Of a stretch of 64,000 nt of DNA, positions 1 to 64,000 are shown one piece after another. The notes under the pieces were generated by a model. It was given only the letters and a program-made list of their open reading frames with translations. It did no database searches and had not been told where the DNA came from. Every line of letters begins with the position of its first letter. Within the stretch, counting starts at the first letter, position 1. A program made the position numbers and the translations under genes. The DNA comes from Phycicoccus sp. M110.8. Lineage in GTDB: Bacteria > Actinomycetota > Actinomycetes > Actinomycetales > Dermatophilaceae. The DNA is taken from the NCBI RefSeq assembly GCF_032464895.1, contig NZ_JAWDIC010000001.1:1488001-1552000 (forward strand), read 5' to 3'.

Positions 1-101
1 ATCGAGCGGCGCGACCTCGGCATGGGCGTCAGCGCCTCGACGTGCGCCGCCTCGAGGGCGTCGAGCGGCGAGGTGCGCAGCAGCCACCGGTACTGGCGCA
101 C
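1..101 (-). CDS. Partial conserved hypothetical protein (5' end only)
   Basis: The first 33 codons of a minus-strand gene that runs off the left edge. I chose the GTG at 101 because a GGGGAGGA Shine-Dalgarno lies 7 bases before it; another GTG at 131 has the purine-rich sequence directly against it. The start reads VRQYRWLLRTSPLDALEAAH. From memory, small actinobacterial proteins of unknown function begin with a similar YRWLLRT-x-P motif, but I cannot name the family. It lies downstream of the membrane protein and purM on the same strand. Confidence 0.5.
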   Translation of the reverse strand, partial: MRQYRWLLRTSPLDALEAAHVEALTPMPRSRRS

Positions 102-155
102 CGACTGGTCCTCCCCGTCCCACCCGGGCACCCTCCGACGCTAGCGCCGGTCGGC

Positions 156-596
156 TCAGCCGGGGAAGCCCCCGGTGACCTGCGCGAGGACGACGAGCTC
201 GGCTCCCGAGCAGAGGGCCGCTGCCGTCAGCCCGTTGGCCCACGGGGGCATCGTGACCGAGCGGCCGAGCCGGGAGGCCAGGGCGACCGCGGCGGCCACG
301 GCCAGGACGGTCGCCACCGTGGTGGTCGTGAGCAGGTCGGTCAGCGTGCTCGCCGCGGAGGGCAGCTCGTCGGGGTCCGTCGTGGCCCACCCACCCGCCA
401 GGCCCCGGGTGAGGCCGTAGGCAGCCCGGCCGAGGGTCTGGGCGACCGCCCACTCGACGACGAGGGCCGCCGTGGCGAGGAGCCCCGCGGTCGTGGTGGC
501 CAGCCCGGCCCACCACATCGCGGAGCGACGACGCCCGCCGTCCGGGGCGTGGAGGGTGTCGATGGAGCCGGCGGACCCGGCTGCGGCGGTGGTCAC
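156..596 (-). CDS. Hypothetical membrane protein
   Basis: A 146-residue protein with a GTG start and no clear Shine-Dalgarno. It has a short charged N-terminus containing GGRRRS, then about three hydrophobic spans: roughly residues 28-50 (WWAGLATTTAGLLATAALVV), 90-107 (TVATVLAVAAAVALA) and 118-140. It starts about 50 bases downstream of purM on the same strand, so it may share that transcript. No catalytic motif is visible and I do not recognise the family; an integral membrane role is inferred from hydrophobicity only. Confidence 0.55.
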   Translation of the reverse strand: MTTAAAGSAGSIDTLHAPDGGRRRSAMWWAGLATTTAGLLATAALVVEWAVAQTLGRAAYGLTRGLAGGWATTDPDELPSAASTLTDLLTTTTVATVLAVAAAVALASRLGRSVTMPPWANGLTAAALCSGAELVVLAQVTGGFPG

Positions 597-645
597 GCGA
601 CCATGGTCGGGGCGCCGTCACCGGGCCCGCCATCCGCCGGCCTAC

Positions 646-1758
646 TCAGGCGCGGTAGTCCCCGACGAGCTGGACCGCGCCACCCTCGACGCCCTTGGCG
701 CCGCGGACGACCTCGTGGCCGGGGTCCGGGGTGGCGTCCGCCTCGTCGACGACCTCGCCCGCGACCCAGGCCGGTATGCCGCGCGCGGCGAGGAACGCGA
801 TGGCCGTGTCGACCTGCCCGGCCGGGAGCATCGCGACGAAGCCGACGCCCATGTTGAGGGTGCGCTCGAGGTCGTCCTGCGGCACGCGGCCGAGGGAGCC
901 GACCGTCGAGAACACCGCCGGGGGCGTCCACGTGGAGCGGTCGACGCGGGCGAACGAGCCCGGGGGCAGCACGCGGGCCAGGTTGGCGGCCAGGCCACCG
1001 CCGGTGACGTGCGAGAGGGCGTGGACGTCGACACCGTCGGTGCGGATGAGGTCGACGAGGTCCGCGGCATACACCCGGGTGGGGGTGAGCAGCTCCTCAC
1101 CGAGCGTGCGGCCGAACTCGGGGACCTCGCGCTCGAGCGCCCACCCGGCGGTCAGCACGACGCGCCGCACCAGGGAGTAGCCGTTGCTGTGCAGGCCGCT
1201 GCTGGCCAGGGCGAGGACGACGTCACCCGCGACCACGCGGTCGGGACCCAGCACGTCGGCGTGCTCGACGACGCCGGTGGCGGCGCCCGCCACGTCGTAC
1301 TCGCCGGGCTCGAGCAGCCCGGGGTGCTCGGCCGTCTCGCCGCCCACGAGGGCGACGCGGGCCTGCTCGCAGGCGGCCGCGATACCCGAGACGATCGCCG
1401 CGACGCGCTCGGGGACGACCTTGCCCGTCGCGATGTAGTCGGTCATGAACAGGGGCTCGGCCCCGCACACGACGATGTCGTCGACGACCATGCCGACGAG
1501 GTCGAAGCCGATGGTGTCGTGCCGGTCGAGGGCCTGGGCGATGGCGACCTTGGTGCCGACGCCGTCGGTGCTGGTGGCGAGGACGGGGCGGGTCATGCGG
1601 GCGAGGGCGCTGGCGTCGAACATGCCCGCGAACCCGCCGAGCCCGCCGAGCACCTCGGGCCTGGTCGCCCGGCGCACGCTCGCCTTCATCAGCTCGACGG
1701 CCCGGTCGCCCGCCTCGACGTCGACTCCGGCGGACGCGTACGTGGTCGGCTCGCTCAC
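646..1758 (-). CDS. purM: Phosphoribosylformylglycinamidine cyclo-ligase (AIR synthetase)
   Basis: PurM converts FGAM to AIR using ATP, the fifth step of de novo purine synthesis, in the cytosol. The 370 residues are normal for the family. The N-terminal YASAGVDVEAGD, the glycine-rich GGLGGFAGMFD (about residues 38-48) and the ATP-binding STDGVGTK (63-70) are all present, followed by GFDLVGMVVDDI. The GTG start at 1758 has no good Shine-Dalgarno but lies 7 bases after a TACGCT -10 box, so the mRNA is probably leaderless. purF lies upstream on the same strand but is separated by a broken gene and a palindromic repeat, so purM is likely its own unit. Codons for Gly-Ile-Pro near 773 use the rare ATA because the GTATGCC word falls there. 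Confidence 0.97.
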   Translation of the reverse strand: MSEPTTYASAGVDVEAGDRAVELMKASVRRATRPEVLGGLGGFAGMFDASALARMTRPVLATSTDGVGTKVAIAQALDRHDTIGFDLVGMVVDDIVVCGAEPLFMTDYIATGKVVPERVAAIVSGIAAACEQARVALVGGETAEHPGLLEPGEYDVAGAATGVVEHADVLGPDRVVAGDVVLALASSGLHSNGYSLVRRVVLTAGWALEREVPEFGRTLGEELLTPTRVYAADLVDLIRTDGVDVHALSHVTGGGLAANLARVLPPGSFARVDRSTWTPPAVFSTVGSLGRVPQDDLERTLNMGVGFVAMLPAGQVDTAIAFLAARGIPAWVAGEVVDEADATPDPGHEVVRGAKGVEGGAVQLVGDYRA

Positions 1759-1765
1759 GGGTCCC

Positions 1766-1771
1766 AGCGTA
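1766..1771 (-). promoter_or_regulatory. -10 element of purM, leaderless
   Basis: On the minus strand TACGCT is followed by 7 bases and then the GTG of purM. This is the TANNNT-to-start spacing expected when transcription begins at the start codon. No convincing -35 box is visible. The purD promoter uses the same hexamer with nearly the same spacing. Confidence 0.5.
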
Positions 1772-1845
1772 GAGCCCCTCGGCCTCCCCCCACGACGCCG
1801 CCCATTCCGTCCTCATCCGATCGACACCGCCCGCTCCCACGCTCT

Positions 1846-1920
1846 CCCACTTGTTGCCACGTGGTGGTCACCGGGACGCCAGATCGGCCGACCCGTGACC
1901 ACGAGGTGGCAACAAGTGGG
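1846..1920. repeat. 75-bp REP-like palindromic element, copy 1
   Basis: A long imperfect inverted repeat. The left arm starts CCCACTTGTTGCCACGTGG and continues TGGTCACCGGG; the right arm is its complement, ending GTGGCAACAAGTGGG. The unpaired centre is about 16 bases. It lies between purM and the 3' end of the broken FG-GAP gene. A second element of the same 75-bp length and the same outer arms is at 20038-20112. It could act as a terminator or mRNA stabiliser, or be a REP-type mobile palindrome. Confidence 0.75.
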
Positions 1921-1936
1921 GGTAGGGGTCAGGCCG

Positions 1937-2757
1937 TCAGAAGATCGCGTCGAGGCCGTTCCAGCCGGTGCCGACACGGACCCGCGGCAGCCAGCCGCCG
2001 GCCGGCGTGCGGGCGTACAGCCACAGGTTGCCGTACCGGTCCCGCGCCAGGACGTCGGGGATGCGGTCGCCGGTCAGGTCACCGGGGCTCATGATCGCCG
2101 TCATGGCGTTCCAGCCGGTCCCGACGCGGACCCGCGGCAGCCACCCGCCCCTGCCGTTGCCGGGGTACAGCCACAGGTAGCCGGTGCGCGACTCGCGGGC
2201 CAGGACGTCGGCCGCCCCGTCACCGTTGAGGTCGCCCGGCGCCGCGAGCGCGCTGAAGGCGTTCCACCCCGAACCCACGCGGACCCGGGGCAGCAGCCCA
2301 CCCGTGCCGTTGCCGCGGTAGAGCCACAGGTAGCCCGTGGAGCGCTCGCGCGTCAGCAGGTCCGGACGCTGGTCGCCGTTGAAGTCGCCCGGCGCGAGGA
2401 TTGCGGAGAAGCCGTTCCAGCCCGTCCCGATCCGCACCCGCGGCAGCCGCCACCCGCGTTGGTCCTGGCCCAGGCGACCTGATCGGCGAGGCAGGGGTTC
2501 TCGGTGAACGGCAGGCCGGAGGTCAGGCCGATCACCACGAACTGTGCCGTGGTCGGCGGCATCGGGAGGCCATAGCCGCCCACGCCCGTGGGACACTGCG
2601 GCCAGGAGACGTCGTTGCCGAACAGCGGCAGCGTCACTGCCGGCGCCGCACCGCGCCCGGCAGCGTCGACCGGCCCGCCGAGCACCGCACCGCCCGTCAC
2701 CGCCAGGGCCGTCAAGGCAGCGGCAGCCGCCACTCTGACAATCGGGTTCCTCGGCAT
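1937..2757 (-). pseudogene. Frameshifted secreted protein: truncated GH25-like N-terminus joined to FG-GAP/VCBS repeats
   Basis: The ATG at 2757 follows GGGAGGTGG and opens a signal peptide (MPRNPIVRVAAAAALTALAV), then a segment with NDVSWPQCP and FTENPCLADQVAWA, typical of the start of secreted GH25-like/DUF1906-like domains. After about 110 residues the frame is lost near 2450. The next frame carries four repeats of about 44 residues of the type LPRVRVGTGWN...PGDLNGDG..DVLAR..GYLWLY, an FG-GAP/VCBS beta-propeller pattern, ending at 1937. The N-terminal domain is far shorter than I would expect, so an internal deletion plus a frameshift is likely. A single sequencing error cannot be excluded but would not restore the missing domain. 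Confidence 0.7.
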
Positions 2758-2846
2758 GCGAACCACCTCCCACCCCGGCCAGTGCAGCACCGGGAGGAGG
2801 GAGCGACTAGGGACCTAGGGCCGGGGTCCGACCGATCAGGACAGGG

Positions 2847-4385
2847 TCAGGGGCGGCTGAGGGCGTCCTCGGCACCGCCGGCGACGCCGAGGCTCACGCC
2901 GTCGACATCGAGCGGCAGCGTCTCGAACAGGTTCTTGCCGAGCCGGGAGTCGTCGGGCAGCGGCACCGGGTAGCTGCCGGTGAAGCAGGCCGTGCACAGG
3001 GCCGAGCGCGGCTGCTCGGTGGCGGCGACCATCCCCTCCTCGGAGATGTAGCCGAGGGAGTCGGCCCCGATCGACGTGCAGACCTCGTCGACCCCGATGC
3101 CGGTCGCGATGAGCTCGGCCCGGGTCGCGAAGTCGATGCCGTAGAAGCAGGGCCAGCGCACGGGCGGCGAGGAGATCCGCACGTGGACCTCGGCCGCACC
3201 GGCCTCGCGCAGCATCCGCACGAGCGCCCGCTGGGTGTTGCCGCGCACGATCGAGTCGTCGACCACCACGAGCCGCTTGCCCTTGATGACGTCGCGCAGC
3301 GGGTTGAGCTTGAGCCGGATGCCGAGCTGGCGGATGGTCTGCGACGGGGCGATGAACGTGCGCCCCACGTAGGAGTTCTTGACCAGGCCCTGGCCGTAGG
3401 GGATTCCCGACTCCTGCGCGTAGCCGATCGCGGCCGGCGTGCCGGACTCGGGCGTCGGCATGACCAGGTCGGCCTCAACGGGGTGCTCGCGCGCCAGCGC
3501 CCGGCCCATCTCGACCCGGGCCTCGTGCACGCCACGGCCGCTGATGGTGGTGTCGGGGCGAGCGAGGTAGACGTACTCGAAGACGCAGCCCTTGGGCTCG
3601 GCCGGGGCGAACCGCTGCGAGCGCAGCCCCTCCTCGTCGATGGCGATGAGCTCGCCGGGCTCGACCTCGCGGATCATCGAGGCGCCGACGATGTCGAGCG
3701 CAGCGGTCTCGGAGGCGACGACCCAGCCGCGCTCGAGCCGGCCGAGCACCAGCGGGCGGATCCCGTGCGGGTCACGCGCGGCATACAGCGTCGTCTCGTC
3801 CATGAACACGAAGCAGAAGGCGCCGCGCAGCAGCGGCAGGATCTCCAGCGCCGCGGCCTCGAGCGAGCGGTCGGGGTCGTCGGAGAGCAGGGCGGTGACC
3901 AGTGCCGTGTCGGTGGTGTTGCCGCGGGTCAGCTCGCCGCGGCTGCCGCCGAACCCGTCGGCACGCCGGTCGGCGACGAGGTCGCGCAGCTCGGCGGAGT
4001 TGATGAGGTTGCCGTTGTGCGCCAGGGCCACGGTCGAGGAGTCGTGGCCGCCGAGCGTCGGCTGGGCGTTCTCCCAGGTCGAGCCGCCCGTCGTGGAGTA
4101 GCGGCAGTGGCCGACAGCGAGGTGCCCGCGCAGCGATGCCAGCGACCGCTCGTCGAACACCTGCGAGACCAGGCCCATGTCCTTGTAGACGAGGATCGAG
4201 CGGCCGTCGGAGGTCGCGATGCCGGCCGACTCCTGCCCGCGGTGCTGCAGGGCGTAGAGGCCGTAGTACGCGAGCTTGGCGACCTCCTCGCCGGGAGCCC
4301 ACACGCCGAAGACCCCGCAGGCGTCCTGCGGGCCCTTCTCGCCGGGGAGGATGTCGTGGGAGAGCCGTCCGTCGCCGCGTGCCAC
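2847..4385 (-). CDS. purF: Amidophosphoribosyltransferase
   Basis: PurF makes phosphoribosylamine from PRPP and glutamine, the committed step of purine synthesis. I start it at the GTG at 4385 because GGGAGG lies 9 bases upstream; the ATG at 4394 abuts that sequence. A propeptide (MARGDGRLSHDILPGEKGPQ) precedes the catalytic Cys23 in DACGVFG, exposed by self-cleavage. The PRPP loop VVVDDSIVRGNT is present. Cysteines in GCVFEY, PCFYGIDF and LCTACFTG fit the four ligands of the Bacillus-type 4Fe-4S cluster, so this should be the oxygen-labile form. It is downstream of a small membrane protein gene on the same strand. Confidence 0.97.
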   Translation of the reverse strand: MARGDGRLSHDILPGEKGPQDACGVFGVWAPGEEVAKLAYYGLYALQHRGQESAGIATSDGRSILVYKDMGLVSQVFDERSLASLRGHLAVGHCRYSTTGGSTWENAQPTLGGHDSSTVALAHNGNLINSAELRDLVADRRADGFGGSRGELTRGNTTDTALVTALLSDDPDRSLEAAALEILPLLRGAFCFVFMDETTLYAARDPHGIRPLVLGRLERGWVVASETAALDIVGASMIREVEPGELIAIDEEGLRSQRFAPAEPKGCVFEYVYLARPDTTISGRGVHEARVEMGRALAREHPVEADLVMPTPESGTPAAIGYAQESGIPYGQGLVKNSYVGRTFIAPSQTIRQLGIRLKLNPLRDVIKGKRLVVVDDSIVRGNTQRALVRMLREAGAAEVHVRISSPPVRWPCFYGIDFATRAELIATGIGVDEVCTSIGADSLGYISEEGMVAATEQPRSALCTACFTGSYPVPLPDDSRLGKNLFETLPLDVDGVSLGVAGGAEDALSRP

Positions 4386-4481
4386 GTGCCCCATCCTCCC
4401 ACAGCCGCCGGTCGCGCCTGCGCGCGACGGCCGGGTCGGTCGCGGCGGCCCGGGAGCGTCAGCCGGGTCCGTCCGGGAGAG

Positions 4482-4709
4482 TCAGTCGCGGCGGTCGAGC
4501 AGCACCGCGACGACGGCGGCGAGCAGCCCGAACACGAAGGCCCCCAGCAGGCCGAGGAACATCACCGCGCTGCCCGGGCTGTAGGTGTGGCCGTACTCCG
4601 TCGTGTCCTCGGGGTTGAGGTAGGCGAACGCGGACCCGACGACGAAGCCCACGATGACGCCGGTGGCGATGAACGCGACGAAGTTGGGGTAGCGACGGGT
4701 GCGGCTCAC
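4482..4709 (-). CDS. Small two-span membrane protein upstream of purF
   Basis: A 75-residue protein starting at the GTG at 4709 (VSRTRRYPNFVAFIATGVIV), with an AAGGGG directly before the start. Two hydrophobic spans, about residues 10-30 (FVAFIATGVIVGFVVGSAFAY) and 48-70 (AVMFLGLLGAFVFGLLAAVV), flank a short acidic and tyrosine-bearing loop (NPEDTTEYGHTYSPG). It ends with basic and acidic residues (LLDRRD). It sits about 95 bases before purF on the same strand. I do not recognise a function. Confidence 0.75.
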   Translation of the reverse strand: MSRTRRYPNFVAFIATGVIVGFVVGSAFAYLNPEDTTEYGHTYSPGSAVMFLGLLGAFVFGLLAAVVAVLLDRRD

Positions 4710-4760
4710 CCCTTCACGGTACCTGCCGGTCGCGGGGCCCACCGACCCGGGCGTGACCTC

Positions 4761-4788
4761 CCATCCGCAACCCGCGGCGGGTACGAAT
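4761..4788 (+). promoter_or_regulatory. SigK-type promoter of the molybdenum oxidoreductase gene
   Basis: CCATCC at 4761-4766 and ACGAAT at 4783-4788 are 16 bases apart. This matches, with one change, the CCATCC/CCGAAT motif I recall for mycobacterial SigK. Transcription would start about 6-7 bases further on, at or next to the ATG at 4796, giving a leaderless mRNA. sigK itself lies 2.5 kb downstream, and the fasciclin gene between them has a similar promoter. Confidence 0.55.
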
Positions 4789-4795
4789 GGGAGGT

Positions 4796-6463
4796 ATGAG
4801 CACCCCCACGAGGACCACCCGCCTGACGTATGCCGTGAGCGGCCTGCTCGCCGCGGCCGCCGGCATGGCTGCGGGGCACCTCGTGGCGGCCTTCGTGAAC
4901 CCGGCGGCCTCGCCGGTGCTCGCCATCGGCTCCACCGTGGTGGACGCGACACCCACCCCGGTGAAGGAGTGGGCCGTCCAGACGCTCGGCACCAACGACA
5001 AGCCCGTCCTGCTCACCACCGTCGCGGTGGTGACCGCGCTCGCCTCCGCGGGGATCGGGCTGCTGTCGCGCAGCCGGCACTCGCTCGCCAACGCCCTGCT
5101 CGTCGTGCTCGCGGCCCTCGCCGGGATCGCGGCCCTGCTGCGGCCAGCGTCCCTCCCCCAGGACATCATCCCGGCCGTGGTCGCGGGCACCGTGGGTGTC
5201 GCGGTCCTGTCCGGTCTGCGACTGCTCGCCGAGCGCATCGAGGACTCGGCGCAGCTCGCCGCCCGCGGGGGCGACCAGCGGTCCCAGCCCACCCCCGCCA
5301 CCGTGCCCGACCGCGGCTGGGCCACCTCCCGCGGGGCATCCCGCGGTCAGGAGCCCGAGTCGCCGCTCGACCACACGGCATACGCGCCCGGCACCCCCGG
5401 CACGCCGGCCCGCCGCAGCTTCCTGCTGGGGGCGGCAGGGGTCACCGTCGGCGCCGCCGCCGTCGGCGCGCTGGGCCAGAAGCTCGGCGGCGGCGCCTCG
5501 ACGCCCGCGGACGTCACCCTGCCCGCACCCGCGACGACGCTGCCGCCGCTGCCCACCGGGATCGAGGGGAAGGTCAAGGGGGTCAGCGCGTTCCGCACCC
5601 CGACGTCGGACTTCTACCGGGTCGACACCGCCCTGGTCATCCCCCGTGTCGACGTCGACACGTGGAAGCTCGAGGTCGACGGCATGGTCGACAAGCCGTT
5701 CTCGATGTCGTTCAAGGACCTGCTGGCCATGGACGTGATCGAGAAGGACATCACCCTCAACTGCGTCAGCAACGACGTCGGCGGTCCCTACATCTCCTCG
5801 ACGCGGTGGCTCGGCGTGCGGGTGCGTGACGTCCTGGAGCGGGCCGGCATCCAGTCGGGGGTGGAGCAGATCTTCTCGGAGTCGGTCGACGGCATGACCA
5901 TCTCGACCCCGGTCGAGGCACTCACCGACGACCGCGACGCCCTCATCGCGATCGCGATGGACGGGCAGCCGCTGCCACCGCGCCACGGCTTCCCCGCCCG
6001 GCTCGTCACGCCCGGCCTCTACGGCTTCGTCGGCGCGACCAAGTGGCTGAGCAAGCTGACCGCGACGACCTACGCCAAGGACAAGGCCTACTGGACCGAA
6101 CGGGACTGGGTGACCGACGCCCCGGTGAAGACCCAGTCGCGGATCGACACGCCCATGGGCCTCGGGACCTACAAGCCGGGGAAGATCGCCGTCGGGGGCG
6201 TCGCCTGGGCGCAGGCGGGCGACGGGATCAGCAAGGTCGAGGTCCGCGTCGACGACGGGCCGTGGCGCGAGGCGACCCTCGGGCCCGACGGCGGCACCGT
6301 CTACTGGCGGCAGTGGAGCTGGGTCTGGGACGCCACGAGCGGCCGCCACGACGTGACGGTCCGGGCCACGAACGGGAAGGGCGAGGTCCAGACGGACAAG
6401 CGGGTCGACCCCTTCCCCGGTGGTGCCTCCGGGTACCACTCGATCGTCGTCATCGTCTCCTGA
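4796..6463 (+). CDS. Membrane-anchored sulfite-oxidase-like molybdopterin oxidoreductase
   Basis: A 555-residue protein. The first 180 residues hold about four membrane spans. A twin-arginine-like RRSFLLGAAG follows near residue 205 and appears to lead into an extracytoplasmic domain. The C-terminal half is a sulfite-oxidase-fold molybdopterin domain: TLNCVSNDVGG carries the molybdenum-binding cysteine, and a Mo-co dimerisation-type domain (PGKIAVGGVAWAQAGDGISKVEVRVDDG) ends the protein. The substrate is unknown. The start at 4796 fits the SigK-type promoter; the ATG at 4787 is the alternative. In mycobacteria SigK controls cell-surface FAS1 proteins, and the neighbouring fasciclin-sigK-rskA genes suggest a shared redox or cell-surface role here. 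Confidence 0.85.
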   Translation: MSTPTRTTRLTYAVSGLLAAAAGMAAGHLVAAFVNPAASPVLAIGSTVVDATPTPVKEWAVQTLGTNDKPVLLTTVAVVTALASAGIGLLSRSRHSLANALLVVLAALAGIAALLRPASLPQDIIPAVVAGTVGVAVLSGLRLLAERIEDSAQLAARGGDQRSQPTPATVPDRGWATSRGASRGQEPESPLDHTAYAPGTPGTPARRSFLLGAAGVTVGAAAVGALGQKLGGGASTPADVTLPAPATTLPPLPTGIEGKVKGVSAFRTPTSDFYRVDTALVIPRVDVDTWKLEVDGMVDKPFSMSFKDLLAMDVIEKDITLNCVSNDVGGPYISSTRWLGVRVRDVLERAGIQSGVEQIFSESVDGMTISTPVEALTDDRDALIAIAMDGQPLPPRHGFPARLVTPGLYGFVGATKWLSKLTATTYAKDKAYWTERDWVTDAPVKTQSRIDTPMGLGTYKPGKIAVGGVAWAQAGDGISKVEVRVDDGPWREATLGPDGGTVYWRQWSWVWDATSGRHDVTVRATNGKGEVQTDKRVDPFPGGASGYHSIVVIVS

Positions 6464-6469
6464 CGACGA

Positions 6470-6505
6470 GGCCGCGCACCCACCGTAGGGGGAGGGTGCG
6501 CGGCC
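6470..6505. terminator. Hairpin between oxidoreductase and fasciclin genes
   Basis: GGCCGCGCACCC (6470-6481) pairs perfectly with GGGTGCGCGGCC (6494-6505) around a 12-base loop, 6 bases after the oxidoreductase stop. There is no T-run, as is common in actinobacteria. It supports a separate promoter for the fasciclin gene. Confidence 0.65.
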
Positions 6506-6627
6506 GACCCATGTCCCCGTGCGTGCGCGCCCCGCGCTGCGCCCGGGGCACTGTCGCGCCCCGGCCGGCACGCACCCCCGCGACCCGGGCACACCCACGA
6601 CACACGCGGAATCTTTTCTCCCCCAGT

Positions 6628-6656
6628 CCAATCCGCCCCATGAGCGGCACCGAATC
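6628..6656 (+). promoter_or_regulatory. SigK-type promoter of the fasciclin gene
   Basis: CCAATCC at 6628-6634 and CCGAATC at 6650-6656 are separated by 15 bases. The -10 part matches the mycobacterial SigK motif exactly and the -35 part nearly so. Transcription from about 6663 would leave a leader of about 33 bases carrying AAGGAG at 6681-6686 before the ATG at 6696. Confidence 0.6.
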
Positions 6657-6695
6657 GCTGGTGTAACTCGAACCTCTACCAAGGAGCGTCACACC

Positions 6696-7337
6696 ATGAG
6701 CACTGCACGTCGCAGCACCATCGCTGCCCTTGCCCTCGCCCTGCCGCTCGGCCTCGCGGCGTGTGGCAGCTCGGACAGCGCGAGCGCCGGAGCGTCGAGC
6801 AGCTCGTCCTCGAGCATGCCGAGCTCGTCCAGCTCGTCGTCCTCGTCCTCGTCCTCCGACATGATGGGCCAGCCGTTCGGCGCCGCCTGCAGCGCGGTCC
6901 CGAAGGACGGCAAGGGCTCGTTCTCCGGCATGGCCACCGACCCCGTCGCCACCGCTGCCAGCAACAACCCCGTGCTGAGCCAGCTCGTGGGCGCGGTCAA
7001 GGAGGCCGGCCTGGTCGACACCCTCAACAGCGCCAAGGACATCACCGTCTTCGCGCCCACCAACGACGCCTTCAAGGCCGTCCCGAAGGCCACCATGGAC
7101 GCGGCGATGAAGGACCCGAAGGGCCTGCTCACCAAGGTCCTCACCAACCACGTCGTCCCCGGCAAGCTGACCCCGGAGCAGCTCCCCGGCGACCACAAGA
7201 CCCTGGCCGGCACGACCATCAACGTCACCGGCTCGGGCGAGTCCTTCAAGGTCGGCGAGGCGAACATCGTCTGCGGCAACGTGCAGACCGCGAACGCCAC
7301 CGTCTACATCATCGACGGCGTTCTCCTTCCGAAGTAA
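6696..7337 (+). CDS. Fasciclin (FAS1) domain lipoprotein, MPT70/MPT83-like
   Basis: A 213-residue secreted lipoprotein: a signal peptide with lipobox LAAC near residue 23, a serine-only linker of about 25 residues (SSSSSMPSSSSSSSSSSSSD), then one FAS1 domain with FAPTNDAFKAVP and NHVVPGKL. The ATG at 6696 has AAGGAG upstream. The closest well-known relatives are the mycobacterial antigens MPT70 and MPT83, whose genes are controlled by SigK; here sigK and rskA follow directly. FAS1 proteins are thought to act in adhesion or surface interactions; the role here is inferred. The serine stretch uses mostly AGC and TCG/TCC codons and could vary in length. Confidence 0.9.
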   Translation: MSTARRSTIAALALALPLGLAACGSSDSASAGASSSSSSSMPSSSSSSSSSSSSDMMGQPFGAACSAVPKDGKGSFSGMATDPVATAASNNPVLSQLVGAVKEAGLVDTLNSAKDITVFAPTNDAFKAVPKATMDAAMKDPKGLLTKVLTNHVVPGKLTPEQLPGDHKTLAGTTINVTGSGESFKVGEANIVCGNVQTANATVYIIDGVLLPK

Positions 7338-7349
7338 GCAACATCAGCC

Positions 7350-7958
7350 ATGATGGTTCCCGTGGCAGCCACTTCCCCAGGTCCCGGAGCGACCTGGGGA
7401 AGTGCTGCCCCCCCATCGGACCTGGCGGCGCTGCTCAAGGCGTGCGCGCTGGGTGACGAGGGCGCGTTCAGCCGGCTGTACGACCTCGTGTCGTCCCGCG
7501 TCTACGGCCTGGTCCTGCGGGTCGTGCGCGACCCCGCCCAGTCCGAGGAGGTCGCCCAGGAGGCACTCCTGGACATCTGGCGGACCAGCTCCCGGTTCGA
7601 CCCCGCGCAGGGATCAGCCATCAGCTGGATGCTCACGATCGCCCACCGCAAGGCCGTCGACCGGGTGCGTTCCGCCCAGGCCGCGACCGACCGCGAAGGT
7701 GTCTACGGCGCCCGCAACCAGGACCGCGAGTTCGACCAGACCGCCGAGACCGTCGAGCGCAGCCTCGACGCCCAGCGCGTCCGCAACGCCATGGAGACGC
7801 TCACCGAGACCCAGCGGGGAGCGCTCGAGCTGGCCTACTTCGGTGGCTACACGCACACCGAGGTGGCCGCCCTCCTGGACATTCCCCTGGGTACCGCCAA
7901 GACCAGGATCCGCGACGGGCTGATCCGGCTGAGAGACACGTTGGGGGTGCAGTCATGA
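7350..7958 (+). CDS. sigK: ECF RNA polymerase sigma factor SigK
   Basis: A 202-residue group IV sigma factor. Region 2 (FSRLYDLVSSRVYGLVLRVV ... AQEALLDIWRTSSRFDP, about residues 35-75) recognises the -10 element. Region 4 (LTETQRGALELAYFGGYTHT ... IPLGTAKTRIRDGL, about residues 145-195) recognises the -35. The start could be the ATG at 7350 or 7353 or the GTG at 7362; none has a good Shine-Dalgarno, and a strong hairpin covers codons 5-20. It begins 12 bases after the fasciclin stop and its TGA overlaps the ATG of rskA (ATGA), so the anti-sigma factor is translationally coupled. The link to SigK-type promoters upstream suggests autoregulation. Confidence 0.9.
   Translation: MMVPVAATSPGPGATWGSAAPPSDLAALLKACALGDEGAFSRLYDLVSSRVYGLVLRVVRDPAQSEEVAQEALLDIWRTSSRFDPAQGSAISWMLTIAHRKAVDRVRSAQAATDREGVYGARNQDREFDQTAETVERSLDAQRVRNAMETLTETQRGALELAYFGGYTHTEVAALLDIPLGTAKTRIRDGLIRLRDTLGVQS
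7364..7409 (+). promoter_or_regulatory. Long hairpin inside the first codons of sigK
   Basis: GGCAGCCACTTCCCCAGGTC (7364-7383) pairs with GACCTGGGGAAGTGCTGCC (7391-7409) with one bulged base and a 7-base loop. Every possible sigK start codon (7350, 7353, 7362) lies upstream of it, so the stem is within coding sequence. It could lower sigK expression relative to the fasciclin gene, as a partial terminator, RNase barrier or translation brake. Confidence 0.6.
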
Positions 7959-8821
7959 GCGCCGACATCCACGGCCTCGTGGGCGCCTATGCCGTCGACG
8001 CCGTCGACGACCACGAGCGCGCTGCGTTCGAGACCCACCTGGCCGAGTGCCCGGAGTGCCGTGCCGAGGTCTCCTCGCTGCGCGAGGCGGCCGGCCAGCT
8101 CGGCCTGCTCGCCGAGACCGCTCCCCCGTCGAGCCTGCGCGACGCCGTGCTCAGCCGGATCGGCACCGTGCGTCCGCTCCCGCCGCTGGCCGACGACCTG
8201 CGCTCGACCCCGCCCGTCGCGGGCGGTCCGCCAGCGCCACACCTGGACACGCCGACCCACCTGGTGCCGGTGCCGGCCACCGGCAGCGTCGACGAGGGAC
8301 CCGGCGGCACCGCGCACGACTCCACCCCGGTGGAGGAGTCGGGTGGCGGGGTCGTCGTGCCCCTGCGGCGGCGGAGCGCGCTCACCTGGCTTGCCGGGGT
8401 CGCAGCTGCTGCGGCCCTGGTGATCGGCGGCCTGGTGTGGAGCCCGTGGTCCGACTCCGGTCCGTCGACGCGGCTCACGGCCACCGAGCGGGTGCTCGAG
8501 GCCAAGGACGCGCAGCGGTTCGTCAAGGTGATCGACGGCGCCCGCGCCACGATCGTGCGCAGCCCGTCCATGGGCAAGGCCGTGCTCATCGCCGACAACA
8601 TGCCCTCCGCCCCTGCCGGGAAGGACTTCCAGGTCTGGTTCGACCAGCCGGGCAAGGGGATGCAGAGCGCGCTGGTCATGCCGCACGGCAGCGCGCCGAC
8701 GGTGACGGTGATGCTCGAGGGCGACGCGGCCACCGCGACCGGCGCCGGGATCACCCTCGAGCCGGCAGGCGGCTCCCCGGAGCCGACGTCGGCGCCGCTG
8801 GCACTGTTCTCGTTCAGCTGA
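7955..8821 (+). CDS. rskA: Anti-sigma-K factor RskA
   Basis: A 288-residue single-span membrane protein. The N-terminus (MSADIHGLVGAYAVDAVDDH, then HLAECPECRAEV near residues 30-41) is the cytosolic anti-sigma domain that binds SigK. A proline-rich linker of about 75 residues leads to one membrane span (residues 146-168, LTWLAGVAAAAALVIGGLVW). The C-terminal extracytoplasmic RskA domain includes FVKVIDGARATIVRSPSMGK and KDFQVWFDQPG. In mycobacteria RskA holds SigK until it is cut by regulated intramembrane proteolysis. It overlaps sigK by 4 bases and is followed by a strong terminator. Confidence 0.92.
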   Translation: MSADIHGLVGAYAVDAVDDHERAAFETHLAECPECRAEVSSLREAAGQLGLLAETAPPSSLRDAVLSRIGTVRPLPPLADDLRSTPPVAGGPPAPHLDTPTHLVPVPATGSVDEGPGGTAHDSTPVEESGGGVVVPLRRRSALTWLAGVAAAAALVIGGLVWSPWSDSGPSTRLTATERVLEAKDAQRFVKVIDGARATIVRSPSMGKAVLIADNMPSAPAGKDFQVWFDQPGKGMQSALVMPHGSAPTVTVMLEGDAATATGAGITLEPAGGSPEPTSAPLALFSFS

Positions 8822-8823
8822 CG

Positions 8824-8868
8824 GTCGACGGCTGAGGGCCCCTCCACCACCGGCCCTCGGCCGTCGAC
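8824..8868. terminator. Terminator after rskA
   Basis: GTCGACGGCTGAGGGCC (8824-8840) pairs with GGCCCTCGGCCGTCGAC (8852-8868), 17 bases with one mismatch around an 11-base loop, starting right after the rskA stop. It lies between convergent genes and may serve both. Confidence 0.75.
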
Positions 8869-8917
8869 ACCCCACGGCGACCAGCCGGTCACGACCGCCC
8901 GGGTGCCCGGTCCCTGT

Positions 8918-9781
8918 TCAGCGCAGGGCCGGCATCCGGGCGGCGGCCTGCTCGAGCACGGCCTCGCTCCCGGCATACACACCGTCGGGGCGCGGCCAGT
9001 GGGTGACGACGTCGGTGAAGCCGAGCTGTGCCGCCCGGCCGACCATGTCCTCGAACAGGTCGACGCTCTCCAGCGAGAACCGGGGTGAGCCGTCGAGCGA
9101 CAGGTAGCGGTCGAGCGGTCGCTCGCGCCCGGCCTGCGCCTCGGCCTCGTCGAGCCTCTGGGTGAGGCCTGCGACCCCTGCCCACCACTCCTCGAGGGTC
9201 TCGCCGCCGGCGCCGTACGTGACCCAGCCCTGGCCCAGGCGGGCCGCGAGCCGGAGCACGCGCGGCCCGTTCGCGGCCACGACGAACGGGAACCGCGGCC
9301 GCTGGGCCGAGCCCGGCAGCGTGCGCGCGTCGACGGTGCGGTGGAACCGTCCGTCGAGGTCGACGTGGTCCTGCGTCGCCAGGCGGTCAAGCGCCTCGAC
9401 GAACTCGTGGAACCGGTCCACGCGCTCCTTGAGCGAGAGGTCCTCGCCGAGGATGCGCGCGTCGAGGTCGCCACCGGTGTCGAGGCCGCACAGCAGCCGG
9501 CCTCCCGAGATGTCGTCCAGGGCGAGGAGGTCGCGCAGGAAGACGTACGGGTGGCGGTAGTTGGGCGAGCTCACGAACGTGCCGAGGCCGATGGTGGAGG
9601 TCACCGTGGCGGCGGCGGTCAGCGTCGGGAGCGCGCCGAACCACGGCGAGTCCGGCAGCCCGGCCCACACGAGGTGGTCGTAGGTCCAGGCGTGGTCGAA
9701 GCCGAGCTCCTCGGCGCCGCGCCAGAGCCGTTCGGCGTCGGACCACCGGTGCTCGGGCAGGATCGTGATGCCGAAGCGCAT
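8918..9781 (-). CDS. LLM-class (luciferase-like, probably F420-dependent) oxidoreductase
   Basis: A 287-residue luciferase-fold protein starting MRFGITILPEHRWSDAERLW. It shows the family pattern: GFDHAWTYDHLVW, then TSTIGLGTFVSSPNYRHP, then a region for cofactor and substrate binding (RPRFPFVVAANGPRVLRLAA). Such proteins use FMN or coenzyme F420; actinobacterial ones of this length are often F420-dependent, but the sequence alone does not settle it. It is divergent from the alcohol dehydrogenase gene; the 63-base gap holds a GTATGCCG word at 9791. Confidence 0.85.
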   Translation of the reverse strand: MRFGITILPEHRWSDAERLWRGAEELGFDHAWTYDHLVWAGLPDSPWFGALPTLTAAATVTSTIGLGTFVSSPNYRHPYVFLRDLLALDDISGGRLLCGLDTGGDLDARILGEDLSLKERVDRFHEFVEALDRLATQDHVDLDGRFHRTVDARTLPGSAQRPRFPFVVAANGPRVLRLAARLGQGWVTYGAGGETLEEWWAGVAGLTQRLDEAEAQAGRERPLDRYLSLDGSPRFSLESVDLFEDMVGRAAQLGFTDVVTHWPRPDGVYAGSEAVLEQAAARMPALR

Positions 9782-9844
9782 GCGCCGAGCGTATGCCGGG
9801 GGGCACGTCGGGCCGGCCTCGATCCCGCGTGGCAGGCTTGCGTC

Positions 9845-10891
9845 GTGAAGGCAACGATTCTGGGCGCCCCCCGCGACATCCGGCTCGAGGACGTCCCCGA
9901 CCCCACCCTGGTGGCCCCGACCGACGCGCTGGTCCGCGTGACGGCCGCGTGCGTCTGTGGCAGCGACCTGTGGCCGTACCGCGGCATCAACGAGGTGGCC
10001 GAGCCGACTCGGATCGGGCACGAGTTCGTCGGCATCGTCGAGGAGGTCGGCGCCGAGGTGCGCAGCCTGCGCCCCGGCGACTTCGTCATCGCCCCGTTCA
10101 AGTACTCCGACGGCACCTGCCCGCACTGCCGCGTGGGCATCCAGACGTCGTGCGTGCGCGGCGGCTTCTGGGGCGGCCCGGACCGTGACGGCGTCATGGT
10201 CGACGGCGGCCAGGGCGAGTACGTCCGCGTGCCCCTGGCCGACGGCACGCTGGTGGCCACCCGCGAGGTGCCGGGCGACGACCTCGTCCCCAGCCTGCTC
10301 GCGCTCAGCGACGTCATGGGCACCGGCTGGCACGCCGCAGTGGCCGCCCGGGTGCAGGAGGGCGACACCGTCGTGGTGGTCGGCGACGGCGCGGTCGGCC
10401 TCAGCGGTGTGCTCTCGGCTGCGCGCATGGGCGCCGAGCGGGTCATCGCGATGTCGCGGCACGCCTCGCGCCAGGCCATCGCCCGCGAGTTCGGTGCGAC
10501 GGACGTCGTCGAGGTCCGCGGCGAGGACGCCGTGGCGGCCGTGAACGAGCTCACCGACGGCGTCGGCGCCGACGCCGTGCTCGAGTGCGTGGGCACCGAC
10601 GAGTCGATGCAGACCGCCATCGCCGTCGCCCGGCCGGGTGCCACGGTCGGCTACGTCGGCGTGCCCCACGGGATCGAGTACCCGGTGCGCGACCTGTTCA
10701 GCCGCAACGTCGGCATCGCCGGTGGCGTCGCCCCGGTGCGGCAGTACCTTCCGCAGCTGCGCGACGACGTCCTCTCCGGTGCGATCAACCCGGGCCTCGT
10801 CTTCGACCTCGAGGTGCCGCTGGCCGACGTCGCCGAGGCGTATGCCGCGATGGACGAGCGCCGCGCGGTGAAGTCGCTCGTGCGGCCCTGA
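9845..10891 (+). CDS. Zinc-dependent MDR-family alcohol dehydrogenase
   Basis: A 348-residue medium-chain dehydrogenase starting at the GTG at 9845. The catalytic-zinc region is CVCGSDLWPYRG plus RIGHEFVGIVEEVG. A shortened structural-zinc loop follows (GTCPHCRVGIQTSC). The Rossmann nucleotide fold is VVVVGDGAVGLSGVLSA. Substrate specificity cannot be read. There is no Shine-Dalgarno, so the mRNA may be leaderless. It is followed after 2 bases by the spermidine-synthase-like gene and probably co-transcribed with it. Confidence 0.9.
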   Translation: MKATILGAPRDIRLEDVPDPTLVAPTDALVRVTAACVCGSDLWPYRGINEVAEPTRIGHEFVGIVEEVGAEVRSLRPGDFVIAPFKYSDGTCPHCRVGIQTSCVRGGFWGGPDRDGVMVDGGQGEYVRVPLADGTLVATREVPGDDLVPSLLALSDVMGTGWHAAVAARVQEGDTVVVVGDGAVGLSGVLSAARMGAERVIAMSRHASRQAIAREFGATDVVEVRGEDAVAAVNELTDGVGADAVLECVGTDESMQTAIAVARPGATVGYVGVPHGIEYPVRDLFSRNVGIAGGVAPVRQYLPQLRDDVLSGAINPGLVFDLEVPLADVAEAYAAMDERRAVKSLVRP

Positions 10892-10893
10892 CC

Positions 10894-11697
10894 GTGCCCG
10901 GCGCCCTGGAGCTGGTCGACGACGGCACCGGCGGGACCGTCGTCATGCTCGACGGCCACCCGCAGTCGTACGTGCAGCTCGACAACCCGCGGCTGCTCGT
11001 CTTCGAGTACGTCCAGTTCCTCGCCGCCGTCGTCGACTCCCTGCCCGAGGGGCCGCTCGCCGTCACCCACGTGGGTGGCGCCGGGCTGACCCTCCCGCGG
11101 TACGTCGCGCACACCCGCCCGGGGTCGCCGCAGATCGTGCTCGAGCCGGACGCCGCGCTCACCGAGCAGGTGCGCGCGGCGCTGCCGCTGCCCCGCGGCC
11201 ACCGCATCCGCGTCCGGCCCGTCGACGGCCGCAGCGGGCTCGGCGCGCTCGCCGACGCCAGTGCCGACGTGGTGGTCGTCGACGCGTATGCCGGCGGGCA
11301 GGTGCCCGCGGAGCTCGTCACCACCGAGTGGTTCACCGAGGTGCGACGGGTGCTCAGGCCCGAGGGCGTGCTGGCGATGAACACGACCGACGAGCCGGCG
11401 CGGCGGCACCTCGCCCGACTGCACGCCTCGGTGCACGCCGTCCTGCCGCACACGGCCGCCATCGCGACCTCCGAGGTCCGCAAGGGGCGCCGCTTCGGCA
11501 ACACCGTGCTGGTGGCGAGCGCGCGCAGGCTGCCGATGGACCAGCTCCCCCGCCGGGTCAACATGACGGCGTTCTCGGCGACGCTCGTGTCGGGTCGCGA
11601 GCTGCTCGGGTCGCTCGGCTCCGCCCGGCCCTTCACCGACGCGGACGCCGAGCCGACCCCCCAGCCGCCCGTGCTGGACCGGTGGCGCGTGCGCTGA
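10894..11697 (+). CDS. Spermidine-synthase-like (SAM-fold) protein
   Basis: A 267-residue protein with a spermidine-synthase-type core: VMLDGHPQSYVQLDNP, then LVFEYVQFLAAVVD, then the glycine motif VTHVGGAGLTLPRY, a second acidic strand ending (VLEPD) and DVVVVDAYAGGQVP. The N-terminal beta domain is short and the usual gatekeeping aspartates of true spermidine synthases are not obvious, so it may be a related methyltransferase-fold protein. The GTG at 10894 follows the dehydrogenase stop by 2 bases. Confidence 0.8.
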   Translation: MPGALELVDDGTGGTVVMLDGHPQSYVQLDNPRLLVFEYVQFLAAVVDSLPEGPLAVTHVGGAGLTLPRYVAHTRPGSPQIVLEPDAALTEQVRAALPLPRGHRIRVRPVDGRSGLGALADASADVVVVDAYAGGQVPAELVTTEWFTEVRRVLRPEGVLAMNTTDEPARRHLARLHASVHAVLPHTAAIATSEVRKGRRFGNTVLVASARRLPMDQLPRRVNMTAFSATLVSGRELLGSLGSARPFTDADAEPTPQPPVLDRWRVR

Positions 11698-11724
11698 CCG
11701 GCCTGTGCCCGGCAGGATGGACCC

Positions 11725-12768
11725 GTGCCCGACCTCACCCTGCCGCCGCCCCGCACGCCCGACCCCCACGACGCCCCCGCGCTGCGGTGGGGCGTCATCG
11801 CCCCCGGCGGCATCGCCCGCGCCTTCACCGAGGCGGTCCACACCCGCTCCGGCCAGCGGGTCGTCGCGGTCGGCTCGCGCAGCATCGAGCGAGCGCAGGA
11901 GTTCGCCCGGGACTTCGACGTGGCCAGGGCCCACGGCTCCTACGAGGACCTCGTGGCCGACTCCGACGTCGACGCCGTCTACGTCGCCTCCCCGCACTCC
12001 GAGCACCGCGACCACGCGCTGCTCGCGCTGGGGGCCGGCAAGCCCGTGCTCGTGGAGAAGGCCTTCACCCGCAACGCCGCCGAGGCGCGAGAGGTCGTCG
12101 AGACCGCCCGCACCGCACGGCTGTTCGCGATGGAGGCGATGTGGACGCGGTTCCTGCCGCACGTCGACGTCGTCCGCCGGTGCCTCGAGGACGGCCTGCT
12201 CGGTGAGGTGCACACCGTCTTCGCCGACCACGGGCAGAAGCTGTTCCCCGACGGCCCGCAGCGGCTGTCCGACCCGGCCCTCGCCGGCGGCGCCCTGCTC
12301 GACCTCGGCATCTACCCGGTGTCGTTCGCCTCGTTCGTCCTCGGCGCGCGCGGCGAGTTCCGGTCGGTCACCGCGCACGGCACCGTGACCGACACCGGCG
12401 TCGACGGCCAGGAGGGCGTGGTCCTGGAGAGCTCCGGCGGCGCGGTCGCCTCCGTCCTCGCGACGATGCTCACCAAGACCGGGACCACCGCCAGCATCTG
12501 CGGCACCCGGGCCCGGATCGACATCACCGGCGACTTCTACGCGCCCGGCGCGGTCGTGCGGCTCACCTCGACGGACCACGAGGTCCTCGACGAGTACACC
12601 GATCCCGAGCCGCGGGTCGGCCTGCACCACGAGGCCGTCGAGGTGGCGCGGCGCATCGGCGCGGGCGAGCTCGAGTCACCGCTGCTGCCGCTGGACGAGA
12701 CCGTCGCGATCATGGCCACGCTCGACGAGGTGCGTCGTCAGGTCGGGGTGTCCTACCCCGGGGAGTGA
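11725..12768 (+). CDS. Gfo/Idh/MocA family oxidoreductase
   Basis: A 347-residue NAD(P)-dependent dehydrogenase. The N-terminal Rossmann fold starts ALRWGVIAPGGIARAFTEAV (near residue 24). DAVYVASPHSEHRDHALLAL and GKPVLVEKAFTRNAAEAREV give the family EKP-type motif (here EKA), with the catalytic lysine. MEAMWTRFLPHVDVVRR and GGALLDLGIYPVSFASFVL are typical of the sugar- or diol-dehydrogenase subgroup. The GTG start at 11725 has AGGA upstream. It follows the spermidine-synthase-like gene by 27 bases and probably ends that operon. Confidence 0.9.
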   Translation: MPDLTLPPPRTPDPHDAPALRWGVIAPGGIARAFTEAVHTRSGQRVVAVGSRSIERAQEFARDFDVARAHGSYEDLVADSDVDAVYVASPHSEHRDHALLALGAGKPVLVEKAFTRNAAEAREVVETARTARLFAMEAMWTRFLPHVDVVRRCLEDGLLGEVHTVFADHGQKLFPDGPQRLSDPALAGGALLDLGIYPVSFASFVLGARGEFRSVTAHGTVTDTGVDGQEGVVLESSGGAVASVLATMLTKTGTTASICGTRARIDITGDFYAPGAVVRLTSTDHEVLDEYTDPEPRVGLHHEAVEVARRIGAGELESPLLPLDETVAIMATLDEVRRQVGVSYPGE

Positions 12769-12868
12769 GCCCCTCTGGGGTGACCGCCGCGGGGAGTGAG
12801 CGACTCGGGGCTCGGGCCCAGCACGGCACCCACAGCCCGGCTGAGGGTGCGAGGTGCTGGCCAGTGCG

Positions 12869-13231
12869 TCAGGCGAGCGGCATGAGCGGGCCGAGATCGG
12901 CCCGGTGGCCGCTGACCCGCAGCCGCCCCGACTCCCAGGCCTGGTCCCACCCCAGGGCGCCCGTGGCGACCTCGAGCCAGGTCTGCGCGTCGGTCTCGAC
13001 GACGTTCGGCGGGGTGCCACGGGTGTGGGTCGTCCCCTCGACGCACTGCACGGCACCGAACGGCGGCACGCGCACCTCCACGCTGCGACCCGGGGCGACG
13101 GCGGCGAGCTCCTCGAGCGTGTAGCGGACCGCCGTCGCGAGGTCGGTGCGGGCCGTGGCGCTGCCCTCCGAGCGCCACACGCGCACGGCGTCCCGGCCGG
13201 CGGGCACGGGGACTCGGCGACGCGGCGGCAT
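12869..13231 (-). CDS. Bacterial SCP ortholog (sterol carrier family protein)
   Basis: A 120-residue protein. DLATAVRYTLEELAAVAPGR followed by VEVRVPPFGAVQCVEG and then TPPNVVETDAQTWLEVATG match the small actinobacterial sterol-carrier-like family that is often found between purF and purL. The ligand is unknown; a lipid or other hydrophobic molecule is inferred from the fold. The ATG at 13231 lies inside a GTATGCCG word (GT-ATG-CCG). A 20-bp inverted repeat lies about 60 bases upstream. Confidence 0.8.
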   Translation of the reverse strand: MPPRRRVPVPAGRDAVRVWRSEGSATARTDLATAVRYTLEELAAVAPGRSVEVRVPPFGAVQCVEGTTHTRGTPPNVVETDAQTWLEVATGALGWDQAWESGRLRVSGHRADLGPLMPLA

Positions 13232-13291
13232 ACCGGCATCGTCGCACGGGGCGGCGACGCCACCGGCACCGGTCGCGGGCGGCCCGTCGCA

Positions 13292-13313
13292 CGATGGGTA
13301 GTTCTACCCATCG
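13292..13313. promoter_or_regulatory. Perfect 10-2-10 inverted repeat upstream of the SCP gene
   Basis: CGATGGGTAG, two bases (TT), then CTACCCATCG. The repeat is perfect and lies 61 bases upstream of the SCP-ortholog start and outside the nearby terminator hairpin. The tight spacing suggests a dimeric regulator site rather than a terminator. No regulator can be assigned. Confidence 0.45.
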
Positions 13314-13367
13314 ACGGTGTCGGTGGTCCCTCCTACTGTTTCCGGTGGGGACACCACTGGGGACGAA

Positions 13368-13403
13368 CGGCCCGGTCACGCGGGGGGACGCGTGACCGGG
13401 CCG
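13368..13403 (-). terminator. Terminator of the GAF histidine kinase gene
   Basis: CGGCCCGGTCACGCG (13368-13382) and CGCGTGACCGGGCCG (13389-13403) form a perfect 15-bp stem with a 6-base loop, 15 bases beyond the stop of the minus-strand kinase gene. Confidence 0.75.
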
Positions 13404-13418
13404 CTCGGTGTCCAGGGG

Positions 13419-14582
13419 TCAGCCGGGGAGGGTGAACCAGACGCTCGCGCCGCCGGCGTCGGAGTCATCGATCCCCATGAGGCCGCCGTGCGCCTCGACG
13501 ATCCGGCGGCAGGTGCTCAGCCCGATGCCGAGGCCGTCGACCGTGCTGGCGGCGCGCTCCATGAGGCCGAAGACGCGCTCGCGGTCGTCGGGCGTGACGC
13601 CGGGGCCGTTGTCGTCGACCGCGACGCGCCAGCCGTCGCTGATCTCGTCGCAGGTCACGGAGACGACGGGCGCGACGCCGGACTCGGCGGTGAACTTGAC
13701 GGCGTTGGCGAGCAGGTTCTGCAGGAGGGCGCGCAGCATGGTCTCGTCGCCGGTGACCTCGGGGAGGTCGCCGGCCCGCACCGTGGCACCGCTGTCCGCG
13801 AGCTGGGCGTCGAGGTCCTCGACGACCGCCGCCACGACCGCGCCGAGGTCCACGGCGGTGCGGCGGGCCCGACCGCCCACGCGGGCGTACTCGAGCAGGT
13901 CCACCACGAGCGCGTTCATCCGGTCGGCGGCGAGCTCGGCCCGCGAGAGCGCCATCGTCGCGAACGGCGCGTCGGCGAGCTCGGGGCTGCTGGAGGCCAG
14001 CTCGAGGAACCCGCGCAGCGCCGCCAGCGGGTTGCCGAGGTCGTGGCTGACCTGCCCCGCGAACCGGGCCAGCTGCTCGTTGGACCGGGCCAGCTCGCGG
14101 TGGGTCCGCCGCAGCTCGAGGACGTCGACGACCTGGTCGGCGAGCAGCTCGAGGGACCGGGCCGCGGCGTCCGACAGCTCGCGCGTGTCCTCGTCGAAGA
14201 CGCACAGGGTGCCGATGGGAATGCCGCCGGGCGTCACGAGCGGGCTCGAGGCGTAGAACCGGACCTTGCCGATGACCCCGGTGACGAACGGGTTCCGCGC
14301 GAACCGGTCGTCGGCCCGGGCATCGGGCACCACGACCCGGTGACCACCCTGGAAGACGAGGGCGCACATGGAGTCCTCGCGCGCGCAGACGGACGCCTCC
14401 ATGCCGACCGCGGCCACTTGGTGCTGGTGCCGGTCGTCGATGATGTTGATGGCGGCGGTGGGGACGTCACACACGGCGGCCGCGAGCTCGACGAGCCCGT
14501 GGAGGTCCGCCTCCTCCGGGCGGCCGACGACGTCGTATGCCGCGATCGCCTGTCGCCGCGCAAGGTCCTGGGCCGTGCTCAC
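13419..14582 (-). CDS. GAF-domain sensor histidine kinase
   Basis: A 387-residue soluble kinase. The N-terminal GAF domain (about residues 20-150) includes VCDVPTAAINIIDDRHQHQV, CAREDSMCALV and TPGGIPIGTLCVFDEDTREL, the subtype often seen in light or redox sensing. Then come a short coiled coil, the H-box FAGQVSHDLGNPLAALRGFL, the N-box LLQNLLANAVKFT and ATP motifs DNGPGV and GLGIGLSTC. No membrane span is present. The GTG at 14582 follows GGAGGGAGAGGC. No partner response regulator is adjacent, so its output is unknown. It lies just after purL on the same strand but ends at its own terminator. Confidence 0.9.
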   Translation of the reverse strand: MSTAQDLARRQAIAAYDVVGRPEEADLHGLVELAAAVCDVPTAAINIIDDRHQHQVAAVGMEASVCAREDSMCALVFQGGHRVVVPDARADDRFARNPFVTGVIGKVRFYASSPLVTPGGIPIGTLCVFDEDTRELSDAAARSLELLADQVVDVLELRRTHRELARSNEQLARFAGQVSHDLGNPLAALRGFLELASSSPELADAPFATMALSRAELAADRMNALVVDLLEYARVGGRARRTAVDLGAVVAAVVEDLDAQLADSGATVRAGDLPEVTGDETMLRALLQNLLANAVKFTAESGVAPVVSVTCDEISDGWRVAVDDNGPGVTPDDRERVFGLMERAASTVDGLGIGLSTCRRIVEAHGGLMGIDDSDAGGASVWFTLPG

Positions 14583-14656
14583 GCCTCTCCCTCCGGACGC
14601 CTCCGCCTCGAGGAGACAATCACCCCGCAACGGGACATCTACCCGATGGAGGGATG

Positions 14657-16972
14657 TTAGCGACCGAAGACCGCCGGGAGGGTGCCGGTGTGCGCATCCC
14701 GGAGCGCCGCGTACGAAACGCTGAACTGCCCTTGGACGTCGAGGCCGTCCGTCTGGTCGTCGACGACGCCGATCCGGGCGTGTGCCTGGCCGCGCGCGGT
14801 GCACATGTCGGTGAACCGCACCTCCTCCGAGCGAGGCACGGCCACGACAGCGCGGGCGGTGGACTCGCTGAAGAGGGCTGTGAAGGCGTCGACGCCGTCG
14901 CGCTCGCAGACCTCCTCGAGCCAGATGCGCGCGCCGACGCCGTGGCGCAGCGTGGCCTCCGCGAGCGCGATGGCGAGGCCACCGTCGGAGAGGTCGTGCG
15001 CCGCGTCGACGAGCCCGTCACGGCTGGCGTTGACGAGGATGTCGCCGAGCAGCTGCTCGGCGGCGAGGTCGACCACGGGCGGGTGGCCGCCGAGGTGGCC
15101 GTGCACGACGTGCGCCCACTCACCGCCGTCGAGCTCGTCGCGGGTGGTGCCGAGCAGGTAGATGACCTGGCCGGGCGTCTTCCACCCGCTGGGGGTACGG
15201 CGCGCGACGTCGTCCATGACACCCAGGACGCCGATGACGGGCGTCGGGTGGATCGCGACGTCGCCGGTCTGGTTGTAGAAGCTGACGTTGCCGCCGGTGA
15301 CCGGGATGCCGAGCGCCTTGCAGCCCTCGGCGATGCCCTTGACCGCCTCGCGGAACTGCCACATCACGCCCGGGTCCTCCGGCGAGCCGAAGTTGAGGCA
15401 GTCGGTGACGGCCAGCGGCGTGGCCCCCGCGGTCGCGACGTTGCGGTAGGACTCTGCGAGCGCGAGCTGCGCGCCGGCATACGGGTCGAGCTTGGCGAAC
15501 CGGCCGTTGCAGTCGGTGGACACGGCGACGCCGCGCCCCGTCTCCTCGTCGACGCGGACGACGCCCGCGTCGTCGGGCATCGCGAGCGCGGTGTTGCCGA
15601 GGACGTAGCGGTCGTACTGGTCGGTGACCCAGGACTTGTCGCACAGGTTCGGCGACGCGAGGAGGGTGAGCAGGTCGGCGGCGATCGCCTCACCCGTGGC
15701 GGGCTTCGGCAGCGTGCCGGCGCCGTTGTCCTGCAACGCGTCGAGGTATGCCGGGCGCTCCAGCGGGCGGTGGTAGGTCGGGCCCTCGTGGGCGACCGAG
15801 CGCGGCGGGACGTCGACGACGACCTCGCCGTGCCAGGTGATGACGAGGTGGTCGCCGTCGGTGACCTCGCCGATCACGGTGGCCTCGACGTCCCAGCGCT
15901 CGCAGATGGCCATGAACTCGTCGAGCTTGGCCCCCGGCTCGACGACGGCCATCATCCGCTCCTGGCTCTCCGACATGAGGATCTCCTCGGGCCGGAGGCT
16001 GGCGTCGCGCAGCGGGACGAGGTCGAGCTCGACCTGCATGCCGCCGTCACCGTTGGACGCGAGCTCGCTGGTGGCGCAGGAGAGCCCGGCGCCGCCGAGG
16101 TCCTGGATGCCGTCGACGACACCGGCCTTGTACAGGTCGAGGCAGCACTCGATGAGCACCTTCTCGGCGAACGGGTCGCCGACCTGGACGGCCGGGCGCT
16201 TGGTCGGGCCGCCCTCGTCGAAGGTCTCGGACGCGAGGACCGAGACGCCGCCGATGCCGTCGCCGCCGGTCTTGGCGCCGAACAGGATGACCTTGTTGCC
16301 GACGCCGGAGGCCTTGGCGAGGTGGATGTCCTCGACGCGCATGGCGCCGACGCACAGGGCGTTGACGAGCGGGTTGCCCTGGTAGCAGTCGTCGAAGACG
16401 ACCTCGCCGCCGATGTTGGGCAGGCCGATGCAGTTGCCGTAGCCGCCGACGCCCGCGACGACACCGGGCAGCACGCGCTGGGTGTCGGGGTGGTGCAGGT
16501 TGCCGAACCGCAGCGGGTCCATGACGGCGATCGGGCGCGCACCCATCGACATGATGTCGCGGATGATGCCGCCGACGCCGGTCGCGGCGCCCTGGTAGGG
16601 CTCGACGTAGGACGGGTGGTTGTGCGACTCGACCTTGAACGTCACCGCCCAGCCGTCGCCGATGTCGACGACGCCGGCGTTCTCACCGATGCCGACGAGC
16701 AGCTTCTCGCGCATCTCGTCGGTGGTGTTCTCGCCCCAGAGCGAGAAGTGCACCTTGGAGGACTTGTACGAGCAGTGCTCGGACCACATGACCGAGTACA
16801 TGGCGAGCTCGGCGCTGGTGGGGCGGCGGCCGACGATCTCGCGGATGTTGGCGTACTCGTCGGGCTTGAGGCCGAGCTCGGCCCACGGCTGCTCGACCCC
16901 GGGGGTCTGCGCGGCGTGCTCGACGGTGTCGACGTGCGGGCGGTCGGTGGCGTGTCCGGTGGTGGTGCTCAC
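14657..16972 (-). CDS. purL: Phosphoribosylformylglycinamidine synthase subunit PurL
   Basis: The large subunit of FGAM synthase (771 residues), the small-PurL type that needs PurQ and Pur[39 protein letters not shown] (metal and ATP site) and [10 protein letters not shown] are family landmarks. The GTG start at 16972 overlaps the purQ TGA (GTGA), so the subunits are translationally coupled. Order on the minus strand is purS-purQ-purL. An in-frame open stretch continues upstream through purQ sequence, but it is out of purQ's frame and is not a fusion. Confidence 0.97.
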
Positions 16973-17652
16973 GAGTTGACAACCTGCTTGAGGATCGAGG
17001 TGAAGAAGGGCAGGCCGTCGAGGCTGGGGCCGAAGCCCTCCTCGACGCAGTGCTCCGGGTGGGGCATGAGCCCGACGACGTTGCCGCGCTCGTTGGTGAT
17101 GCCGGCGATGTCGCGGTAGGAGCCGTTGGGGTTCCGGTCGCCCTCGGGCACGACGTACCGGAACACGACGCGGCCCTCGCCCTCGAGCTCGTCGAGCGTG
17201 CGCTCGTCGGCCACGAACCCGCCCTCGCCGTTCTTGAGGACGATGGTGATCTCCTGGCTCTGCTCGAAGTCGGAGGTCCAGGACGTCTGCGCGTTCTCGA
17301 CCCGCAGCGTCGTGTCCACGCAGTTGAACTTGCGGTGGTCGTTGCGGATCAGCGCGCCGGGCAGCAGGTGCGACTCGGTGAGCACCTGGAAGCCGTTGCA
17401 GATGCCGAGGACCGGCAGGCCGCCCTGCGCGGCCGGGACGAGCTCGTCCATGACGGGGGCGAACCGGGCGATGGCGCCGCAGCGCAGGTAGTCGCCGTAG
17501 GAGAACCCGCCGGGGAGGATGACGGCGTCGACGCCCTTGAGGTCGGCGTCGCCGTGCCACAGGCTGACCGGCTCGCCGCCGACGGCGCGGACCGCGCGGG
17601 CGGCGTCACGGTCGTCGAGCGACCCCGGGAACGTGACGACCCCGACCTTCAC
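16969..17652 (-). CDS. purQ: Phosphoribosylformylglycinamidine synthase subunit PurQ (glutaminase)
   Basis: A 227-residue class I glutamine amidotransferase subunit that supplies ammonia to PurL. The nucleophile is Cys85 in [10 protein letters not shown], and the His/Glu pair is in [10 protein letters not shown] near the C-terminus. The GTG start at 17652 overlaps the purS stop (GTGA), and its own TGA overlaps the purL start. Length and motifs are normal. Confidence 0.97.
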
Positions 17653-17912
17653 TGGCCGGGGTCCTCGTCCAGCGCCCGCACCGAGACGACGTCCTCGATC
17701 ACCGGGTTGGAGAGCAGCTTCTCGGCTGCCTCGCGCGCGGCGGCGAGGTGCTCGTCCGTCACGTCACCGTCGACGGTGAGCACGAAGCGCTTGCCCTGCC
17801 GCACGTCGGTGAACTGGTCGAAGCCGAGCCGGGGCAGTGCCCCGCCGACGGCCTGACCCTGGGGGTCGAGGATCTCTGGCTTCAACATGACGTCGATGAC
17901 GACGTGGCCCAT
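17649..17912 (-). CDS. purS: Phosphoribosylformylglycinamidine synthase subunit PurS
   Basis: An 87-residue small subunit that bridges PurL and Pur[20 protein letters not shown] and then [16 protein letters not shown] are characteristic of PurS. The ATG at 17912 has GGAGA 8 bases upstream. It is the first gene of purS-purQ-purL. Confidence 0.95.
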
Positions 17913-18129
17913 TCGGGTGTCTCCTGGGACGAGGGGAGGCTGCCGGGGGCGAGTCTATCGGCGCCGCGGACCGGGTATGCCGCGCGGTCCGCCCCGCGGG
18001 CGCCCGGGACGGACGACGCGGTCAGGGCACACGGGGTCAGCGCCTCGACGACGGGAGCCACGACGGAGGGGTGAGCAGGCGGCATACGGGGTAGGGGGCA
18101 GCCACGACGTCCCCGAGGAGAGGCACACC

Positions 18130-18951
18130 ATGCCCAGAGGAGCCCTGGTCACCACGTCCCGCTGGCCGAGCGAGCTGGTGCTCGTCAGGCACGGGGAGAG
18201 CCTCGGCAACCTGGCCGACGAGCAGGCGCGCGAGGCGGGCGCGGAGCGGCTCGAGATCGAGCTGCGGGACGCCGACGTGCCGCTGTCCGACACGGGCAGG
18301 GAGCAGGCGGACGCCGTCGGGCGGCTCCTGGCCGAGCTCGGCGCGGACGACCGGCCGGACGTGGTCGTGTCCTCGCCGTACCGCCGCGCCGCCGAGACGG
18401 CCGAACGGGCGCTGACGGCCGCCGCCCGGCCGGGGGACGGCGCGTCCGGGGCGCCGGGGCCGGACGACCTCGTCGTGGACGAACGGCTGCGCGAGCGCGA
18501 CCTCGGGGCCTTCGACCGGCTGACGTGGCGCGGCATCGAGGCGGAGTACGCGGCGGAGGCGCAGCGGCGCAACCACGTCGGGAAGTTCTACTACCAGCCG
18601 CCGTCGGGCGAGAGCTGGTGCGACGTCACCCTGCGGGTTCGCTCGATCCTGGCCGACCTGCGCGAGGGGTACGAGGGGCGGCGGGTCTGGCTGTTCACGC
18701 ACCAGGCGGTGATCATGTCGTTCCGGTACGTGCTGGAGGACCTGACCGAGGCCGAGCTGCTCGACATCGACAAGCGGGAGCGGCTGCCGAACTGCTCGGT
18801 CACGAGGTACCGGGCCGGGGAGCGGGCCATGCGGCTCGTGGCGTTCGCCGACACCGACGCGGTCGACCGGTTCGGGGCCGAGTACACGGAGGAGCCGAGC
18901 AAGGGCGAGCGGAGCGGCGCGGCCGCTGCGGGGGTGGACGTCGATGGCTGA
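18130..18951 (+). CDS. Histidine phosphatase family protein
   Basis: A 273-residue phosphoglycerate-mutase-like phosphatase. LVLVRHGESLGN carries the phospho-accepting histidine (about residue 20), VVSSPYRRAAETAE the second arginine motif, and WLFTHQAVIMSFRYVL the second histidine. The substrate is unknown. The ATG has GAGGAGAGG upstream. It overlaps the nnrD ATG by 8 bases. It is divergent from purS; the 217-base gap carries two GTATGCC words (17975, 18081). Confidence 0.9.
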   Translation: MPRGALVTTSRWPSELVLVRHGESLGNLADEQAREAGAERLEIELRDADVPLSDTGREQADAVGRLLAELGADDRPDVVVSSPYRRAAETAERALTAAARPGDGASGAPGPDDLVVDERLRERDLGAFDRLTWRGIEAEYAAEAQRRNHVGKFYYQPPSGESWCDVTLRVRSILADLREGYEGRRVWLFTHQAVIMSFRYVLEDLTEAELLDIDKRERLPNCSVTRYRAGERAMRLVAFADTDAVDRFGAEYTEEPSKGERSGAAAAGVDVDG

Positions 18952-19942
18952 GCGGGACGCCGGCAGTGGTCGGGGCGGCAGTGGTCGGGGCGGCAATGGT
19001 CGGGGCGACAGCGTGAGGGCCGGCGGCTCCGACAGGACGGGTGGGAACGGCGGCAACCGCGGGGCGACCGAACAGGTCACGCCGGCGCTGCTGCGGCAGT
19101 GGCCGCTGCCCGGGCCCGGCGGTGACAAGGAGTCCCGCGGCCGGGTGCTCGTCGTGGGTGGCACGGCCAGCACGCCGGGTGCGGTGCTCCTCGCCGGTGA
19201 GGCGGTGCTGCGCTCGGGGGGTGGCAAGCTGCAGGTGGCCACGGCCCACGAGGTCGCCGCCGCCCTGGCGGTCGCGGTCCCCGAGGCGCTCGTGCACCCG
19301 CTGCCCACGGATGGAGGTGGGTCGCTCGCGGCCGAGGCCGCCGACGAGCTGCGGGAGCTGGCCGACGGCGCGGACGCGGTGCTGGTGGGGTCCGGCTTCT
19401 CCGACGTCGAGGCGACCTTGGCGCTGCTGCACGCACTGGTCCCGCGGCTCGAGGCGCCGCTCGTCCTCGACGCGGTGGCGTCGGCATACCTGGGCAAGGG
19501 CGGGGGTGACGTCCACGACCTGGCGCACGGGTGCGTCCTGAGCGCGAACGTCGACGAGGTGGCCCTGACGCTGGGCGTCCCGACGCAGGAGGTGGGCCAG
19601 GACCCGGCGGGGGCGGCGGCCGCCCTGGCCTCGCGCAGCGGCGCGGTCGTGCTGTGCGGAGGGTCGACGAAGACGGTCGCCGCACCGGACGGGCGGGTGT
19701 GGTGGACGGACGCCGGCGGCCCGGGACTCGGCGTCTCGGGCTCCGGCGACGTCCAGGCCGGGATCGTCGCGGGACTGCTGGGTCGCGGTGCCGAGCCGGA
19801 GCAGGCCGCGGTGTGGGGCGCCTTCCTGCACGGCCGGGCCGGCGACGAGCTGGCCGGGCGGGTGGGCACGGTTGGGTTCCTCGCACGGGAGGTGCCCGGA
19901 GCCGTGCCGGCGCTCCTGCACGAGCTGACCAGCCAGGACTGA
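18944..19942 (+). CDS. nnrD: ADP-dependent (S)-NAD(P)H-hydrate dehydratase
   Basis: A 332-residue ribokinase-fold enzyme that repairs hydrated NADH and NADPH using ADP. KESRGRVLVVGGTASTPGAV, then VLRSGGGKLQVATA, VLVGSGFSD and the C-terminal GLGVSGSGDVQAGIVAGLLG (anion hole and nucleotide site) are diagnostic. Only the dehydratase half is present; no epimerase domain. The first 40 residues are a low-complexity Gly/Arg/Asn stretch (GSGRGGSGRGGNGRGDS) coded by short imperfect repeats. It overlaps the phosphatase gene, so the two are co-translated. Confidence 0.9.
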   Translation: MAERDAGSGRGGSGRGGNGRGDSVRAGGSDRTGGNGGNRGATEQVTPALLRQWPLPGPGGDKESRGRVLVVGGTASTPGAVLLAGEAVLRSGGGKLQVATAHEVAAALAVAVPEALVHPLPTDGGGSLAAEAADELRELADGADAVLVGSGFSDVEATLALLHALVPRLEAPLVLDAVASAYLGKGGGDVHDLAHGCVLSANVDEVALTLGVPTQEVGQDPAGAAAALASRSGAVVLCGGSTKTVAAPDGRVWWTDAGGPGLGVSGSGDVQAGIVAGLLGRGAEPEQAAVWGAFLHGRAGDELAGRVGTVGFLAREVPGAVPALLHELTSQD

Positions 19943-20037
19943 CGCCGCCGCTCCCCGCTCCTGGCGCCCGGACGCCGTAGTGAGCGCCCGCCCACGCGCG
20001 CCCGCCCGGACGCCCGATCAGCGCCCGTTCACCGCTC

Positions 20038-20112
20038 CCCACTTGTTGCCATCTGGTGGTCACAACTGGCGGCATCATGCACCAGGACGACGGCCACGTG
20101 GCAACAAGTGGG
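20038..20112. repeat. 75-bp REP-like palindromic element, copy 2
   Basis: The left arm CCCACTTGTTGCCATCTGG continues TGGTCAC; the right arm CCACGTGGCAACAAGTGGG pairs with its outer part. The outer 14 bases of both arms are identical to those of copy 1 at 1846-1920 and the total length is the same, while the centre differs. It lies between nnrD and the DUF222-HNH gene, in a gene-free stretch of about 270 bases where I see nothing else. Confidence 0.75.
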
Positions 20113-20209
20113 ACGTTGGTGCGGTAGCCGGAACCCATTGTGGGCCAATGAAATCCGGCGCACGACGTCGTCGCGGTTGACTGTCGGTGGTCGCCCCTAG
20201 CCTTGGTCC

Positions 20210-21611
20210 ATGGCGATCGCACCGGACGACTGGGCAGGGCAGGGCCTCGAGCCTGCGTCCCGCCCCGTCCTCGGCGCGGTCAGTGCGGCGGTCGAGGCGC
20301 TGTCGCGGTCGACCCCCGAGCGCATCTGGGCCCTCAACGAGGGCGAGGTCGCCGAGGTCGTGCGGTTGCTCGGGGTGCTGTCCGCCAGCGTGGACGCCCA
20401 CCTCGTGACGGCGCTGGCCGAGGCCGGCCGGCGCGGCCTGGGATTCGGGCGAGGGCTGGGACCGGCTGGACTGGGCACGGGCGCACGCCCCGCTCGTCCG
20501 GGAGCGAGCCCTGGCGGAGGCCCAGACGGTGGCCGACGCGGCGGACGACCTGCGCCTCGCCGAGGTGGTGGCCGGCGCCACCCGCGCGGCCGCCGTGGAC
20601 CGCACGGGCGAGGGGCTCGAGGACGTCGTGCCGGTGGCGAAGGCGGCCCAGCTCGTGCGGTTCCACCGGTCGTACCGGGGCATGGCCGACGCCAGGGTGC
20701 TGGACGGCGCGACCCACGACCTCGTCGACGGCGCTCGCGGCCCGGGCGGCCTCCCGGAGAAGGTCCTGGCGGTAGCCGTGCGGCACACCAGCGACCTGCT
20801 GCGACCCGACCGGCTCGTCGAGCACGACGCCGCAGTTCGCCGAGCGCACCGCTCACTGGTGAAGGGTCCGGGGCCGATGGGTCTGTCGCGCTACACGCTG
20901 CTGCTCGACGAGGAGGGGGCCGCTGTCGTCGACGCCGCGGTCGACGCGCTGGCCAAGCCGTCCCGCGACGAGGAGACCGGCGACCTCGACCAGCGCACTC
21001 CCGCCGCACGTCGGGCCGATGCCCTGGTCGACCTGGTCCTGCGGGCTGTGGAGGCACCGGACGGCGTACCGCGTCAGGCGAAGACGAGCCTGGTAGTGAC
21101 CGTGGCTCTCGACGTGCTCGCGAGTCGGTGCCGCGGCTCGGGCTTCACCACTGCCGGCGACCTGCTCACGGTCGAGGCGGTGCGCCGACTCGCCTGCGAC
21201 GCGGACGTCGTCCCGGCGGTGCTCGGATCGCGGGGCGAGGTGCTCGAGCAGGGGCGCGCCAAGCGGTTGTTCAAGCGCGGCCAGATCCGCCACCTGTGGC
21301 TGCGGGACGGCGGGTGCAGCTTTCCCGGGTGCTCGAAGCCTGCCGCCTGGACCGACGCGCACCACCTCGTGCACTGGGCCGACGGAGGTCGCAGCGACGT
21401 CGCGAATGCCGCCCTGCTGTGTCGCGCGCACCACACCGTGGTCCACCAGGGCCGGTATGCCGGTGCGGTCGTGGACCGGGGTTCGGGGCCAAAGGTGGAG
21501 TGGGACCTGACGTACGGCTCCTACGACGACCGGCTCGAGGCACTCCGCCGCGCGGGGACCGTCCCACGCTGGCTAGACCCGATGGACGGCAGCGGCCCTC
21601 CCCTGCCATGA
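20210..21611 (+). pseudogene. DUF222 / HNH endonuclease gene with a one-base frameshift
   Basis: The ATG at 20210 opens a normal DUF222 N-terminus (LEPASRPVLGAVSAAVEALS ... LVTALAEAGRRGL). At 20440-20442 a GGG run shifts the frame; removing one G gives LDSGEGWDRLDWARAHAPLV and continues in the frame that runs to 21611. That frame holds the rest of DUF222 and a C-terminal HNH nuclease motif (LRDGGCSFPGCSKPAAWTDA, then HHLVHWADGGRSDVANAALL and CRAHHTVVHQG). Without the shift the protein would be about 466 residues, normal for the family. These genes are multicopy in many actinobacteria. The shift may be real decay or a sequencing error; a G3 tract is too short to suggest phase variation. Confidence 0.75.
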
Positions 21612-21772
21612 CCCCGCCCCGCACCCCGCCCGCCCGGGCGGGGGCCGAGGCTTGCCCGGGCGACGGCGCACAACGGAGTCGGCCCCGATCGGTGGCGGGT
21701 CAGCCGGTGGTCAGGACATGAAGGTGGGCGGGGACGCCTTCCCAATCCTGGCGGACGCGGGAGTGGGGCCCG
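21612..21772. other. Gene-free stretch after the HNH gene
   Basis: Together with the repeat array that follows, this makes about 400 bases without a gene. It holds a small GC palindrome (CCCGCCCGGGCGGG, 21629-21642) that could end the HNH transcript. I see no start with a ribosome site and no other structure. Confidence 0.5.
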
Positions 21773-21774
21773 CG

Positions 21775-22047
21775 TCAGGCGGTGAAGGGTGCGGTCGGCC
21801 AGGCGCGGGTCAGGCGGTGAAGGTGCGGCCGGTCAGGCGCGGGTCAGGCGGTGAAGGGTGCGGTCGGCCAGGCGCGGGTCAGGCGGTGAAGGTGCGGCCG
21901 GTCAGGCGCGGGTCAGGCGGTGAAGGGTGCGGTCGGCCAGGCGCGGGTCAGGCGGTGAAGGTGCGGCCGGTCAGGCGCGGGTCAGGCGGTGAAGGGTGCG
22001 GTCGGCCAGGCGCGGGTCAGGCGGTGAAGGTGCGGCCGGTCAGGCGC
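21775..22047. repeat. Tandem array of 34/35-bp units derived from the 3' end of purC
   Basis: Eight units start at 21775, 21810, 21844, 21879, 21913, 21948, 21982 and 22017, alternating 35 and 34 bp. Each starts TCAGGCGGTGAAGG. The last contains the purC stop codon and the codons for RTFTA; the others repeat that segment downstream of purC. The two unit types differ by one base in a G-run and in GGTCGGCCA versus GGCCGGTCA. Adjacent units have no unique spacers, so it is a minisatellite, not a CRISPR. Confidence 0.9.
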
Positions 22048-22928
22048 TCGTAGGCCTCGACGTACTTGGCGCGCGTCCGCTCGAGGACGTCCTCGGGCAG
22101 CGGCGGCGGCGCCTCGCCGGACGCCTTGTCCCAGCCACTGGCCGGCGACATCAGCCACTCGCGGACGAACTCCTTGTCGAACGACGGCTGCGGGTGGCCC
22201 GGCTCCCACTGGTCGGCCGGCCAGAACCGTGACGAGTCCGGGGTGAGGACCTCGTCGGCGAGGACCAGCTGGTCGCCGTCGAGACCGAACTCGACCTTCG
22301 TGTCGGCGATGAGGATGCCTCGTTCCGCGGCGATCTCGTTGCCCCGCGCCAGGATCCGCGTGGTCAGGTCGCGCGCCCGCGCGGCCACGTCCGGACCCAC
22401 GGCAGCCTCGACAGCGGCATACGACATCGGCTCGTCGTGCTGGCCCTCCGGCGCCTTGGTCGACGGGGTGAACACCGGCTGGGGCAGCCGCGAACCGTCC
22501 ACCAGGCCCTCAGGGAGCCGGATGCCGCTGACGTGCCCGTCCGCCTGGTACTCGCGCAGGCCGCCTCCGGTGAGGTAGGCGCGCGCGACGCACTCGACCG
22601 GCAGCATCTCGAGCCGGCGCACGAGCACCGCGCGCCCGGCGACCTCGTCGGGGACGTCGGTGGAGACGAGGTGGTTGGGCACCAGGTCCTCGAGCTGCTC
22701 GAACCACCACAGCGACAGCTGCGTGAGCACGGCGCCCTTGTCGGGCACGGGCGTCTCGAGGATGAAGTCGAAGGCCGAGAGCCGGTCGCTCGCGACCAGC
22801 AGCAGCTGGTCGTCGCGGGCCTGGCCGGTGGCGGGGTCCAGCGGGGCGTAGAGGTCGCGGACCTTGCCGGAGTAGACGTGGGCGTAGCCGGGCAGGGCCG
22901 GCGGCGAGTCGAGCCGGGAGGACGTCAT
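22017..22928 (-). CDS. purC: SAICAR synthase (phosphoribosylaminoimidazole-succinocarboxamide synthase)
   Basis: PurC joins CAIR and aspartate with ATP. The 303-residue protein shows YSGKVRDLY, LLVASDRLSAFDFILETPVP (ATP site) and ILIADTKVEFGLD. I start it at the ATG at 22928, 9 bases after GGGAGG, not at 22937, which abuts it. The C-terminal residues and stop lie in a 34/35-bp tandem array that continues for seven more copies. It is only 22 bases downstream of the sigma-factor partner gene on the same strand, so it may be read from that operon, unusual for an essential purine gene. Confidence 0.96.
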   Translation of the reverse strand: MTSSRLDSPPALPGYAHVYSGKVRDLYAPLDPATGQARDDQLLLVASDRLSAFDFILETPVPDKGAVLTQLSLWWFEQLEDLVPNHLVSTDVPDEVAGRAVLVRRLEMLPVECVARAYLTGGGLREYQADGHVSGIRLPEGLVDGSRLPQPVFTPSTKAPEGQHDEPMSYAAVEAAVGPDVAARARDLTTRILARGNEIAAERGILIADTKVEFGLDGDQLVLADEVLTPDSSRFWPADQWEPGHPQPSFDKEFVREWLMSPASGWDKASGEAPPPLPEDVLERTRAKYVEAYERLTGRTFTA

Positions 22929-22950
22929 GTCCGACATCCTCCCAGCCCGG

Positions 22951-24243
22951 TCACCGCACCGCGCTCAGGAGGGTCAGGGCCGCCTCGTCGGTCCAGCGCG
23001 GCAGCAGTGGCTGCGGTCGCCCCTTGGCGTCGTTGACGGACACGCTCGGACTGCTGACGACCAGCCGCATCTCGCCGGAACTCGCCGTGGCCGGCACCAG
23101 CCAGAGCTGGCGACGGGTCGTCCGGTCCAACCACTCTTGCACCTCACCCTCGCCGCCCCAGGGCAGCGCGACCCGTCGCACCGAGCCGGAATCGGCGCGG
23201 TCGTCCCCGGAGAGGCCGCCGTAGCGCGCGACGTCCTTGCCGATGGACAGCGTCACGAGCTCGCCGCGCGACGGCTGGGGCTGGACCGACTGGTACCAGC
23301 CCTGGACGTCGTTCTGCCCGATGCCGCTGGAGAGGCTGTCCCACGCCTGCACCGCGACGCCGGTGTCGAGCTGGCTCGAGGCCCACGTCTCCCAGGTCCG
23401 GTCGGAGCACCGCTCGTGCGAACGCGAGCACCCCGGGCTCGCGACGACCTCGGCACCCGGCCCTGCCTGGCGCACCGCCTGCGAGCCGTAGAGCCGGGTC
23501 AGGAGGTCGGCGACGTTCGCCTCGGTCCACCACGCCGGGGCCCGGACGTCGTCCGACGTCTCCGAGTACGACCCGCCGACGGGGCCCTGGTTCGCGGCGT
23601 TGAGTACAACCTCGACGGCGGGTCGTGAAGCCGTCGACGGCAGCCGGTAGCTGTCGACGAGGTTGCCGCCGCCGTTCGATGTGAGCCTGCCCGCCTGGCC
23701 GGGAACGCCCGGCAGGGAGACCGGCTCGGGCCCGTGCGGAACCCCGCTCCCGGCCTTCGGCTCCGTCGTCGTGGGCGCGATGACCACCGAGAGGTGGACG
23801 TCCTGTATGCCGAGCACGGAGCTCACCGTCTGCTCGATGACCACCGTGCCGGGCTCGTACGCGTCGGCCGCCTCCGTGCGGACGGTCGCCGTGGAGTGGG
23901 CCACCTCCCGCGACCACGCTGCCACCACGGTCACGCACGTCTCAGGCTGCGTGACACAGCCACGGGGGCTCGGCGTCGTCGCGCTCGAGGAGGTCCCTCC
24001 CGTGCCCGCGGGCGCCAGGCCTTGGCGCCCACCGCCCTGCGACACAGCCGCACCGGCGAGCAGTCCCCCGACAGCCACGACGAGGGTCGCCACTCCGGTG
24101 ACCACCGCTGCCCGACGGCGGCGCACCCGTCGCCGCCCCCCGGCGACCAGGTCGTCGACCGAGAACGACGGTGCCGCGAGCTGCTCCTCGTACTGCCGCA
24201 GGAACCGCTCGGGCACCCGCTCCATCGTGTCGTCCATCCCCAT
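22951..24243 (-). CDS. Membrane-anchored extracytoplasmic protein paired with an ECF sigma factor
   Basis: About 430 residues: a cytosolic N-terminus of about 45 residues rich in arginine (GGRRRVRRRRAA), one membrane span (VVTGVATLVVAVGGLLAGAAV), then a large extracytoplasmic part with cysteines in GCVTQPETCVTVV and SPGCSRSHERCS. Starts overlap the sigma-factor stop (GTG at 24246, ATG at 24243 in a TGATG); I give the ATG. Its place directly after the sigma gene suggests a sensor or anti-sigma role, but the short cytosolic part shows no zinc-finger HxxxCxxC, so this is inference. Confidence 0.7.
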   Translation of the reverse strand: MGMDDTMERVPERFLRQYEEQLAAPSFSVDDLVAGGRRRVRRRRAAVVTGVATLVVAVGGLLAGAAVSQGGGRQGLAPAGTGGTSSSATTPSPRGCVTQPETCVTVVAAWSREVAHSTATVRTEAADAYEPGTVVIEQTVSSVLGIQDVHLSVVIAPTTTEPKAGSGVPHGPEPVSLPGVPGQAGRLTSNGGGNLVDSYRLPSTASRPAVEVVLNAANQGPVGGSYSETSDDVRAPAWWTEANVADLLTRLYGSQAVRQAGPGAEVVASPGCSRSHERCSDRTWETWASSQLDTGVAVQAWDSLSSGIGQNDVQGWYQSVQPQPSRGELVTLSIGKDVARYGGLSGDDRADSGSVRRVALPWGGEGEVQEWLDRTTRRQLWLVPATASSGEMRLVVSSPSVSVNDAKGRPQPLLPRWTDEAALTLLSAVR

Positions 24244-24752
24244 CACTTCCCTCGTCCCCCAACGGTTTCCAGCGAGGAGCGCAGCGCCCGCAGCCCGTCA
24301 CTCGTCGTGCTCTTGACCGTGCCCTCGGAGCAGCCCATGAGCCGCGCGACCTCCGCCACCGACAGGTCCTCCAGGTGCCTCAGCACGACGGCCATCCGCT
24401 GCCGCTCGGGCAGCGCGGACAGCGCGACGTGCAGGTCCAGCCGCTGCTCCACGCGCTCGGTCTGCGCGGCGGCGACGACGTGGTGCCCGGCGTCCGCGGT
24501 CGAGCGCTCCCGCTGCCACCAGTGCCGTCGTTGCTCCGAGACCAGCGAGCGCACCAGGGTGGTGCGGGCGTATGCCAACGGGTCGTCGACGCCGTGGACC
24601 CGCGGCCACACGGCGTACAGCTTCTCCAGCGTCGTCTGGACCAGGTCGTCCGCACGGTGCGGGTCCCGGCACGTGGCCAGCGCGACCCGGCGCAGCCGCG
24701 GGATCGCGGCCGTCGCGAACGCGCGGAACTCCTCCTCGAGATCAGTCCTCAC
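24243..24752 (-). CDS. SigE-family ECF RNA polymerase sigma factor
   Basis: A 169-residue sigma factor. Region 2 is FRAFATAAIPRLRRVALATC, then RDPHRADDLVQTTLEKLYAV (about residues 8-50). Region 4 is LSALPERQRMAVVLRHLEDL, then SVAEVARLMGCSEGTVKSTT (about 105-150). Form and length match the actinobacterial SigE-type group. The GTG at 24752 has GGGGAGG 4 bases upstream. It overlaps the next gene at the stop codon, so the two are translationally coupled. Confidence 0.88.
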   Translation of the reverse strand: MRTDLEEEFRAFATAAIPRLRRVALATCRDPHRADDLVQTTLEKLYAVWPRVHGVDDPLAYARTTLVRSLVSEQRRHWWQRERSTADAGHHVVAAAQTERVEQRLDLHVALSALPERQRMAVVLRHLEDLSVAEVARLMGCSEGTVKSTTSDGLRALRSSLETVGGRGK

Positions 24753-24879
24753 TGCACCTCCCCTTCCGGTGCGGGAGACGCGGTGAGGCCCCGGTCCGGT
24801 TGGGCCACCCTGCCAGACCGGTCGGGGAGGCCTGCCAGAGCAGTGGGGCCAGCCTGCCGGAGCGCTCACCGGAACCGGC

Positions 24880-24910
24880 TTGACTTCAAGTGGACTTCAA
24901 CTTCCAGACT
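24880..24910 (+). promoter_or_regulatory. MerR-type promoter of the MFS exporter gene
   Basis: TTGACT at 24880-24885 and CAGACT at 24905-24910 are 19 bases apart, the long spacer of MerR-controlled promoters. The spacer holds an imperfect dyad (ACTTCAAG, four bases, CTTCAACT). The ATG follows the -10 by 7 bases, so the mRNA would be leaderless. No merR gene is nearby. Confidence 0.5.
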
Positions 24911-24917
24911 GTCCGGC

Positions 24918-26378
24918 ATGGCCACCGCACCCCCCGAGACCCGCCCCTCGCTGCTCGCCCGCGAGCACCTCCCGTTCGCCACGGGAGCGGTCGCGCTGGT
25001 CACGCTCGGGGCGTTCGAGAACCGCGCGGTCTCCACGGTGCTGCCCACGGTGGCGCGCGACCTCGACGGGCTGTGGCTGTTCGGGGCCGCGAGCGCCGCG
25101 CCGCTCGTCACCTTCGTCGTCGCGACCACGGTCGCCGGCCTGTGGAGCGACCGTCGCGGCCCCCGGCCGGTGCTGCTCGCCGGCATGGCGTCCTTCGTGG
25201 CCGGCCAGCTGCTCAGCGGGCTGGCACCGACGATGACCCTGTTCGTCGGCGGTCGGTTGCTGGGTGGGCTGGCGGAGGGCCTCTTCGACGTCGGCCTCAC
25301 CGTCCTCGTGGCACGGGCGCTCCCAGCGTCCCTGCGTCCCAAGGTGTTCGCCACGTTCGCCGCCGCCTGGGTGCTGCCCTCGCTCCTGGGCCCATCGATC
25401 GCCGGGCTCGTCGCCGAGCAGGTCGGCTGGCGCGCCGTGTTCCTCATCGGCGTGGTGCTGCTGGGCCCGGTGGCTGCCCTGCTCCGCCCGGCCATGTCGA
25501 GCGCGCCGGCGCGGTCCGGCGGGTCGTCCTCCGGGTCGTCCTCCGTGGCCTCGACCGGCGTGGCCACACCGGCCGCCGACGGACCGTCGCAGCCCGAGGG
25601 CCCGGTGCCGTCGAGGGCCGCGGGCTGGGCCGTCGTCGCCGCCACCGGCCTCGCCGCCCTGACGGCAGGGGGCTCACTGCTCCCGCGCGGCGGCCTCGAG
25701 GGACCCGTGGGCGGCCTGCTCGTCCTCGTCGGAATCGCCGCCCTCGTGCCGTCCCTGCGCGCGATCCTGCCGGCCGGCACCCTGACGGGGGCACCCGGCA
25801 TACCCGCGCTCACGGCGGCGCGTGGGCTCCTCGGCGCCGCGTTCGGCACCACGGGCGGACTCCTGCCGCTCATGCTCACCGAGGTGCACCACGCCGGTCC
25901 CGCAGCGGCTGGGGTGAGCCTCACGATCACCGGCCTGTTCTGGGCGCTGGGGTCGCAGGTACAGGGACTGCGCGTGGTCCAGGACCGCACGTCCGTGGCG
26001 ACGCGCCTGCGCATCGGTTTCGGGCTGCTCACGCTGGGGATGCTGGGGCCCGTGGCCCTCTCGCTCGAGGTGGTGCCGATGTGGCTCGGCCTGGCCGCGT
26101 GGGCGGTGGCAGGCATCGGGACCGGCATCAGCTCCCCCGCGATCAGCAACCACGTCCTGACCCTGTCGACCGAGGCGGACCAGGGACGGAACTCGGCCGC
26201 GTCGTTCCTCGCACCCTCGGTCACCCAGGCAGTGGCGTTCGCAGCCTCCGGTGCCGTCATCGCGTGGCGGGCCGACCAGCTCGGCGGCGGCGTGTTCGCC
26301 GTGATCATGGCCGGGTCGGTCGCGGCGGCGGCTGCCGGGCTGGCCCTCGCGCGACGCGCCGCCGGGCCCGCCGCCTGA
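24918..26378 (+). CDS. MFS transporter
   Basis: A 486-residue transporter with about 12-14 membrane spans. The loop motif GLWSDRRGPRPVLLAGMASF (near residues 77-96) is the MFS signature; GLAEGLFDVGLTVLVARALP follows. A central hydrophilic Ser/Pro-rich loop (about residues 195-235) separates the halves. The substrate is unknown; control by a MerR-type promoter suggests induction by a small molecule and therefore export. It stands alone on the plus strand, divergent from the sigma-factor operon. Confidence 0.88.
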   Translation: MATAPPETRPSLLAREHLPFATGAVALVTLGAFENRAVSTVLPTVARDLDGLWLFGAASAAPLVTFVVATTVAGLWSDRRGPRPVLLAGMASFVAGQLLSGLAPTMTLFVGGRLLGGLAEGLFDVGLTVLVARALPASLRPKVFATFAAAWVLPSLLGPSIAGLVAEQVGWRAVFLIGVVLLGPVAALLRPAMSSAPARSGGSSSGSSSVASTGVATPAADGPSQPEGPVPSRAAGWAVVAATGLAALTAGGSLLPRGGLEGPVGGLLVLVGIAALVPSLRAILPAGTLTGAPGIPALTAARGLLGAAFGTTGGLLPLMLTEVHHAGPAAAGVSLTITGLFWALGSQVQGLRVVQDRTSVATRLRIGFGLLTLGMLGPVALSLEVVPMWLGLAAWAVAGIGTGISSPAISNHVLTLSTEADQGRNSAASFLAPSVTQAVAFAASGAVIAWRADQLGGGVFAVIMAGSVAAAAAGLALARRAAGPAA

Positions 26379-26431
26379 CGAGGCCCGCCGAGCGCACGGG
26401 TCCACAGTCCGCTGGCAGGGGGCGCCTGCAG

Positions 26432-26496
26432 GCGCCGCTGGCAGGCGCCGCTGGCAGGCGCTGCTGGCAGGCGCCGCTGGCAGGCGCCGCTGGCAG
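26432..26496. repeat. 13-bp tandem repeat, five units
   Basis: GCGCCGCTGGCAG repeats five times (26432, 26445, 26458, 26471, 26484), one unit with T for C. It is preceded by the related GCTGGCAGGGGGCGCC. It lies between the MFS gene and the APH-like gene. Confidence 0.9.
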
Positions 26497-26541
26497 GGGC
26501 TGGGGAAAACCCGGTGACGCGGGCGGCCCTGCCCGACCATC

Positions 26542-27288
26542 ATGCGGGGCGTGGAGCAGGTCGAGGTCGTCGTCGCCCACAGCGAGCGCGCGACGCTGCG
26601 GGTCGGGGACGTCTTCCTCAAGGTCGACACCGACCAGGCCCGCGCGGACGTCGAGGTCGACGCTATGGCGCTGGCGCCCGTGCCGACCCCAAAGGTGCTG
26701 TGGCACAACCCGCCCGTGCTCGCCCTCGCCGCCCTGCCGGGGGTGCCGCTCGGGCACCTCGGCGAGCCCTCCGGCGCGTCCCCAGGGGCGTGGACCGCGG
26801 CAGGGGCGGCGGTCCGGGCGTTGCACGACGCGCCGCTGCCACCGTGGCCCGGTCGGGACCCCGAGGCCCTCGCGGCGGAGCTCGCCCGGGAGTGCGACTG
26901 GCTGGTCGCGAACGACGTCCTCCCGGCCGAGGTCGTGCTGCACAACCGCCGGCTCGCCGAGACCGCCCTGCGGCCGTGGACGCCCGTCTTCGTCCACGGG
27001 GACCTGCAGGTCGACCACGTGTTCGTCGACGGCGACGAGGTCACCGGCATCCTCGACTGGTCGGAGGGCGCACACGGCGACGCGCTGTACGACCTCGCCA
27101 CGCTCACGCTCGGGCACCCGGAGCACCTCGACGACGTCCTCGACGGCTACGGCACCGACGTCGACCGGGACCTCGTCCGGGCGTGGTGGTCGCTGCGGTG
27201 CCTGGGCAACGTGCGCTGGCTGGTCGAGCACGGGTACGGGCCGCCGGAGCACTACCCCGAGGTGGCGGTGCTGCTCGCGCAGCCGTGA
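26542..27288 (+). CDS. Aminoglycoside-phosphotransferase-like kinase
   Basis: A 248-residue small-molecule kinase of the APH fold. VFVHGDLQVDHVFVDG (about residues 150-165) is the catalytic loop, with Asp as base; GILDWSEGAHGDALYDLATL is the metal-binding region. The N-lobe is short (VGDVFLKVDTD), as in many APH-like proteins of unknown substrate. Starts at 26542 (ATG) or 26551 (GTG) are both possible. Resistance is not implied by sequence alone. Confidence 0.82.
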   Translation: MRGVEQVEVVVAHSERATLRVGDVFLKVDTDQARADVEVDAMALAPVPTPKVLWHNPPVLALAALPGVPLGHLGEPSGASPGAWTAAGAAVRALHDAPLPPWPGRDPEALAAELARECDWLVANDVLPAEVVLHNRRLAETALRPWTPVFVHGDLQVDHVFVDGDEVTGILDWSEGAHGDALYDLATLTLGHPEHLDDVLDGYGTDVDRDLVRAWWSLRCLGNVRWLVEHGYGPPEHYPEVAVLLAQP

Positions 27289-27309
27289 GCCGGGTGACGG
27301 CGAGAGCCG

Positions 27310-28593
27310 CTACCCGACGTGCAGCTCGTTGCGCTCGGCCGCGAGCGCGATGTCGCTGCGGTGGTGCGACCCCTCCAGGGCGATCCGCTCGACGGCCTCG
27401 TAGACCCGCGACCGCGCCTGGCTGAGGCTGTCGCCCAGGGCGACCACGGAGAGCACCCGGCCCCCGGCGGAGACGAGCGTCCCGTCGTCCGCCCGGCCGG
27501 TGCCGGCGTGCAGGACGTATGCCGTGGGCACGTCGTCGACGTCCTCGATGCCGGTGATCGGGTCGCCGGTCCGGGGCGTGGCGGGGTAGTCGGCCGCGGC
27601 CACGACGACGGTCACGGCGTGCTCGCTGGACCAGGACAGGGCGCCGACGTCGTCCAGCGTCCCCGTGGCGGCCGCGTGCAGGAGCGCGCCGAGCGGGGTG
27701 GTGAGGCGGGCGAGGACGACCTGGGTCTCCGGGTCGCCGAAGCGGGCGTTGAACTCGATCACCCGCGGGCCCCGGGGCGTCAGGGCCAGGCCCACGAACA
27801 GGACGCCCACGAAGGGGGTGCCGCGACGGGCCATCTCCTCGATCGTCGGCTGGGCGATCCGGGTGACGACCTCGTCGGCCAGGCTCGCCGGCGCCCAGTC
27901 GAGCGGGGAGTAGGCGCCCATGCCCCCGGTGTTGGGCCCCTCGTCGCCGTCGCCGACCCGCTTGAAGTCCTGCGCGGGGGCCAGGGGCAGCACCATGCGG
28001 CCATCGCTCACGCAGAACAGCGACACCTCCGGCCCTGAGAGGAACTCCTCGACGACGACCCGGCCGCCGTCCTTGGCCAGGCAGGCCCGCGCGTGCTCCA
28101 GCGCCTGCTCACGGTCCTGCGTGACGACGACGCCCTTGCCCGCCGCGAGCCCGTCGTCCTTGACCACGTGCGGCGCGCCCATGGCGTCGAGGGCGTCGGC
28201 GACCTCCTCGACGGTCGTGCACACGCGCGCCAGGCCGGTCGGCACCTCGGCCGCGGCCATCACGTCCTTGGCGAAGGCCTTGCTGCCCTCGAGCCGGGCC
28301 GCGGCCGCGGACGGCCCGAACACGGCGAACCCCGCCTCGCGCAGCGCGTCGGCGACGCCGGCGACGAGCGGGGCCTCCGGTCCCACCACCACGAGGTCGA
28401 CCCCGTGGCGCCGGGCGACCTCGACGGCCGAGGCGGAGTCGCTGATACCGCCGGGCAGCGGTTCGCAGAGGGCCACCGCGTCCATCCCGGGGTTGCCGGG
28501 CGCGACGACGACGGCGTCGACGGCCGGGTCGGCGCCCAGCGCCTTGACGATGGCGTGCTCGCGGGCACCGGAGCCGAGGACGAGAACCTTCAC
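27310..28593 (-). CDS. purD: Phosphoribosylamine-glycine ligase (GAR synthetase)
   Basis: PurD joins phosphoribosylamine and glycine with ATP. The 427-residue protein begins VKVLVLGSGAREHAIVKAL and has the ATP-grasp regions PHVVKDDGLAAGKGVVVT and VVEEFLSGPEVSLF, then NTGGMGAYSPLDW and VIEFNARFGDPETQVVLARL. The GTG start has no Shine-Dalgarno but lies 6 bases after TACGCT, so it is probably leaderless, like purM. It is convergent with the APH-like gene. Confidence 0.96.
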   Translation of the reverse strand: MKVLVLGSGAREHAIVKALGADPAVDAVVVAPGNPGMDAVALCEPLPGGISDSASAVEVARRHGVDLVVVGPEAPLVAGVADALREAGFAVFGPSAAAARLEGSKAFAKDVMAAAEVPTGLARVCTTVEEVADALDAMGAPHVVKDDGLAAGKGVVVTQDREQALEHARACLAKDGGRVVVEEFLSGPEVSLFCVSDGRMVLPLAPAQDFKRVGDGDEGPNTGGMGAYSPLDWAPASLADEVVTRIAQPTIEEMARRGTPFVGVLFVGLALTPRGPRVIEFNARFGDPETQVVLARLTTPLGALLHAAATGTLDDVGALSWSSEHAVTVVVAAADYPATPRTGDPITGIEDVDDVPTAYVLHAGTGRADDGTLVSAGGRVLSVVALGDSLSQARSRVYEAVERIALEGSHHRSDIALAAERNELHVG

Positions 28594-28599
28594 GGGGTC

Positions 28600-28605
28600 A
28601 GCGTA
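28600..28605 (-). promoter_or_regulatory. -10 element of purD, leaderless
   Basis: TACGCT on the minus strand, then 6 bases, then the purD GTG. It is the same hexamer as in the purM promoter. No -35 match is evident; just upstream (28631-28689) is a terminator pointing the same way. Confidence 0.5.
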
Positions 28606-28630
28606 GAGGGCCGGGGCCGATCCCCCTGAC

Positions 28631-28689
28631 GAAGAAAGAGCGCGGCGTCCCGGGGAGGCAGGGGGGACATTCTCCCGGGGACGCCGCGC
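28631..28689 (-). terminator. Intrinsic terminator with T-tract between divergent purD and HTH gene
   Basis: On the minus strand GCGCGGCGTCCCCGGG and CCCGGGGACGCCGCGC (one bulge, 18-base loop) are followed by TCTTTCTTC, one of the few T-rich tails in the window. It faces purD, yet no convincing gene precedes it in the 150 bases between it and the HTH gene start. Confidence 0.6.
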
Positions 28690-28841
28690 AGCCGACGTGC
28701 GGTCACCTGGCGGGGGAACCTGCAACCAAGCACGTGGGTCGACAAGGTCGACTGCGACCAGAGTGGACCATCGGCGCGTGCGGGTAAAGCCCAAAGCTGG
28801 CGGACTTGCGTCATTGACGGATAGACGCCAGGCGGGTGACG

Positions 28842-29894
28842 ATGTGCCGCATGGCCGGAGTCGACCCGCCAGCACCGGACGACCCGCCGCGCACGGGACC
28901 GACACCGGCCGACCTCGCCGCGGCCCTCGACCTCGACAGCAGCGAGGCCGAGCAGACCGTGACGCGGGTCTACCTCGCCGTGGTGCAGCACCCCGAGCCG
29001 AGCCGCTCGCTGCTGCTCGCCCAGGGCATGCAGGCCCCGCTCGTCGACCTGGCCCTGCGGCTGCTGGCCGACCGCGGCCTGCTGCGGGTGCACGCCGGCG
29101 GCGAGATCGAGGTGCTGCCCCCGGACATCTCGCTGCCCGCCCTCGCGCTCGCCTACGAACGCCAGGCCCGCGAGGCCCGGTCCGCCGCCCACGAGCTCGC
29201 CCAGGTCTTCTTCCAGGCGCGGGCGGCGTCGCGGGGCCGGGACGCGGGCGCCATCCGGCTGCTGGACTCGATGGACGAGATCGCCGCTGCGACGGCCGAG
29301 GCCGTGGCGTCGGGACGTGAGCGCATCCGCACCTTCCGCACCCTCTCGCCGCGCACCAGGGCCGTCTTCGCCAGCCCCCTGCACTCGCACGAGGAGACCA
29401 GCCGGGGCGTGGGCGGGACGACGCTGGACTACACGACGGTCTACGACACCGCGGTGCTCGAGGTGGACAACGTGCTCGAGGTGCTCGAGGCCAGGGAGCG
29501 CGGCGGCGAGCGGGCCCGCTTCAACAGCGCGGTGCCGTTCTCGGCCGTCATCGTCGACGACACCGCTGCCGTGGTCGACCTCAGCGAGTTCGACCCCTCG
29601 GGCTTCGGCTCCGTGGTGGTGCGCGCCCGGCCGATGGTGCTCGCGCTCATCGCCCTCGCCGACCAGCTCTGGGACAGCGGCTCACCCCTCCACCGCACGG
29701 CCCAGGGCGGGGACCGCCGCGACCGCACGATCCTGGCGCTCATGGCGGCGGGCGCCACCGACGCCACCATCGCCCGGCAGACGGGGATCTCCCAGCGCAC
29801 CGTCGAGCGCAGGGTGCGCGCGCTGATGGACCAGCTCGGGGCGGGGACCCGGTTCCAGGCCGGGGTGCAGGCCGCGCGTCGCGGCCTCATCTGA
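28842..29894 (+). CDS. LuxR-type HTH regulator, paralog 1
   Basis: About 350 residues. The N-terminus (ADLAAALDLDSSEAEQTVTR, then LADRGLLRVHAGG) resembles a TrmB-like winged helix. A long helical region (LALAYERQAREARSAAHELA) and a phospholipase-D-like sensor region follow. The C-terminus is a LuxR-type DNA-binding domain (ILALMAAGATDATIARQTGI, then SQRTVERRVRALMDQLGAGT). The same layout occurs in the gene at 34371-35210. No response-regulator receiver is present. Start candidates are GTG 28836 and ATG 28842; I prefer the ATG, 5 bases after GGCGGG. Confidence 0.8.
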   Translation: MCRMAGVDPPAPDDPPRTGPTPADLAAALDLDSSEAEQTVTRVYLAVVQHPEPSRSLLLAQGMQAPLVDLALRLLADRGLLRVHAGGEIEVLPPDISLPALALAYERQAREARSAAHELAQVFFQARAASRGRDAGAIRLLDSMDEIAAATAEAVASGRERIRTFRTLSPRTRAVFASPLHSHEETSRGVGGTTLDYTTVYDTAVLEVDNVLEVLEARERGGERARFNSAVPFSAVIVDDTAAVVDLSEFDPSGFGSVVVRARPMVLALIALADQLWDSGSPLHRTAQGGDRRDRTILALMAAGATDATIARQTGISQRTVERRVRALMDQLGAGTRFQAGVQAARRGLI

Positions 29895-30033
29895 GCCCGC
29901 CCCCGGGACGCGGAGCCGAGCTCGCCCGTCGGCACCCGGCTCCCCTGCCCGGCACCGGACCGGGGTCGACGGTGGTCGCCGTCATGCCGGTCCGTATGCC
30001 GTGGAGGGCGCACGAGCGCGCACGGCGCCGGGC

Positions 30034-30039
30034 TAGACT
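30034..30039 (+). promoter_or_regulatory. -10 element of helD
   Basis: TAGACT, giving a leader of about 30 bases with GGAGGGA (30052-30058) and AGGAAG (30063-30068); the latter is 7 bases before the GTG at 30076. I looked for a rifampicin-associated element upstream and saw none. Confidence 0.5.
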
Positions 30040-30075
30040 CGTGCGTTCGCAGGAGGGACAACAGGAAGACCTTTC

Positions 30076-32292
30076 GTGACCGATTCGGACCACACCACCC
30101 GCGCCGACACGGCGGAGGTGGCCCGTGAGATCGCCGTCGAGCAGGCCCATGTGGACCTCGTCTACGCCGAGCTCGCCAAGGCCCAGGCCCGGGCCGGCCT
30201 CGTCGAGGCCGACGGCCTGGCGCGCGGCCGCACCGACCGCACGGGCGACGTGCGCGACGAGGAGCTGACCGGTCTCTTCGAGCGCGACGCGCTGGTGTTC
30301 AACGCGGCCCGTCGCCGCTCCACCCTCGACACGCAGTACGAGGGGCTCGTCTTCGGCCGGCTCGACCTCGACCACGCCCTGTCCCGCGAGGGAGCGCCCC
30401 CCGACCGCGAGGTGCGCTACATCGGCCGGCTCGGGGTCCGCGACGACGACTACGAGCCGCTCGTCGTCGACTGGCGCGCCCCCGCGGCCGCCGCCTTCTA
30501 CCGCGCGACCCCGGTCGAGCCGATGGACGTCCTGCGCCGCCGGGTGCTGCGCTGCAAGGGTCCTGACGTCGTCGGCGTCGAGGACGACCTCATGGTCGCC
30601 GAGGCACCCGACGACCTCGTCGTCGTCGGTGACGGCGCCCTCCTCGCCGCCCTGACCCGCAGCCGTGGCGCGCAGATGCGCGACATCGTCGCGACCATCC
30701 AGCGCCACCAGGACGAGGCCATCCGCGCCAGCGCCCGGGGCGTCACCGAGATCACCGGCGGCCCCGGCACGGGCAAGACGGTCGTCGCGCTGCACCGTGC
30801 GGCCTACCTGCTGTACTCCGACCGCCGGCGCTTCGAGTCCGGCGGCATCCTCGTCGTGGGTCCCTCGTCCGCGTACACGGCATACATCGAGCGGGTGCTG
30901 CCCTCGCTCGGTGAGGAGTCGGTGACCCTGCGGTCGCTCGGCGACGTGGTCGACGGCATCACCGCGACCCGGCTCGACTCCCCCGAGGTGGCCGCGCTCA
31001 AGGGCTCGCTGCGCATCCGGCGCCTGCTGGCGCGCGCCGCCGGGGGCCGGGTGCCCGACGCCCCCCAGGTGTTCCGCGCGTTCGTCGCCGGGCACGCGGT
31101 CCGCGTCGACACCCCGGCCCTCGACCGCATCCGCAGCCGGGTGCTGCGGGACCGGCAGCGCAACCTCGCGACCAAGGCCGTCGAGGCCGCGCTCGCCGAG
31201 GCGGCGTGGGCGAGCGTCCGCGAGGGCGACCGCGCCGAGTTCATGGACCGGTTCGACGGGCACCTCGAGGTGGAGGCGTTCCTGCAGCAGTGGTGGCCGC
31301 AGGTCGACCCGCGCGAGGTGCTGCTCTGGCTGGCCGACCCCGAGCTGGTGCGCCGACACGGCCAGGGCGTGCTGACGCCCGACGAGGCCGACCTGTTCGC
31401 CGCGTCGATGCGCGAGGCGCTCGAGACCGGCACGTGGTCGGTGGCCGACGCGGCTCTGGTCGACGACCTCGCGGCCCGGCTCGGCACCGTCCAGGACGCG
31501 CCCTCGGAGGAGCGGGGCTTCTACGAGATCGAGGAGCTCGACGACGTCTCGCAGTTCGGCGTGGCCGAGGTCGGCCCGTCCGCGGGGTCCGCCGGCGGTG
31601 CGGGCTCGCGGACCGCGCCCTCGGAACCGCGCGAGCGGCTCCTGCACGGGCGCGTCGAGGGTCCGGGCGAGTACGCCCACGTCCTCGTCGACGAGGCGCA
31701 GGACCTGTCGCCCATGCAGTGGCGGATGCTCGGCCGCCGGGGCCGCTACTCCTCGTGGACCGTCGTCGGCGACGCAGCCCAGGCGTCCTGGCCGGACGCT
31801 CAGGAGGCCGCCCGCGCGCGCGAGGAGGCGTTCGGCTCCCAGGAGCGCCGCCTCTTCCACATGGACACCAACTACCGCAACGCCCGCGAGATCTTCGACT
31901 ACGCGGCGCGCGTGGTGCGGGCGGAGGTGCCCGACGCCGACATCCCGGCAGCCGTGCGCGAGACCGGCGTGCAGCCGGTCGAGGCGCGCACCACCGCGGC
32001 GGAGGTGGCGGTCGCCGTGCGCGACGCCGTCGAGGCCCTGCTCGAGGACGTCGAGGGCTCCGTCGCGGTCGTCACCCCGCGCCGGTATGCCGCGCAGCTT
32101 GCCGACGTGGACGGCGCCGCCGGCGGCCGGGTCGTGCTCATCGACCCCATGTCGACCAAGGGCCTGGAGTACGACGCCACGGTCATCGTCGACCCGCCCG
32201 AGATCACCCGGGAGTCGCCGGGTGGGATCCGGGTGCTCTACGTCGCCCTGACCCGCGCGGCGCACCGTATGACGGTGCTCGCCGTCGACTGA
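30076..32292 (+). CDS. helD: HelD-like RNA polymerase-associated ATPase (UvrD/Rep superfamily)
   Basis: A 738-residue protein. The N-terminal coiled coil (EQAHVDLVYAELAKAQARAG) and the YIGRLGVRDDDYEPLVVDWR segment are typical of HelD, which removes stalled RNA polymerase from DNA. Walker A is ITGGPGTGKTVVALH (about residue 229), Walker B is HVLVDEAQDLSPMQWRML, and the C-terminal helicase motifs include TNYRNAREIFDY and STKGLEYDATVI, ending VLYVALTRAAHRM. Some actinobacterial HelD proteins (HelR) give rifampicin tolerance; whether this one does cannot be read from sequence. Confidence 0.9.
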   Translation: MTDSDHTTRADTAEVAREIAVEQAHVDLVYAELAKAQARAGLVEADGLARGRTDRTGDVRDEELTGLFERDALVFNAARRRSTLDTQYEGLVFGRLDLDHALSREGAPPDREVRYIGRLGVRDDDYEPLVVDWRAPAAAAFYRATPVEPMDVLRRRVLRCKGPDVVGVEDDLMVAEAPDDLVVVGDGALLAALTRSRGAQMRDIVATIQRHQDEAIRASARGVTEITGGPGTGKTVVALHRAAYLLYSDRRRFESGGILVVGPSSAYTAYIERVLPSLGEESVTLRSLGDVVDGITATRLDSPEVAALKGSLRIRRLLARAAGGRVPDAPQVFRAFVAGHAVRVDTPALDRIRSRVLRDRQRNLATKAVEAALAEAAWASVREGDRAEFMDRFDGHLEVEAFLQQWWPQVDPREVLLWLADPELVRRHGQGVLTPDEADLFAASMREALETGTWSVADAALVDDLAARLGTVQDAPSEERGFYEIEELDDVSQFGVAEVGPSAGSAGGAGSRTAPSEPRERLLHGRVEGPGEYAHVLVDEAQDLSPMQWRMLGRRGRYSSWTVVGDAAQASWPDAQEAARAREEAFGSQERRLFHMDTNYRNAREIFDYAARVVRAEVPDADIPAAVRETGVQPVEARTTAAEVAVAVRDAVEALLEDVEGSVAVVTPRRYAAQLADVDGAAGGRVVLIDPMSTKGLEYDATVIVDPPEITRESPGGIRVLYVALTRAAHRMTVLAVD

Positions 32293-32318
32293 GGCGGCCC
32301 GGAGCACCGGGGTCAGCG

Positions 32319-32394
32319 CCACCACCAGGCCGTGCCCCCCACCAGGCCGCGTCACCACCAGGCCGCGTCACCACCAGGCCGCGTCACCACCCGA
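32319..32394. repeat. 16-bp tandem repeat after helD
   Basis: GTCACCACCAGGCCGC repeats with a 16-bp period (32351, 32367, partial at 32383), preceded by two degraded copies (CACCACCAGGCCGTGC and CCCACCAGGCC). It lies between the convergent helD and DUF402 genes. Confidence 0.85.
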
Positions 32395-32414
32395 GGCGCC
32401 CGCGCCAGGGGAGC

Positions 32415-35232
<2,818 letters not shown>

Positions 35233-35378
35233 TCATCATCTGTCCAATGGCAGCATAGTGACACATTCTGGGGACGAAGCCGTGCAGAATGGGCGTCGCT
35301 GCAAGCCCTCCTGGAGAGGCAGGGGACGCACCGGGGAGCTGGCAGCCCAGCAGGCCACGGCCTGCGCAGGGGGCGGAG

Positions 35379-35410
35379 CCGGGGGACCCGACGAGAGTCG
35401 GGTCCCCCGG
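35379..35410 (-). terminator. Terminator after DUF3151
   Basis: CCGGGGGACCCGAC and GTCGGGTCCCCCGG form a perfect 14-bp stem with a GAGA loop, 23 bases beyond the stop of the minus-strand fbaA-DUF3151 unit. Confidence 0.8.
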
Positions 35411-35432
35411 CATCTCCGCGCTTGGGGCCCTC

Positions 35433-35839
35433 TCAGAGGCCGAGCTCGCGCGCCCCGGTTGCCGAGGAGTCGCGCAGGAACTGCGCGCAGCGTTGCTCCT
35501 CGTCGGTCTCGCCGATCGCACCGGCCGCCCGTGACAGGGCGGCGAGCGCGCGCAGGAACCCGCGGTTGGGCTCGTGCTCCCACGGCACCGGCCCCTGGCC
35601 GCGCCAGCCGTTCCGCCGCAGGGCGTCCAGCGCCCGGTGGTAGCCCGTGCGGGCGTAGGCGTAGCCCTCGACCGTGCGACCGTCGGCCAGCGCGTCCTCG
35701 GCGAGGGTGGCCCAGGCGAGCGAGGAGGTCGGGTGGGCCGCGGCGACCTGGTCGGCCGCGACGCCCTGCTCCAGCTGCGCGGCCGCCGGATCGGCAGGCA
35801 GGCGGGTCTCGGGGATGCCCAGCAGGTTGTGGCCCTCGG

Positions 35840-35843
<4 letters not shown>
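35433..35843 (-). CDS. DUF3151 domain protein
   Basis: A 136-residue soluble helical protein beginning MTEGHNLLGIPETRLPADPA. LAWATLAEDALADGRTVEGY, then AYARTGYHRALDALRRNGWR and PWEHEPNRGFLRALAALSRA are the landmarks of this actinobacterial family, which usually sits beside fbaA. The ATG overlaps the fbaA stop (ATGA), so it is translationally coupled. Function unknown. Confidence 0.88.
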
Positions 35844-36865
<1,022 letters not shown>

Positions 36866-36946
36866 GGGGTCTCCTTCGAGCCATCGGTGGACGTCGTCGT
36901 CGCACCGATCCTTCCACGTCCGCAGGCCCGTCGGACACCCGCCGTC

Positions 36947-38284
36947 TCAGGTCGGCAGGGCGTCCCGGCGGCGCACCAGGAGGGCGCGCTCCGCGTCGTT
37001 GCCGCAGCGCTCGATGGCGAGGGCGTATGCCGCTCGGGCGGCGTCGACGTCGCCGGCGCGGGAGAGCAGCTCGGCCCGCACGGCAGCGAGCCGGTGGCCG
37101 TGCGCCAGCTCGTCCTCGAGGCCGTCGAGGGCGGCGAGCCCGGCCTGCGGTCCGTGGGCCTCGGCCACGGCGACGGCCCGGGCCAGCCGGGCGCTGGGGC
37201 CGGGAGCGAGCTCGAGCAGCTGGTCGTAGTGCGCCACGACACGCACCCAGTCCGTGTGCCCGGCGGTCGGCGCGGTGGCGTGCTCGGCCGCGATCCGGGC
37301 CTGGACGGCATACCCGGCCGCCTGCACGGTGATGGGGCCGGTGAGGTGCGGCGAGGCGAGCAGCCCGAGCGCCTCGTCCACCTCGTCGCGGTGCCAGCGG
37401 GTGCGGTCCTGGTCGGGCAGCAGCACGATGCCGCCGGCGGGGTCGACGCGGGCGTCGCGCCGCGAGTGCTGCAGCAGCATGAGCGCGAGCAGTGCCACGA
37501 GGACGGGCTCGCCGGGTCGCAGGGTCAGGACCACCCGCACCAACCGGATCGCCTCGCCGGCGAGCTCGGTGCGCACCGCGTCGGGCCCGCTGCCCGGGGC
37601 GTACCCGGCCGTGAACGCGAGGTAGGCAGTCTGGGCGACCACGTCCAGTCGCTGCGGGAGCTCGGCGGCGGACGGCACGGTGAACGGGATGCCGGCGGCC
37701 ACGATCTTCTTCTTGGCCCGGGTGATCCGGGCCGCCATCGTCGCCTCCGGCACGAGGAAGAGCCGGGCCACGTCGGCCGTGGCCAGGCCCAGGACGAGCC
37801 GCAGCGTCAGGGCGCTGGCGGCCGCCGGGTCCAGCGCGGGGTGGGTGCACAGGAGGACCAGGCGCAGGAGGTCGTCCTCGACGAGGTCGCCCGGGTCGGC
37901 ACGGACGGCACCGCCACGCTCGGCCTCGCCCTCGGACTCGACGACGAGCAGCGGCACCTTGCGCTGCGCCATCGCCTCGCCCCGCAGCCGGTCCAGGACG
38001 CGGCGCCGGGCGGTGGTGTGCAGCCAGCCGGCGGGGTTGTCCGGCACGCCGTCCCGGGGCCAGCGCCGGGCGGCCGCCTCGACCGCGTCGGCCAGCGCGT
38101 CCTCGACGAGGTCGAGCCGGCGGAACCGCGCGAGGAGCAGGGACACCAGGCGTCCCCACTCCTCGCGCACGACCCGCGCCAGGACGTCGGCGGGCTGGTG
38201 CCCGGCCGGCGCCACGTCGGCGGCCCCGCTGTCGACCGGCTCGTCACGCGCAGGCTCGTCGGGTCCCGGTCCGGCCGTGGTCAC
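36947..38284 (-). CDS. ECF42-type RNA polymerase sigma factor with long C-terminal domain
   Basis: A 445-residue sigma factor. Region 2 (EEWGRLVSLLLARFRRLDLV, then EDALADAVEAAARRWP) and region 4 (LVLGLATADVARLFLVPEAT) fill the first 200 residues; the rest is a helical TPR-like extension (TAYLAFTAGYAPGSG, LLALMLLQHSRRDARVD, YDQLLELAPGPSARLARAVA) that is characteristic of the ECF42 group. That group has no anti-sigma factor and is linked to YCII/DGPF proteins. Three such genes sit directly upstream on the same strand, 13, 20-odd and more bases apart, so all four probably form one operon. Confidence 0.9.
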   Translation of the reverse strand: MTTAGPGPDEPARDEPVDSGAADVAPAGHQPADVLARVVREEWGRLVSLLLARFRRLDLVEDALADAVEAAARRWPRDGVPDNPAGWLHTTARRRVLDRLRGEAMAQRKVPLLVVESEGEAERGGAVRADPGDLVEDDLLRLVLLCTHPALDPAAASALTLRLVLGLATADVARLFLVPEATMAARITRAKKKIVAAGIPFTVPSAAELPQRLDVVAQTAYLAFTAGYAPGSGPDAVRTELAGEAIRLVRVVLTLRPGEPVLVALLALMLLQHSRRDARVDPAGGIVLLPDQDRTRWHRDEVDEALGLLASPHLTGPITVQAAGYAVQARIAAEHATAPTAGHTDWVRVVAHYDQLLELAPGPSARLARAVAVAEAHGPQAGLAALDGLEDELAHGHRLAAVRAELLSRAGDVDAARAAYALAIERCGNDAERALLVRRRDALPT

Positions 38285-38297
38285 GAGGGCTCGCCGG

Positions 38298-38660
38298 TCA
38301 CGACGCGTCGTACCCCTCGACCCGCACGGTCGGCCGGACCTCCACGGTGTACCCCCGCGGCAGCAGCGTGGCAGCGGCTATCGCGGTGTCGAGGTCCGGC
38401 AGCTCGACGTCGTAGTAGCCGCCGACCTGCTCGGCCAGCTCGACGAAGGGACCGTCGGTCACGGCCACGGTGCCGTCCTCGCGGTGGCGCACCGTGGTCG
38501 CCAGGTCGGCGCCGGCGAGGGCGGCACTGGAGACCCGGCGGCCGTGCCGGTCGACGTAGCGCTCGAAGGCGTGGTGGGCGTCGAAGTGCTCCTGGCGGAC
38601 CTGCTCCGACGCGTCCTCCCACTCCGCCGGCCGGTACGCCATGAGCACGACGTACCTCAC
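38298..38660 (-). CDS. YCII/DGPF-family protein, copy 3 of 3
   Basis: A 120-residue dimeric alpha-beta-barrel protein: MRYVVLMAYRPAEWEDASEQ, then the signature TDGPFVELAEQVGGYYDVEL. YCII proteins have a conserved His/Asp pair and unknown chemistry. It is next to the ECF42 sigma gene (13 bases away), matching the usual DGPF-ECF42 pairing. It is divergent enough from its two neighbours to be an old duplication. Confidence 0.9.
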   Translation of the reverse strand: MRYVVLMAYRPAEWEDASEQVRQEHFDAHHAFERYVDRHGRRVSSAALAGADLATTVRHREDGTVAVTDGPFVELAEQVGGYYDVELPDLDTAIAAATLLPRGYTVEVRPTVRVEGYDAS

Positions 38661-38667
38661 CGTCGCC

Positions 38668-39030
38668 TCACGACGGCCGGTCCTCGGGGGTCACGACCCG
38701 GCGGACCTCGATGCCGTCGCCGACGGCCGCGATGATCTGGCAGCAGTCCAGCAGGTCGTCGAGGTCGTCGGTGCGCACCTGGTAGAAGCCGCCCACCTGC
38801 TCGGTGACCTCCGCGAAGGGCCCCTCGGTGACCGCACCGCCGCCGGGCGGGATGCGCCGACCCTCGCTCGTGGCGTGCAGCTCGGCGCCGCCGGTGATGG
38901 TGTGGCCCCGCTTGGCCAGCTCCTCCGCGAACCGGGCGTACTCGGCATACCCGGCCTTGCGCTTGTCGACGTCCATGGTGGTCCACCAGCGGTCGGCGTC
39001 CCCCACGATCAGCACCACGTACTCGCTCAT
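38668..39030 (-). CDS. YCII/DGPF-family protein, copy 2 of 3
   Basis: A 120-residue paralog beginning MSEYVVLIVGDADRWWTTMD. The signature is changed to TEGPFAEVTEQVGGFYQVRT, with Glu in place of Asp. The ATG has a GAGGGGA 5 bases upstream. It is separated by 7 bases from copy 3, so the two are co-transcribed. Confidence 0.9.
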   Translation of the reverse strand: MSEYVVLIVGDADRWWTTMDVDKRKAGYAEYARFAEELAKRGHTITGGAELHATSEGRRIPPGGGAVTEGPFAEVTEQVGGFYQVRTDDLDDLLDCCQIIAAVGDGIEVRRVVTPEDRPS

Positions 39031-39040
39031 GTCGCTCCCC

Positions 39041-39400
39041 TCACATGCCCACGGTCGGGCGGATCTCGATGGCCGGGTGGAACGGCGTCGCGAGGAGCCG
39101 GCCGCACACGCGGGCCAGGTCCTCGACGTCGTCCGTCTCCACCAGGTAGTAGCCGCCGACCTGCTCGGCGCTCTCGGCGTATGGGCCGTCGGTCAGGGTG
39201 ACGTCGTCGAGGGCGCTCCCCCGGACGACGCGCGACTGCGACGACGGGGTGAGCTGGGCGCCGCCGAGCCGCTTGTGGCCGCGGCGCTCGAGCAGCTCGA
39301 CGAACTCGTTGTGGGCCGTGTGCAGGTCCTGCCTCTCCTGCTCGGTCGCGGTGGCGTACCGGCCCTCGGGGCTCGGCAGCAGAACGAGGTACTGGGTCAT
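39041..39400 (-). CDS. YCII/DGPF-family protein, copy 1 of 3
   Basis: A 119-residue paralog beginning MTQYLVLLPSPEGRYATATE with signature TDGPYAESAEQVGGYYLVET (Tyr for Phe). It is first in the unit of three YCII genes and the ECF42 sigma gene. GAGAGGAACC lies before its ATG. It starts 15 bases downstream of the TrmH gene stop. Confidence 0.9.
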   Translation of the reverse strand: MTQYLVLLPSPEGRYATATEQERQDLHTAHNEFVELLERRGHKRLGGAQLTPSSQSRVVRGSALDDVTLTDGPYAESAEQVGGYYLVETDDVEDLARVCGRLLATPFHPAIEIRPTVGM

Positions 39401-39415
39401 GGCTGGTTCCTCTCG

Positions 39416-40180
39416 TCAGTGGGTGTGCGTGCACCCTGGTGACGTACGGGCGGCGGCCGGATCGACAGCCTGGCCGGGGATCTTCTGCGCGGGCACCACC
39501 TGGTCGAAGACGTGCTGGCGCACCCACGCGTGCATCGCGATCGCCGCGGCGGCGCCGGCGTTGATCGAGCGGGTCGAACCGAACTGCTCGATGTGCAGCA
39601 CCTGCGAGCAGGCGGCGCGCACCTCCTCGCTCAGCCCGGGCCCCTCCTGGCCGAAGACGAGGACGCAGTGCCGGGGCAGGGTCGCGGTCTCCAGCGGGAG
39701 CGAGCCGGGCAGGTTGTCGATGCCGACGAGCGGTATGCCGGTGGGCCGGCCCTCGCCGTCCGGCGGGCCTGCGGTGGCAGCCCAGGCCACGAGGTCGGCG
39801 ACGGTGGGGTGGTGCAGCTCGTGCTGGTAGCGGTCGGTCACCATCGCGCCGCGCCGGTTCCACCGACGGCGGCCGACGATGTGGAAGGCGTTGGCGTTGA
39901 AGGCGTTGGCCGTCCGGACGACGGACCCGATGTTGAAGTCGTGGCCCCAGTTCTCGATGGCCACGTGGAAGTCGTGCCGGCGGGTGTCGAGGTCGGCCAC
40001 GATCGCGTCGTGCCGCCAGTAGCGGTAGCGGTCGACGACGTTGCGGCGGTCGCCGTCGCGCAGCAGGTCGGGGTCCCAGTGGTCGCCGGCGGGCCAGGTG
40101 CCGGGCCACGGTCCGACCCCTACGTCGTCCGGGCGCGCGGTGTCCTGCGCCCCCGACCGGTCGACCGTCTGCTCACCCAC
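39416..40180 (-). CDS. TrmH/SpoU-family RNA 2'-O-methyltransferase
   Basis: A 254-residue knotted (SPOUT) methyltransferase. The three motifs are present: ENWGHDFNIGSVVRTANAFN (motif 1), CVLVFGQEGPGLSEEVRA (motif 2) and GSTRSINAGAAAAIAMHAWV (motif 3). The target RNA cannot be read. The GTG at 40180 is preceded by GGGTGGG. It is located where actinobacteria often carry such a gene, between fbaA and pyrE; the YCII-ECF42 unit lies between it and DUF3151. Confidence 0.9.
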   Translation of the reverse strand: MGEQTVDRSGAQDTARPDDVGVGPWPGTWPAGDHWDPDLLRDGDRRNVVDRYRYWRHDAIVADLDTRRHDFHVAIENWGHDFNIGSVVRTANAFNANAFHIVGRRRWNRRGAMVTDRYQHELHHPTVADLVAWAATAGPPDGEGRPTGIPLVGIDNLPGSLPLETATLPRHCVLVFGQEGPGLSEEVRAACSQVLHIEQFGSTRSINAGAAAAIAMHAWVRQHVFDQVVPAQKIPGQAVDPAAARTSPGCTHTH

Positions 40181-40210
40181 GGGCCCACCCTAGGTCCGCG
40201 ACCGAGCCGT

Positions 40211-40258
40211 GGGTGCGGTCGTCGGTGGGTGCGGTCGTGGTTGGGTGCAGTCGTCGGC
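40211..40258. repeat. 16-bp tandem repeat between divergent genes
   Basis: GGGTGCGGTCGTCGGT, GGGTGCGGTCGTGGTT and GGGTGCAGTCGTCGGC follow each other (40211, 40227, 40243). They fill most of the 99-base gap between the TrmH gene and the LLM gene, where both promoters should be, so the repeats could be regulator sites. Confidence 0.8.
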
Positions 40259-40279
40259 GGTCGCTGCCACGATGCGGGG

Positions 40280-41155
40280 ATGGCGCCCCTCACCCCACCG
40301 CGGCTCGGCATCGCCTTCGTCCCGACCCTGCCGCCGGAGTCGCTGCCCGAGCTGGCACGCGCGGCCGACGAGCACCTCGACGACCTGTGGGTCTGGGAGG
40401 ACTGCTTCAAGCAGAGCGGCATCGCCTCTGCCGCGACCGCCCTGGCCACGACCAGCCGGGTGCGCGTGGGGCTCGGGCTCATGCCGGCGGCCCTGCGCAA
40501 CGTCGCGCTCACCGCCATGGAGGTCGCCACCCTGGCCCGGCTGTTCCCCGGGCGCTTCGTCCCGGGCGTCGGGCACGGCGTGCAGGACTGGATGGCGCAG
40601 GCAGGAGCCCGCGTCGCCTCGCCCATGACGCTGCTCGAGGAGTACACCGAGGCGCTCGTGCGCCTGCTCGTGGGCGAGGAAATGACCACGCAGGGTCGCT
40701 ACGTCCGCCTCGACCGCGTCCGGCTCGACTGGCCGCCGACGACACCCGTGACCGTGATGAGCGGGGGCCACGGGCCCCGCACCCTCGCCCTCGCCGGCCG
40801 GCTCGTCGACGGCATCCTGCTCGCCGGCGGGCTCGGCCTCGACGACCTGCGCTCGGCGGTCGCGACGGTCCGCGCCGCCCGCCCCGCCGACGCCCCCGCG
40901 CCCGAGGTCGTCCACACCCTGATGGCCGACACGGGTCCCGGCGCCGACGACCGCGTGGCTGCCGACCTGGCGGCCTGGGGGCTCGAGCCGACCGGGGGCC
41001 GGGCCGTCGTCGGTGACGCTGCCGCGGTGGCCGCCGCCGTGCTGCGCTGTGCCGAGCTGGGGGCGACCACCGTGGTCGTCCAGCCGACCTCCGCCACCGA
41101 CGCGGCGGACTTCGCCGGCTGGGTCGGCCGCGAGGTCCGGCCCCTGCTCGCCTGA
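40280..41155 (+). CDS. LLM-class flavin- or F420-dependent oxidoreductase
   Basis: A 291-residue luciferase-fold protein: RLGIAFVPTLPPESLPELAR, DDLWVWEDCFKQSGIASAAT, VRVGLGLMPAALRNVALTAM, then FPGRFVPGVGHGVQDWMAQAG and VMSGGHGPRTLALAGRLVDG. This is the pattern of actinobacterial enzymes related to methylene-tetrahydromethanopterin reductase. Cofactor and substrate are uncertain. The ATG lies just after GGGG. Confidence 0.88.
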   Translation: MAPLTPPRLGIAFVPTLPPESLPELARAADEHLDDLWVWEDCFKQSGIASAATALATTSRVRVGLGLMPAALRNVALTAMEVATLARLFPGRFVPGVGHGVQDWMAQAGARVASPMTLLEEYTEALVRLLVGEEMTTQGRYVRLDRVRLDWPPTTPVTVMSGGHGPRTLALAGRLVDGILLAGGLGLDDLRSAVATVRAARPADAPAPEVVHTLMADTGPGADDRVAADLAAWGLEPTGGRAVVGDAAAVAAAVLRCAELGATTVVVQPTSATDAADFAGWVGREVRPLLA

Positions 41156-41229
41156 AAACCCTTTGCCACCAGCGGTCACCGCCTGCTGCCATGGAGGAGC
41201 ACCGACCCACGACTGAACCGGAGAACCCG

Positions 41230-41325
41230 ATGCGAGCTGCTCTCACGTCCCGCCAGGTACCCACCTACCGAATGGATGTGAAGGCAGTTGCGCACGTTGA
41301 TCGTCGGGGTCGTCGCGCATGTTGA
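41230..41325 (+). CDS. Candidate leader peptide overlapping the Tet(M)-like gene
   Basis: A 31-codon frame beginning MRAALTSRQVPTYRMDVKAV and ending RRAC. Its ATG has GGAG 6 bases upstream, better than the main gene's signal. It overlaps the TTG start of the ribosomal protection gene by 38 bases in another frame, so ribosomes reading it would cover that start. Tetracycline resistance genes of this type are often controlled by leader peptides. No experimental counterpart is known to me. Confidence 0.45.
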   Translation: MRAALTSRQVPTYRMDVKAVAHVDRRGRRAC

Positions 41326-43198
41326 CGCCGGCAAGACCAGCCTGACCGAACGGATCCTCCACGAGGCCGGGGTCCTCGACCACCCCGGGAGCGTCGACAC
41401 GGGCGACACCCAGACCGACTCGCTCGACCTCGAACGACGTCGCGGGATCACGATCCGCTCCGCGGTCGCCTCGTTCGAGTGGCACGACACCCTCGTCAAC
41501 CTGCTCGACACCCCCGGCCACTCCGACTTCGTCGCCGAGGTCGAGCGGGCCCTGGCCGTGCTCGACGCCGCCGTGCTCGTCGTGTCCGCGGTCGAGGGCG
41601 TGCAGGCCCAGACGCTGGTGCTCATGCGCGCGCTGCAGCGGCTCGGGCTGCCCGCCCTGCTCTTCGTCAACAAGGTCGACCGGGGGGGCGCCGACCCCGA
41701 CCGGGTCCTCGACCAGGTCGCCGAGCGGCTCACGCCCGACGCGGTCGCCCTGGGCACCGTCGAGGCCCCGGGACGCGACGACGCGGCATACCGGCCGTTC
41801 GAGCTCTCGGCCGCGGAACGGGCCGACCTGCGCACGCGCACCCGGGCGGGCGAGGTGCACCCGGTCGTCCTCGGGTCCGCGATCACGGGCTGCGGCGTGC
41901 GCCCCCTGCTCGACGCGGTGACCGACCTCGTGGCGCACTCCGCCGACGACGCGGGTGGCGCACCCTGCGGCGTGGTGTTCAAGGTCGAGCACACCCCGCA
42001 GGGACGGCGGCGCGCGGTCGTGCGGATGACCGGGGGCACGCTGCGGGTCCGGGACCGGATCGACCTCCCCGGAGCGCGGGGCGAGCGGGTCACCGGGCTC
42101 GAAGTCTTCGAGCCGGGCGGCCCCAGACCGGCCCACGAGGTCGGCGCCGGCCGCATCGCGGTCCTGCGCGGCCCAGCCACCGCGCGGGTCGGCGACACGT
42201 TCGGTCCGTGCCGGGGGCGGCGGTATGCCGTGGAGCTGGCGCGCCCCAGCCTGGAGACGGTCGTGGACCCGGTGGACCCCCGCGACCGCGGCCGGCTCTT
42301 CAGCGCCCTCACCGAGCTGGCCGAGCAGGACCCGCTCATCGACCTGCGCCTCGACGACGGGCGCGGCGAGGTGTCGGTCTCCCTGTACGGCGAGGTGCAG
42401 AAGGAGGTCCTCGCCACGTTCCTCGCCGAGGACCACGGCGTGCTCGCCTCGTTCCGCGCGACCACACCGGTCTGCGTGGAGCGCGTCGAGCGTCCCGGGT
42501 CGGCCCACCGGCTCATCGACGTGGCGCCCAACCCGTTCCTGGCGACCGTGGGGCTGCGGGTCGAGCCCGCGGAGGTGGGCAGCGGTGTCGAGCTCGGCCT
42601 CGAGGTCGAGCTGGGCTCGATGCCGCCCGCCTTCTTCACGGCGGTGCGCGAGGGCGTCGGGGCCACGCTCGCGGAGGCCGTGCACGGGTGGGCGGTGCCC
42701 GACTGCCGGGTGGTGGTGACGCACTCGGGTTACTACCCCCGGCAGAGCGCCATGCACGCGAGCTTCGACAAGGCGATGTCGAGCACGGCCGCCGACTTCC
42801 GCAGCCTGGCCCGGCTCGTCCTCGCCGAGGCGCTCGTGCGCGCGGGGACGGTCGTCTGCGCTCCCGTCCACCGGTTCGAGCTCGAGGTGCCGCAGGACCT
42901 CCTCGGCGCCGTCCTCTCCGAGCTGCCGCGGCACCGGGCGGTGCCGCTCACGACCCGGGTCGCGGGGTCGTCGCGCACCTCCCCCGCGGTGCTGACGGGC
43001 CACGTCCCCGCCGAGGAGGTGCACGGCCTGCAGCAGCGACTCCCCCACCTGACACGGGGCGAGGGCGTGCTCACCACCGTGCTCGACCACTTCGGGCCCG
43101 CCGTGGGGCCGCCCCCGGAACGTCGGCGGGCGCAGCCGGACCCGTTCGCCCAGATCGGGGACTGGACCCGCATCTCGCGCAGCTGGCCGGCGGGCTGA
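41288..43198 (+). CDS. Ribosomal protection protein of the Tet(M)/Otr(A) family (EF-G-like GTPase)
   Basis: A 636-residue translation GTPase, close to the about 640 residues of Tet(M). G1 is VAHVDAGKTSLTERIL (residues 9-24), G2 RRRGITIRSA, G3 LLDTPGHSDFVAEV, G4 FVNKVDRGG. EF-G domains II-V follow (GVVFKVEHTPQGRRRAVVRM ... HSGYYPRQSAMHASFDKAM). A true EF-G would be longer and lacks this C-terminal pattern. The start must be TTG at 41288 or 41297, because an in-frame stop lies at 41279 and the P-loop follows at once. Such proteins remove tetracycline from the ribosome; activity here is inferred. Confidence 0.88.
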   Translation: MRTLIVGVVAHVDAGKTSLTERILHEAGVLDHPGSVDTGDTQTDSLDLERRRGITIRSAVASFEWHDTLVNLLDTPGHSDFVAEVERALAVLDAAVLVVSAVEGVQAQTLVLMRALQRLGLPALLFVNKVDRGGADPDRVLDQVAERLTPDAVALGTVEAPGRDDAAYRPFELSAAERADLRTRTRAGEVHPVVLGSAITGCGVRPLLDAVTDLVAHSADDAGGAPCGVVFKVEHTPQGRRRAVVRMTGGTLRVRDRIDLPGARGERVTGLEVFEPGGPRPAHEVGAGRIAVLRGPATARVGDTFGPCRGRRYAVELARPSLETVVDPVDPRDRGRLFSALTELAEQDPLIDLRLDDGRGEVSVSLYGEVQKEVLATFLAEDHGVLASFRATTPVCVERVERPGSAHRLIDVAPNPFLATVGLRVEPAEVGSGVELGLEVELGSMPPAFFTAVREGVGATLAEAVHGWAVPDCRVVVTHSGYYPRQSAMHASFDKAMSSTAADFRSLARLVLAEALVRAGTVVCAPVHRFELEVPQDLLGAVLSELPRHRAVPLTTRVAGSSRTSPAVLTGHVPAEEVHGLQQRLPHLTRGEGVLTTVLDHFGPAVGPPPERRRAQPDPFAQIGDWTRISRSWPAG

Positions 43199-43268
43199 CC
43201 GGGGCGGCGCTGAGGAACCTCTCAGGCCGCTCACAGCGCAGGATTCGAGCGCGACCGGCCGCACCGCA

Positions 43269-43274
43269 TACCCT
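43269..43274 (+). promoter_or_regulatory. -10 element of the DedA gene, leaderless
   Basis: TACCCT followed by 6 bases and the GTG at 43281. This favours the GTG over the ATG three bases on. Confidence 0.45.
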
Positions 43275-43280
43275 TGGCGG

Positions 43281-43973
43281 GTGATGGCTCCCTCGCTCGG
43301 CCCCAACTGGATGGACCCTCAGTGGCTCCTCGGGCAGTTCGGCGCGCAGTTCTTCTGGGTCAGCGCGGCGATCGTCTTCGTCGAGTGCGGGCTGCTGTTC
43401 CCGATCCTCCCCGGTGACTCGCTGCTCTTCGCGGTGGGCCTGTTCATCGCCGAGGGCTCGATCAAGGTGAACATCGGGCTCGCCTGCATCGTGCTCAGCC
43501 TCGTCGCCTTCGCGGGCAACGTCGTCGGGTACGAGATCGGCCGGGCCGTGGGCGCACCGCTGTACCAGCGCGACGGGCGCATCCTGAAGAAGAAGTACTT
43601 CGACGACACGCACGCGTTCTTCGAGAAGTACGGCGCCAAGGCCCTGGTCATCGGCCGGTTCGTGCCGATCGTGCGCACCTTCATCACCGTGGTGGCGGGG
43701 ATCGGCCGGATGGACCGGCGCCACTTCTTCGTGTGGTCGGGTGTCGGCGCGGTCCTCTGGGCCACGAGCGTCACCCTGCTCGGGTACTTCCTCGGCAACG
43801 CCTTCCCGATCCTCAAGGACCACCTCGAGGCCGCGATCCTCGCGATCGTGCTCGTCTCGGTCATTCCCATGGCGGTCGAGATCGTCCGGGCCCGACGCGG
43901 CCGGACCGCCAGCGAGGACGTCGTCGACGAGACCGCCGAGGCCGTCCGCGACCTGCGCGACCAGGCCTACTGA
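43281..43973 (+). CDS. DedA-family membrane protein
   Basis: A 230-residue membrane protein with about five spans. FFWVSAAIVFVECGLLFPIL and PGDSLLFAVGLFIAEGS (with a conserved acidic residue), then GNVVGYEIGRAVGAPLYQRD and KYGAKALVIGRFVPIVRTFI (with conserved arginines) and VVAGIGRMDRRHFFVWSGVG are the DedA/VTT signatures. DedA proteins flip or scramble phospholipids and support drug tolerance and pH homeostasis. Its stop codon lies in a duplicated 16-bp unit. Confidence 0.93.
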   Translation: MMAPSLGPNWMDPQWLLGQFGAQFFWVSAAIVFVECGLLFPILPGDSLLFAVGLFIAEGSIKVNIGLACIVLSLVAFAGNVVGYEIGRAVGAPLYQRDGRILKKKYFDDTHAFFEKYGAKALVIGRFVPIVRTFITVVAGIGRMDRRHFFVWSGVGAVLWATSVTLLGYFLGNAFPILKDHLEAAILAIVLVSVIPMAVEIVRARRGRTASEDVVDETAEAVRDLRDQAY

Positions 43974-43994
43974 CCGACAGGCCTGCTGACCGAC
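43963..43994. repeat. 16-bp duplication containing the dedA stop codon
   Basis: AGGCCTACTGACCGAC (43963-43978, with the stop TGA) is followed directly by AGGCCTGCTGACCGAC (43979-43994). Degenerate further copies (CTGCCGACCGGACC) continue to about 44015. Confidence 0.8.
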
Positions 43995-44026
43995 CTGCCG
44001 ACCGGACCTACCGACAAGCACCCGCC

Positions 44027-45520
44027 CTACTCGGGGCTGTTGACCGTGTCGCGGCCCGTCCGGACGCCCGTCGTGACGCCCTCGTACATGACGTGCGCGA
44101 GCAGGCCCTGCTGGGCGTGCGGCAGGTTGTGGCAGTGGTCCATCCAGATGCCGGGGTTGTCTGCGACGAACGCCACGTCGTAGCTCTGGCCGCTGCGCAC
44201 CTCGAGCGAGTCGGTCCACCACGGGCTCCCCGTGGCCCGCACCCCGTCCCGGGCGAGGACCACCACGTGGTGGCCGTGCAGGTGCATCGGGTGGGCCTGG
44301 CCCGAGGAGTTGTCGATGTGCATGGTGACGACGTCGCCGCGGCTCACCATAAACATCGGCACCGCCGGGTAGAGGTGCCCGTTGACGGTCCACCACACGC
44401 CGGGCCGGCCCCGCACGAAGCCGGGTCGCCGCCCGATCCGGTACTCGAACCTCCGGTCCGCCGACGCGGGGTCGAACCCCAGCGGAGCGGGCTCCCCGTA
44501 CGACAGCAGGTCCAGGGTCTGTCCCGGCGCGGGCGTCCGGGAGCCGGTGCTGCCGACAGGCCCCAGCACGACCGCCGAGCCGCCGAGCTCGACCCGCACC
44601 GCACTGCCGTCGACCGGCACCGGGACGGCGAGGTCGACCCGACCGCCCGCCGGGACGACGACCGAGCGGTCGCGCACCGGGGTGGGCCCGTGCACCTCGG
44701 TGCCGTCCACGGCGAGCACCCGGTATGCCGCCCCGCTCACCCACACCGGCACGACGCCGTTGTCGGTGTTCACCACGCGCACCCGCGCGGTGGCGCCGGG
44801 CCGGACGACCGCCGGCACGTCGCCCACGCGCCCCGCGACGGTGCGCCGCCCGGCATACAGGTGCGTGAGGGCCAGCACGTCGGCGTCCTCGGCGATGCCG
44901 CCCCGCGGGAGCACCACGACGGCGCCCAGCAGGCCCTTCACGACCTGCTCGTGCGAGACCTGGTGCGAGTGGTACCAGTACGTGCCGACCTGCCGCGCCA
45001 CGAAGCGGTAGGTGTGCGACTGCGCCGGCCGGACGGCGTCCTGGGTCACCCCGGCGACCCCGTCCTCGGCGTTGGGGACGTCGAGGCCGTGCCAGTGCAG
45101 GGTCGCGCCGCCGGGGACCGACTCGTTGACGAAGGTGACCTGTACGAGGTCCCCCTCACGCGCAGTCACGGTCGGCCCCGGGGTGGTCCCGTTGAGCGTG
45201 TATGCCGGGACCGGCGGCCCGGACCCGAACCGCACCCTCTCCGCGCGGGCGGTCAGCGTGAGCGCGACGTCGGGGGCCCGGCCGGTGTCGGGCTCGACGA
45301 TCGTGCGCACGTCGAGACCCGTCGCCACGAGCGCACCCGGCCCGTGCCGGTGCGCCGGTGCCGGGCCACCGCCGTAGTCGGGCGTCCCCATCTGGGCGAC
45401 CGAGAAGCTGGCCGGCGCGAAGCTGGCCACCCACATCCACCCGATGGACGCGACGACCGCGGCCGTGGCCAGGAAGGCGACCGCGAGCCGGACCCGCCGA
45501 CGGCGGGCCGGCTCGCCCAC
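44027..45520 (-). CDS. Membrane-anchored multicopper oxidase
   Basis: A 497-residue periplasmic or wall-side oxidase. One N-terminal membrane span (RLAVAFLATAAVVASIGWMW) anchors it. Copper motifs are TLHWHGLDV and TYWYHSHQVSHEQ near the N-terminus, and HPMHLHGHH and MDHCHNLPHAQQGLLAHVMY at the C-terminus, giving the ligands for type 1, 2 and 3 copper. The GTG at 45520 is 13 bases downstream of the preceding gene; GTGs at 45547 and 45580 are alternatives. Likely roles are copper, iron or manganese oxidation; sequence does not decide. Confidence 0.92.
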   Translation of the reverse strand: MGEPARRRRVRLAVAFLATAAVVASIGWMWVASFAPASFSVAQMGTPDYGGGPAPAHRHGPGALVATGLDVRTIVEPDTGRAPDVALTLTARAERVRFGSGPPVPAYTLNGTTPGPTVTAREGDLVQVTFVNESVPGGATLHWHGLDVPNAEDGVAGVTQDAVRPAQSHTYRFVARQVGTYWYHSHQVSHEQVVKGLLGAVVVLPRGGIAEDADVLALTHLYAGRRTVAGRVGDVPAVVRPGATARVRVVNTDNGVVPVWVSGAAYRVLAVDGTEVHGPTPVRDRSVVVPAGGRVDLAVPVPVDGSAVRVELGGSAVVLGPVGSTGSRTPAPGQTLDLLSYGEPAPLGFDPASADRRFEYRIGRRPGFVRGRPGVWWTVNGHLYPAVPMFMVSRGDVVTMHIDNSSGQAHPMHLHGHHVVVLARDGVRATGSPWWTDSLEVRSGQSYDVAFVADNPGIWMDHCHNLPHAQQGLLAHVMYEGVTTGVRTGRDTVNSPE

Positions 45521-45533
45521 GACCTGCGAGGAC

Positions 45534-46019
45534 TCAGACGGCGACACGCTGCTCGGCGGACTCCGAGGCCCCTTCGGCACGCCGGGTCAGCCGGGCCACG
45601 CGGATGCCGGTCCAGGCCGCGGTGGAGAAGAGCGCGAGCGCGTTGAGGCCGTGCAGGGCGCCGAGGATCGCCACCGAGTGGCCCAGCAGGCCCAGGGTCA
45701 CCTGCAGGACGACGAGGCCCAGCACCGCCAGCGCGAAGACGACGCCGCGGGGCACCTTGGCGAAGAACGAGGAGACGACGAGCAGCAGGGCGAGTGCGGG
45801 GATGACCATCATCCCGTTCATGCCGTGGAAGACGAACGCCTGGAACTCGGCGAACGGCGCCTGGCCGGACTCGAAGGCGTTGTCGAACGTCGCCTTGTCG
45901 ACGACACCGCCGTCCTCCACCCACAGGCCGAGGCCCGCGTCGCCGTAGACGATGAACATCGCTTGCACGGCGACCTCGAGGGCGACGAGGAACGCCAGAA
46001 CTCGGTAGACGGTGCGCAT
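45534..46019 (-). CDS. DUF6220-like four-span membrane protein
   Basis: A 161-residue protein with about four membrane spans. Histidines in AFVFHGMNGMMV, LLGHSVAILG and ALHGLNALAL lie within or near the spans and could bind haem, as proposed for related DUF6220 proteins. GGAGGGA lies 6 bases before the ATG. It precedes the multicopper oxidase gene on the same strand, 13 bases apart, so a shared redox role is likely but unproven. Confidence 0.75.
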   Translation of the reverse strand: MRTVYRVLAFLVALEVAVQAMFIVYGDAGLGLWVEDGGVVDKATFDNAFESGQAPFAEFQAFVFHGMNGMMVIPALALLLVVSSFFAKVPRGVVFALAVLGLVVLQVTLGLLGHSVAILGALHGLNALALFSTAAWTGIRVARLTRRAEGASESAEQRVAV

Positions 46020-46074
46020 GGGTATCCCTCCAGCGCGCGGCAGGCGTGCTGCGGAGACACGCGTGGGCTGCCGC

Positions 46075-46092
46075 GCGGGACCATGGTCCCGC
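46075..46092. promoter_or_regulatory. Perfect 18-bp palindrome upstream of the DUF6220-oxidase pair
   Basis: GCGGGACCATGGTCCCGC lies 56 bases upstream of the ATG at 46019, in the gap after the response regulator gene. Size and position fit an operator; a short terminator is the alternative. Confidence 0.4.
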
Positions 46093-46149
46093 CGGGCCGC
46101 AGCCCCGGGATCCGTCGTTTGGGCTAGGCCGCGTGGGGCCGCCGCCCCG

Positions 46150-46776
46150 TCAGAGCTCGATGAGCCCGGCGCGGTATGCCGCGGTGACGGCCGCCGTCCG
46201 GTCGGTCACCGCGAGCTTCTCGAACGAGCGCAGCAGGTGCGTCTTGACCGTGGCCTCGCCGATGTGCAGCTCGCGGCCCACCTGGGCGTTGGACAGGCCA
46301 CGCGCCACGCACTGCAGCACCTGCGTCTCGCGGTCGGTGAGCACGGGTCCGGCCGGGGTCCGCATCCGGTGCGCCAGACGCGCCACGACCGGTGGGGCCA
46401 GGACCGTCTCGCCGCGGGCGGCGCGGCGGATGGCGTCGGCGAGGGTGTCGCGGGGTGCGTCCTTGAGCAGGTAGCCGTTGGCGCCGGCCTCGACCGCGCG
46501 GACGATGTCGGCGTCCGTGTCGTAGGTCGTGAGCACGAGCACCGCGGGTCCGTCCTCGTCGGCCCGCAGCCGGGCCGTGGCCTGCGCCCCGTCGACCCCC
46601 GGCATCCGCAGGTCCATGAGGACGACGTCGGGGCGGTGCCGCCGGGCGAGCACGACGGCCTCCTCCCCGTCAGCGGCCTCGGCCACGACCTCGACGTCCT
46701 CGAGGTCGGACAGCATCGCCACCAGGCCCATCCGCACGACGGGGTGGTCGTCGACCACGAGGAGCCGCAGGGTCAC
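46150..46776 (-). CDS. NarL/LuxR-family response regulator
   Basis: A 208-residue regulator. The receiver domain has the acidic pair VDDHPVV (residues 8-9), phospho-acceptor Asp in DVVLMDLRMPGVDG and Lys in YLLKDAP. The C-terminal HTH is LTDRETQVLQCVARGLSNAQ, then VGRELHIGEATVKTHLLRSF. The GTG at 46776 overlaps the kinase stop (GTGA). It is the last gene of an exporter-kinase-regulator unit and probably controls that exporter. Confidence 0.94.
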   Translation of the reverse strand: MTLRLLVVDDHPVVRMGLVAMLSDLEDVEVVAEAADGEEAVVLARRHRPDVVLMDLRMPGVDGAQATARLRADEDGPAVLVLTTYDTDADIVRAVEAGANGYLLKDAPRDTLADAIRRAARGETVLAPPVVARLAHRMRTPAGPVLTDRETQVLQCVARGLSNAQVGRELHIGEATVKTHLLRSFEKLAVTDRTAAVTAAYRAGLIEL

Positions 46777-48050
46777 CGGGGCACCTCCACCCGCACCCGC
46801 GAGCCGCGGCCCGGGGCGCTGTCGACCTCGAACCGGCCGCCGACCTCCGCGGCCCGGGCAGTCGCCCCGTCGAGGCCGTACCCGGTGCGGTCCCCGGCGC
46901 TGTCGAAGCCGACCCCGTCGTCGGTGACCTCCAGCGACACGGCCTCGCCCTCGGCATACCGCAGGCGCACCTCGAACGAGCGGGCGCCGGAGTGCCGGCG
47001 CACGTTGGCCAGGCTCTCCTGGGCGCTGCGCAGCAGCACGACCTCGGAGTTGGCGGGGAGCACCTCGGGCACGCCGTCGACGACGAGGCGACCGGTCATG
47101 CCGCTGCCGTCGGCCACCGCGTCGACCAGGCGCTGTAGCGCCTCGGCCAGGGTGCGCGACTGCAGGTGGCCGGGCGTCGTCTCGGCGACGATGAGGCGGG
47201 CCTCGGCGAGGTTCTCCGCGGCTGTCTGCTCGATGACGCCCAGCCGCTCCCGGACGACGTCGAGGTCGCCGCGCTCGAGCGCCGACTGCGTCGCCCGGGT
47301 CAGGGTCACCACCGAGGTGAAGCCCTGGGCGAGGGTGTCGTGGATCTCCCGCGAGATGCGCTCGCGCTCGGCCGCCACCCCCTGCGCGCGCTCGACGGCG
47401 GCCAGCTCGTCCTGGGTGCGGCGCAGCTCGTCGATGGTCCGCGCCCGGGTGTCGGCCTCGCGGATGATCCGGTCGATGAACAGGCCGAGGGTGAGCGAGA
47501 GCACGAGCATGATGGCGGTGCTGATCGCGATGCCGACGAGCTCGTCCCCGGTGCGCGGCCCCTGCCACAGGCGGGCGAGGCCGATGCCGACGACGGCGAG
47601 GACGACGGCTGCCGCGGCCCGGTTGCGCGGCAGGCTCGCCCACGTCTGCGGGAACAGCCCGAAGGTCAGGATCCACGCCGTGCCCGTGCCGTCGAGCGCC
47701 ATGAGGGCGACCATCAGCACCCACGCGACGGTGACGTAGGTGAGGGCGGCACGCGACTGCTGCTCCCCGAGCCCGCGACGGCCCCACACGGCGTATGCCG
47801 CGGCGATGCCGGCGGTGCAGGCGAGCTGCCAGGGCAGGTGCGCCTTGTCCTCGGCGAGCATGACGACGACGGTCGTCGCAACGAGCACCGCGAAGAGCAC
47901 GTGCCACCACACCAGCTGGCGGCGCCACATCTCGTCGAGCTGGTGGGAGGACGTCCCGGGCAGGGGTGCGCAGTCCTGCGGACCGGCTGCGGGGTCGTGC
48001 ACGCTCACGGTGCCATTGTGTCGCGCAGTCGCCGGAGCCGGAGCCGTCAC
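46773..48050 (-). CDS. NarL-type sensor histidine kinase (HisKA_3)
   Basis: A 425-residue kinase. About six membrane spans in the first 190 residues (WWHVLFAVLVATTVVVMLAE, LACTAGIAAAYAVWG, YVTVAWVLMVALMALD and so on) are followed by a coiled coil and the H-box AAERERISREIHDTLAQGFT. The ATP site has SAQESLANVRRHSGA, DDGVGFD and GYGLDGATARA. The GTG at 48050 overlaps the permease stop (GTGA). With little outside the membrane, it may sense a compound in the bilayer or the exporter itself, as in linearmycin-type systems of Bacillus. Confidence 0.92.
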   Translation of the reverse strand: MTAPAPATARHNGTVSVHDPAAGPQDCAPLPGTSSHQLDEMWRRQLVWWHVLFAVLVATTVVVMLAEDKAHLPWQLACTAGIAAAYAVWGRRGLGEQQSRAALTYVTVAWVLMVALMALDGTGTAWILTFGLFPQTWASLPRNRAAAAVVLAVVGIGLARLWQGPRTGDELVGIAISTAIMLVLSLTLGLFIDRIIREADTRARTIDELRRTQDELAAVERAQGVAAERERISREIHDTLAQGFTSVVTLTRATQSALERGDLDVVRERLGVIEQTAAENLAEARLIVAETTPGHLQSRTLAEALQRLVDAVADGSGMTGRLVVDGVPEVLPANSEVVLLRSAQESLANVRRHSGARSFEVRLRYAEGEAVSLEVTDDGVGFDSAGDRTGYGLDGATARAAEVGGRFEVDSAPGRGSRVRVEVPR

Positions 48051-48856
48051 GTCGTGCCGCGCTTGGTCCACCGGAAGGTGCGGACGCAGACCAGCAGGCC
48101 GACGAGCAGCCACGCGCCGAGCACCAGCGCGGTTCGGCCGTGCTCCCACGTGCCGGCCATCTCCTGGGTCTGCCAGTCCTGCGGGAAGAACACCGACCGC
48201 ATGCCCTGGGCGATCCACTTGAGCGGGAAGACCGCGGCCACCTGCTTGAGCCACTCGGGCAGGTCGGTGAAGGCGAAGTAGACGCCCGAGATGAACTGCA
48301 GCACCAGCGTCGGCGCGATCACCGTCGCCCCCACCGAACGGGCCGAGGTCGCCAGCGAGGAGTAGGCGATCCCGAGGACGGTGCCGCCCGCCACGCCGAG
48401 CAGGAACACCCACAGGAACGTCAGCCAGCGCCCCGCGTCCGTCGGCAGCTGCACCCCGAACGCGAGGCGCGCCACCCCGATCAGCAGCACGAACTGGGCC
48501 AGGGAGGTCGAGGCGACCAGGCCGACCTTCCCGAGGAAGTACGACAGCGGCGGCATCGGCGTCGACCGCAGCCGCTTGAGCGTGCCGTCGTCGCGCTCGG
48601 CGGCGACCGACAGGGCCATCGACTGGAAGCTCGTCAGCATCACGCCCGCGGCCGCCATCCCCGGGAGGAAGAACCGTGCTGCGTTGACCCCGACGGCGGC
48701 GGCGTCGCCGTGCTCGAAGCCGGGGCCGAAGATCACCGAGAACATCGACAGCATGAGGATCGGGAAGGCGAAGGAGAAGAAGACCGCCTCCTTCTCGCGG
48801 AAGTACATCTTCAGCTCCAGGACGCTGCGGTCCCAGCCGATGGCGAGCGCGGTCAT
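48047..48856 (-). CDS. ABC-2 type permease (DrrB/LnrM-like)
   Basis: A 269-residue exporter subunit with six spans: FREKEAVFFSFAFPILMLSM, AARFFLPGMAAAGVMLTSFQ, KVGLVASTSLAQFVLLIGVA, LTFLWVFLLGVAGGTVLGIA, SVGATVIAPTLVLQFISGVY and ALVLGAWLLVGLLVCV. It resembles permeases that move drugs or lipid-like molecules. The ATG overlaps the ATPase stop (ATGA). Confidence 0.93.
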   Translation of the reverse strand: MTALAIGWDRSVLELKMYFREKEAVFFSFAFPILMLSMFSVIFGPGFEHGDAAAVGVNAARFFLPGMAAAGVMLTSFQSMALSVAAERDDGTLKRLRSTPMPPLSYFLGKVGLVASTSLAQFVLLIGVARLAFGVQLPTDAGRWLTFLWVFLLGVAGGTVLGIAYSSLATSARSVGATVIAPTLVLQFISGVYFAFTDLPEWLKQVAAVFPLKWIAQGMRSVFFPQDWQTQEMAGTWEHGRTALVLGAWLLVGLLVCVRTFRWTKRGTT

Positions 48857-49842
48857 CGGGCGACCTCCAGGTCGGTGTCGGAGTCGGCAGTGTCGGAGTC
48901 GGCGGCGCCGGGTGCCGAGCCGCGTGCGTCGGCGGCGCCCGCTGCCGAGCCGCGTGCTTCGGTGGCGGTGGGGTCCACGGGCAGCTCGCCGGAGCCGGCG
49001 AGGTGGGGGGCGATGAGGGACAGGTAGGTGTCCTCGAGCGAGGGCCGCGTCACCGTGAGCGCGGGCACCTCGCCGCCGAGGCGCGCCGAGAGCCGCGCGA
49101 CGAGCTCGGTCGGGGTGGACGTGCGCTCGGTGTGGCGCTGACCGGTCGGCTCCTCCCACGTGACCGTCGCCTCGGAGACGGCGCGGCCGCCGAGGTTCGC
49201 CGGGGTGTCGAGCGCGACCATGCGGCCGCCGGCGATGACGCCGACCCGGTCGGCAAGGTGCTCGGCCTCGTCGAGGTAGTGGGTCGTGAGCAGGATGGTG
49301 GTGCCGTTGCCGGCGAGGCCGGAGATGAGCCCCCAGAAGTCGCGGCGGGCCTGCGGGTCGAAGCCGGTCGTCGGCTCGTCGAGGAACAGCAGCTCGGGTG
49401 ACCCGACGATGCCCAGGCCGACGTCGAGGCGGCGTCGCTGGCCGCCGCTGAGCCTGCCGATGCGGTCGTCGGCCTTGTCGGCGAGACCGACCGCCTCGAG
49501 CACCTCGTCCACCGGGCGCGGCGTCCGGTACACCTTCGCGGTGCTCGTCAGCGCCTCGCGGGGGGTGATGAGGTCCAGGCCGGTCGAGCTCTGGAGCACG
49601 ATGCCGATCCGGTTGCGCCAGGCCAGGCCCGCGCCCTCCGGGTCCGCGCCCAGCACCTCGACGGTGCCGCCGTCCCTGCGGCGGAAGCCCTCGAGGACCT
49701 CCACGGTGGTGGTCTTGCCGGCGCCGTTCGGGCCGAGCAGGGCGAACACCTCGCCGGCCCGGATCTCGAGGTCGAGGCCGTCGACGGCTGCCCGGGTGCC
49801 GTACGTCTTGCGCAGGCCGGTGACGCGGATGGGGTGGTCCAT
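48853..49842 (-). CDS. ABC exporter ATP-binding protein (DrrA-like)
   Basis: A 329-residue ATPase: Walker A LLGPNGAGKTTTVEVLEGF (about residue 37), Q-loop IGIVLQSST, signature RIGRLSGGQRRRLDVGLGIV, Walker B ELLFLDEPTTGFDPQAR and H-loop TTHYLDEAEHLAD. The C-terminus carries a Gly/Ala/Asp repeat tail (ARGSAAGAAD, ARGSAPGAAD, SDTADSDTD) coded by short direct repeats. It is first in a four-gene unit in which each gene overlaps the next by 4 bases. Confidence 0.94.
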   Translation of the reverse strand: MDHPIRVTGLRKTYGTRAAVDGLDLEIRAGEVFALLGPNGAGKTTTVEVLEGFRRRDGGTVEVLGADPEGAGLAWRNRIGIVLQSSTGLDLITPREALTSTAKVYRTPRPVDEVLEAVGLADKADDRIGRLSGGQRRRLDVGLGIVGSPELLFLDEPTTGFDPQARRDFWGLISGLAGNGTTILLTTHYLDEAEHLADRVGVIAGGRMVALDTPANLGGRAVSEATVTWEEPTGQRHTERTSTPTELVARLSARLGGEVPALTVTRPSLEDTYLSLIAPHLAGSGELPVDPTATEARGSAAGAADARGSAPGAADSDTADSDTDLEVAR

Positions 49843-49875
49843 GCGTCCAGCCTGCCGGGGCCCGGGTGGTCCCCG

Positions 49876-51072
49876 TCAGCCCCGGACGGTGGAGCGGGTG
49901 TCCACCGACCGGTGGACACGCCACACGGCGGCCGCCGCCACGAGCAGGCCGGCCGAGCCTGCGACGAGGTATGCCGTGCGCGGCCCGGACAGCGCGGTGA
50001 GGACGCCTCCGAGCGTGAGGGCGAGCACCGAGCAGCCCCGCGACACCCCGCTGACGAAGGCGACGACCGAGCCGCGCCGGGCTGCCCCGACCTCGGACAG
50101 GAGCAGCGCGAAGAGGAGGGCGTTCACCACGCCGAGGGCCGCACCCGACACCGCCGCTCCGGCGAGGTACGCGGCATACGCGGGAGCCAGGCCCTGGCCC
50201 ACCTGCGCGAGCGCCACGACGACGACGGCGGCCAGGACGGCGCGGACCCGCAGCCCGGGACGGGTGACCGTGCCCGCCGCGAGGGCCCCCACGACGGCGG
50301 CACCGCCGTGCACCGCCTCGGCGAGGCCGTAGGCCGCGGCGGACGCGCCGAGGACGTCGCGGACGAGGAACACCTCGGCCGCGTTGACCGACTCCACCGC
50401 GACCACCACGGGGAAGAGGGCGAGCACGAGCACCCAGAGCACGGGGTGCCCCCGCAGGGCGGCCACCCCAGCGCGCGGCAGGACCGCGTCCCAGCCGCGG
50501 AGGCGGCGCGCCGGCGGGTCCGGTCGCGGGACGCTGAGGGAGGCACCTGCCAGCGCCAGGGTGAGGAAGCTGACCGCGTCGAGCGCCAGGACCGCGCCGG
50601 AGCCGGCCGACTGGACCAGCACGCCCCCGAGGCCGGCGCCGGCGGGCCCGGCGACCCCACGCAGGGCGTGCTGCAGGGAGACGAGCCGGCCGACCCGCTC
50701 CTCGCCCACGAGGGCCGGGCCGACCGCACCCCACACGGGCTGGCCGACCGCGAAGCCGGTCTGCATGACGAGGACGAGCAGGCAGGTCGCGGCCAGACCG
50801 TCGACGACCGCGAGCCCGGCAGCGGCCGCGGCCTGCACCAGGCCCGCGGCGAGCAGCAGGCGCCGCGGCTCGGACCGGTCCGCCAGCGCCCCGGCCGCCC
50901 CGGTGGTGGCCACCACCGGCAGGGCGAAGCACAGGAGCAGCGCCGCCACGGAGGCGGCGCCGCCGCTGTCCGCGTGCGCCCGCAGGACGAGGGCCACCAT
51001 CGCGGCCGAGTCGCCGGCCACCGAGAGGGCCCCGGCGCCGAGGACGACGGCCACGCCGGGGGTGGTCGCCAC
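49876..51072 (-). CDS. MFS transporter (MFS_3 type)
   Basis: A 398-residue transporter with about 12 spans. GALADRSEPRRLLLAAGLVQ is the loop 2-3 signature, and QTGFAVGQPVWGAVGPALVG and SLQHALRGVAGPAGAGLGGV match the enterobactin-exporter-like group. I start it at the GTG at 51072 with AGGA 10 bases before; a longer form would begin inside the operator. It is divergent from the ArsR gene, which probably represses it. Confidence 0.9.
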   Translation of the reverse strand: MATTPGVAVVLGAGALSVAGDSAAMVALVLRAHADSGGAASVAALLLCFALPVVATTGAAGALADRSEPRRLLLAAGLVQAAAAAGLAVVDGLAATCLLVLVMQTGFAVGQPVWGAVGPALVGEERVGRLVSLQHALRGVAGPAGAGLGGVLVQSAGSGAVLALDAVSFLTLALAGASLSVPRPDPPARRLRGWDAVLPRAGVAALRGHPVLWVLVLALFPVVVAVESVNAAEVFLVRDVLGASAAAYGLAEAVHGGAAVVGALAAGTVTRPGLRVRAVLAAVVVVALAQVGQGLAPAYAAYLAGAAVSGAALGVVNALLFALLLSEVGAARRGSVVAFVSGVSRGCSVLALTLGGVLTALSGPRTAYLVAGSAGLLVAAAAVWRVHRSVDTRSTVRG

Positions 51073-51097
51073 CGCGTGCCATTCCTGAAAGAAACCT

Positions 51098-51112
51098 TTC
51101 ACAATTTGTGAA
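51098..51112. promoter_or_regulatory. ArsR-type operator between MFS and arsR-like genes
   Basis: TTCACAA-T-TTGTGAA, perfect 7-1-7 inverted repeat, flanked by further CTTTCA (51119-51124) and CTGAAAG (51085-51091) half-sites. It abuts the -10 box of the arsR-like gene. This AT-rich block stands out from the GC-rich surroundings. Confidence 0.65.
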
Positions 51113-51114
51113 GG

Positions 51115-51120
51115 TAGTCT
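51115..51120 (+). promoter_or_regulatory. -10 element of the arsR-like gene, leaderless
   Basis: TAGTCT, then 7 bases, then the ATG at 51128. The operator lies 2 bases upstream, so a bound repressor would block RNA polymerase. Confidence 0.5.
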
Positions 51121-51127
51121 TTCACGT

Positions 51128-51754
51128 ATGCCACGGTCAACCGCTCGTCGCGCGTCACCGAAGAGTCCGGCACCGTCCCCCCGGGCCGCGTCGGACCGCA
51201 GCGAGCTGCGGATCACCGACCCGCGGGCCCTGCGGGCGCTGGCCCACCCGGCCCGGCAGCGGGTCGTGACCGAGCTCTACTCGGGCGAGGTCCTCACGGC
51301 GACCGAGGCCGCCCGGATCTGCGACGTCACCCCGTCGGCGATGAGCTACCACCTGCGGGCGCTCGCGACGTGGGGGATCGTCGAGCGGGTCGAGTCCGGG
51401 GACGGCCGTGAGCGACCGTGGCGTGCGGTGGCCGACAGCATCACGATCACCCCGGGGGCGCACCGGGCTGCCGGCATCGAGGACAGCCGGCTGTCGGTGC
51501 ACGAGTGGTTCGCCGACCTCGAGGCGGGGCTCGACCGGCTCGCCGTGCTCGTGGCCGACGGGGAGGAGCACGGCATGACCGCCCGGGGACGGCTCTGGTT
51601 GACCGACGACGAGGAGCGCGAGCTGCGGGAGTCGCTGCACGCGCTGGTGCGCTCGTACGGGGGCCGCACCAGCCGCGACCACCCCGACGGCGCCCGGCCG
51701 TGGGACGTCTACGGCCTGGTGCTGCCCGCCCGCCGCGCCGACCCGCCGGCCTGA
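51128..51754 (+). CDS. ArsR-type HTH transcriptional regulator
   Basis: A 208-residue regulator. The winged helix is RALAHPARQRVVTELYSGEV, then LTATEAARICDVTPSAMSYH and LRALATWGIVERVESGDGRE. The C-terminal 100 residues (LEAGLDRLAVLVADGEEHGM, then GRLWLTDDEERELRESLHAL) form a helical effector domain. No metal-binding cysteines are present, so it responds to something else. Its ATG overlaps a GTATGCC word. It is divergent from the MFS gene. Confidence 0.88.
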   Translation: MPRSTARRASPKSPAPSPRAASDRSELRITDPRALRALAHPARQRVVTELYSGEVLTATEAARICDVTPSAMSYHLRALATWGIVERVESGDGRERPWRAVADSITITPGAHRAAGIEDSRLSVHEWFADLEAGLDRLAVLVADGEEHGMTARGRLWLTDDEERELRESLHALVRSYGGRTSRDHPDGARPWDVYGLVLPARRADPPA

Positions 51755-51761
51755 CCCCCGG

Positions 51762-51821
51762 CTGATCCACGGTCTGGTCCACGGTCTGGTCCACGGTCTG
51801 GTCCACGGTCTGATCCACCCG
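51762..51821. repeat. 12-bp tandem repeat, five units
   Basis: CTGATCCACGGT, three copies of CTGGTCCACGGT, then CTGATCCACCCG, starting 8 bases after the arsR-like stop. The outer two units share A where the inner three have G. Confidence 0.9.
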
Positions 51822-51865
51822 CCCGGGCCCGGAGACGGCACGGGACGACGCACTGGTGCCGCGTC

Positions 51866-52091
51866 CTACGTCACTGATCGGCCGCCCCGATCACTGACGT
51901 AGCGAGCCACCGGGCGCATCGGCCCTGGGCCAAGTCACTGACCACCATCCGGATCAATGACGTGGCGACCCGCCGGGTGCATCGGCCCTGGGCTACGTCA
52001 CTGACCACCATCCGGATCAATGGCGTGGTGAGCCGCCGGGTGCACCGGACCTGGGCTACGTCACTGACCACCATCCGGATCAGTGACGTAG
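51866..52091. repeat. Four-unit, 63-bp tandem array of hairpins
   Basis: Units start at 51866, 51930, 51993 and 52056 (period 64, 63, 63). Each holds CTACGTCACTGA, then about 11 bases (CCACCATCCGG in three units), then ATCAATGACGT, a near-palindrome, followed by a GC-rich link with GCATCGGCCCTGG. The last unit is only the hairpin part. The array fills the 348-base space between the convergent arsR-like and lemA genes, which holds no gene. Every spacer is alike, so it is not a CRISPR. Confidence 0.9.
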
Positions 52092-52102
52092 GACGGGGAG
52101 GA

Positions 52103-52849
52103 CTAGGGCTGGGCCGGGGGCTCGCCCTGCTGGGGCGGCACGGGCGGGGCCTGCTCGGGCGAGGGTGCCGCCGCCTCGGGGGCGGGGCCGGCCGCGGCCG
52201 CAGCACCGGCCGGCGGCACCGCACCCGCACCCGCACCCGCACCCGCACCACCGGCATACCCGCTCGGCGGGGGGATGGTGGCCTCGCGCTGGCCGAAGTC
52301 GACCTGCACCGGCTCGCGCTCGGCGGCCGTCTCGGTCTCGAAGTACTCCTCGCGGTGCACGCCGAACATCCCGGCGACGACGTTGGAGGGCACCGTCTCG
52401 ACCTTGGTGTTGAGCTCGCGCACGTTGGCGTTGTAGTAGCGGCGGGCGCTGGCGATGCGGTCCTCGGTGGAGGTCAGCTCGCCCTGCAGGGCCAGGAAGT
52501 TCTGGTTGGCCTTGAGGTCGGGGTAGGCCTCGGCGACGGCGATGAGCCGCCCGAGGGCCGCCGACAGCAGCCCCTCGGACTGCGCCTGCTGGGCCGGGGA
52601 CTGGCCACCGCTCATGGCGGCAGAGCGCGCCTTCATGACGTCCTCGAGCGTCCCGCGCTCGTGCGCGGCATACCCCTTGACCGTCTCGACGAGGTTGCCG
52701 ATGAGGTCGTGCCGGCGCTTGAGCTCGACATCGATCTGGCGCCACGCCTCCTGCACGAGGTTCCGCAGCTTGATGAGCCCGTTGTAGATGCCGACCGCCC
52801 AGAGGGCGAGCAGCACGACGAGGACCACGATGACGATCGCGACGATCAC
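52103..52849 (-). CDS. lemA: LemA family protein
   Basis: A 248-residue protein with one N-terminal membrane span (IVAIVIVVLVVLLALWAVGI) and a long helical LemA domain (LVQEAWRQIDVELKRRHDLI, then GNLVETVKGYAAHERGTLED and LKANQNFLALQGELTSTEDR). The C-terminal 60 residues are Gly/Ala/Pro/Gln-rich and low in complexity, with a short hexanucleotide repeat (ACCCGC) coding GAGAGAGA. GGGGGAAG lies before the GTG. LemA proteins are linked to membrane stress and phosphodiesterase or protease partners; no partner is adjacent here. Confidence 0.92.
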   Translation of the reverse strand: MIVAIVIVVLVVLLALWAVGIYNGLIKLRNLVQEAWRQIDVELKRRHDLIGNLVETVKGYAAHERGTLEDVMKARSAAMSGGQSPAQQAQSEGLLSAALGRLIAVAEAYPDLKANQNFLALQGELTSTEDRIASARRYYNANVRELNTKVETVPSNVVAGMFGVHREEYFETETAAEREPVQVDFGQREATIPPPSGYAGGAGAGAGAGAVPPAGAAAAAGPAPEAAAPSPEQAPPVPPQQGEPPAQP

Positions 52850-52900
52850 GGACTTCCCCCTTGCCTGGTGCGGGCAGGACGCCTGCCGGTCGAGGCGATC

Positions 52901-53455
52901 CTAGGCCAGGCCGAGCTCCTCGAGCCCGTAGACGAAGCGGTACTCGAGCCCCGCGTCGGCGAACTTCTCCGCGGCACCCGTGGCCCGGTCGGCGATCGTG
53001 GCGACCGCCACGACCTCGGCGCCCGCCTCGCGCGCGGCGTTCGCGGCCTCGAGCGGCGAGGCGCCGGTGGTGGAGGTGTCCTCGACGACCACGACGCGGC
53101 GGCCCTCGATCGACGGGCCCTCGATGCGCTGCTGCAGCCCGTGGGCCTTGCCGGCCTTGCGGACGACGAAGGCGTCCTTGCGGTCCCCGGCGGCGGCGCT
53201 CGCGTGCAGGATCGCCGTCGCAACGGGGTCGGCGCCGAGGGTGAGGCCGCCGACCGCGTCGAACTCGAGGTCCTTGACCAGGTCGCGCATCACGATGCCG
53301 ACGAGCGGCGAGGCCTCGCCGTCGAGGGTGATCCGGCGCAGGTCGACGTAGTAGTCGGCCTCCTTGCCGGACGACAACGTCACCCGGCCGTGGACGATGG
53401 CCTTGTCCTTGATGATCTCCAGCAGGCGGGCGCGGGCGGCGGCGATGTCGGTCAC
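52901..53455 (-). CDS. pyrE: Orotate phosphoribosyltransferase
   Basis: PyrE makes orotidine monophosphate from orotate and PRPP in pyrimidine synthesis. The 184-residue protein has VTLSSGKEADYYVDLRRITL, FVVRKAGKAHGLQQRIEG and the PRPP loop RRVVVVEDTSTTGASPLEAA. The GTG at 53455 has no Shine-Dalgarno; TAGGCT lies 8 bases upstream, so it is probably leaderless. It is 51 bases upstream of lemA on the same strand. Confidence 0.96.
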   Translation of the reverse strand: MTDIAAARARLLEIIKDKAIVHGRVTLSSGKEADYYVDLRRITLDGEASPLVGIVMRDLVKDLEFDAVGGLTLGADPVATAILHASAAAGDRKDAFVVRKAGKAHGLQQRIEGPSIEGRRVVVVEDTSTTGASPLEAANAAREAGAEVVAVATIADRATGAAEKFADAGLEYRFVYGLEELGLA

Positions 53456-53463
53456 GGGCGACC

Positions 53464-53469
53464 AGCCTA
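53464..53469 (-). promoter_or_regulatory. -10 element of pyrE, leaderless
   Basis: TAGGCT on the minus strand, 8 bases before the GTG of pyrE. Confidence 0.45.
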
Positions 53470-53499
53470 CCGAGGCCCGCCCGCGCGCCGCCGTGCCGT

Positions 53500-54267
53500 T
53501 CAGTCCTTGGGGCGGTGGGCCTTGCGTGCCCGGGACCGCACGAGGCCGCGCGGCAGGACGCGCAGGGCACCCACGATCGCCTTGTACTGGGCACCCGGGA
53601 CCGACACGACGCGGCCCTTGGCGACGTCGTCGAGGCAGTCGCGCACGAGCCGGTCGGCGTCGAGCCACATGAACTCGGGGATGCTCGTCATGGTGACGCC
53701 GGCCCGCTCGTGGAACTCGGTGTGGGTGAAGCCCGGCAGCAGGGCCGTCGCCGTGACACCCGTGCCGGCGAGCTCGGTGGCCAGCCCCTCGGTGAAGACC
53801 GTGACGAACGACTTCACGGCCGAGTACGGGCCGGAGGCGATCTGCCCTGCCACCGACGACACGTTGACGATGGCGCCGTGGCCGCGCTCGCGCATGGCGT
53901 TGGCGGCGGCGTGCGACAGGACGAGCACGGCGCGGCCGAGGACGTCGAAGAGGGCCTCCTCGTCCTCGATGTCGTTGTCGAGGAACCGCCGCTTGAGCGA
54001 GTAGCCCGCGTTGTTGACGAGCAGGTCGACCGGCCGCGCCCGGTCCGCGAGCCGCTCGGCGACCTTGCCGGTCTCGGCCCGGTCGGACAGGTCGGCCACG
54101 AGGATCTCGGTCGAGACGCGGTACTTCGCCCGCAGGTCGTCGGACACGTTCTCCAGCCGTGCCCTGTTCCGCGCGACGAGGACGACGTCGTGGCCGCGCT
54201 CGGCCAGCTGGTGGGCGAAGGACAGGCCGATCCCGGCCGTTGCGCCAGTGACCAGGGCAGTGCTCAT
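53500..54267 (-). CDS. Short-chain dehydrogenase/reductase
   Basis: A 255-residue classical-type SDR. The NAD(P) motif is TGATAGIG (residues 7-14), VLVARNRARL follows, and the active site is NNAGYS, then NVSSVAGQIASGPYSAVKSF with Ser, Tyr and Lys. The C-terminus ends in a basic tail (RGLVRSRARKAHRPKD). The substrate is unknown. Its ATG is 6 bases after TACAGT, so leaderless. It shares a 46-base divergent promoter region with xth. Confidence 0.92.
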   Translation of the reverse strand: MSTALVTGATAGIGLSFAHQLAERGHDVVLVARNRARLENVSDDLRAKYRVSTEILVADLSDRAETGKVAERLADRARPVDLLVNNAGYSLKRRFLDNDIEDEEALFDVLGRAVLVLSHAAANAMRERGHGAIVNVSSVAGQIASGPYSAVKSFVTVFTEGLATELAGTGVTATALLPGFTHTEFHERAGVTMTSIPEFMWLDADRLVRDCLDDVAKGRVVSVPGAQYKAIVGALRVLPRGLVRSRARKAHRPKD

Positions 54268-54273
54268 GCGGTC

Positions 54274-54306
54274 ACTGTACGGCGGTTACCGAGGGTCACC
54301 TAGGGT
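54274..54306. promoter_or_regulatory. Divergent leaderless promoters of the SDR gene and xth
   Basis: On the minus strand TACAGT (54274-54279) precedes the SDR ATG by 6 bases; on the plus strand TAGGGT (54301-54306) precedes the xth GTG by 7 bases. The two -10 boxes are only 21 bases apart, so the polymerases would compete. Confidence 0.5.
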
Positions 54307-54313
54307 GGCTTCC

Positions 54314-55099
54314 GTGCGTATCGCCACCTGGAACGTCAACTCGATCCGCTCCCGCATCGACCGCGTGGAGGCGTGGCTGCAGCGCCCCGACGTGGACGTC
54401 CTGGCGATCCAGGAGACCAAGGCGACCGACGCCCAGTTCCCCTTCGACCGCCTCCGGGCGCTGGGGTACGACGTGGCCCACCACGGCCTCAACCACTGGA
54501 ACGGCGTCGCGATCGTCTCCCGCGTCGGGATCGACGACGTCGAGGCGTCCTTCCCCGGCGCGCCCGGCTGGGGCGAGCCGTCGGTGGTCGAGGCGCGCGC
54601 GCTGACGGCCGTGTGCGGCGGCGTGCGGGTGGCCTCCGTCTACGTCCCCAACGGCCGGGGCATCGGCGACCCGCACATGGCGTACAAGCTCGACTGGCTG
54701 GCCCACCTGCAGCAGCACGCCCGCGGCTGGGTCGAGCGGGGCGAGGCCGCCGCGCTGATGGGCGACTGGAACATCGCGCCGCAGGACGAGGACGTCTGGT
54801 CGATGGAGTACTACCTCGACAAGAGCCACGTGTCGCCGCCGGAGCGCTCGGCGTTCCAGTCGTTCCTCGACGCCGGCTTCGTCGACGTGGTGCGGCCGCA
54901 CACCCCCGGGCCCGGCACCTACACGTACTGGGACTACACCCAGCTCAGCTTCCAGAAGCGCCGCGGCATGCGGATCGACTTCGTCCTCGGCACGCCGGCC
55001 TTCGCCGCGCGGGTGGCGGGTGCCGCGATCGACCGCGAGGAGCGCAAGGGCAAGGGCGCCTCCGACCACGCCCCCGTCGTCGTCGAGCTGGAGGACTGA
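54314..55099 (+). CDS. xth: Exodeoxyribonuclease III (AP endonuclease family)
   Basis: A 261-residue enzyme that cuts at abasic sites and degrades DNA from 3' ends. VRIATWNVNSIRSRIDRVEA, LAIQETKATDAQFP, HHGLNHWNGVAIVSR, LMGDWNIAPQDEDVW and GMRIDFVLGTP, then KGASDHAPVVVELED give the complete set of catalytic and metal residues (Asn, Glu, Asp-Asn, Asp-His). The GTG is probably at the mRNA end. It is followed after one base by the hydrolase gene. Confidence 0.95.
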   Translation: MRIATWNVNSIRSRIDRVEAWLQRPDVDVLAIQETKATDAQFPFDRLRALGYDVAHHGLNHWNGVAIVSRVGIDDVEASFPGAPGWGEPSVVEARALTAVCGGVRVASVYVPNGRGIGDPHMAYKLDWLAHLQQHARGWVERGEAAALMGDWNIAPQDEDVWSMEYYLDKSHVSPPERSAFQSFLDAGFVDVVRPHTPGPGTYTYWDYTQLSFQKRRGMRIDFVLGTPAFAARVAGAAIDREERKGKGASDHAPVVVELED

Positions 55100-55100
55100 G

Positions 55101-55997
55101 GTGGCGCGGGCGCGGGAGGCGGGCCGCCGCACCGGCGGCAGCCGTACCTTCACGGTCGCGGCACCCGACGGCGCGCTGCTGCGGGTCGAGGAGCACCTGC
55201 CGGCCTCCCCTGCCGACGGCCCCGCCCCGACCGTCGTCCTCGCCCACGGCTGGACCCTCACCCGCCGGTCCTGGCACCCCGTCGTCGAGGCACTGCTCGA
55301 CCGCGGGCTGCGCGTCGTCGCCTACGACCAGCGCGGGCACGGCGGCTCCTCGCCGCTGCGCGGGGACGCCAGCGTCCGTGCGCTGGGGGACGACCTCGCG
55401 GCCGTCCTCGACGTCGTCGCCCCGCGGGACGAGGTCGTGCTCGGCGGCCACTCGATGGGTGGCATGACCGTGATGGCGTATGCCGGCCTGCACCCCGAGG
55501 CCTTCGAGGAGCGCGTGGTGGGGGTGGTCCTGGTGTCGACCTCCGCGGGCGACCTCCGTACGGCCCTGCCCTGGGTGCAGGGCGCCGCGATGCGCCTGGC
55601 GGCGCGGATGCCGGCCGTGCCGACCGGCCGGCTCGTCACCCACAAGGGACAGCGCCGCCTGCTCTTCGGCGACGAGGCCGACCCCGAGCTCGTGCGCCTC
55701 ACCCGCGAGCAGGTGGCCGCGACGACGTTGCCCACGCTCGGGCGCTTCCACGCGGCCCTGGGGCTCCATGACGAGTCCGAGGCGGTCGATCGGCTCGCCG
55801 CGGTGCCGTCCGTGGTGCTCGTCGGGTCCCGCGACCGGCTCACCCCGCCGCGGCACGCGCGCCGTCTCGGCGAGCTCGTCCCGAGTGCCCGCGTCGTGGA
55901 GCTGGACGGGCGCGGCCACATGCTCATGTACGAGGCCACGGACGAGGTCGTCGCCGCCTTCGACTCGGTCCTGGCGGCGCGGTCCGACCACCGTTAG
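55101..55997 (+). CDS. Alpha/beta hydrolase
   Basis: A 298-residue hydrolase. TVVLAHGWTLTRRSWHPVVE gives the oxyanion region, VVLGGHSMGGMTVMAYAGLH the nucleophile Ser, VVLVGSRDRLTPPRHARRLG the acid and ELDGRGHMLMYEATDEV the His. The cap domain (about residues 150-220) is helical. The substrate is unknown. GGAGGACTGA precedes the GTG. Its TAG overlaps the stop of the convergent MFS gene (shared TTAG), so the two transcripts overlap. Confidence 0.9.
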   Translation: MARAREAGRRTGGSRTFTVAAPDGALLRVEEHLPASPADGPAPTVVLAHGWTLTRRSWHPVVEALLDRGLRVVAYDQRGHGGSSPLRGDASVRALGDDLAAVLDVVAPRDEVVLGGHSMGGMTVMAYAGLHPEAFEERVVGVVLVSTSAGDLRTALPWVQGAAMRLAARMPAVPTGRLVTHKGQRRLLFGDEADPELVRLTREQVAATTLPTLGRFHAALGLHDESEAVDRLAAVPSVVLVGSRDRLTPPRHARRLGELVPSARVVELDGRGHMLMYEATDEVVAAFDSVLAARSDHR

Positions 55998-57622
55998 GCC
56001 TGGCGGCGCAGCCCCAGCCGCAGGGACACCAGCGCACCCAGCAACGCCGCGAGCGCGGCACCGAGGAACACCGTCTGCACCTGCACGACACCCGCGCCGA
56101 CCAGGGCCCGGGTGTCCGTGGGATCGGGCAGGGAGGCCACGGCCGCGTAGTACCGGTGCAGGCCGATCGCGGTCAGCAGGGCGAGCCCGGTGACCATGCC
56201 CACCATCCGCGCGACGACGACGAGCGAGGCCGCCACGCCGTGCGCCTCGGCCGGTGAGTCGGCGAGCGCGGCGTTGTTCACCGGCGCGAGAGCGAGCCCG
56301 ACACCGAGGCCGACGAGGACCAGCACGACCGTGGAGGGCCACGACCCGAGGGCGCCGTCGCCCCAGCGGCTCATGACCAACAGGCCTCCCGCGGCCAGCA
56401 GCAACCCCCCACCGCTGACCACCGCCTCGCCGAGCCGGCGCAGCGCCCACCCGCCGACGACCGCACCGACCGGGACCGCGACGAGGAAGCGCACGAGCAC
56501 GAGCGCCGCCGTCGTCTGCGAGCCGGTGAGGGTGAGCCGGGCCAGCACCGGGACGTCGACGACCACCGCGACCAGCGCGACGCCGGTCAGGAGGCTGACG
56601 ACGAGCGCGCTGCCGGTGCGCCCGCGGACGACTCCCCGAGGCACGAGCGGCTCCGCAGCCCGCCGGTGCCGCCAGAGGTACAGGCCGAGGGCGACCACGC
56701 CGACGGGAAGCAGCACGAGGCCGAGGGGGCCCACGACCTCGCGCTCGGGGTCGCTCGCGGCGAAGGTGAGGACGAGGGTGCCGAGCGCGGTCCCGAGCAG
56801 CAGCGCGCCGGGCAGGTCGGCGCGGCGCAGCACCGGCCAGGCGGAACGCACGACGAGGACGAGCCACACGGCGGCCAGCCCCAGACCGACGACACCGATC
56901 GGGGTCGCCAGCCGCGCGGCATACCCGTCGAAGGGGACGAACGGCACTCCCAGGGTGACGTCCGTGGCGAGCCGCGCCGGTGCCACCAGCGCCAACCCGG
57001 TGACGACGATGGCGAGCAGGCCCACCACGGTCGGCACGGCGCGCGGCGCCGCCGGGCGGGCACCCCCGGTGCCCACGACGAGGACCGCCAGCACCAGCCC
57101 GGCGACGGCGTTGAGCCAGAAGATCGCCCGCCAGTCGGCCACGGCCAGGACCAGGGCGCCCAGGACCGGCCCGAGGACGCTGCCGAGCTCCTGCACCGCG
57201 CCGACGACGCCGAGCGGGGTGCCACGGCGCCCGCGCGGCCACAGGTCGGCCACGATCGCCAGCGTCGCAGGCACCAGGCCACCGCCACCGACGCCCTGGA
57301 GCAGGCGACCGGCGACGAGCACAGGCAGCTCGACCGCCACAGCGGTGACGGCCGACCCGACGACGAAGACGAGCAGGCAGGTCAGCAGGATGCGTTGGCG
57401 GGCAACGAGATCCGCGAGCCTGCCGATGAGGGGTAGTACCGCGACGTAGCCCAGCAGGAAGCCCGAGACGATCGGGGTCGCCTCCTGCAGGGCGTCGATG
57501 CCGAGGCCGACGCCGGTCATCATGTCGGGCAGCGCGAGCACGACGACGTAGGTGTCGGCCGCCGCGAGGGCCACCGCGACGGACGCGGTGGCGAGCAGCG
57601 CCCTAGGGGCGGGGGATCGCAA
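55994..57622 (-). CDS. DHA2-type MFS transporter (P55/Rv1410c-like)
   Basis: A 542-residue, 14-span antiporter: VAVALAAADTYVVVLALPDM (span 1), GRLADLVARQRILLTCLLVF (loop signature), VGGGGLVPATLAIVADLWPR, GVVGAVQELGSVLGPVLGAL (motif C). The first in-frame start that keeps span 1 is the TTG at 57622, inside the end of the lipoprotein gene (20-base overlap). In Mycobacterium the lipoprotein LprG and the MFS protein P55 form an operon that moves triacylglycerides and drugs; layout and families match here. Confidence 0.88.
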   Translation of the reverse strand: MRSPAPRALLATASVAVALAAADTYVVVLALPDMMTGVGLGIDALQEATPIVSGFLLGYVAVLPLIGRLADLVARQRILLTCLLVFVVGSAVTAVAVELPVLVAGRLLQGVGGGGLVPATLAIVADLWPRGRRGTPLGVVGAVQELGSVLGPVLGALVLAVADWRAIFWLNAVAGLVLAVLVVGTGGARPAAPRAVPTVVGLLAIVVTGLALVAPARLATDVTLGVPFVPFDGYAARLATPIGVVGLGLAAVWLVLVVRSAWPVLRRADLPGALLLGTALGTLVLTFAASDPEREVVGPLGLVLLPVGVVALGLYLWRHRRAAEPLVPRGVVRGRTGSALVVSLLTGVALVAVVVDVPVLARLTLTGSQTTAALVLVRFLVAVPVGAVVGGWALRRLGEAVVSGGGLLLAAGGLLVMSRWGDGALGSWPSTVVLVLVGLGVGLALAPVNNAALADSPAEAHGVAASLVVVARMVGMVTGLALLTAIGLHRYYAAVASLPDPTDTRALVGAGVVQVQTVFLGAALAALLGALVSLRLGLRRQA

Positions 57623-58313
57623 CGGCCTGGGGCAGCTTCGTGAGGCGCGCGGTGTAGGTCGAGGTCGAGCCGGCGTAGAACGGGCCCTTGAGCACCACGG
57701 ACCGCAGCTCGTCACCGTCCTCGGCGACGCCATAGGTCACGTCGAACGTCCCCGACCGGTCGCCGATGACGAAGAGGTCGGCGACCGCGGTCCCGGGGAC
57801 CTTCCCGGTGTAGGTGTCGACGATGGTGGCGCCGTCCCGGGTGCGCGGCCCGGCGGCGAGGCCGGTGGTCCTCGACACCAGGCTCGTCACGCCGGTCTGG
57901 GTGTTGAACAGCTGCGCCGGGTTCGGCGCCCCATACGTCTTGGGGTCGATCTTGCTGAAGCCGGGGGTGAAGAACTTGAGGTAGACGTCCTGCTCGACCG
58001 CGACCACCTCGACGGTGCCGGTGACGCCGCGGATCGTGGCGTTGAGGGTGCCCTTGAACGACGGCGGCCGGAACAGGCCCGTGCCCTGCGCCGCCGAGAC
58101 GCCGACGGCTTTGCCGGGCAGTCCCTCCGACGTGAGCGTGAACGACACCGCCGGGCTCTTCTCGAGCGCCGCGCGCGCCTCCGCGAGCCGCTGGGCGGGC
58201 GGCAGCTGCGCCTTCGCGGCGGCCTTGCCCCCGCCGCTGCAGGCGGTGAGCAGGCCGGAGGCGAGGCCGACCGCGAGGGCGACGGCGACGGCATACCGAC
58301 CGGGGGGACGCAT
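57603..58313 (-). CDS. LppX/LprAFG-family lipoprotein (LprG-like)
   Basis: A 236-residue lipoprotein with lipobox LLTACSGG (Cys27 or so) and a LppX_LprAFG fold: LEKSPAVSFTLTSEGLPGKA, then GTLNATIRGVTGTVEVVAVE, DVYLKFFTPGFSKIDPKTYG and GTFDVTYGVAEDGDELRSVV. These bind lipids in a hydrophobic cavity. The ATG at 58313 is 6 bases after TAGCGT (leaderless). It overlaps the MFS gene, supporting a joint transport function. Confidence 0.9.
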   Translation of the reverse strand: MRPPGRYAVAVALAVGLASGLLTACSGGGKAAAKAQLPPAQRLAEARAALEKSPAVSFTLTSEGLPGKAVGVSAAQGTGLFRPPSFKGTLNATIRGVTGTVEVVAVEQDVYLKFFTPGFSKIDPKTYGAPNPAQLFNTQTGVTSLVSRTTGLAAGPRTRDGATIVDTYTGKVPGTAVADLFVIGDRSGTFDVTYGVAEDGDELRSVVLKGPFYAGSTSTYTARLTKLPQAVAIPRP

Positions 58314-58319
58314 GCGCAC

Positions 58320-58325
58320 ACGCTA
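58320..58325 (-). promoter_or_regulatory. -10 element of the LprG-like lipoprotein gene, leaderless
   Basis: TAGCGT on the minus strand, 6 bases before the ATG at 58313. It favours that ATG over the GTG two codons upstream. Confidence 0.5.
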
Positions 58326-58419
58326 TCCGCCGGGGACCGCTCCCCATGGTCGCCACACGCGCCCCGCCCTAGCGTTCCCGGCGACCCGGCTGGAGCCGGC
58401 ACACCACAGGGGGGACCCC

Positions 58420-59256
58420 ATGAACCTGCTCTCGACCACCCGGCGCCGGCTGGCCACGGCCGCCGCGACCGCCGCCCTCGTCGGCGTCTCCGTCGCCGGC
58501 GCCCTCGCCGCGCAGGCGGCCGGCGCCACCGGCGTCGTCAACACCAAGGGCACCCCGGGCCCGGCGCTCACGGTCCGGCAGCAGCCGACCGCCGCGTCGG
58601 CCGCCATCGGGTCCCCGGCCGACGGCGCCCGCGTGACCATCACCTGCCAGACGTACGGGCAGAGCGTGACCGGGACGTACGGCACCAGCACGGTCTGGGA
58701 CCGGCTCAAGTCCGGCGGCTACGTCAGCGACGCCTACGTCCGCACCGGGTCCGACGGCCTCGTCGCCCCGCTGTGCGCCGGCACCACGACACCCGAGCAG
58801 GGCACGCCGAGCGCCAAGGTCAAGGCGGTCATCGCCGCTGCGAAGTCCATGACCGGGAAGTACCCCTACTCCTGGGGCGGCGGCAACGCGTACGGCCCGA
58901 CGAAGGGGATCTGCTGCAGCCCCAGCGGGATCGACGACCGCAACACCGTCGGCTTCGACTGCTCCGGCCTGATGGAGTACGCGTTCTACCAGGGCGCGAA
59001 GGTTCGGGTGTCGAGCACGTCGCGCAGCCAGTACGCCGACGGTCCGCGCGTCCCGATCAGCCGGCTGCGGGCGGGCGACATGGTGTTCTGGTCGGACTCG
59101 ACGAGGTCCGCCTCGCGCATCCACCACGTGGCGCTCTACATCGGCGACGGGACGATCGTCGAGGCCGACCGGGTGAGCGGCCCGGACATCCGCGTCCGCG
59201 CCTTCTCCACCTCCGAGACCGGGGTCATGCCGTATGCCGTGCGCCCGGTGAGCTGA
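58420..59256 (+). CDS. Secreted NlpC/P60 peptidoglycan hydrolase with SH3-like domain
   Basis: A 278-residue protein: a signal peptide (RRRLATAAATAALVGVSVAG), a bacterial SH3-like domain (ALTVRQQPTAASAAIGSPAD ... VWDRLKSGGYVSDAYVRTG, about residues 45-110), and an NlpC/P60 domain with Cys in VGFDCSGLMEYAFYQGAKV and His in SRIHHVALYIGDGTIVEADR. Such enzymes cut peptide stems of the wall. An extra pair of cysteines (GICCSPSG) lies before the active site. The ATG follows GGGGGGA by 4 bases. Confidence 0.93.
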   Translation: MNLLSTTRRRLATAAATAALVGVSVAGALAAQAAGATGVVNTKGTPGPALTVRQQPTAASAAIGSPADGARVTITCQTYGQSVTGTYGTSTVWDRLKSGGYVSDAYVRTGSDGLVAPLCAGTTTPEQGTPSAKVKAVIAAAKSMTGKYPYSWGGGNAYGPTKGICCSPSGIDDRNTVGFDCSGLMEYAFYQGAKVRVSSTSRSQYADGPRVPISRLRAGDMVFWSDSTRSASRIHHVALYIGDGTIVEADRVSGPDIRVRAFSTSETGVMPYAVRPVS

Positions 59257-59335
59257 CCACGTCCGGTCCGCCAGCCGGCGGTGCGCCCGGCGGCGCGGCA
59301 CCCGCTGCGCCGCAGGGCGGACTCGTCGTCGTCCG

Positions 59336-61024
59336 TCAGCGCCGGGGCAGGTCGTCGCGGCGCACGCGGTACCAGCGGTGGTCGTAGCCCTCGAGCGCGA
59401 CCTCGACGGTGCCGTCGCGCCGCGGCTCCTGCATCCCGCGGGCCACGAGGTCCTCCAGCCAGATGGGCAGGTCGCCCTCGAGGTCGCGCGGGTCGAGCGG
59501 GAAGGTCACCGTCACCGGCTCGGCCGCGAAGTTGTGCACCGCCACCACGGTCGACCCCTCCCAGGAGCACCGGTGCACCAGCACCTGGGGCAGGGGCTGC
59601 TCGAGCACCGTGAAGTCGCCCCAGCCGAGCTCGGGGCACTCTCGGTAGGTCTGGATCAGGCCGCGCACGTAGTTCCACAGCGAGTCGGGGTCGCGCTTCT
59701 GGTCCGCCACGTTGACGTGCTCGGGGCCGTAGCCGCCGGGGACGACCGGCTGCACGAGCTTGCGGGGCGGGGCGGACGAGAACCCGCCGTTGGCGGTCCG
59801 CTCCCACTGCATCGGCGTCCGGACCGCCATCCGGCCCTCGGAGGCGAGGTCCTCGCCCATGCCGATCTCCTCGCCGTAGTACAGCGTCGGTGTGCCGGGC
59901 AGGGAGAACAGCAGGCTGTAGACCATCCGGATGCGCCGGGGGTCGCCGTCGAGCATCGGCGGCAGCCGGCGCTTGAGCCCGCGACCGTAGAGCTGCATCT
60001 GCGGCTCGGGCCCGAAGGCGGCGAAGACCTCCTGCCGCTCCTCGTCGCTCAGCTTGTCGAGGGTGAGCTCGTCATGGTTGCGCACGAACGTCGCCCACTG
60101 GCAGTCCGGGTCGACCGCGGGCCGCGCCCGCAGGGCCTTCGCCAGCGGATGCGAGTCCTGCCGTGCCAGCGAGAGGTACATCGCCTGCATCGCGATGAAG
60201 TCGAACATCATGTGCAGCTCGTTACCGTCCGCGCCGCCGAAGTACTGCTTCTGGTCCTTGTGCGGCAGGTTCACCTCTCCGAGCAGGATCGCGTCCCCAC
60301 GACGCCGGTTGAGGAACGCGCGCAGCTCCTTGAGGTACTCGTGCGGGTCCCCCGGCACGTCCGGCGCCTCGGTGTCGATGTCGTCGACCAGGTAGGGCAC
60401 GGCATCGACCCGGAAGCCGGCCATGCCCACCTGGAGCCAGAACCCGATCGACTTGGCGATCTGGTCCCGCACCTGCGGGTTGGCGAAGTTGAGGTCGGGC
60501 TGGCACGTGTAGAAGTGGTGCAGGTACCACTCGCCGGTGCGCTCGTCGAGCGCCCAGATGCTGTCCTCCTTGTCGGGGAAGACCACCTTGTCCGAGGTGT
60601 CCGGCGGCGGGTCGGACCGCCAGACGTAGAAGTCGCGGTACGGGTTGTCCTTGCTGCGCCGGGCGGCCTTGAACCACGGGTGCTGGTCGGAGGTGTGGTT
60701 GACGACGAGGTCGGCGATGACCCGGATGCCACGGTCGTTCGCGGTGCGGATCAGCTCGACGAGGTCGCCGTGCGTCCCGAGCCGGGAGTCCACGCCGAAG
60801 AGGTCCGTCACGTCGTAGCCGTCGTCGCGGTCGGGCGAGGGGTAGAACGGCATCAGCCACAGGCAGGTGACGCCGAGCTCGGCGAGGTAGTCGATGCGCT
60901 GGGTCAGCCCGACCAGGTCACCGATGCCGTCGCCGTTGCCGTCGAAGTACGTCTCGACGTCGACGCAGTAGATGACGGCGTTCTTCCACCACAGGTCGCT
61001 GGTCTGGGACAGGCGTGTCGTCAC
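59336..61024 (-). CDS. GH13 alpha-amylase family protein (trehalose-synthase-like)
   Basis: A 562-residue (beta/alpha)8 glycoside hydrolase. WWKNAVIYCVDVETYFDGNG resembles the start of trehalose synthase. Conserved regions: IADLVVNHTSDQH (I), GMAGFRVDAVPYL with the nucleophile Asp (II), AILLGEVNLP with the acid Glu (III) and FVRNHDELT (IV), then GTPTLYYGEEIGMGEDL. No maltokinase domain. It may be trehalose synthase or a related alpha-glucan enzyme. GGAGGAGCACC precedes the GTG. It is 33 bases downstream of the DUF protein and probably in one operon with it. Confidence 0.9.
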   Translation of the reverse strand: MTTRLSQTSDLWWKNAVIYCVDVETYFDGNGDGIGDLVGLTQRIDYLAELGVTCLWLMPFYPSPDRDDGYDVTDLFGVDSRLGTHGDLVELIRTANDRGIRVIADLVVNHTSDQHPWFKAARRSKDNPYRDFYVWRSDPPPDTSDKVVFPDKEDSIWALDERTGEWYLHHFYTCQPDLNFANPQVRDQIAKSIGFWLQVGMAGFRVDAVPYLVDDIDTEAPDVPGDPHEYLKELRAFLNRRRGDAILLGEVNLPHKDQKQYFGGADGNELHMMFDFIAMQAMYLSLARQDSHPLAKALRARPAVDPDCQWATFVRNHDELTLDKLSDEERQEVFAAFGPEPQMQLYGRGLKRRLPPMLDGDPRRIRMVYSLLFSLPGTPTLYYGEEIGMGEDLASEGRMAVRTPMQWERTANGGFSSAPPRKLVQPVVPGGYGPEHVNVADQKRDPDSLWNYVRGLIQTYRECPELGWGDFTVLEQPLPQVLVHRCSWEGSTVVAVHNFAAEPVTVTFPLDPRDLEGDLPIWLEDLVARGMQEPRRDGTVEVALEGYDHRWYRVRRDDLPRR

Positions 61025-61035
61025 GGTGCTCCTCC

Positions 61036-61065
61036 GGTCAGGTCCGGTCAGGTCCGGTCAGGACA
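61036..61065. repeat. 10-bp tandem repeat at a stop codon
   Basis: GGTCAGGTCC repeats at 61036 and 61046, with GGTCAGGACA at 61056. On the minus strand each unit begins TGACC; the first is the stop codon of the 61058-61522 gene. The array fills the gap before the Shine-Dalgarno of the GH13 gene. Confidence 0.85.
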
Positions 61066-61522
61066 GGCTGTCGGCCTGGAGATCCTGCGGGTCCAGGACC
61101 TCGGGCGACGGCTCGTGGCCCGGTTGGCCGTGGGTGCGCTCGCGCGTCTTCATCTCGGCCTCGTAGACGTGCCGCCGCCCGTCCATGAGCTCATCGCGCA
61201 CCAGCTTCTCGATGCGCTGGAACTGCGCGTAGTAGCCCTCGTCGAAGGTCTCCACGATCTGGAAGGTCCACATGCCCGGCAGCACGTTGCGGCCCACCAT
61301 CTCGCGGTCGACCGTGTCGGCGAGCTCGTCGTGGCCCGCCTTGCGCAGCAGCTCGACGGCCTCGCCCAGGGCCAGGTCGGCGGTGCCGACGAGCCGGTGC
61401 AGGCCGTAGAGCCGCCCGCGCACCTCCTCGATGGCCTCGAAGGCCTCGCTCACCTTGCCCACGGCCTCGACCGTGGCGTCGCTGGCGCCCTCCGGGCGCT
61501 GGTGCAGTGGCTCGTCCGTCAT
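61058..61522 (-). CDS. Conserved hypothetical protein, helical
   Basis: A 154-residue protein beginning MTDEPLHQRPEGASDATVEA. The centre is strongly helical with heptad-like leucines (EVRGRLYGLHRLVGTADLAL, then GEAVELLRKAGHDELADTVD) and contains the motif REMVGRNVLPGMWTFQIVET, then FDEGYYAQFQRIEKLVRDEL. Family not recognised. The ATG is 7 bases after a CAGACT -10 box (61530-61535, minus strand), so it is probably leaderless. It precedes the GH13 gene on the same strand. Confidence 0.75.
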   Translation of the reverse strand: MTDEPLHQRPEGASDATVEAVGKVSEAFEAIEEVRGRLYGLHRLVGTADLALGEAVELLRKAGHDELADTVDREMVGRNVLPGMWTFQIVETFDEGYYAQFQRIEKLVRDELMDGRRHVYEAEMKTRERTHGQPGHEPSPEVLDPQDLQADSLS

Positions 61523-61592
61523 GCGCCCCAGTCTGCTGCGGGCGCCACGGACTCGCACGGCCCGCGCCGCCTCCCGCACCCCGCCGGGACGC

Positions 61593-61634
61593 GACGAGGG
61601 GGTAGGCCGTGGGCCCACGGCATACCCCCTCGTC
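61593..61634 (-). terminator. Terminator after clpB
   Basis: A 42-base near-perfect palindrome with no loop: GACGAGGGGGTAGGCCGTGG on the left, CCACGGCATACCCCCTCGTC on the right, with GC at the centre. The single mismatch is G for T within the right arm's GTATGCCG word (minus strand). It lies 30 bases beyond the clpB stop. Confidence 0.75.
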
Positions 61635-61663
61635 CCCCTGTGCGACGGGTGGCGGGTGGCGGG

Positions 61664-64000
61664 TCAGGCCACGGCGTGGTCGGCCCCGCGCACGGTGAGC
61701 CCGTCGAGGCTGTCGTCGCGGTCGACGACGACGGTGTCGCCGTCGCGCACCTCACCGGACAGGACCGCCCGCGCGAGCCGGTCGCCGATCTCGCGCTGCA
61801 CGAGGCGGCGCAGCGGCCGGGCGCCGTAGGCCGGGTCGTAGCCGGTGATGGCGAGCCACTCGCGGGCCGCGTCGGTCACCACGAGGGTGATGCGCCGGTC
61901 CACCAGGCGCGAGGCGAGCTCGCGGACCTGCAGCTCGACGATGTGGCCGAGCTCCTCGGTGCTCAGCGGGTCGAACACGACGACCTCGTCGAGCCGGTTG
62001 AGGAACTCGGGCTTGAAGGACGCACGCACCGCCGTCATGACCGCCTCCTTCTTGTCCTCGGGCGCCATCACCGGGTCGATGAGGAACTGGCTCCCGAGGT
62101 TGGAGGTCATGACGAGGATGACGTTGCGGAAGTCGACCGTGCGGCCCTGCCCGTCGGTGAGGCGGCCGTCGTCGAGCACCTGCAACAGGATGTCGAACGT
62201 CTCGGGGTGGGCCTTCTCGACCTCGTCGAGCAGGACGACCGAGTAGGGCCGGCGGCGGACCGCCTCGGTCAGCTGGCCGCCCTCCTCGTAGCCGACGTAG
62301 CCGGGCGGGGCACCGATGAGGCGCGCCACGGCGTGCCGCTCGGAGTACTCGCTCATGTCGATGCGGACCATCGCCCGCTCGTCGTCGAAGAGGAAGTCCG
62401 CGAGGCTCTTAGCGAGCTCGGTCTTGCCCACGCCCGTCGGGCCGAGGAAGAGGAACGACCCGGTCGGGCGGTTGGGGTCCGCGAGGCCCGCGCGGGAGCG
62501 CCGGACGGCGTCGGACACTGCCCGGACCGCCGTCTCCTGGCCGATGAGCCGGGCGCCGATGATCGACTCCATGCTGAGCAGCTTCTCGGTCTCGCCCTGC
62601 AGCAGGCGGCCGGCCGGGATGCCGGTCCACGCCGAGATGACCTCGGCGATGTCGTCGGCGCCGACCCGCTCCTTGACCATGGCGTCGGCCGGCGTGGCGG
62701 CGTCCTCCGCGGCCTGGGCGGCGGCCAGCTCCTTCTCCAGCGCCGGCAGCTCGCCGTAGCGGATGCGCGAGGCGCTGCCGAGGTCGCCGTCGCGCTCGAA
62801 GCGGTCGGCCTGGGTGCGCAGCTCGTCGACCTTGGCCCGCAGCTCACCGACCTTGTTCAGGCCGGACTTCTCGGCCTCCCAGCGGGCGTTGAGGGCGGCG
62901 AGCTGCTCGGCCTTGTCGGCCAGCGTCGCCCGCAGCGCCTCGAGGCGCTCGCGCGAGGCCTCGTCGGTCTCGGTCTGCAGGTGCAGCTCCTCCATCCGGA
63001 GCCGGTCGACCTGCCGGCGCAGCTCGTCGATCTCCACCGGGCTGGAGTCGATCTCCATCCGCAGGCGGGAGGCCGCCTCGTCGACGAGGTCGATCGCCTT
63101 GTCGGGCAGCTGGCGGCCGGAGATGTAGCGGTCGGAGAGCGAGGCGGCCGCGACGAGCGCGGAGTCCTCGATGGTCACCTTGTGGTGCGCCTCGTACCGC
63201 TCCTTGAGGCCGCGCAGGATCGCGATGGTGTCCTCGACGCTGGGCTCGCCGACGAAGACCTGCTGGAAGCGGCGCTCGAGGGCGGGGTCCTTCTCGATGT
63301 GCTCGCGGTACTCGTCGAGGGTGGTGGCGCCGACGAGGCGCAGCTCCCCGCGGGCGAGCAGCGGCTTCAGCATGTTGCCCGCGTCCATCGCGCCCTCGCC
63401 GGTGGCGCCGGCCCCGACGACGGTGTGCAGCTCGTCGATGAAGGTGACGACCTGCCCGTTGCTCGTGCGGATCTCCTCCAGGACCGCCTTGAGCCGCTCC
63501 TCGAACTCGCCGCGGTACTTCGCGCCGGCCACCATGGCGCCGAGGTCGAGGCTGACGAGCCGCTTGCCGCGCAGGCTCTCGGGCACGTCGCCGTCGACGA
63601 TGCGCTGGGCCAGGCCCTCGACGACAGCGGTCTTGCCGACGCCGGGGTCGCCGATGAGGACGGGGTTGTTCTTGGTGCGGCGGCTCAGCACCTGCACGAC
63701 GCGCCGGATCTCCGAGTCGCGGCCGATGACCGGGTCGAGCTTGCCGTCGCGCGCCATCTGGGTGAGGTCCGTGCCGTACTTCTCCAGGGCCTCGCCCTCC
63801 TCGACGGGCGTCTCGCTGGTGACCTTGCGGCCCCCGCGCAGCGCGTCGATCTTGGCCTCCATGTCCTTGGCACCGCGCTTCTCCACGGCCGCCAGGTGGC
63901 CGGTCTCGGCGAGCGCGAGCAGGAGCAGGTCGAGGGCGAGGTAGGTGTCGCCCTTGGCGCGCATGAGCGTGTCCGCCTGCTGGAGCACGGCAGCCGCCTC
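61664..64000 (-). CDS. clpB: ATP-dependent chaperone ClpB (5' end off the window)
   Basis: A Hsp100 disaggregase working with DnaK; 778 codons are visible and I estimate about 80 N-terminal residues are missing. The rest of the N-domain is followed by the first ATPase (Walker [21 protein letters not shown], Walker [21 protein letters not shown]), the coiled-coil middle domain ([20 protein letters not shown] ... [20 protein letters not shown]) and the second ATPase (Walker [21 protein letters not shown], Walker [12 protein letters not shown]). The middle domain marks ClpB rather than ClpC. ClpB is usually heat-induced through HspR; the promoter lies outside the window. Confidence 0.97.

Follow-up and report, generated by a model that had tools for sequence, protein, structure and literature searches.

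Does the molybdenum oxidoreductase encoded beside a fasciclin-sigK-rskA operon in the soil actinobacterium Phycicoccus sp. M110.8 belong to a SigK-RskA regulon, and does such a regulon reach beyond the locus itself? The locus was studied within a 64 kb stretch of genomic DNA, referred to below as the window, and in related genomes. The comparisons make it likely that a SigK-RskA regulon of the Pedococcus/Phycicoccus group has its core at this locus and comprises the oxidoreductase gene (OR), the fasciclin gene (FAS) with sigK and rskA, and a set of dispersed targets. The features of the locus are listed in Table 1.

Table 1. Features of the locus, with positions counted within the window.
Feature	Positions	Strand	Basis
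Predicted SigK-type promoter of OR	4761..4788	+	−35 CCATCC (4761-4766), spacer 17, −10 CGAAT (4784-4788); same distance kept in 35/40 relatives
Gap of 7 nt and OR ATG (4796-4798), predicted leaderless start	4789..4798	+	Start 7-8 nt past the −10 in 35/40 relatives
OR, membrane-anchored molybdenum-cofactor oxidoreductase	4796..6463	+	PF00174; 5 predicted TM helices; twin-arginine R206-R207 before the last helix; sulfite-oxidase fold; C-terminal Ig-like domain
Hairpin after OR	6470..6505	+	12-bp perfect arms, terminator-like, no T run; fold −34.5 kcal/mol, z −4.4
Predicted SigK-type promoter of the fasciclin-sigK-rskA operon	6628..6656	+	CCAATCC-N15-CCGAATC; sequence, simulation, conservation scores
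RBS AAGGAG of the fasciclin gene	6681..6686	+	Sequence; relatives similar
FAS, MPT70/MPT83-like fasciclin lipoprotein	6696..7337	+	Lipobox LAAC, Ser-rich linker; PF02469 1.6e-29; best solved match MPT70 (1nyo) 5.8e-38
sigK, ECF sigma factor	7350..7958	+	4nqw_A 2e-49; no counterpart of the four M. tuberculosis SigK cysteines
rskA, full-length anti-sigma factor	7955..8821	+	HxxxCxxC motif, TM segment, RskA_C domain

Promoter sites and the fasciclin-sigK-rskA operon

The initial annotation had placed CCATCC-N16-ACGAAT before the oxidoreductase gene and CCAATCC-N15-CCGAATC before the fasciclin gene. A sequence check found both in place, and they are the only exact matches to C[AC]ATCC-N16/17-CGAA[TC] on either strand of the window. 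About 0.1 exact matches are expected per 64 kb in a first-order Markov simulation, and 0.06 for a narrower pattern in dinucleotide shuffles. Permitting one mismatch adds three sites on the minus strand, approximately the chance number. Simulation, shuffles and conservation in relatives together rule out a chance origin of the two sites. The claimed resemblance to the mycobacterial SigK motif is likewise backed by conservation. With motif thresholds chosen when the OR and FAS promoters were already known, the site upstream of FAS scores 10-11 of 11 in 34/34 regions, the window included, and 33 of the 37 OR upstream regions score 10-11; both sets score 7-9 when read backwards.

The assignment of sigK and rskA downstream of these sites agrees with Pfam and solved-structure matches. 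The closest solved structure to the sigma factor is followed by the next ECF at 1e-25, and this is the one SigK-type factor in the genome, the next ECF having 34% identity. The adjacent anti-sigma factor matches PF10099 (1.1e-22) and PF22618 (5.3e-7). A fasciclin gene with a SigK-type site heads the sigK-rskA pair, an arrangement in keeping with SigK-RskA systems of groups ECF18/19, and most of the 40 relatives retrieved share the order OR-FAS-sigK-rskA. A scan of genome contigs returned 15 loci, several of which were duplicates of genomes already included and were not recounted.

An internal SigK site before sigK was considered and rejected, with none found in the window and 28/28 sigK upstream regions scoring 7-9 of 11, equal to the reversed background. 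Because no such site lies upstream of sigK, transcription of sigK-rskA probably depends on the fasciclin promoter. The ribosome-binding site of FAS lies downstream of that promoter, unlike the arrangement at OR, which has leaderless-type spacing.

The cysteine pair 133/183 is missing from this SigK. The pair occurs in 94% of ECF18 and 56% of ECF19 members and is not strictly defining, and pairs of a cysteine-less SigK with a full-length RskA are described as common (PMC7509140). The initial annotation had overlooked the absence of the cysteines by which M. tuberculosis SigK is said to sense redox.

The locus shares with the M. tuberculosis SigK-RskA regulon (mpt83, mpt70, dipZ and the Rv0449c operon) the SigK and RskA homologues, an MPT70-like fasciclin target, a CCATCC/CCGAAT-type promoter and putative autoregulation via an upstream target promoter. 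Unlike in M. tuberculosis, the first gene of the sigK operon here is the fasciclin gene itself, OR joins with a promoter of leaderless type, and SigK lacks the redox cysteines; the HxxxCxxC motif of RskA is missing from the aligned stretch of M. tuberculosis RskA.

A SigK set beyond mycobacteria had been proposed, and a SigK-RskA regulon is indeed supported, but the cassette is already published. Rhodococcus and Yersinia have been reported to carry the three genes fasciclin(mpt83)-sigK-rskA, the first preceded by a SigK site; SigK sites are conserved between Actinobacteria, and SigK orthologues are active on the mpt70 promoter (PMC7509140). That paper makes no mention of a molybdoenzyme or oxidoreductase. 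The parts that appear new are molybdoenzyme membership and the leaderless architecture. A literature search, which left Veyrier 2008 outside its range and does not establish absence from print, gave no report of a molybdoenzyme in a SigK regulon or of a leaderless OR; searches that paired fasciclin with molybdopterin, with ECF19, or with singlet oxygen and sigma factors found no paper. Of 1,493 entries on the SigK regulon and molybdopterin, none of the 20 listed spoke of a SigK regulon.

The molybdoenzyme and its start site

OR was initially annotated as an oxidoreductase with its own membrane domain, and this is correct: the PF00174 domain sits C-terminal to the N-terminal membrane helices, and the protein is a Sec/Tat-type molybdoenzyme of the sulfite-oxidase fold. 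At least 95% of the 37 proteins compared keep the arginines R206 and R207. Five predicted TM helices, a C-terminal MoCo domain and a twin-arginine pair immediately before the fifth helix are shared with the Sco3746 dual Sec/Tat MoCo family, in whose description a Phycicoccus protein is tabulated (PMC5449189). SigK-linked OR proteins differ from that family in having no conserved histidines for heme b in TM2-4 among the 37 proteins, and heme binding by the membrane helices was dropped on this ground. The single conserved membrane-helix histidine is His28 in the first helix (35/37).

The best structural matches of the model (mean pLDDT 75.5) are sulfite dehydrogenases and oxidases, Ig-like domain included (Foldseek E 1.1e-20); the match to MsrP (1xdq, 2.4e-9) is far weaker. 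In MsrP (YedY), a protein-methionine-sulfoxide reductase, the MoCo domain is not known to be joined by a C-terminal Ig-like dimerisation domain. An identification of OR as MsrP was rejected, since the Ig-like domain is present and sulfite dehydrogenases align across more of the protein.

The OR promoter scores 10-11 of 11, with the start codon at +7/+8, in 35 of the 40 relatives carrying OR, and the remaining five score 6-7. Another ATG, at 4787, shares bases with the −10 and is incompletely conserved among relatives. Because the start codon always stands 7-8 nt after the −10 where the site recurs, OR is probably translated from a leaderless mRNA. Spacing conserved in this way makes OR a clean natural case in which to test leaderless translation under an alternative sigma factor. 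The initial annotation had passed over this spacing.

The OR site is present in 33/33 loci with an adjacent FAS or sigK gene versus 2/7 without (p 3e-5, with relatives that are non-independent). The five relatives without the site have no adjacent fasciclin or sigK gene, and three of their genomes hold no SigK ortholog, the best hits having E values of 1e-13 to 4e-17. Five genomes with the site and no sigK downstream carry a SigK ortholog elsewhere (58-68% identity). Counting against SigK control are G053, which keeps the site with no intact sigK ortholog, and G085 and G067, which have SigK homologues (45-47%) and no site. Among the 29 best loci examined phylum-wide, the site occurs in 8/11 FAS-adjacent versus 4/18 other loci (p 0.018), a weaker signal than that in the family. 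Promoter conservation and FAS/sigK adjacency thus support the proposal that the molybdenum oxidoreductase joins the SigK set, its regulation by SigK being presumptive.

Further sites and rival readings

The regulon had been described as packed into one locus. This did not hold: the genome-wide search that the initial annotation had suggested gave 12 exact sites in this genome, several of them before other genes. Across 11 genus genomes, 51 CAATCC-type and 79 CCATCC-type sites were found versus 1 and 12, respectively, in a reversed-pattern control, which does not keep dinucleotide composition. Many of the CCATCC-type sites have no sensible gene downstream. Downstream gene families recur between genomes: the motif lies upstream of a flavin oxidoreductase/DUF1365/CMAS cluster in 10/11, of a hydrolase in 8/11, and also of CHRD, DUF4331, peroxiredoxin and second fasciclin genes. 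Rv0449c of M. tuberculosis is presumably a homologue of this flavin oxidoreductase. The MsrB site, present in 2/11 genomes (this one and a sister), and the glutathione peroxidase site, confined to this genome among those of the genus that were scanned, are weak. The DUF7455-upstream and hpt-ftsH sites, where the spacers are conserved as well, and site G000:C1:769724, inside a probable coding frame, were rejected as regulon evidence. The redox link suggested at the outset gains strength from the presence of the motif before further oxidative-damage genes of the genome and the genus, with SigK control itself still presumed.

Comparable targets are known under other factors. In the singlet-oxygen response of R. 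sphaeroides, governed by RpoE(ECF11)-ChrR, cells that lose ChrR contain more of the furan fatty acids produced by the DUF1365 enzyme UfaO (PMC7380195). Pedococcus flavin clusters are alike in that they include DUF1365 and CMAS genes and lie downstream of SigK-type sites; the R. sphaeroides system has another type of anti-sigma factor than SigK-RskA and belongs to a different ECF group. The oxidative regulons of B. japonicum EcfF and S. oneidensis RpoE2, which also belong to other ECF groups than SigK, present a likeness in ECF-controlled methionine sulfoxide reductases (PMC3420878) and glutathione peroxidase (PMC4336711).

The promoters could be real and ECF-dependent, with the dispersed sites shared with or owned by other ECFs and the SigK regulon limited to OR and FAS-sigK-rskA. 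CGAA-type −10 elements are not exclusive to SigK, the DUF4331 sites bear an additional conserved GTGAGGTGGGTCAC directly past the −10, and conservation of the sites before MsrB and glutathione peroxidase is poor. Another ECF gene follows the flavin cluster of G002, and therefore some sites could serve other factors. We nevertheless judge this reading somewhat unlikely given the identical two-part motif and spacer autogenous to sigK, the single SigK-type factor in the genome, and the SigK control of the M. tuberculosis Rv0449c promoter (PMC7509140). The opposite doubt concerns OR, which might be a mere neighbour, its site a look-alike housekeeping or other-sigma promoter. The 164 nt and the strong hairpin that part OR from the second promoter would suit such independence, but it is made very improbable by the way the site tracks FAS/sigK adjacency in the family and, more weakly, in the phylum.

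A further reading assigns OR to sulfite oxidation or detoxification, with a regulon that answers reactive sulfur and not photo-oxidation. It draws on the sulfite-enzyme matches of OR and on its invariant Mo-ligand cysteine, C323. The residues R55/H57 of SorA are an active-site Arg/His pair of catalytic role. R275 is conserved in OR, but D277 occupies the position of SorA His57 in the alignment, so that the pair is incomplete, and the targets found alongside OR concern lipids and peroxide, not sulfur. A sulfur-directed regulon is therefore unlikely.

Proposed model and signal

In the favoured model, with the locus as regulon core, RskA at the membrane would retain SigK, and a signal from the envelope or of redox type, most probably photo-oxidative, would set it free. 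Released SigK would start a leaderless OR mRNA, whose first base would lie near the ATG and whose product would be a membrane-anchored extracytoplasmic molybdoenzyme; it would also start the fasciclin-sigK-rskA operon, the source of a surface lipoprotein and a feedback loop. It would probably also serve lipid-modification genes (flavin oxidoreductase, DUF1365, CMAS), genes that deal with peroxide and oxidised proteins (MsrB, glutathione peroxidase, peroxiredoxin) and genes of further exported proteins (CHRD, second fasciclin). The computations show the gene identities, the conserved promoters and their distance to the start codon, the recurrence of sites across the genus and the single SigK-type factor of this genome; SigK binding to these sites, the leaderless nature of the OR mRNA, the signal and the OR substrate are inferred, and the function would be envelope photo-oxidative repair.

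A broader and rather doubtful extension would place SigK of this lineage at the head of a response by which actinobacteria meet photo-oxidative stress on the envelope. RskA, as a zinc-type protein, would have taken over the sensing from the SigK cysteines, and a leaderless-made, non-heme, dual Sec/Tat OR of sulfite-oxidase fold would act with the surface proteins fasciclin and CHRD, with DUF1365/CMAS lipid modification, and with methionine-sulfoxide and peroxide repair. If the photo-oxidative reading is true, the stimulus of M. tuberculosis SigK would be oxidised-lipid or singlet-oxygen-type damage. A non-mycobacterial SigK relative with a well-marked oxidation-repair, lipid-modifying and molybdoenzyme regulon makes the question of the SigK signal experimentally direct.

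The SigK stimulus has been described as obscure (PMC9861118). In favour of the model, homologues of mpt83/mpt70 are light-induced in M. kansasii, although carotenoid and photolyase genes respond far more and the effect was not tied to SigK (PMC9861118), and UV lowers RskA in a soil actinobacterium (PMC8965627).

Genes and promoter-like sites of the locus

The genes for the membrane-anchored molybdenum-cofactor oxidoreductase (OR), the MPT70/MPT83-like fasciclin lipoprotein (FAS), the ECF sigma factor SigK and its anti-sigma factor RskA follow one another on the forward strand. The initial annotation had placed one SigK-type promoter before OR and another before FAS, and both promoter-like sites were found in the sequence exactly there. 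When both strands of the window were scanned with the uniform motif C[AC]ATCC-N16/17-CGAA[TC], these two were the only exact matches, and 0.1 per 64 kb was expected by chance from a first-order Markov model with matching composition. In 20 simulations, no exact Markov match had a start codon 7–8 nt downstream. Allowing one mismatch added three window sites, which is about the expected number. A search of the genome for further sites had also been proposed; the whole-genome pattern scan returned 12 sites, those of OR and FAS included, versus 1 for the reversed pattern. Phycicoccus sp. M110.8 has a single SigK-type factor, the next ECF factor being 34% identical. The sigK start lies 12 nt past the FAS end, and a strong hairpin (−34.5 kcal/mol, z −4.4) 3′ of OR is consistent with OR and FAS being separate predicted transcripts.

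Table. Genes and SigK-type sites of the locus and of the Phycicoccus sp. M110.8 genome
Feature	Position or locus	Strand	Description
SigK-type site before OR	4761-4788	+	CCATCC-N16-ACGAAT; from sequence
SigK-type site before FAS	6628-6656	+	CCAATCC-N15-CCGAATC; from sequence
OR	4796-6463	+	PF00174 molybdopterin domain, 7.8e-41
FAS	6696-7337	+	Fasciclin domain; nearest solved structure MPT70, 5.8e-38
SigK		+	Sigma-70 regions 2 and 4; nearest solved structure M. tuberculosis SigK, 2e-49
RskA		+	RskA_C domain; also RskA_N and zf-HC2 matches
Site	this genome		Before second fasciclin protein gene
Site	this genome		Before CHRD protein gene
Site	this genome		Before alpha/beta hydrolase gene
Site	this genome		Before glutathione peroxidase gene (PF00255)
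Site	this genome		Before flavin amine-oxidase-type protein, then DUF1365 (frame identified by eye; Pfam match from the G002 copy) and CMAS genes
Site	this genome		Before MsrB gene (PF01641); 7-nt spacing, as at OR
Doubtful site	L147		Upstream of aldehyde dehydrogenase
Doubtful site	L148		Upstream of ftsH
Doubtful site	L145		Upstream of response regulator
Doubtful site	L003		Upstream of a gene we take to be DUF7455

Conservation of the sites and co-occurrence with SigK

A search of 98 genomes, among them that of the window, found OR in 79, and the top-scoring OR positions outside the window's genome were fetched as 40 loci. FAS was near OR in 33 of them, in most cases followed by sigK and rskA in the same order. 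In 35 of the 40, as in the window, OR was preceded by a site with a score of 10–11 out of 11 and, 7–8 nt past its −10 part, an in-frame start codon (ATG or GTG); the remaining five scored 6–7, and neither FAS nor sigK was adjacent in any of them. The site was found at all 33 OR genes with FAS or sigK adjacent versus 2/7 without (p 3e-5), these rows not being independent since ten loci belong to the same genus. The constant gap fits a probably leaderless OR mRNA, if transcription starts ~7 nt past the −10. In most loci, FAS begins 35–46 nt past the −10 and is preceded by an AAGGAG-type site.

In a control scan of 270-nt upstream regions with the same scoring (the window was in the FAS and OR sets), scores of 10–11 were reached by 34/34 FAS and 33/37 OR regions, and the same regions read backwards gave 7–9; a score of 11 occurred in ~0.2% of Markov null trials. 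All 28 sigK upstream regions scored only 7–9 and contained no SigK-type site, in contrast to FAS, and therefore sigK probably depends on the FAS promoter for its expression.

SigK orthologs were searched for in 14 genomes, picked for a non-adjacent sigK or as odd cases. No ortholog was found in three genomes with an OR lacking the site (G017, G045 and G022; best E between 1e-13 and 4e-17), and five with the site (G028, G033, G020, G029 and G014) have one, not just downstream but elsewhere (58–68% identity). G082 and G089 have the OR site and SigK homologues of 44–48%. The exceptions are G085 and G067, with 45–47% homologues yet no OR site, and G053, where the site is kept, no SigK ortholog was found and rskA is reduced to a 3′ piece after OR. 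The locus of the latter genome (L048, G053:C153, 4647–6553) features a leaderless-spaced SigK-type promoter on OR, with FAS and sigK not found nearby, which suggests that the module was lost around OR.

Across the wider phylum, OR was matched in 193/296 genomes. Among the 29 new best loci examined, scored at a looser threshold (at least 9/11), a candidate leaderless-spaced site was found in 8/11 with FAS nearby versus 4/18 without (p 0.018). A metagenome-assembled contig labelled Acidobacteriaceae (L080, 1781–4834) encodes fasciclin, OR and SigK, and OR is preceded there by a SigK-type motif; horizontal transfer or mis-binning is possible.

The oxidoreductase and the SigK/RskA pair

The OR structure model, built from 12 sequences (mean pLDDT 75.5), matches sulfite dehydrogenases/oxidases with E 1e-20, the C-terminal Ig-like domain included, while its match to MsrP spans only 172 columns, and an MsrP assignment was rejected on these grounds. 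The enzyme differs from sulfite dehydrogenase in having D277 aligned with His57. The long hydrophobic helices N-terminal to the enzyme domain can be read as five membrane helices, with R206-R207 directly before the last one. This predicted arrangement resembles that of Sco3746, a protein whose five-helix topology and joint insertion by Sec and Tat have been reported (PMC5449189). Histidines of TM2-4, proposed to bind heme b in Sco3746 (PMC5449189), are absent from OR, however, which speaks against a heme-MoCo protein; the only conserved histidine in its membrane helices is His28 (35/37 proteins).

SigK and RskA were compared in the 27 loci where both adjoin OR, the window included. No SigK has a cysteine at any of the four M. 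tuberculosis SigK positions, and every RskA (239–302 residues) contains HxxxCxxC and a hydrophobic segment; unlike these, M. tuberculosis RskA lacks the motif in the aligned stretch. We hypothesize that sensing moved from SigK cysteines to RskA, and put it no higher because both zinc and non-zinc proteins are reported within the RskA group, with a possibly structural role for the motif (PMC7406223). Two further SigKs were found without RskA: that of L071 also lacks the four cysteines, and that of L080 keeps two.

The wider set of sites and the possible signal

In the 11 genus genomes, CAATCC-type sites numbered 51 versus 1 in the control and CCATCC-type sites 79 versus 12; many of the latter have no plausible downstream gene and are probably due to chance. 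The 125 distinct sites examined exclude some sister-genome OR/FAS sites, which fall in other loci and were counted with the locus surveys. Downstream families, one member each named by Pfam and the rest by similarity or by eye, comprise a flavin oxidoreductase (10/11 genomes), a hydrolase (8/11), a small Tat-signal protein with DUF4331 (6/11), CHRD (5/11), a second fasciclin and a peroxiredoxin (3/11 each); the MsrB site is kept in 2/11. These predicted targets suggest that the regulon may answer oxidised envelope components.

The fasciclin-sigK-rskA cassette outside mycobacteria has already been published. Neither a constant association of OR with the cassette, under a SigK-type promoter of predicted leaderless type, nor a broad genus-wide SigK-type regulon was found in the literature searched, which did not cover the most relevant paper. 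Independent hints as to the signal may come from reports of modest light induction of mpt83 and mpt70 homologues in M. kansasii (PMC9861118), of RskA lowered by UV in a soil actinobacterium (PMC8965627) and of furan fatty acid synthesis by the DUF1365 enzyme UfaO, part of a pathway that increases when R. sphaeroides loses ChrR (PMC7380195).

A MerR protein with B12-binding domains is encoded divergently beside the flavin/DUF1365/CMAS cluster in both loci tested (L151:9862–11013 and L353:10489–11866). MerR proteins of this kind can act as light sensors, and a second, light-linked control of the cluster with the SigK-type site is possible. In the G002 flavin cluster (L150:7265–8633), genes for another ECF sigma factor and a small membrane anti-sigma-like protein follow DUF1295.

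In L108, L110, L122, L123, L168 and L229, the SigK-type site before the Tat-signal/DUF4331 genes is directly followed by a conserved GTGAGGTGGGTCAC that looks like a CRP/FNR-type operator. The site before a small, conserved DUF7455-like protein (L003, L112-L117, L120, L128, L129; ~1501) is kept together with its spacer in 10 genomes and is a conserved non-coding element. The hpt-ftsH intergenic motif and its spacer are almost identical across four genomes (L148, L202, L222 and L233) and may represent a different type of stress promoter for ftsH.
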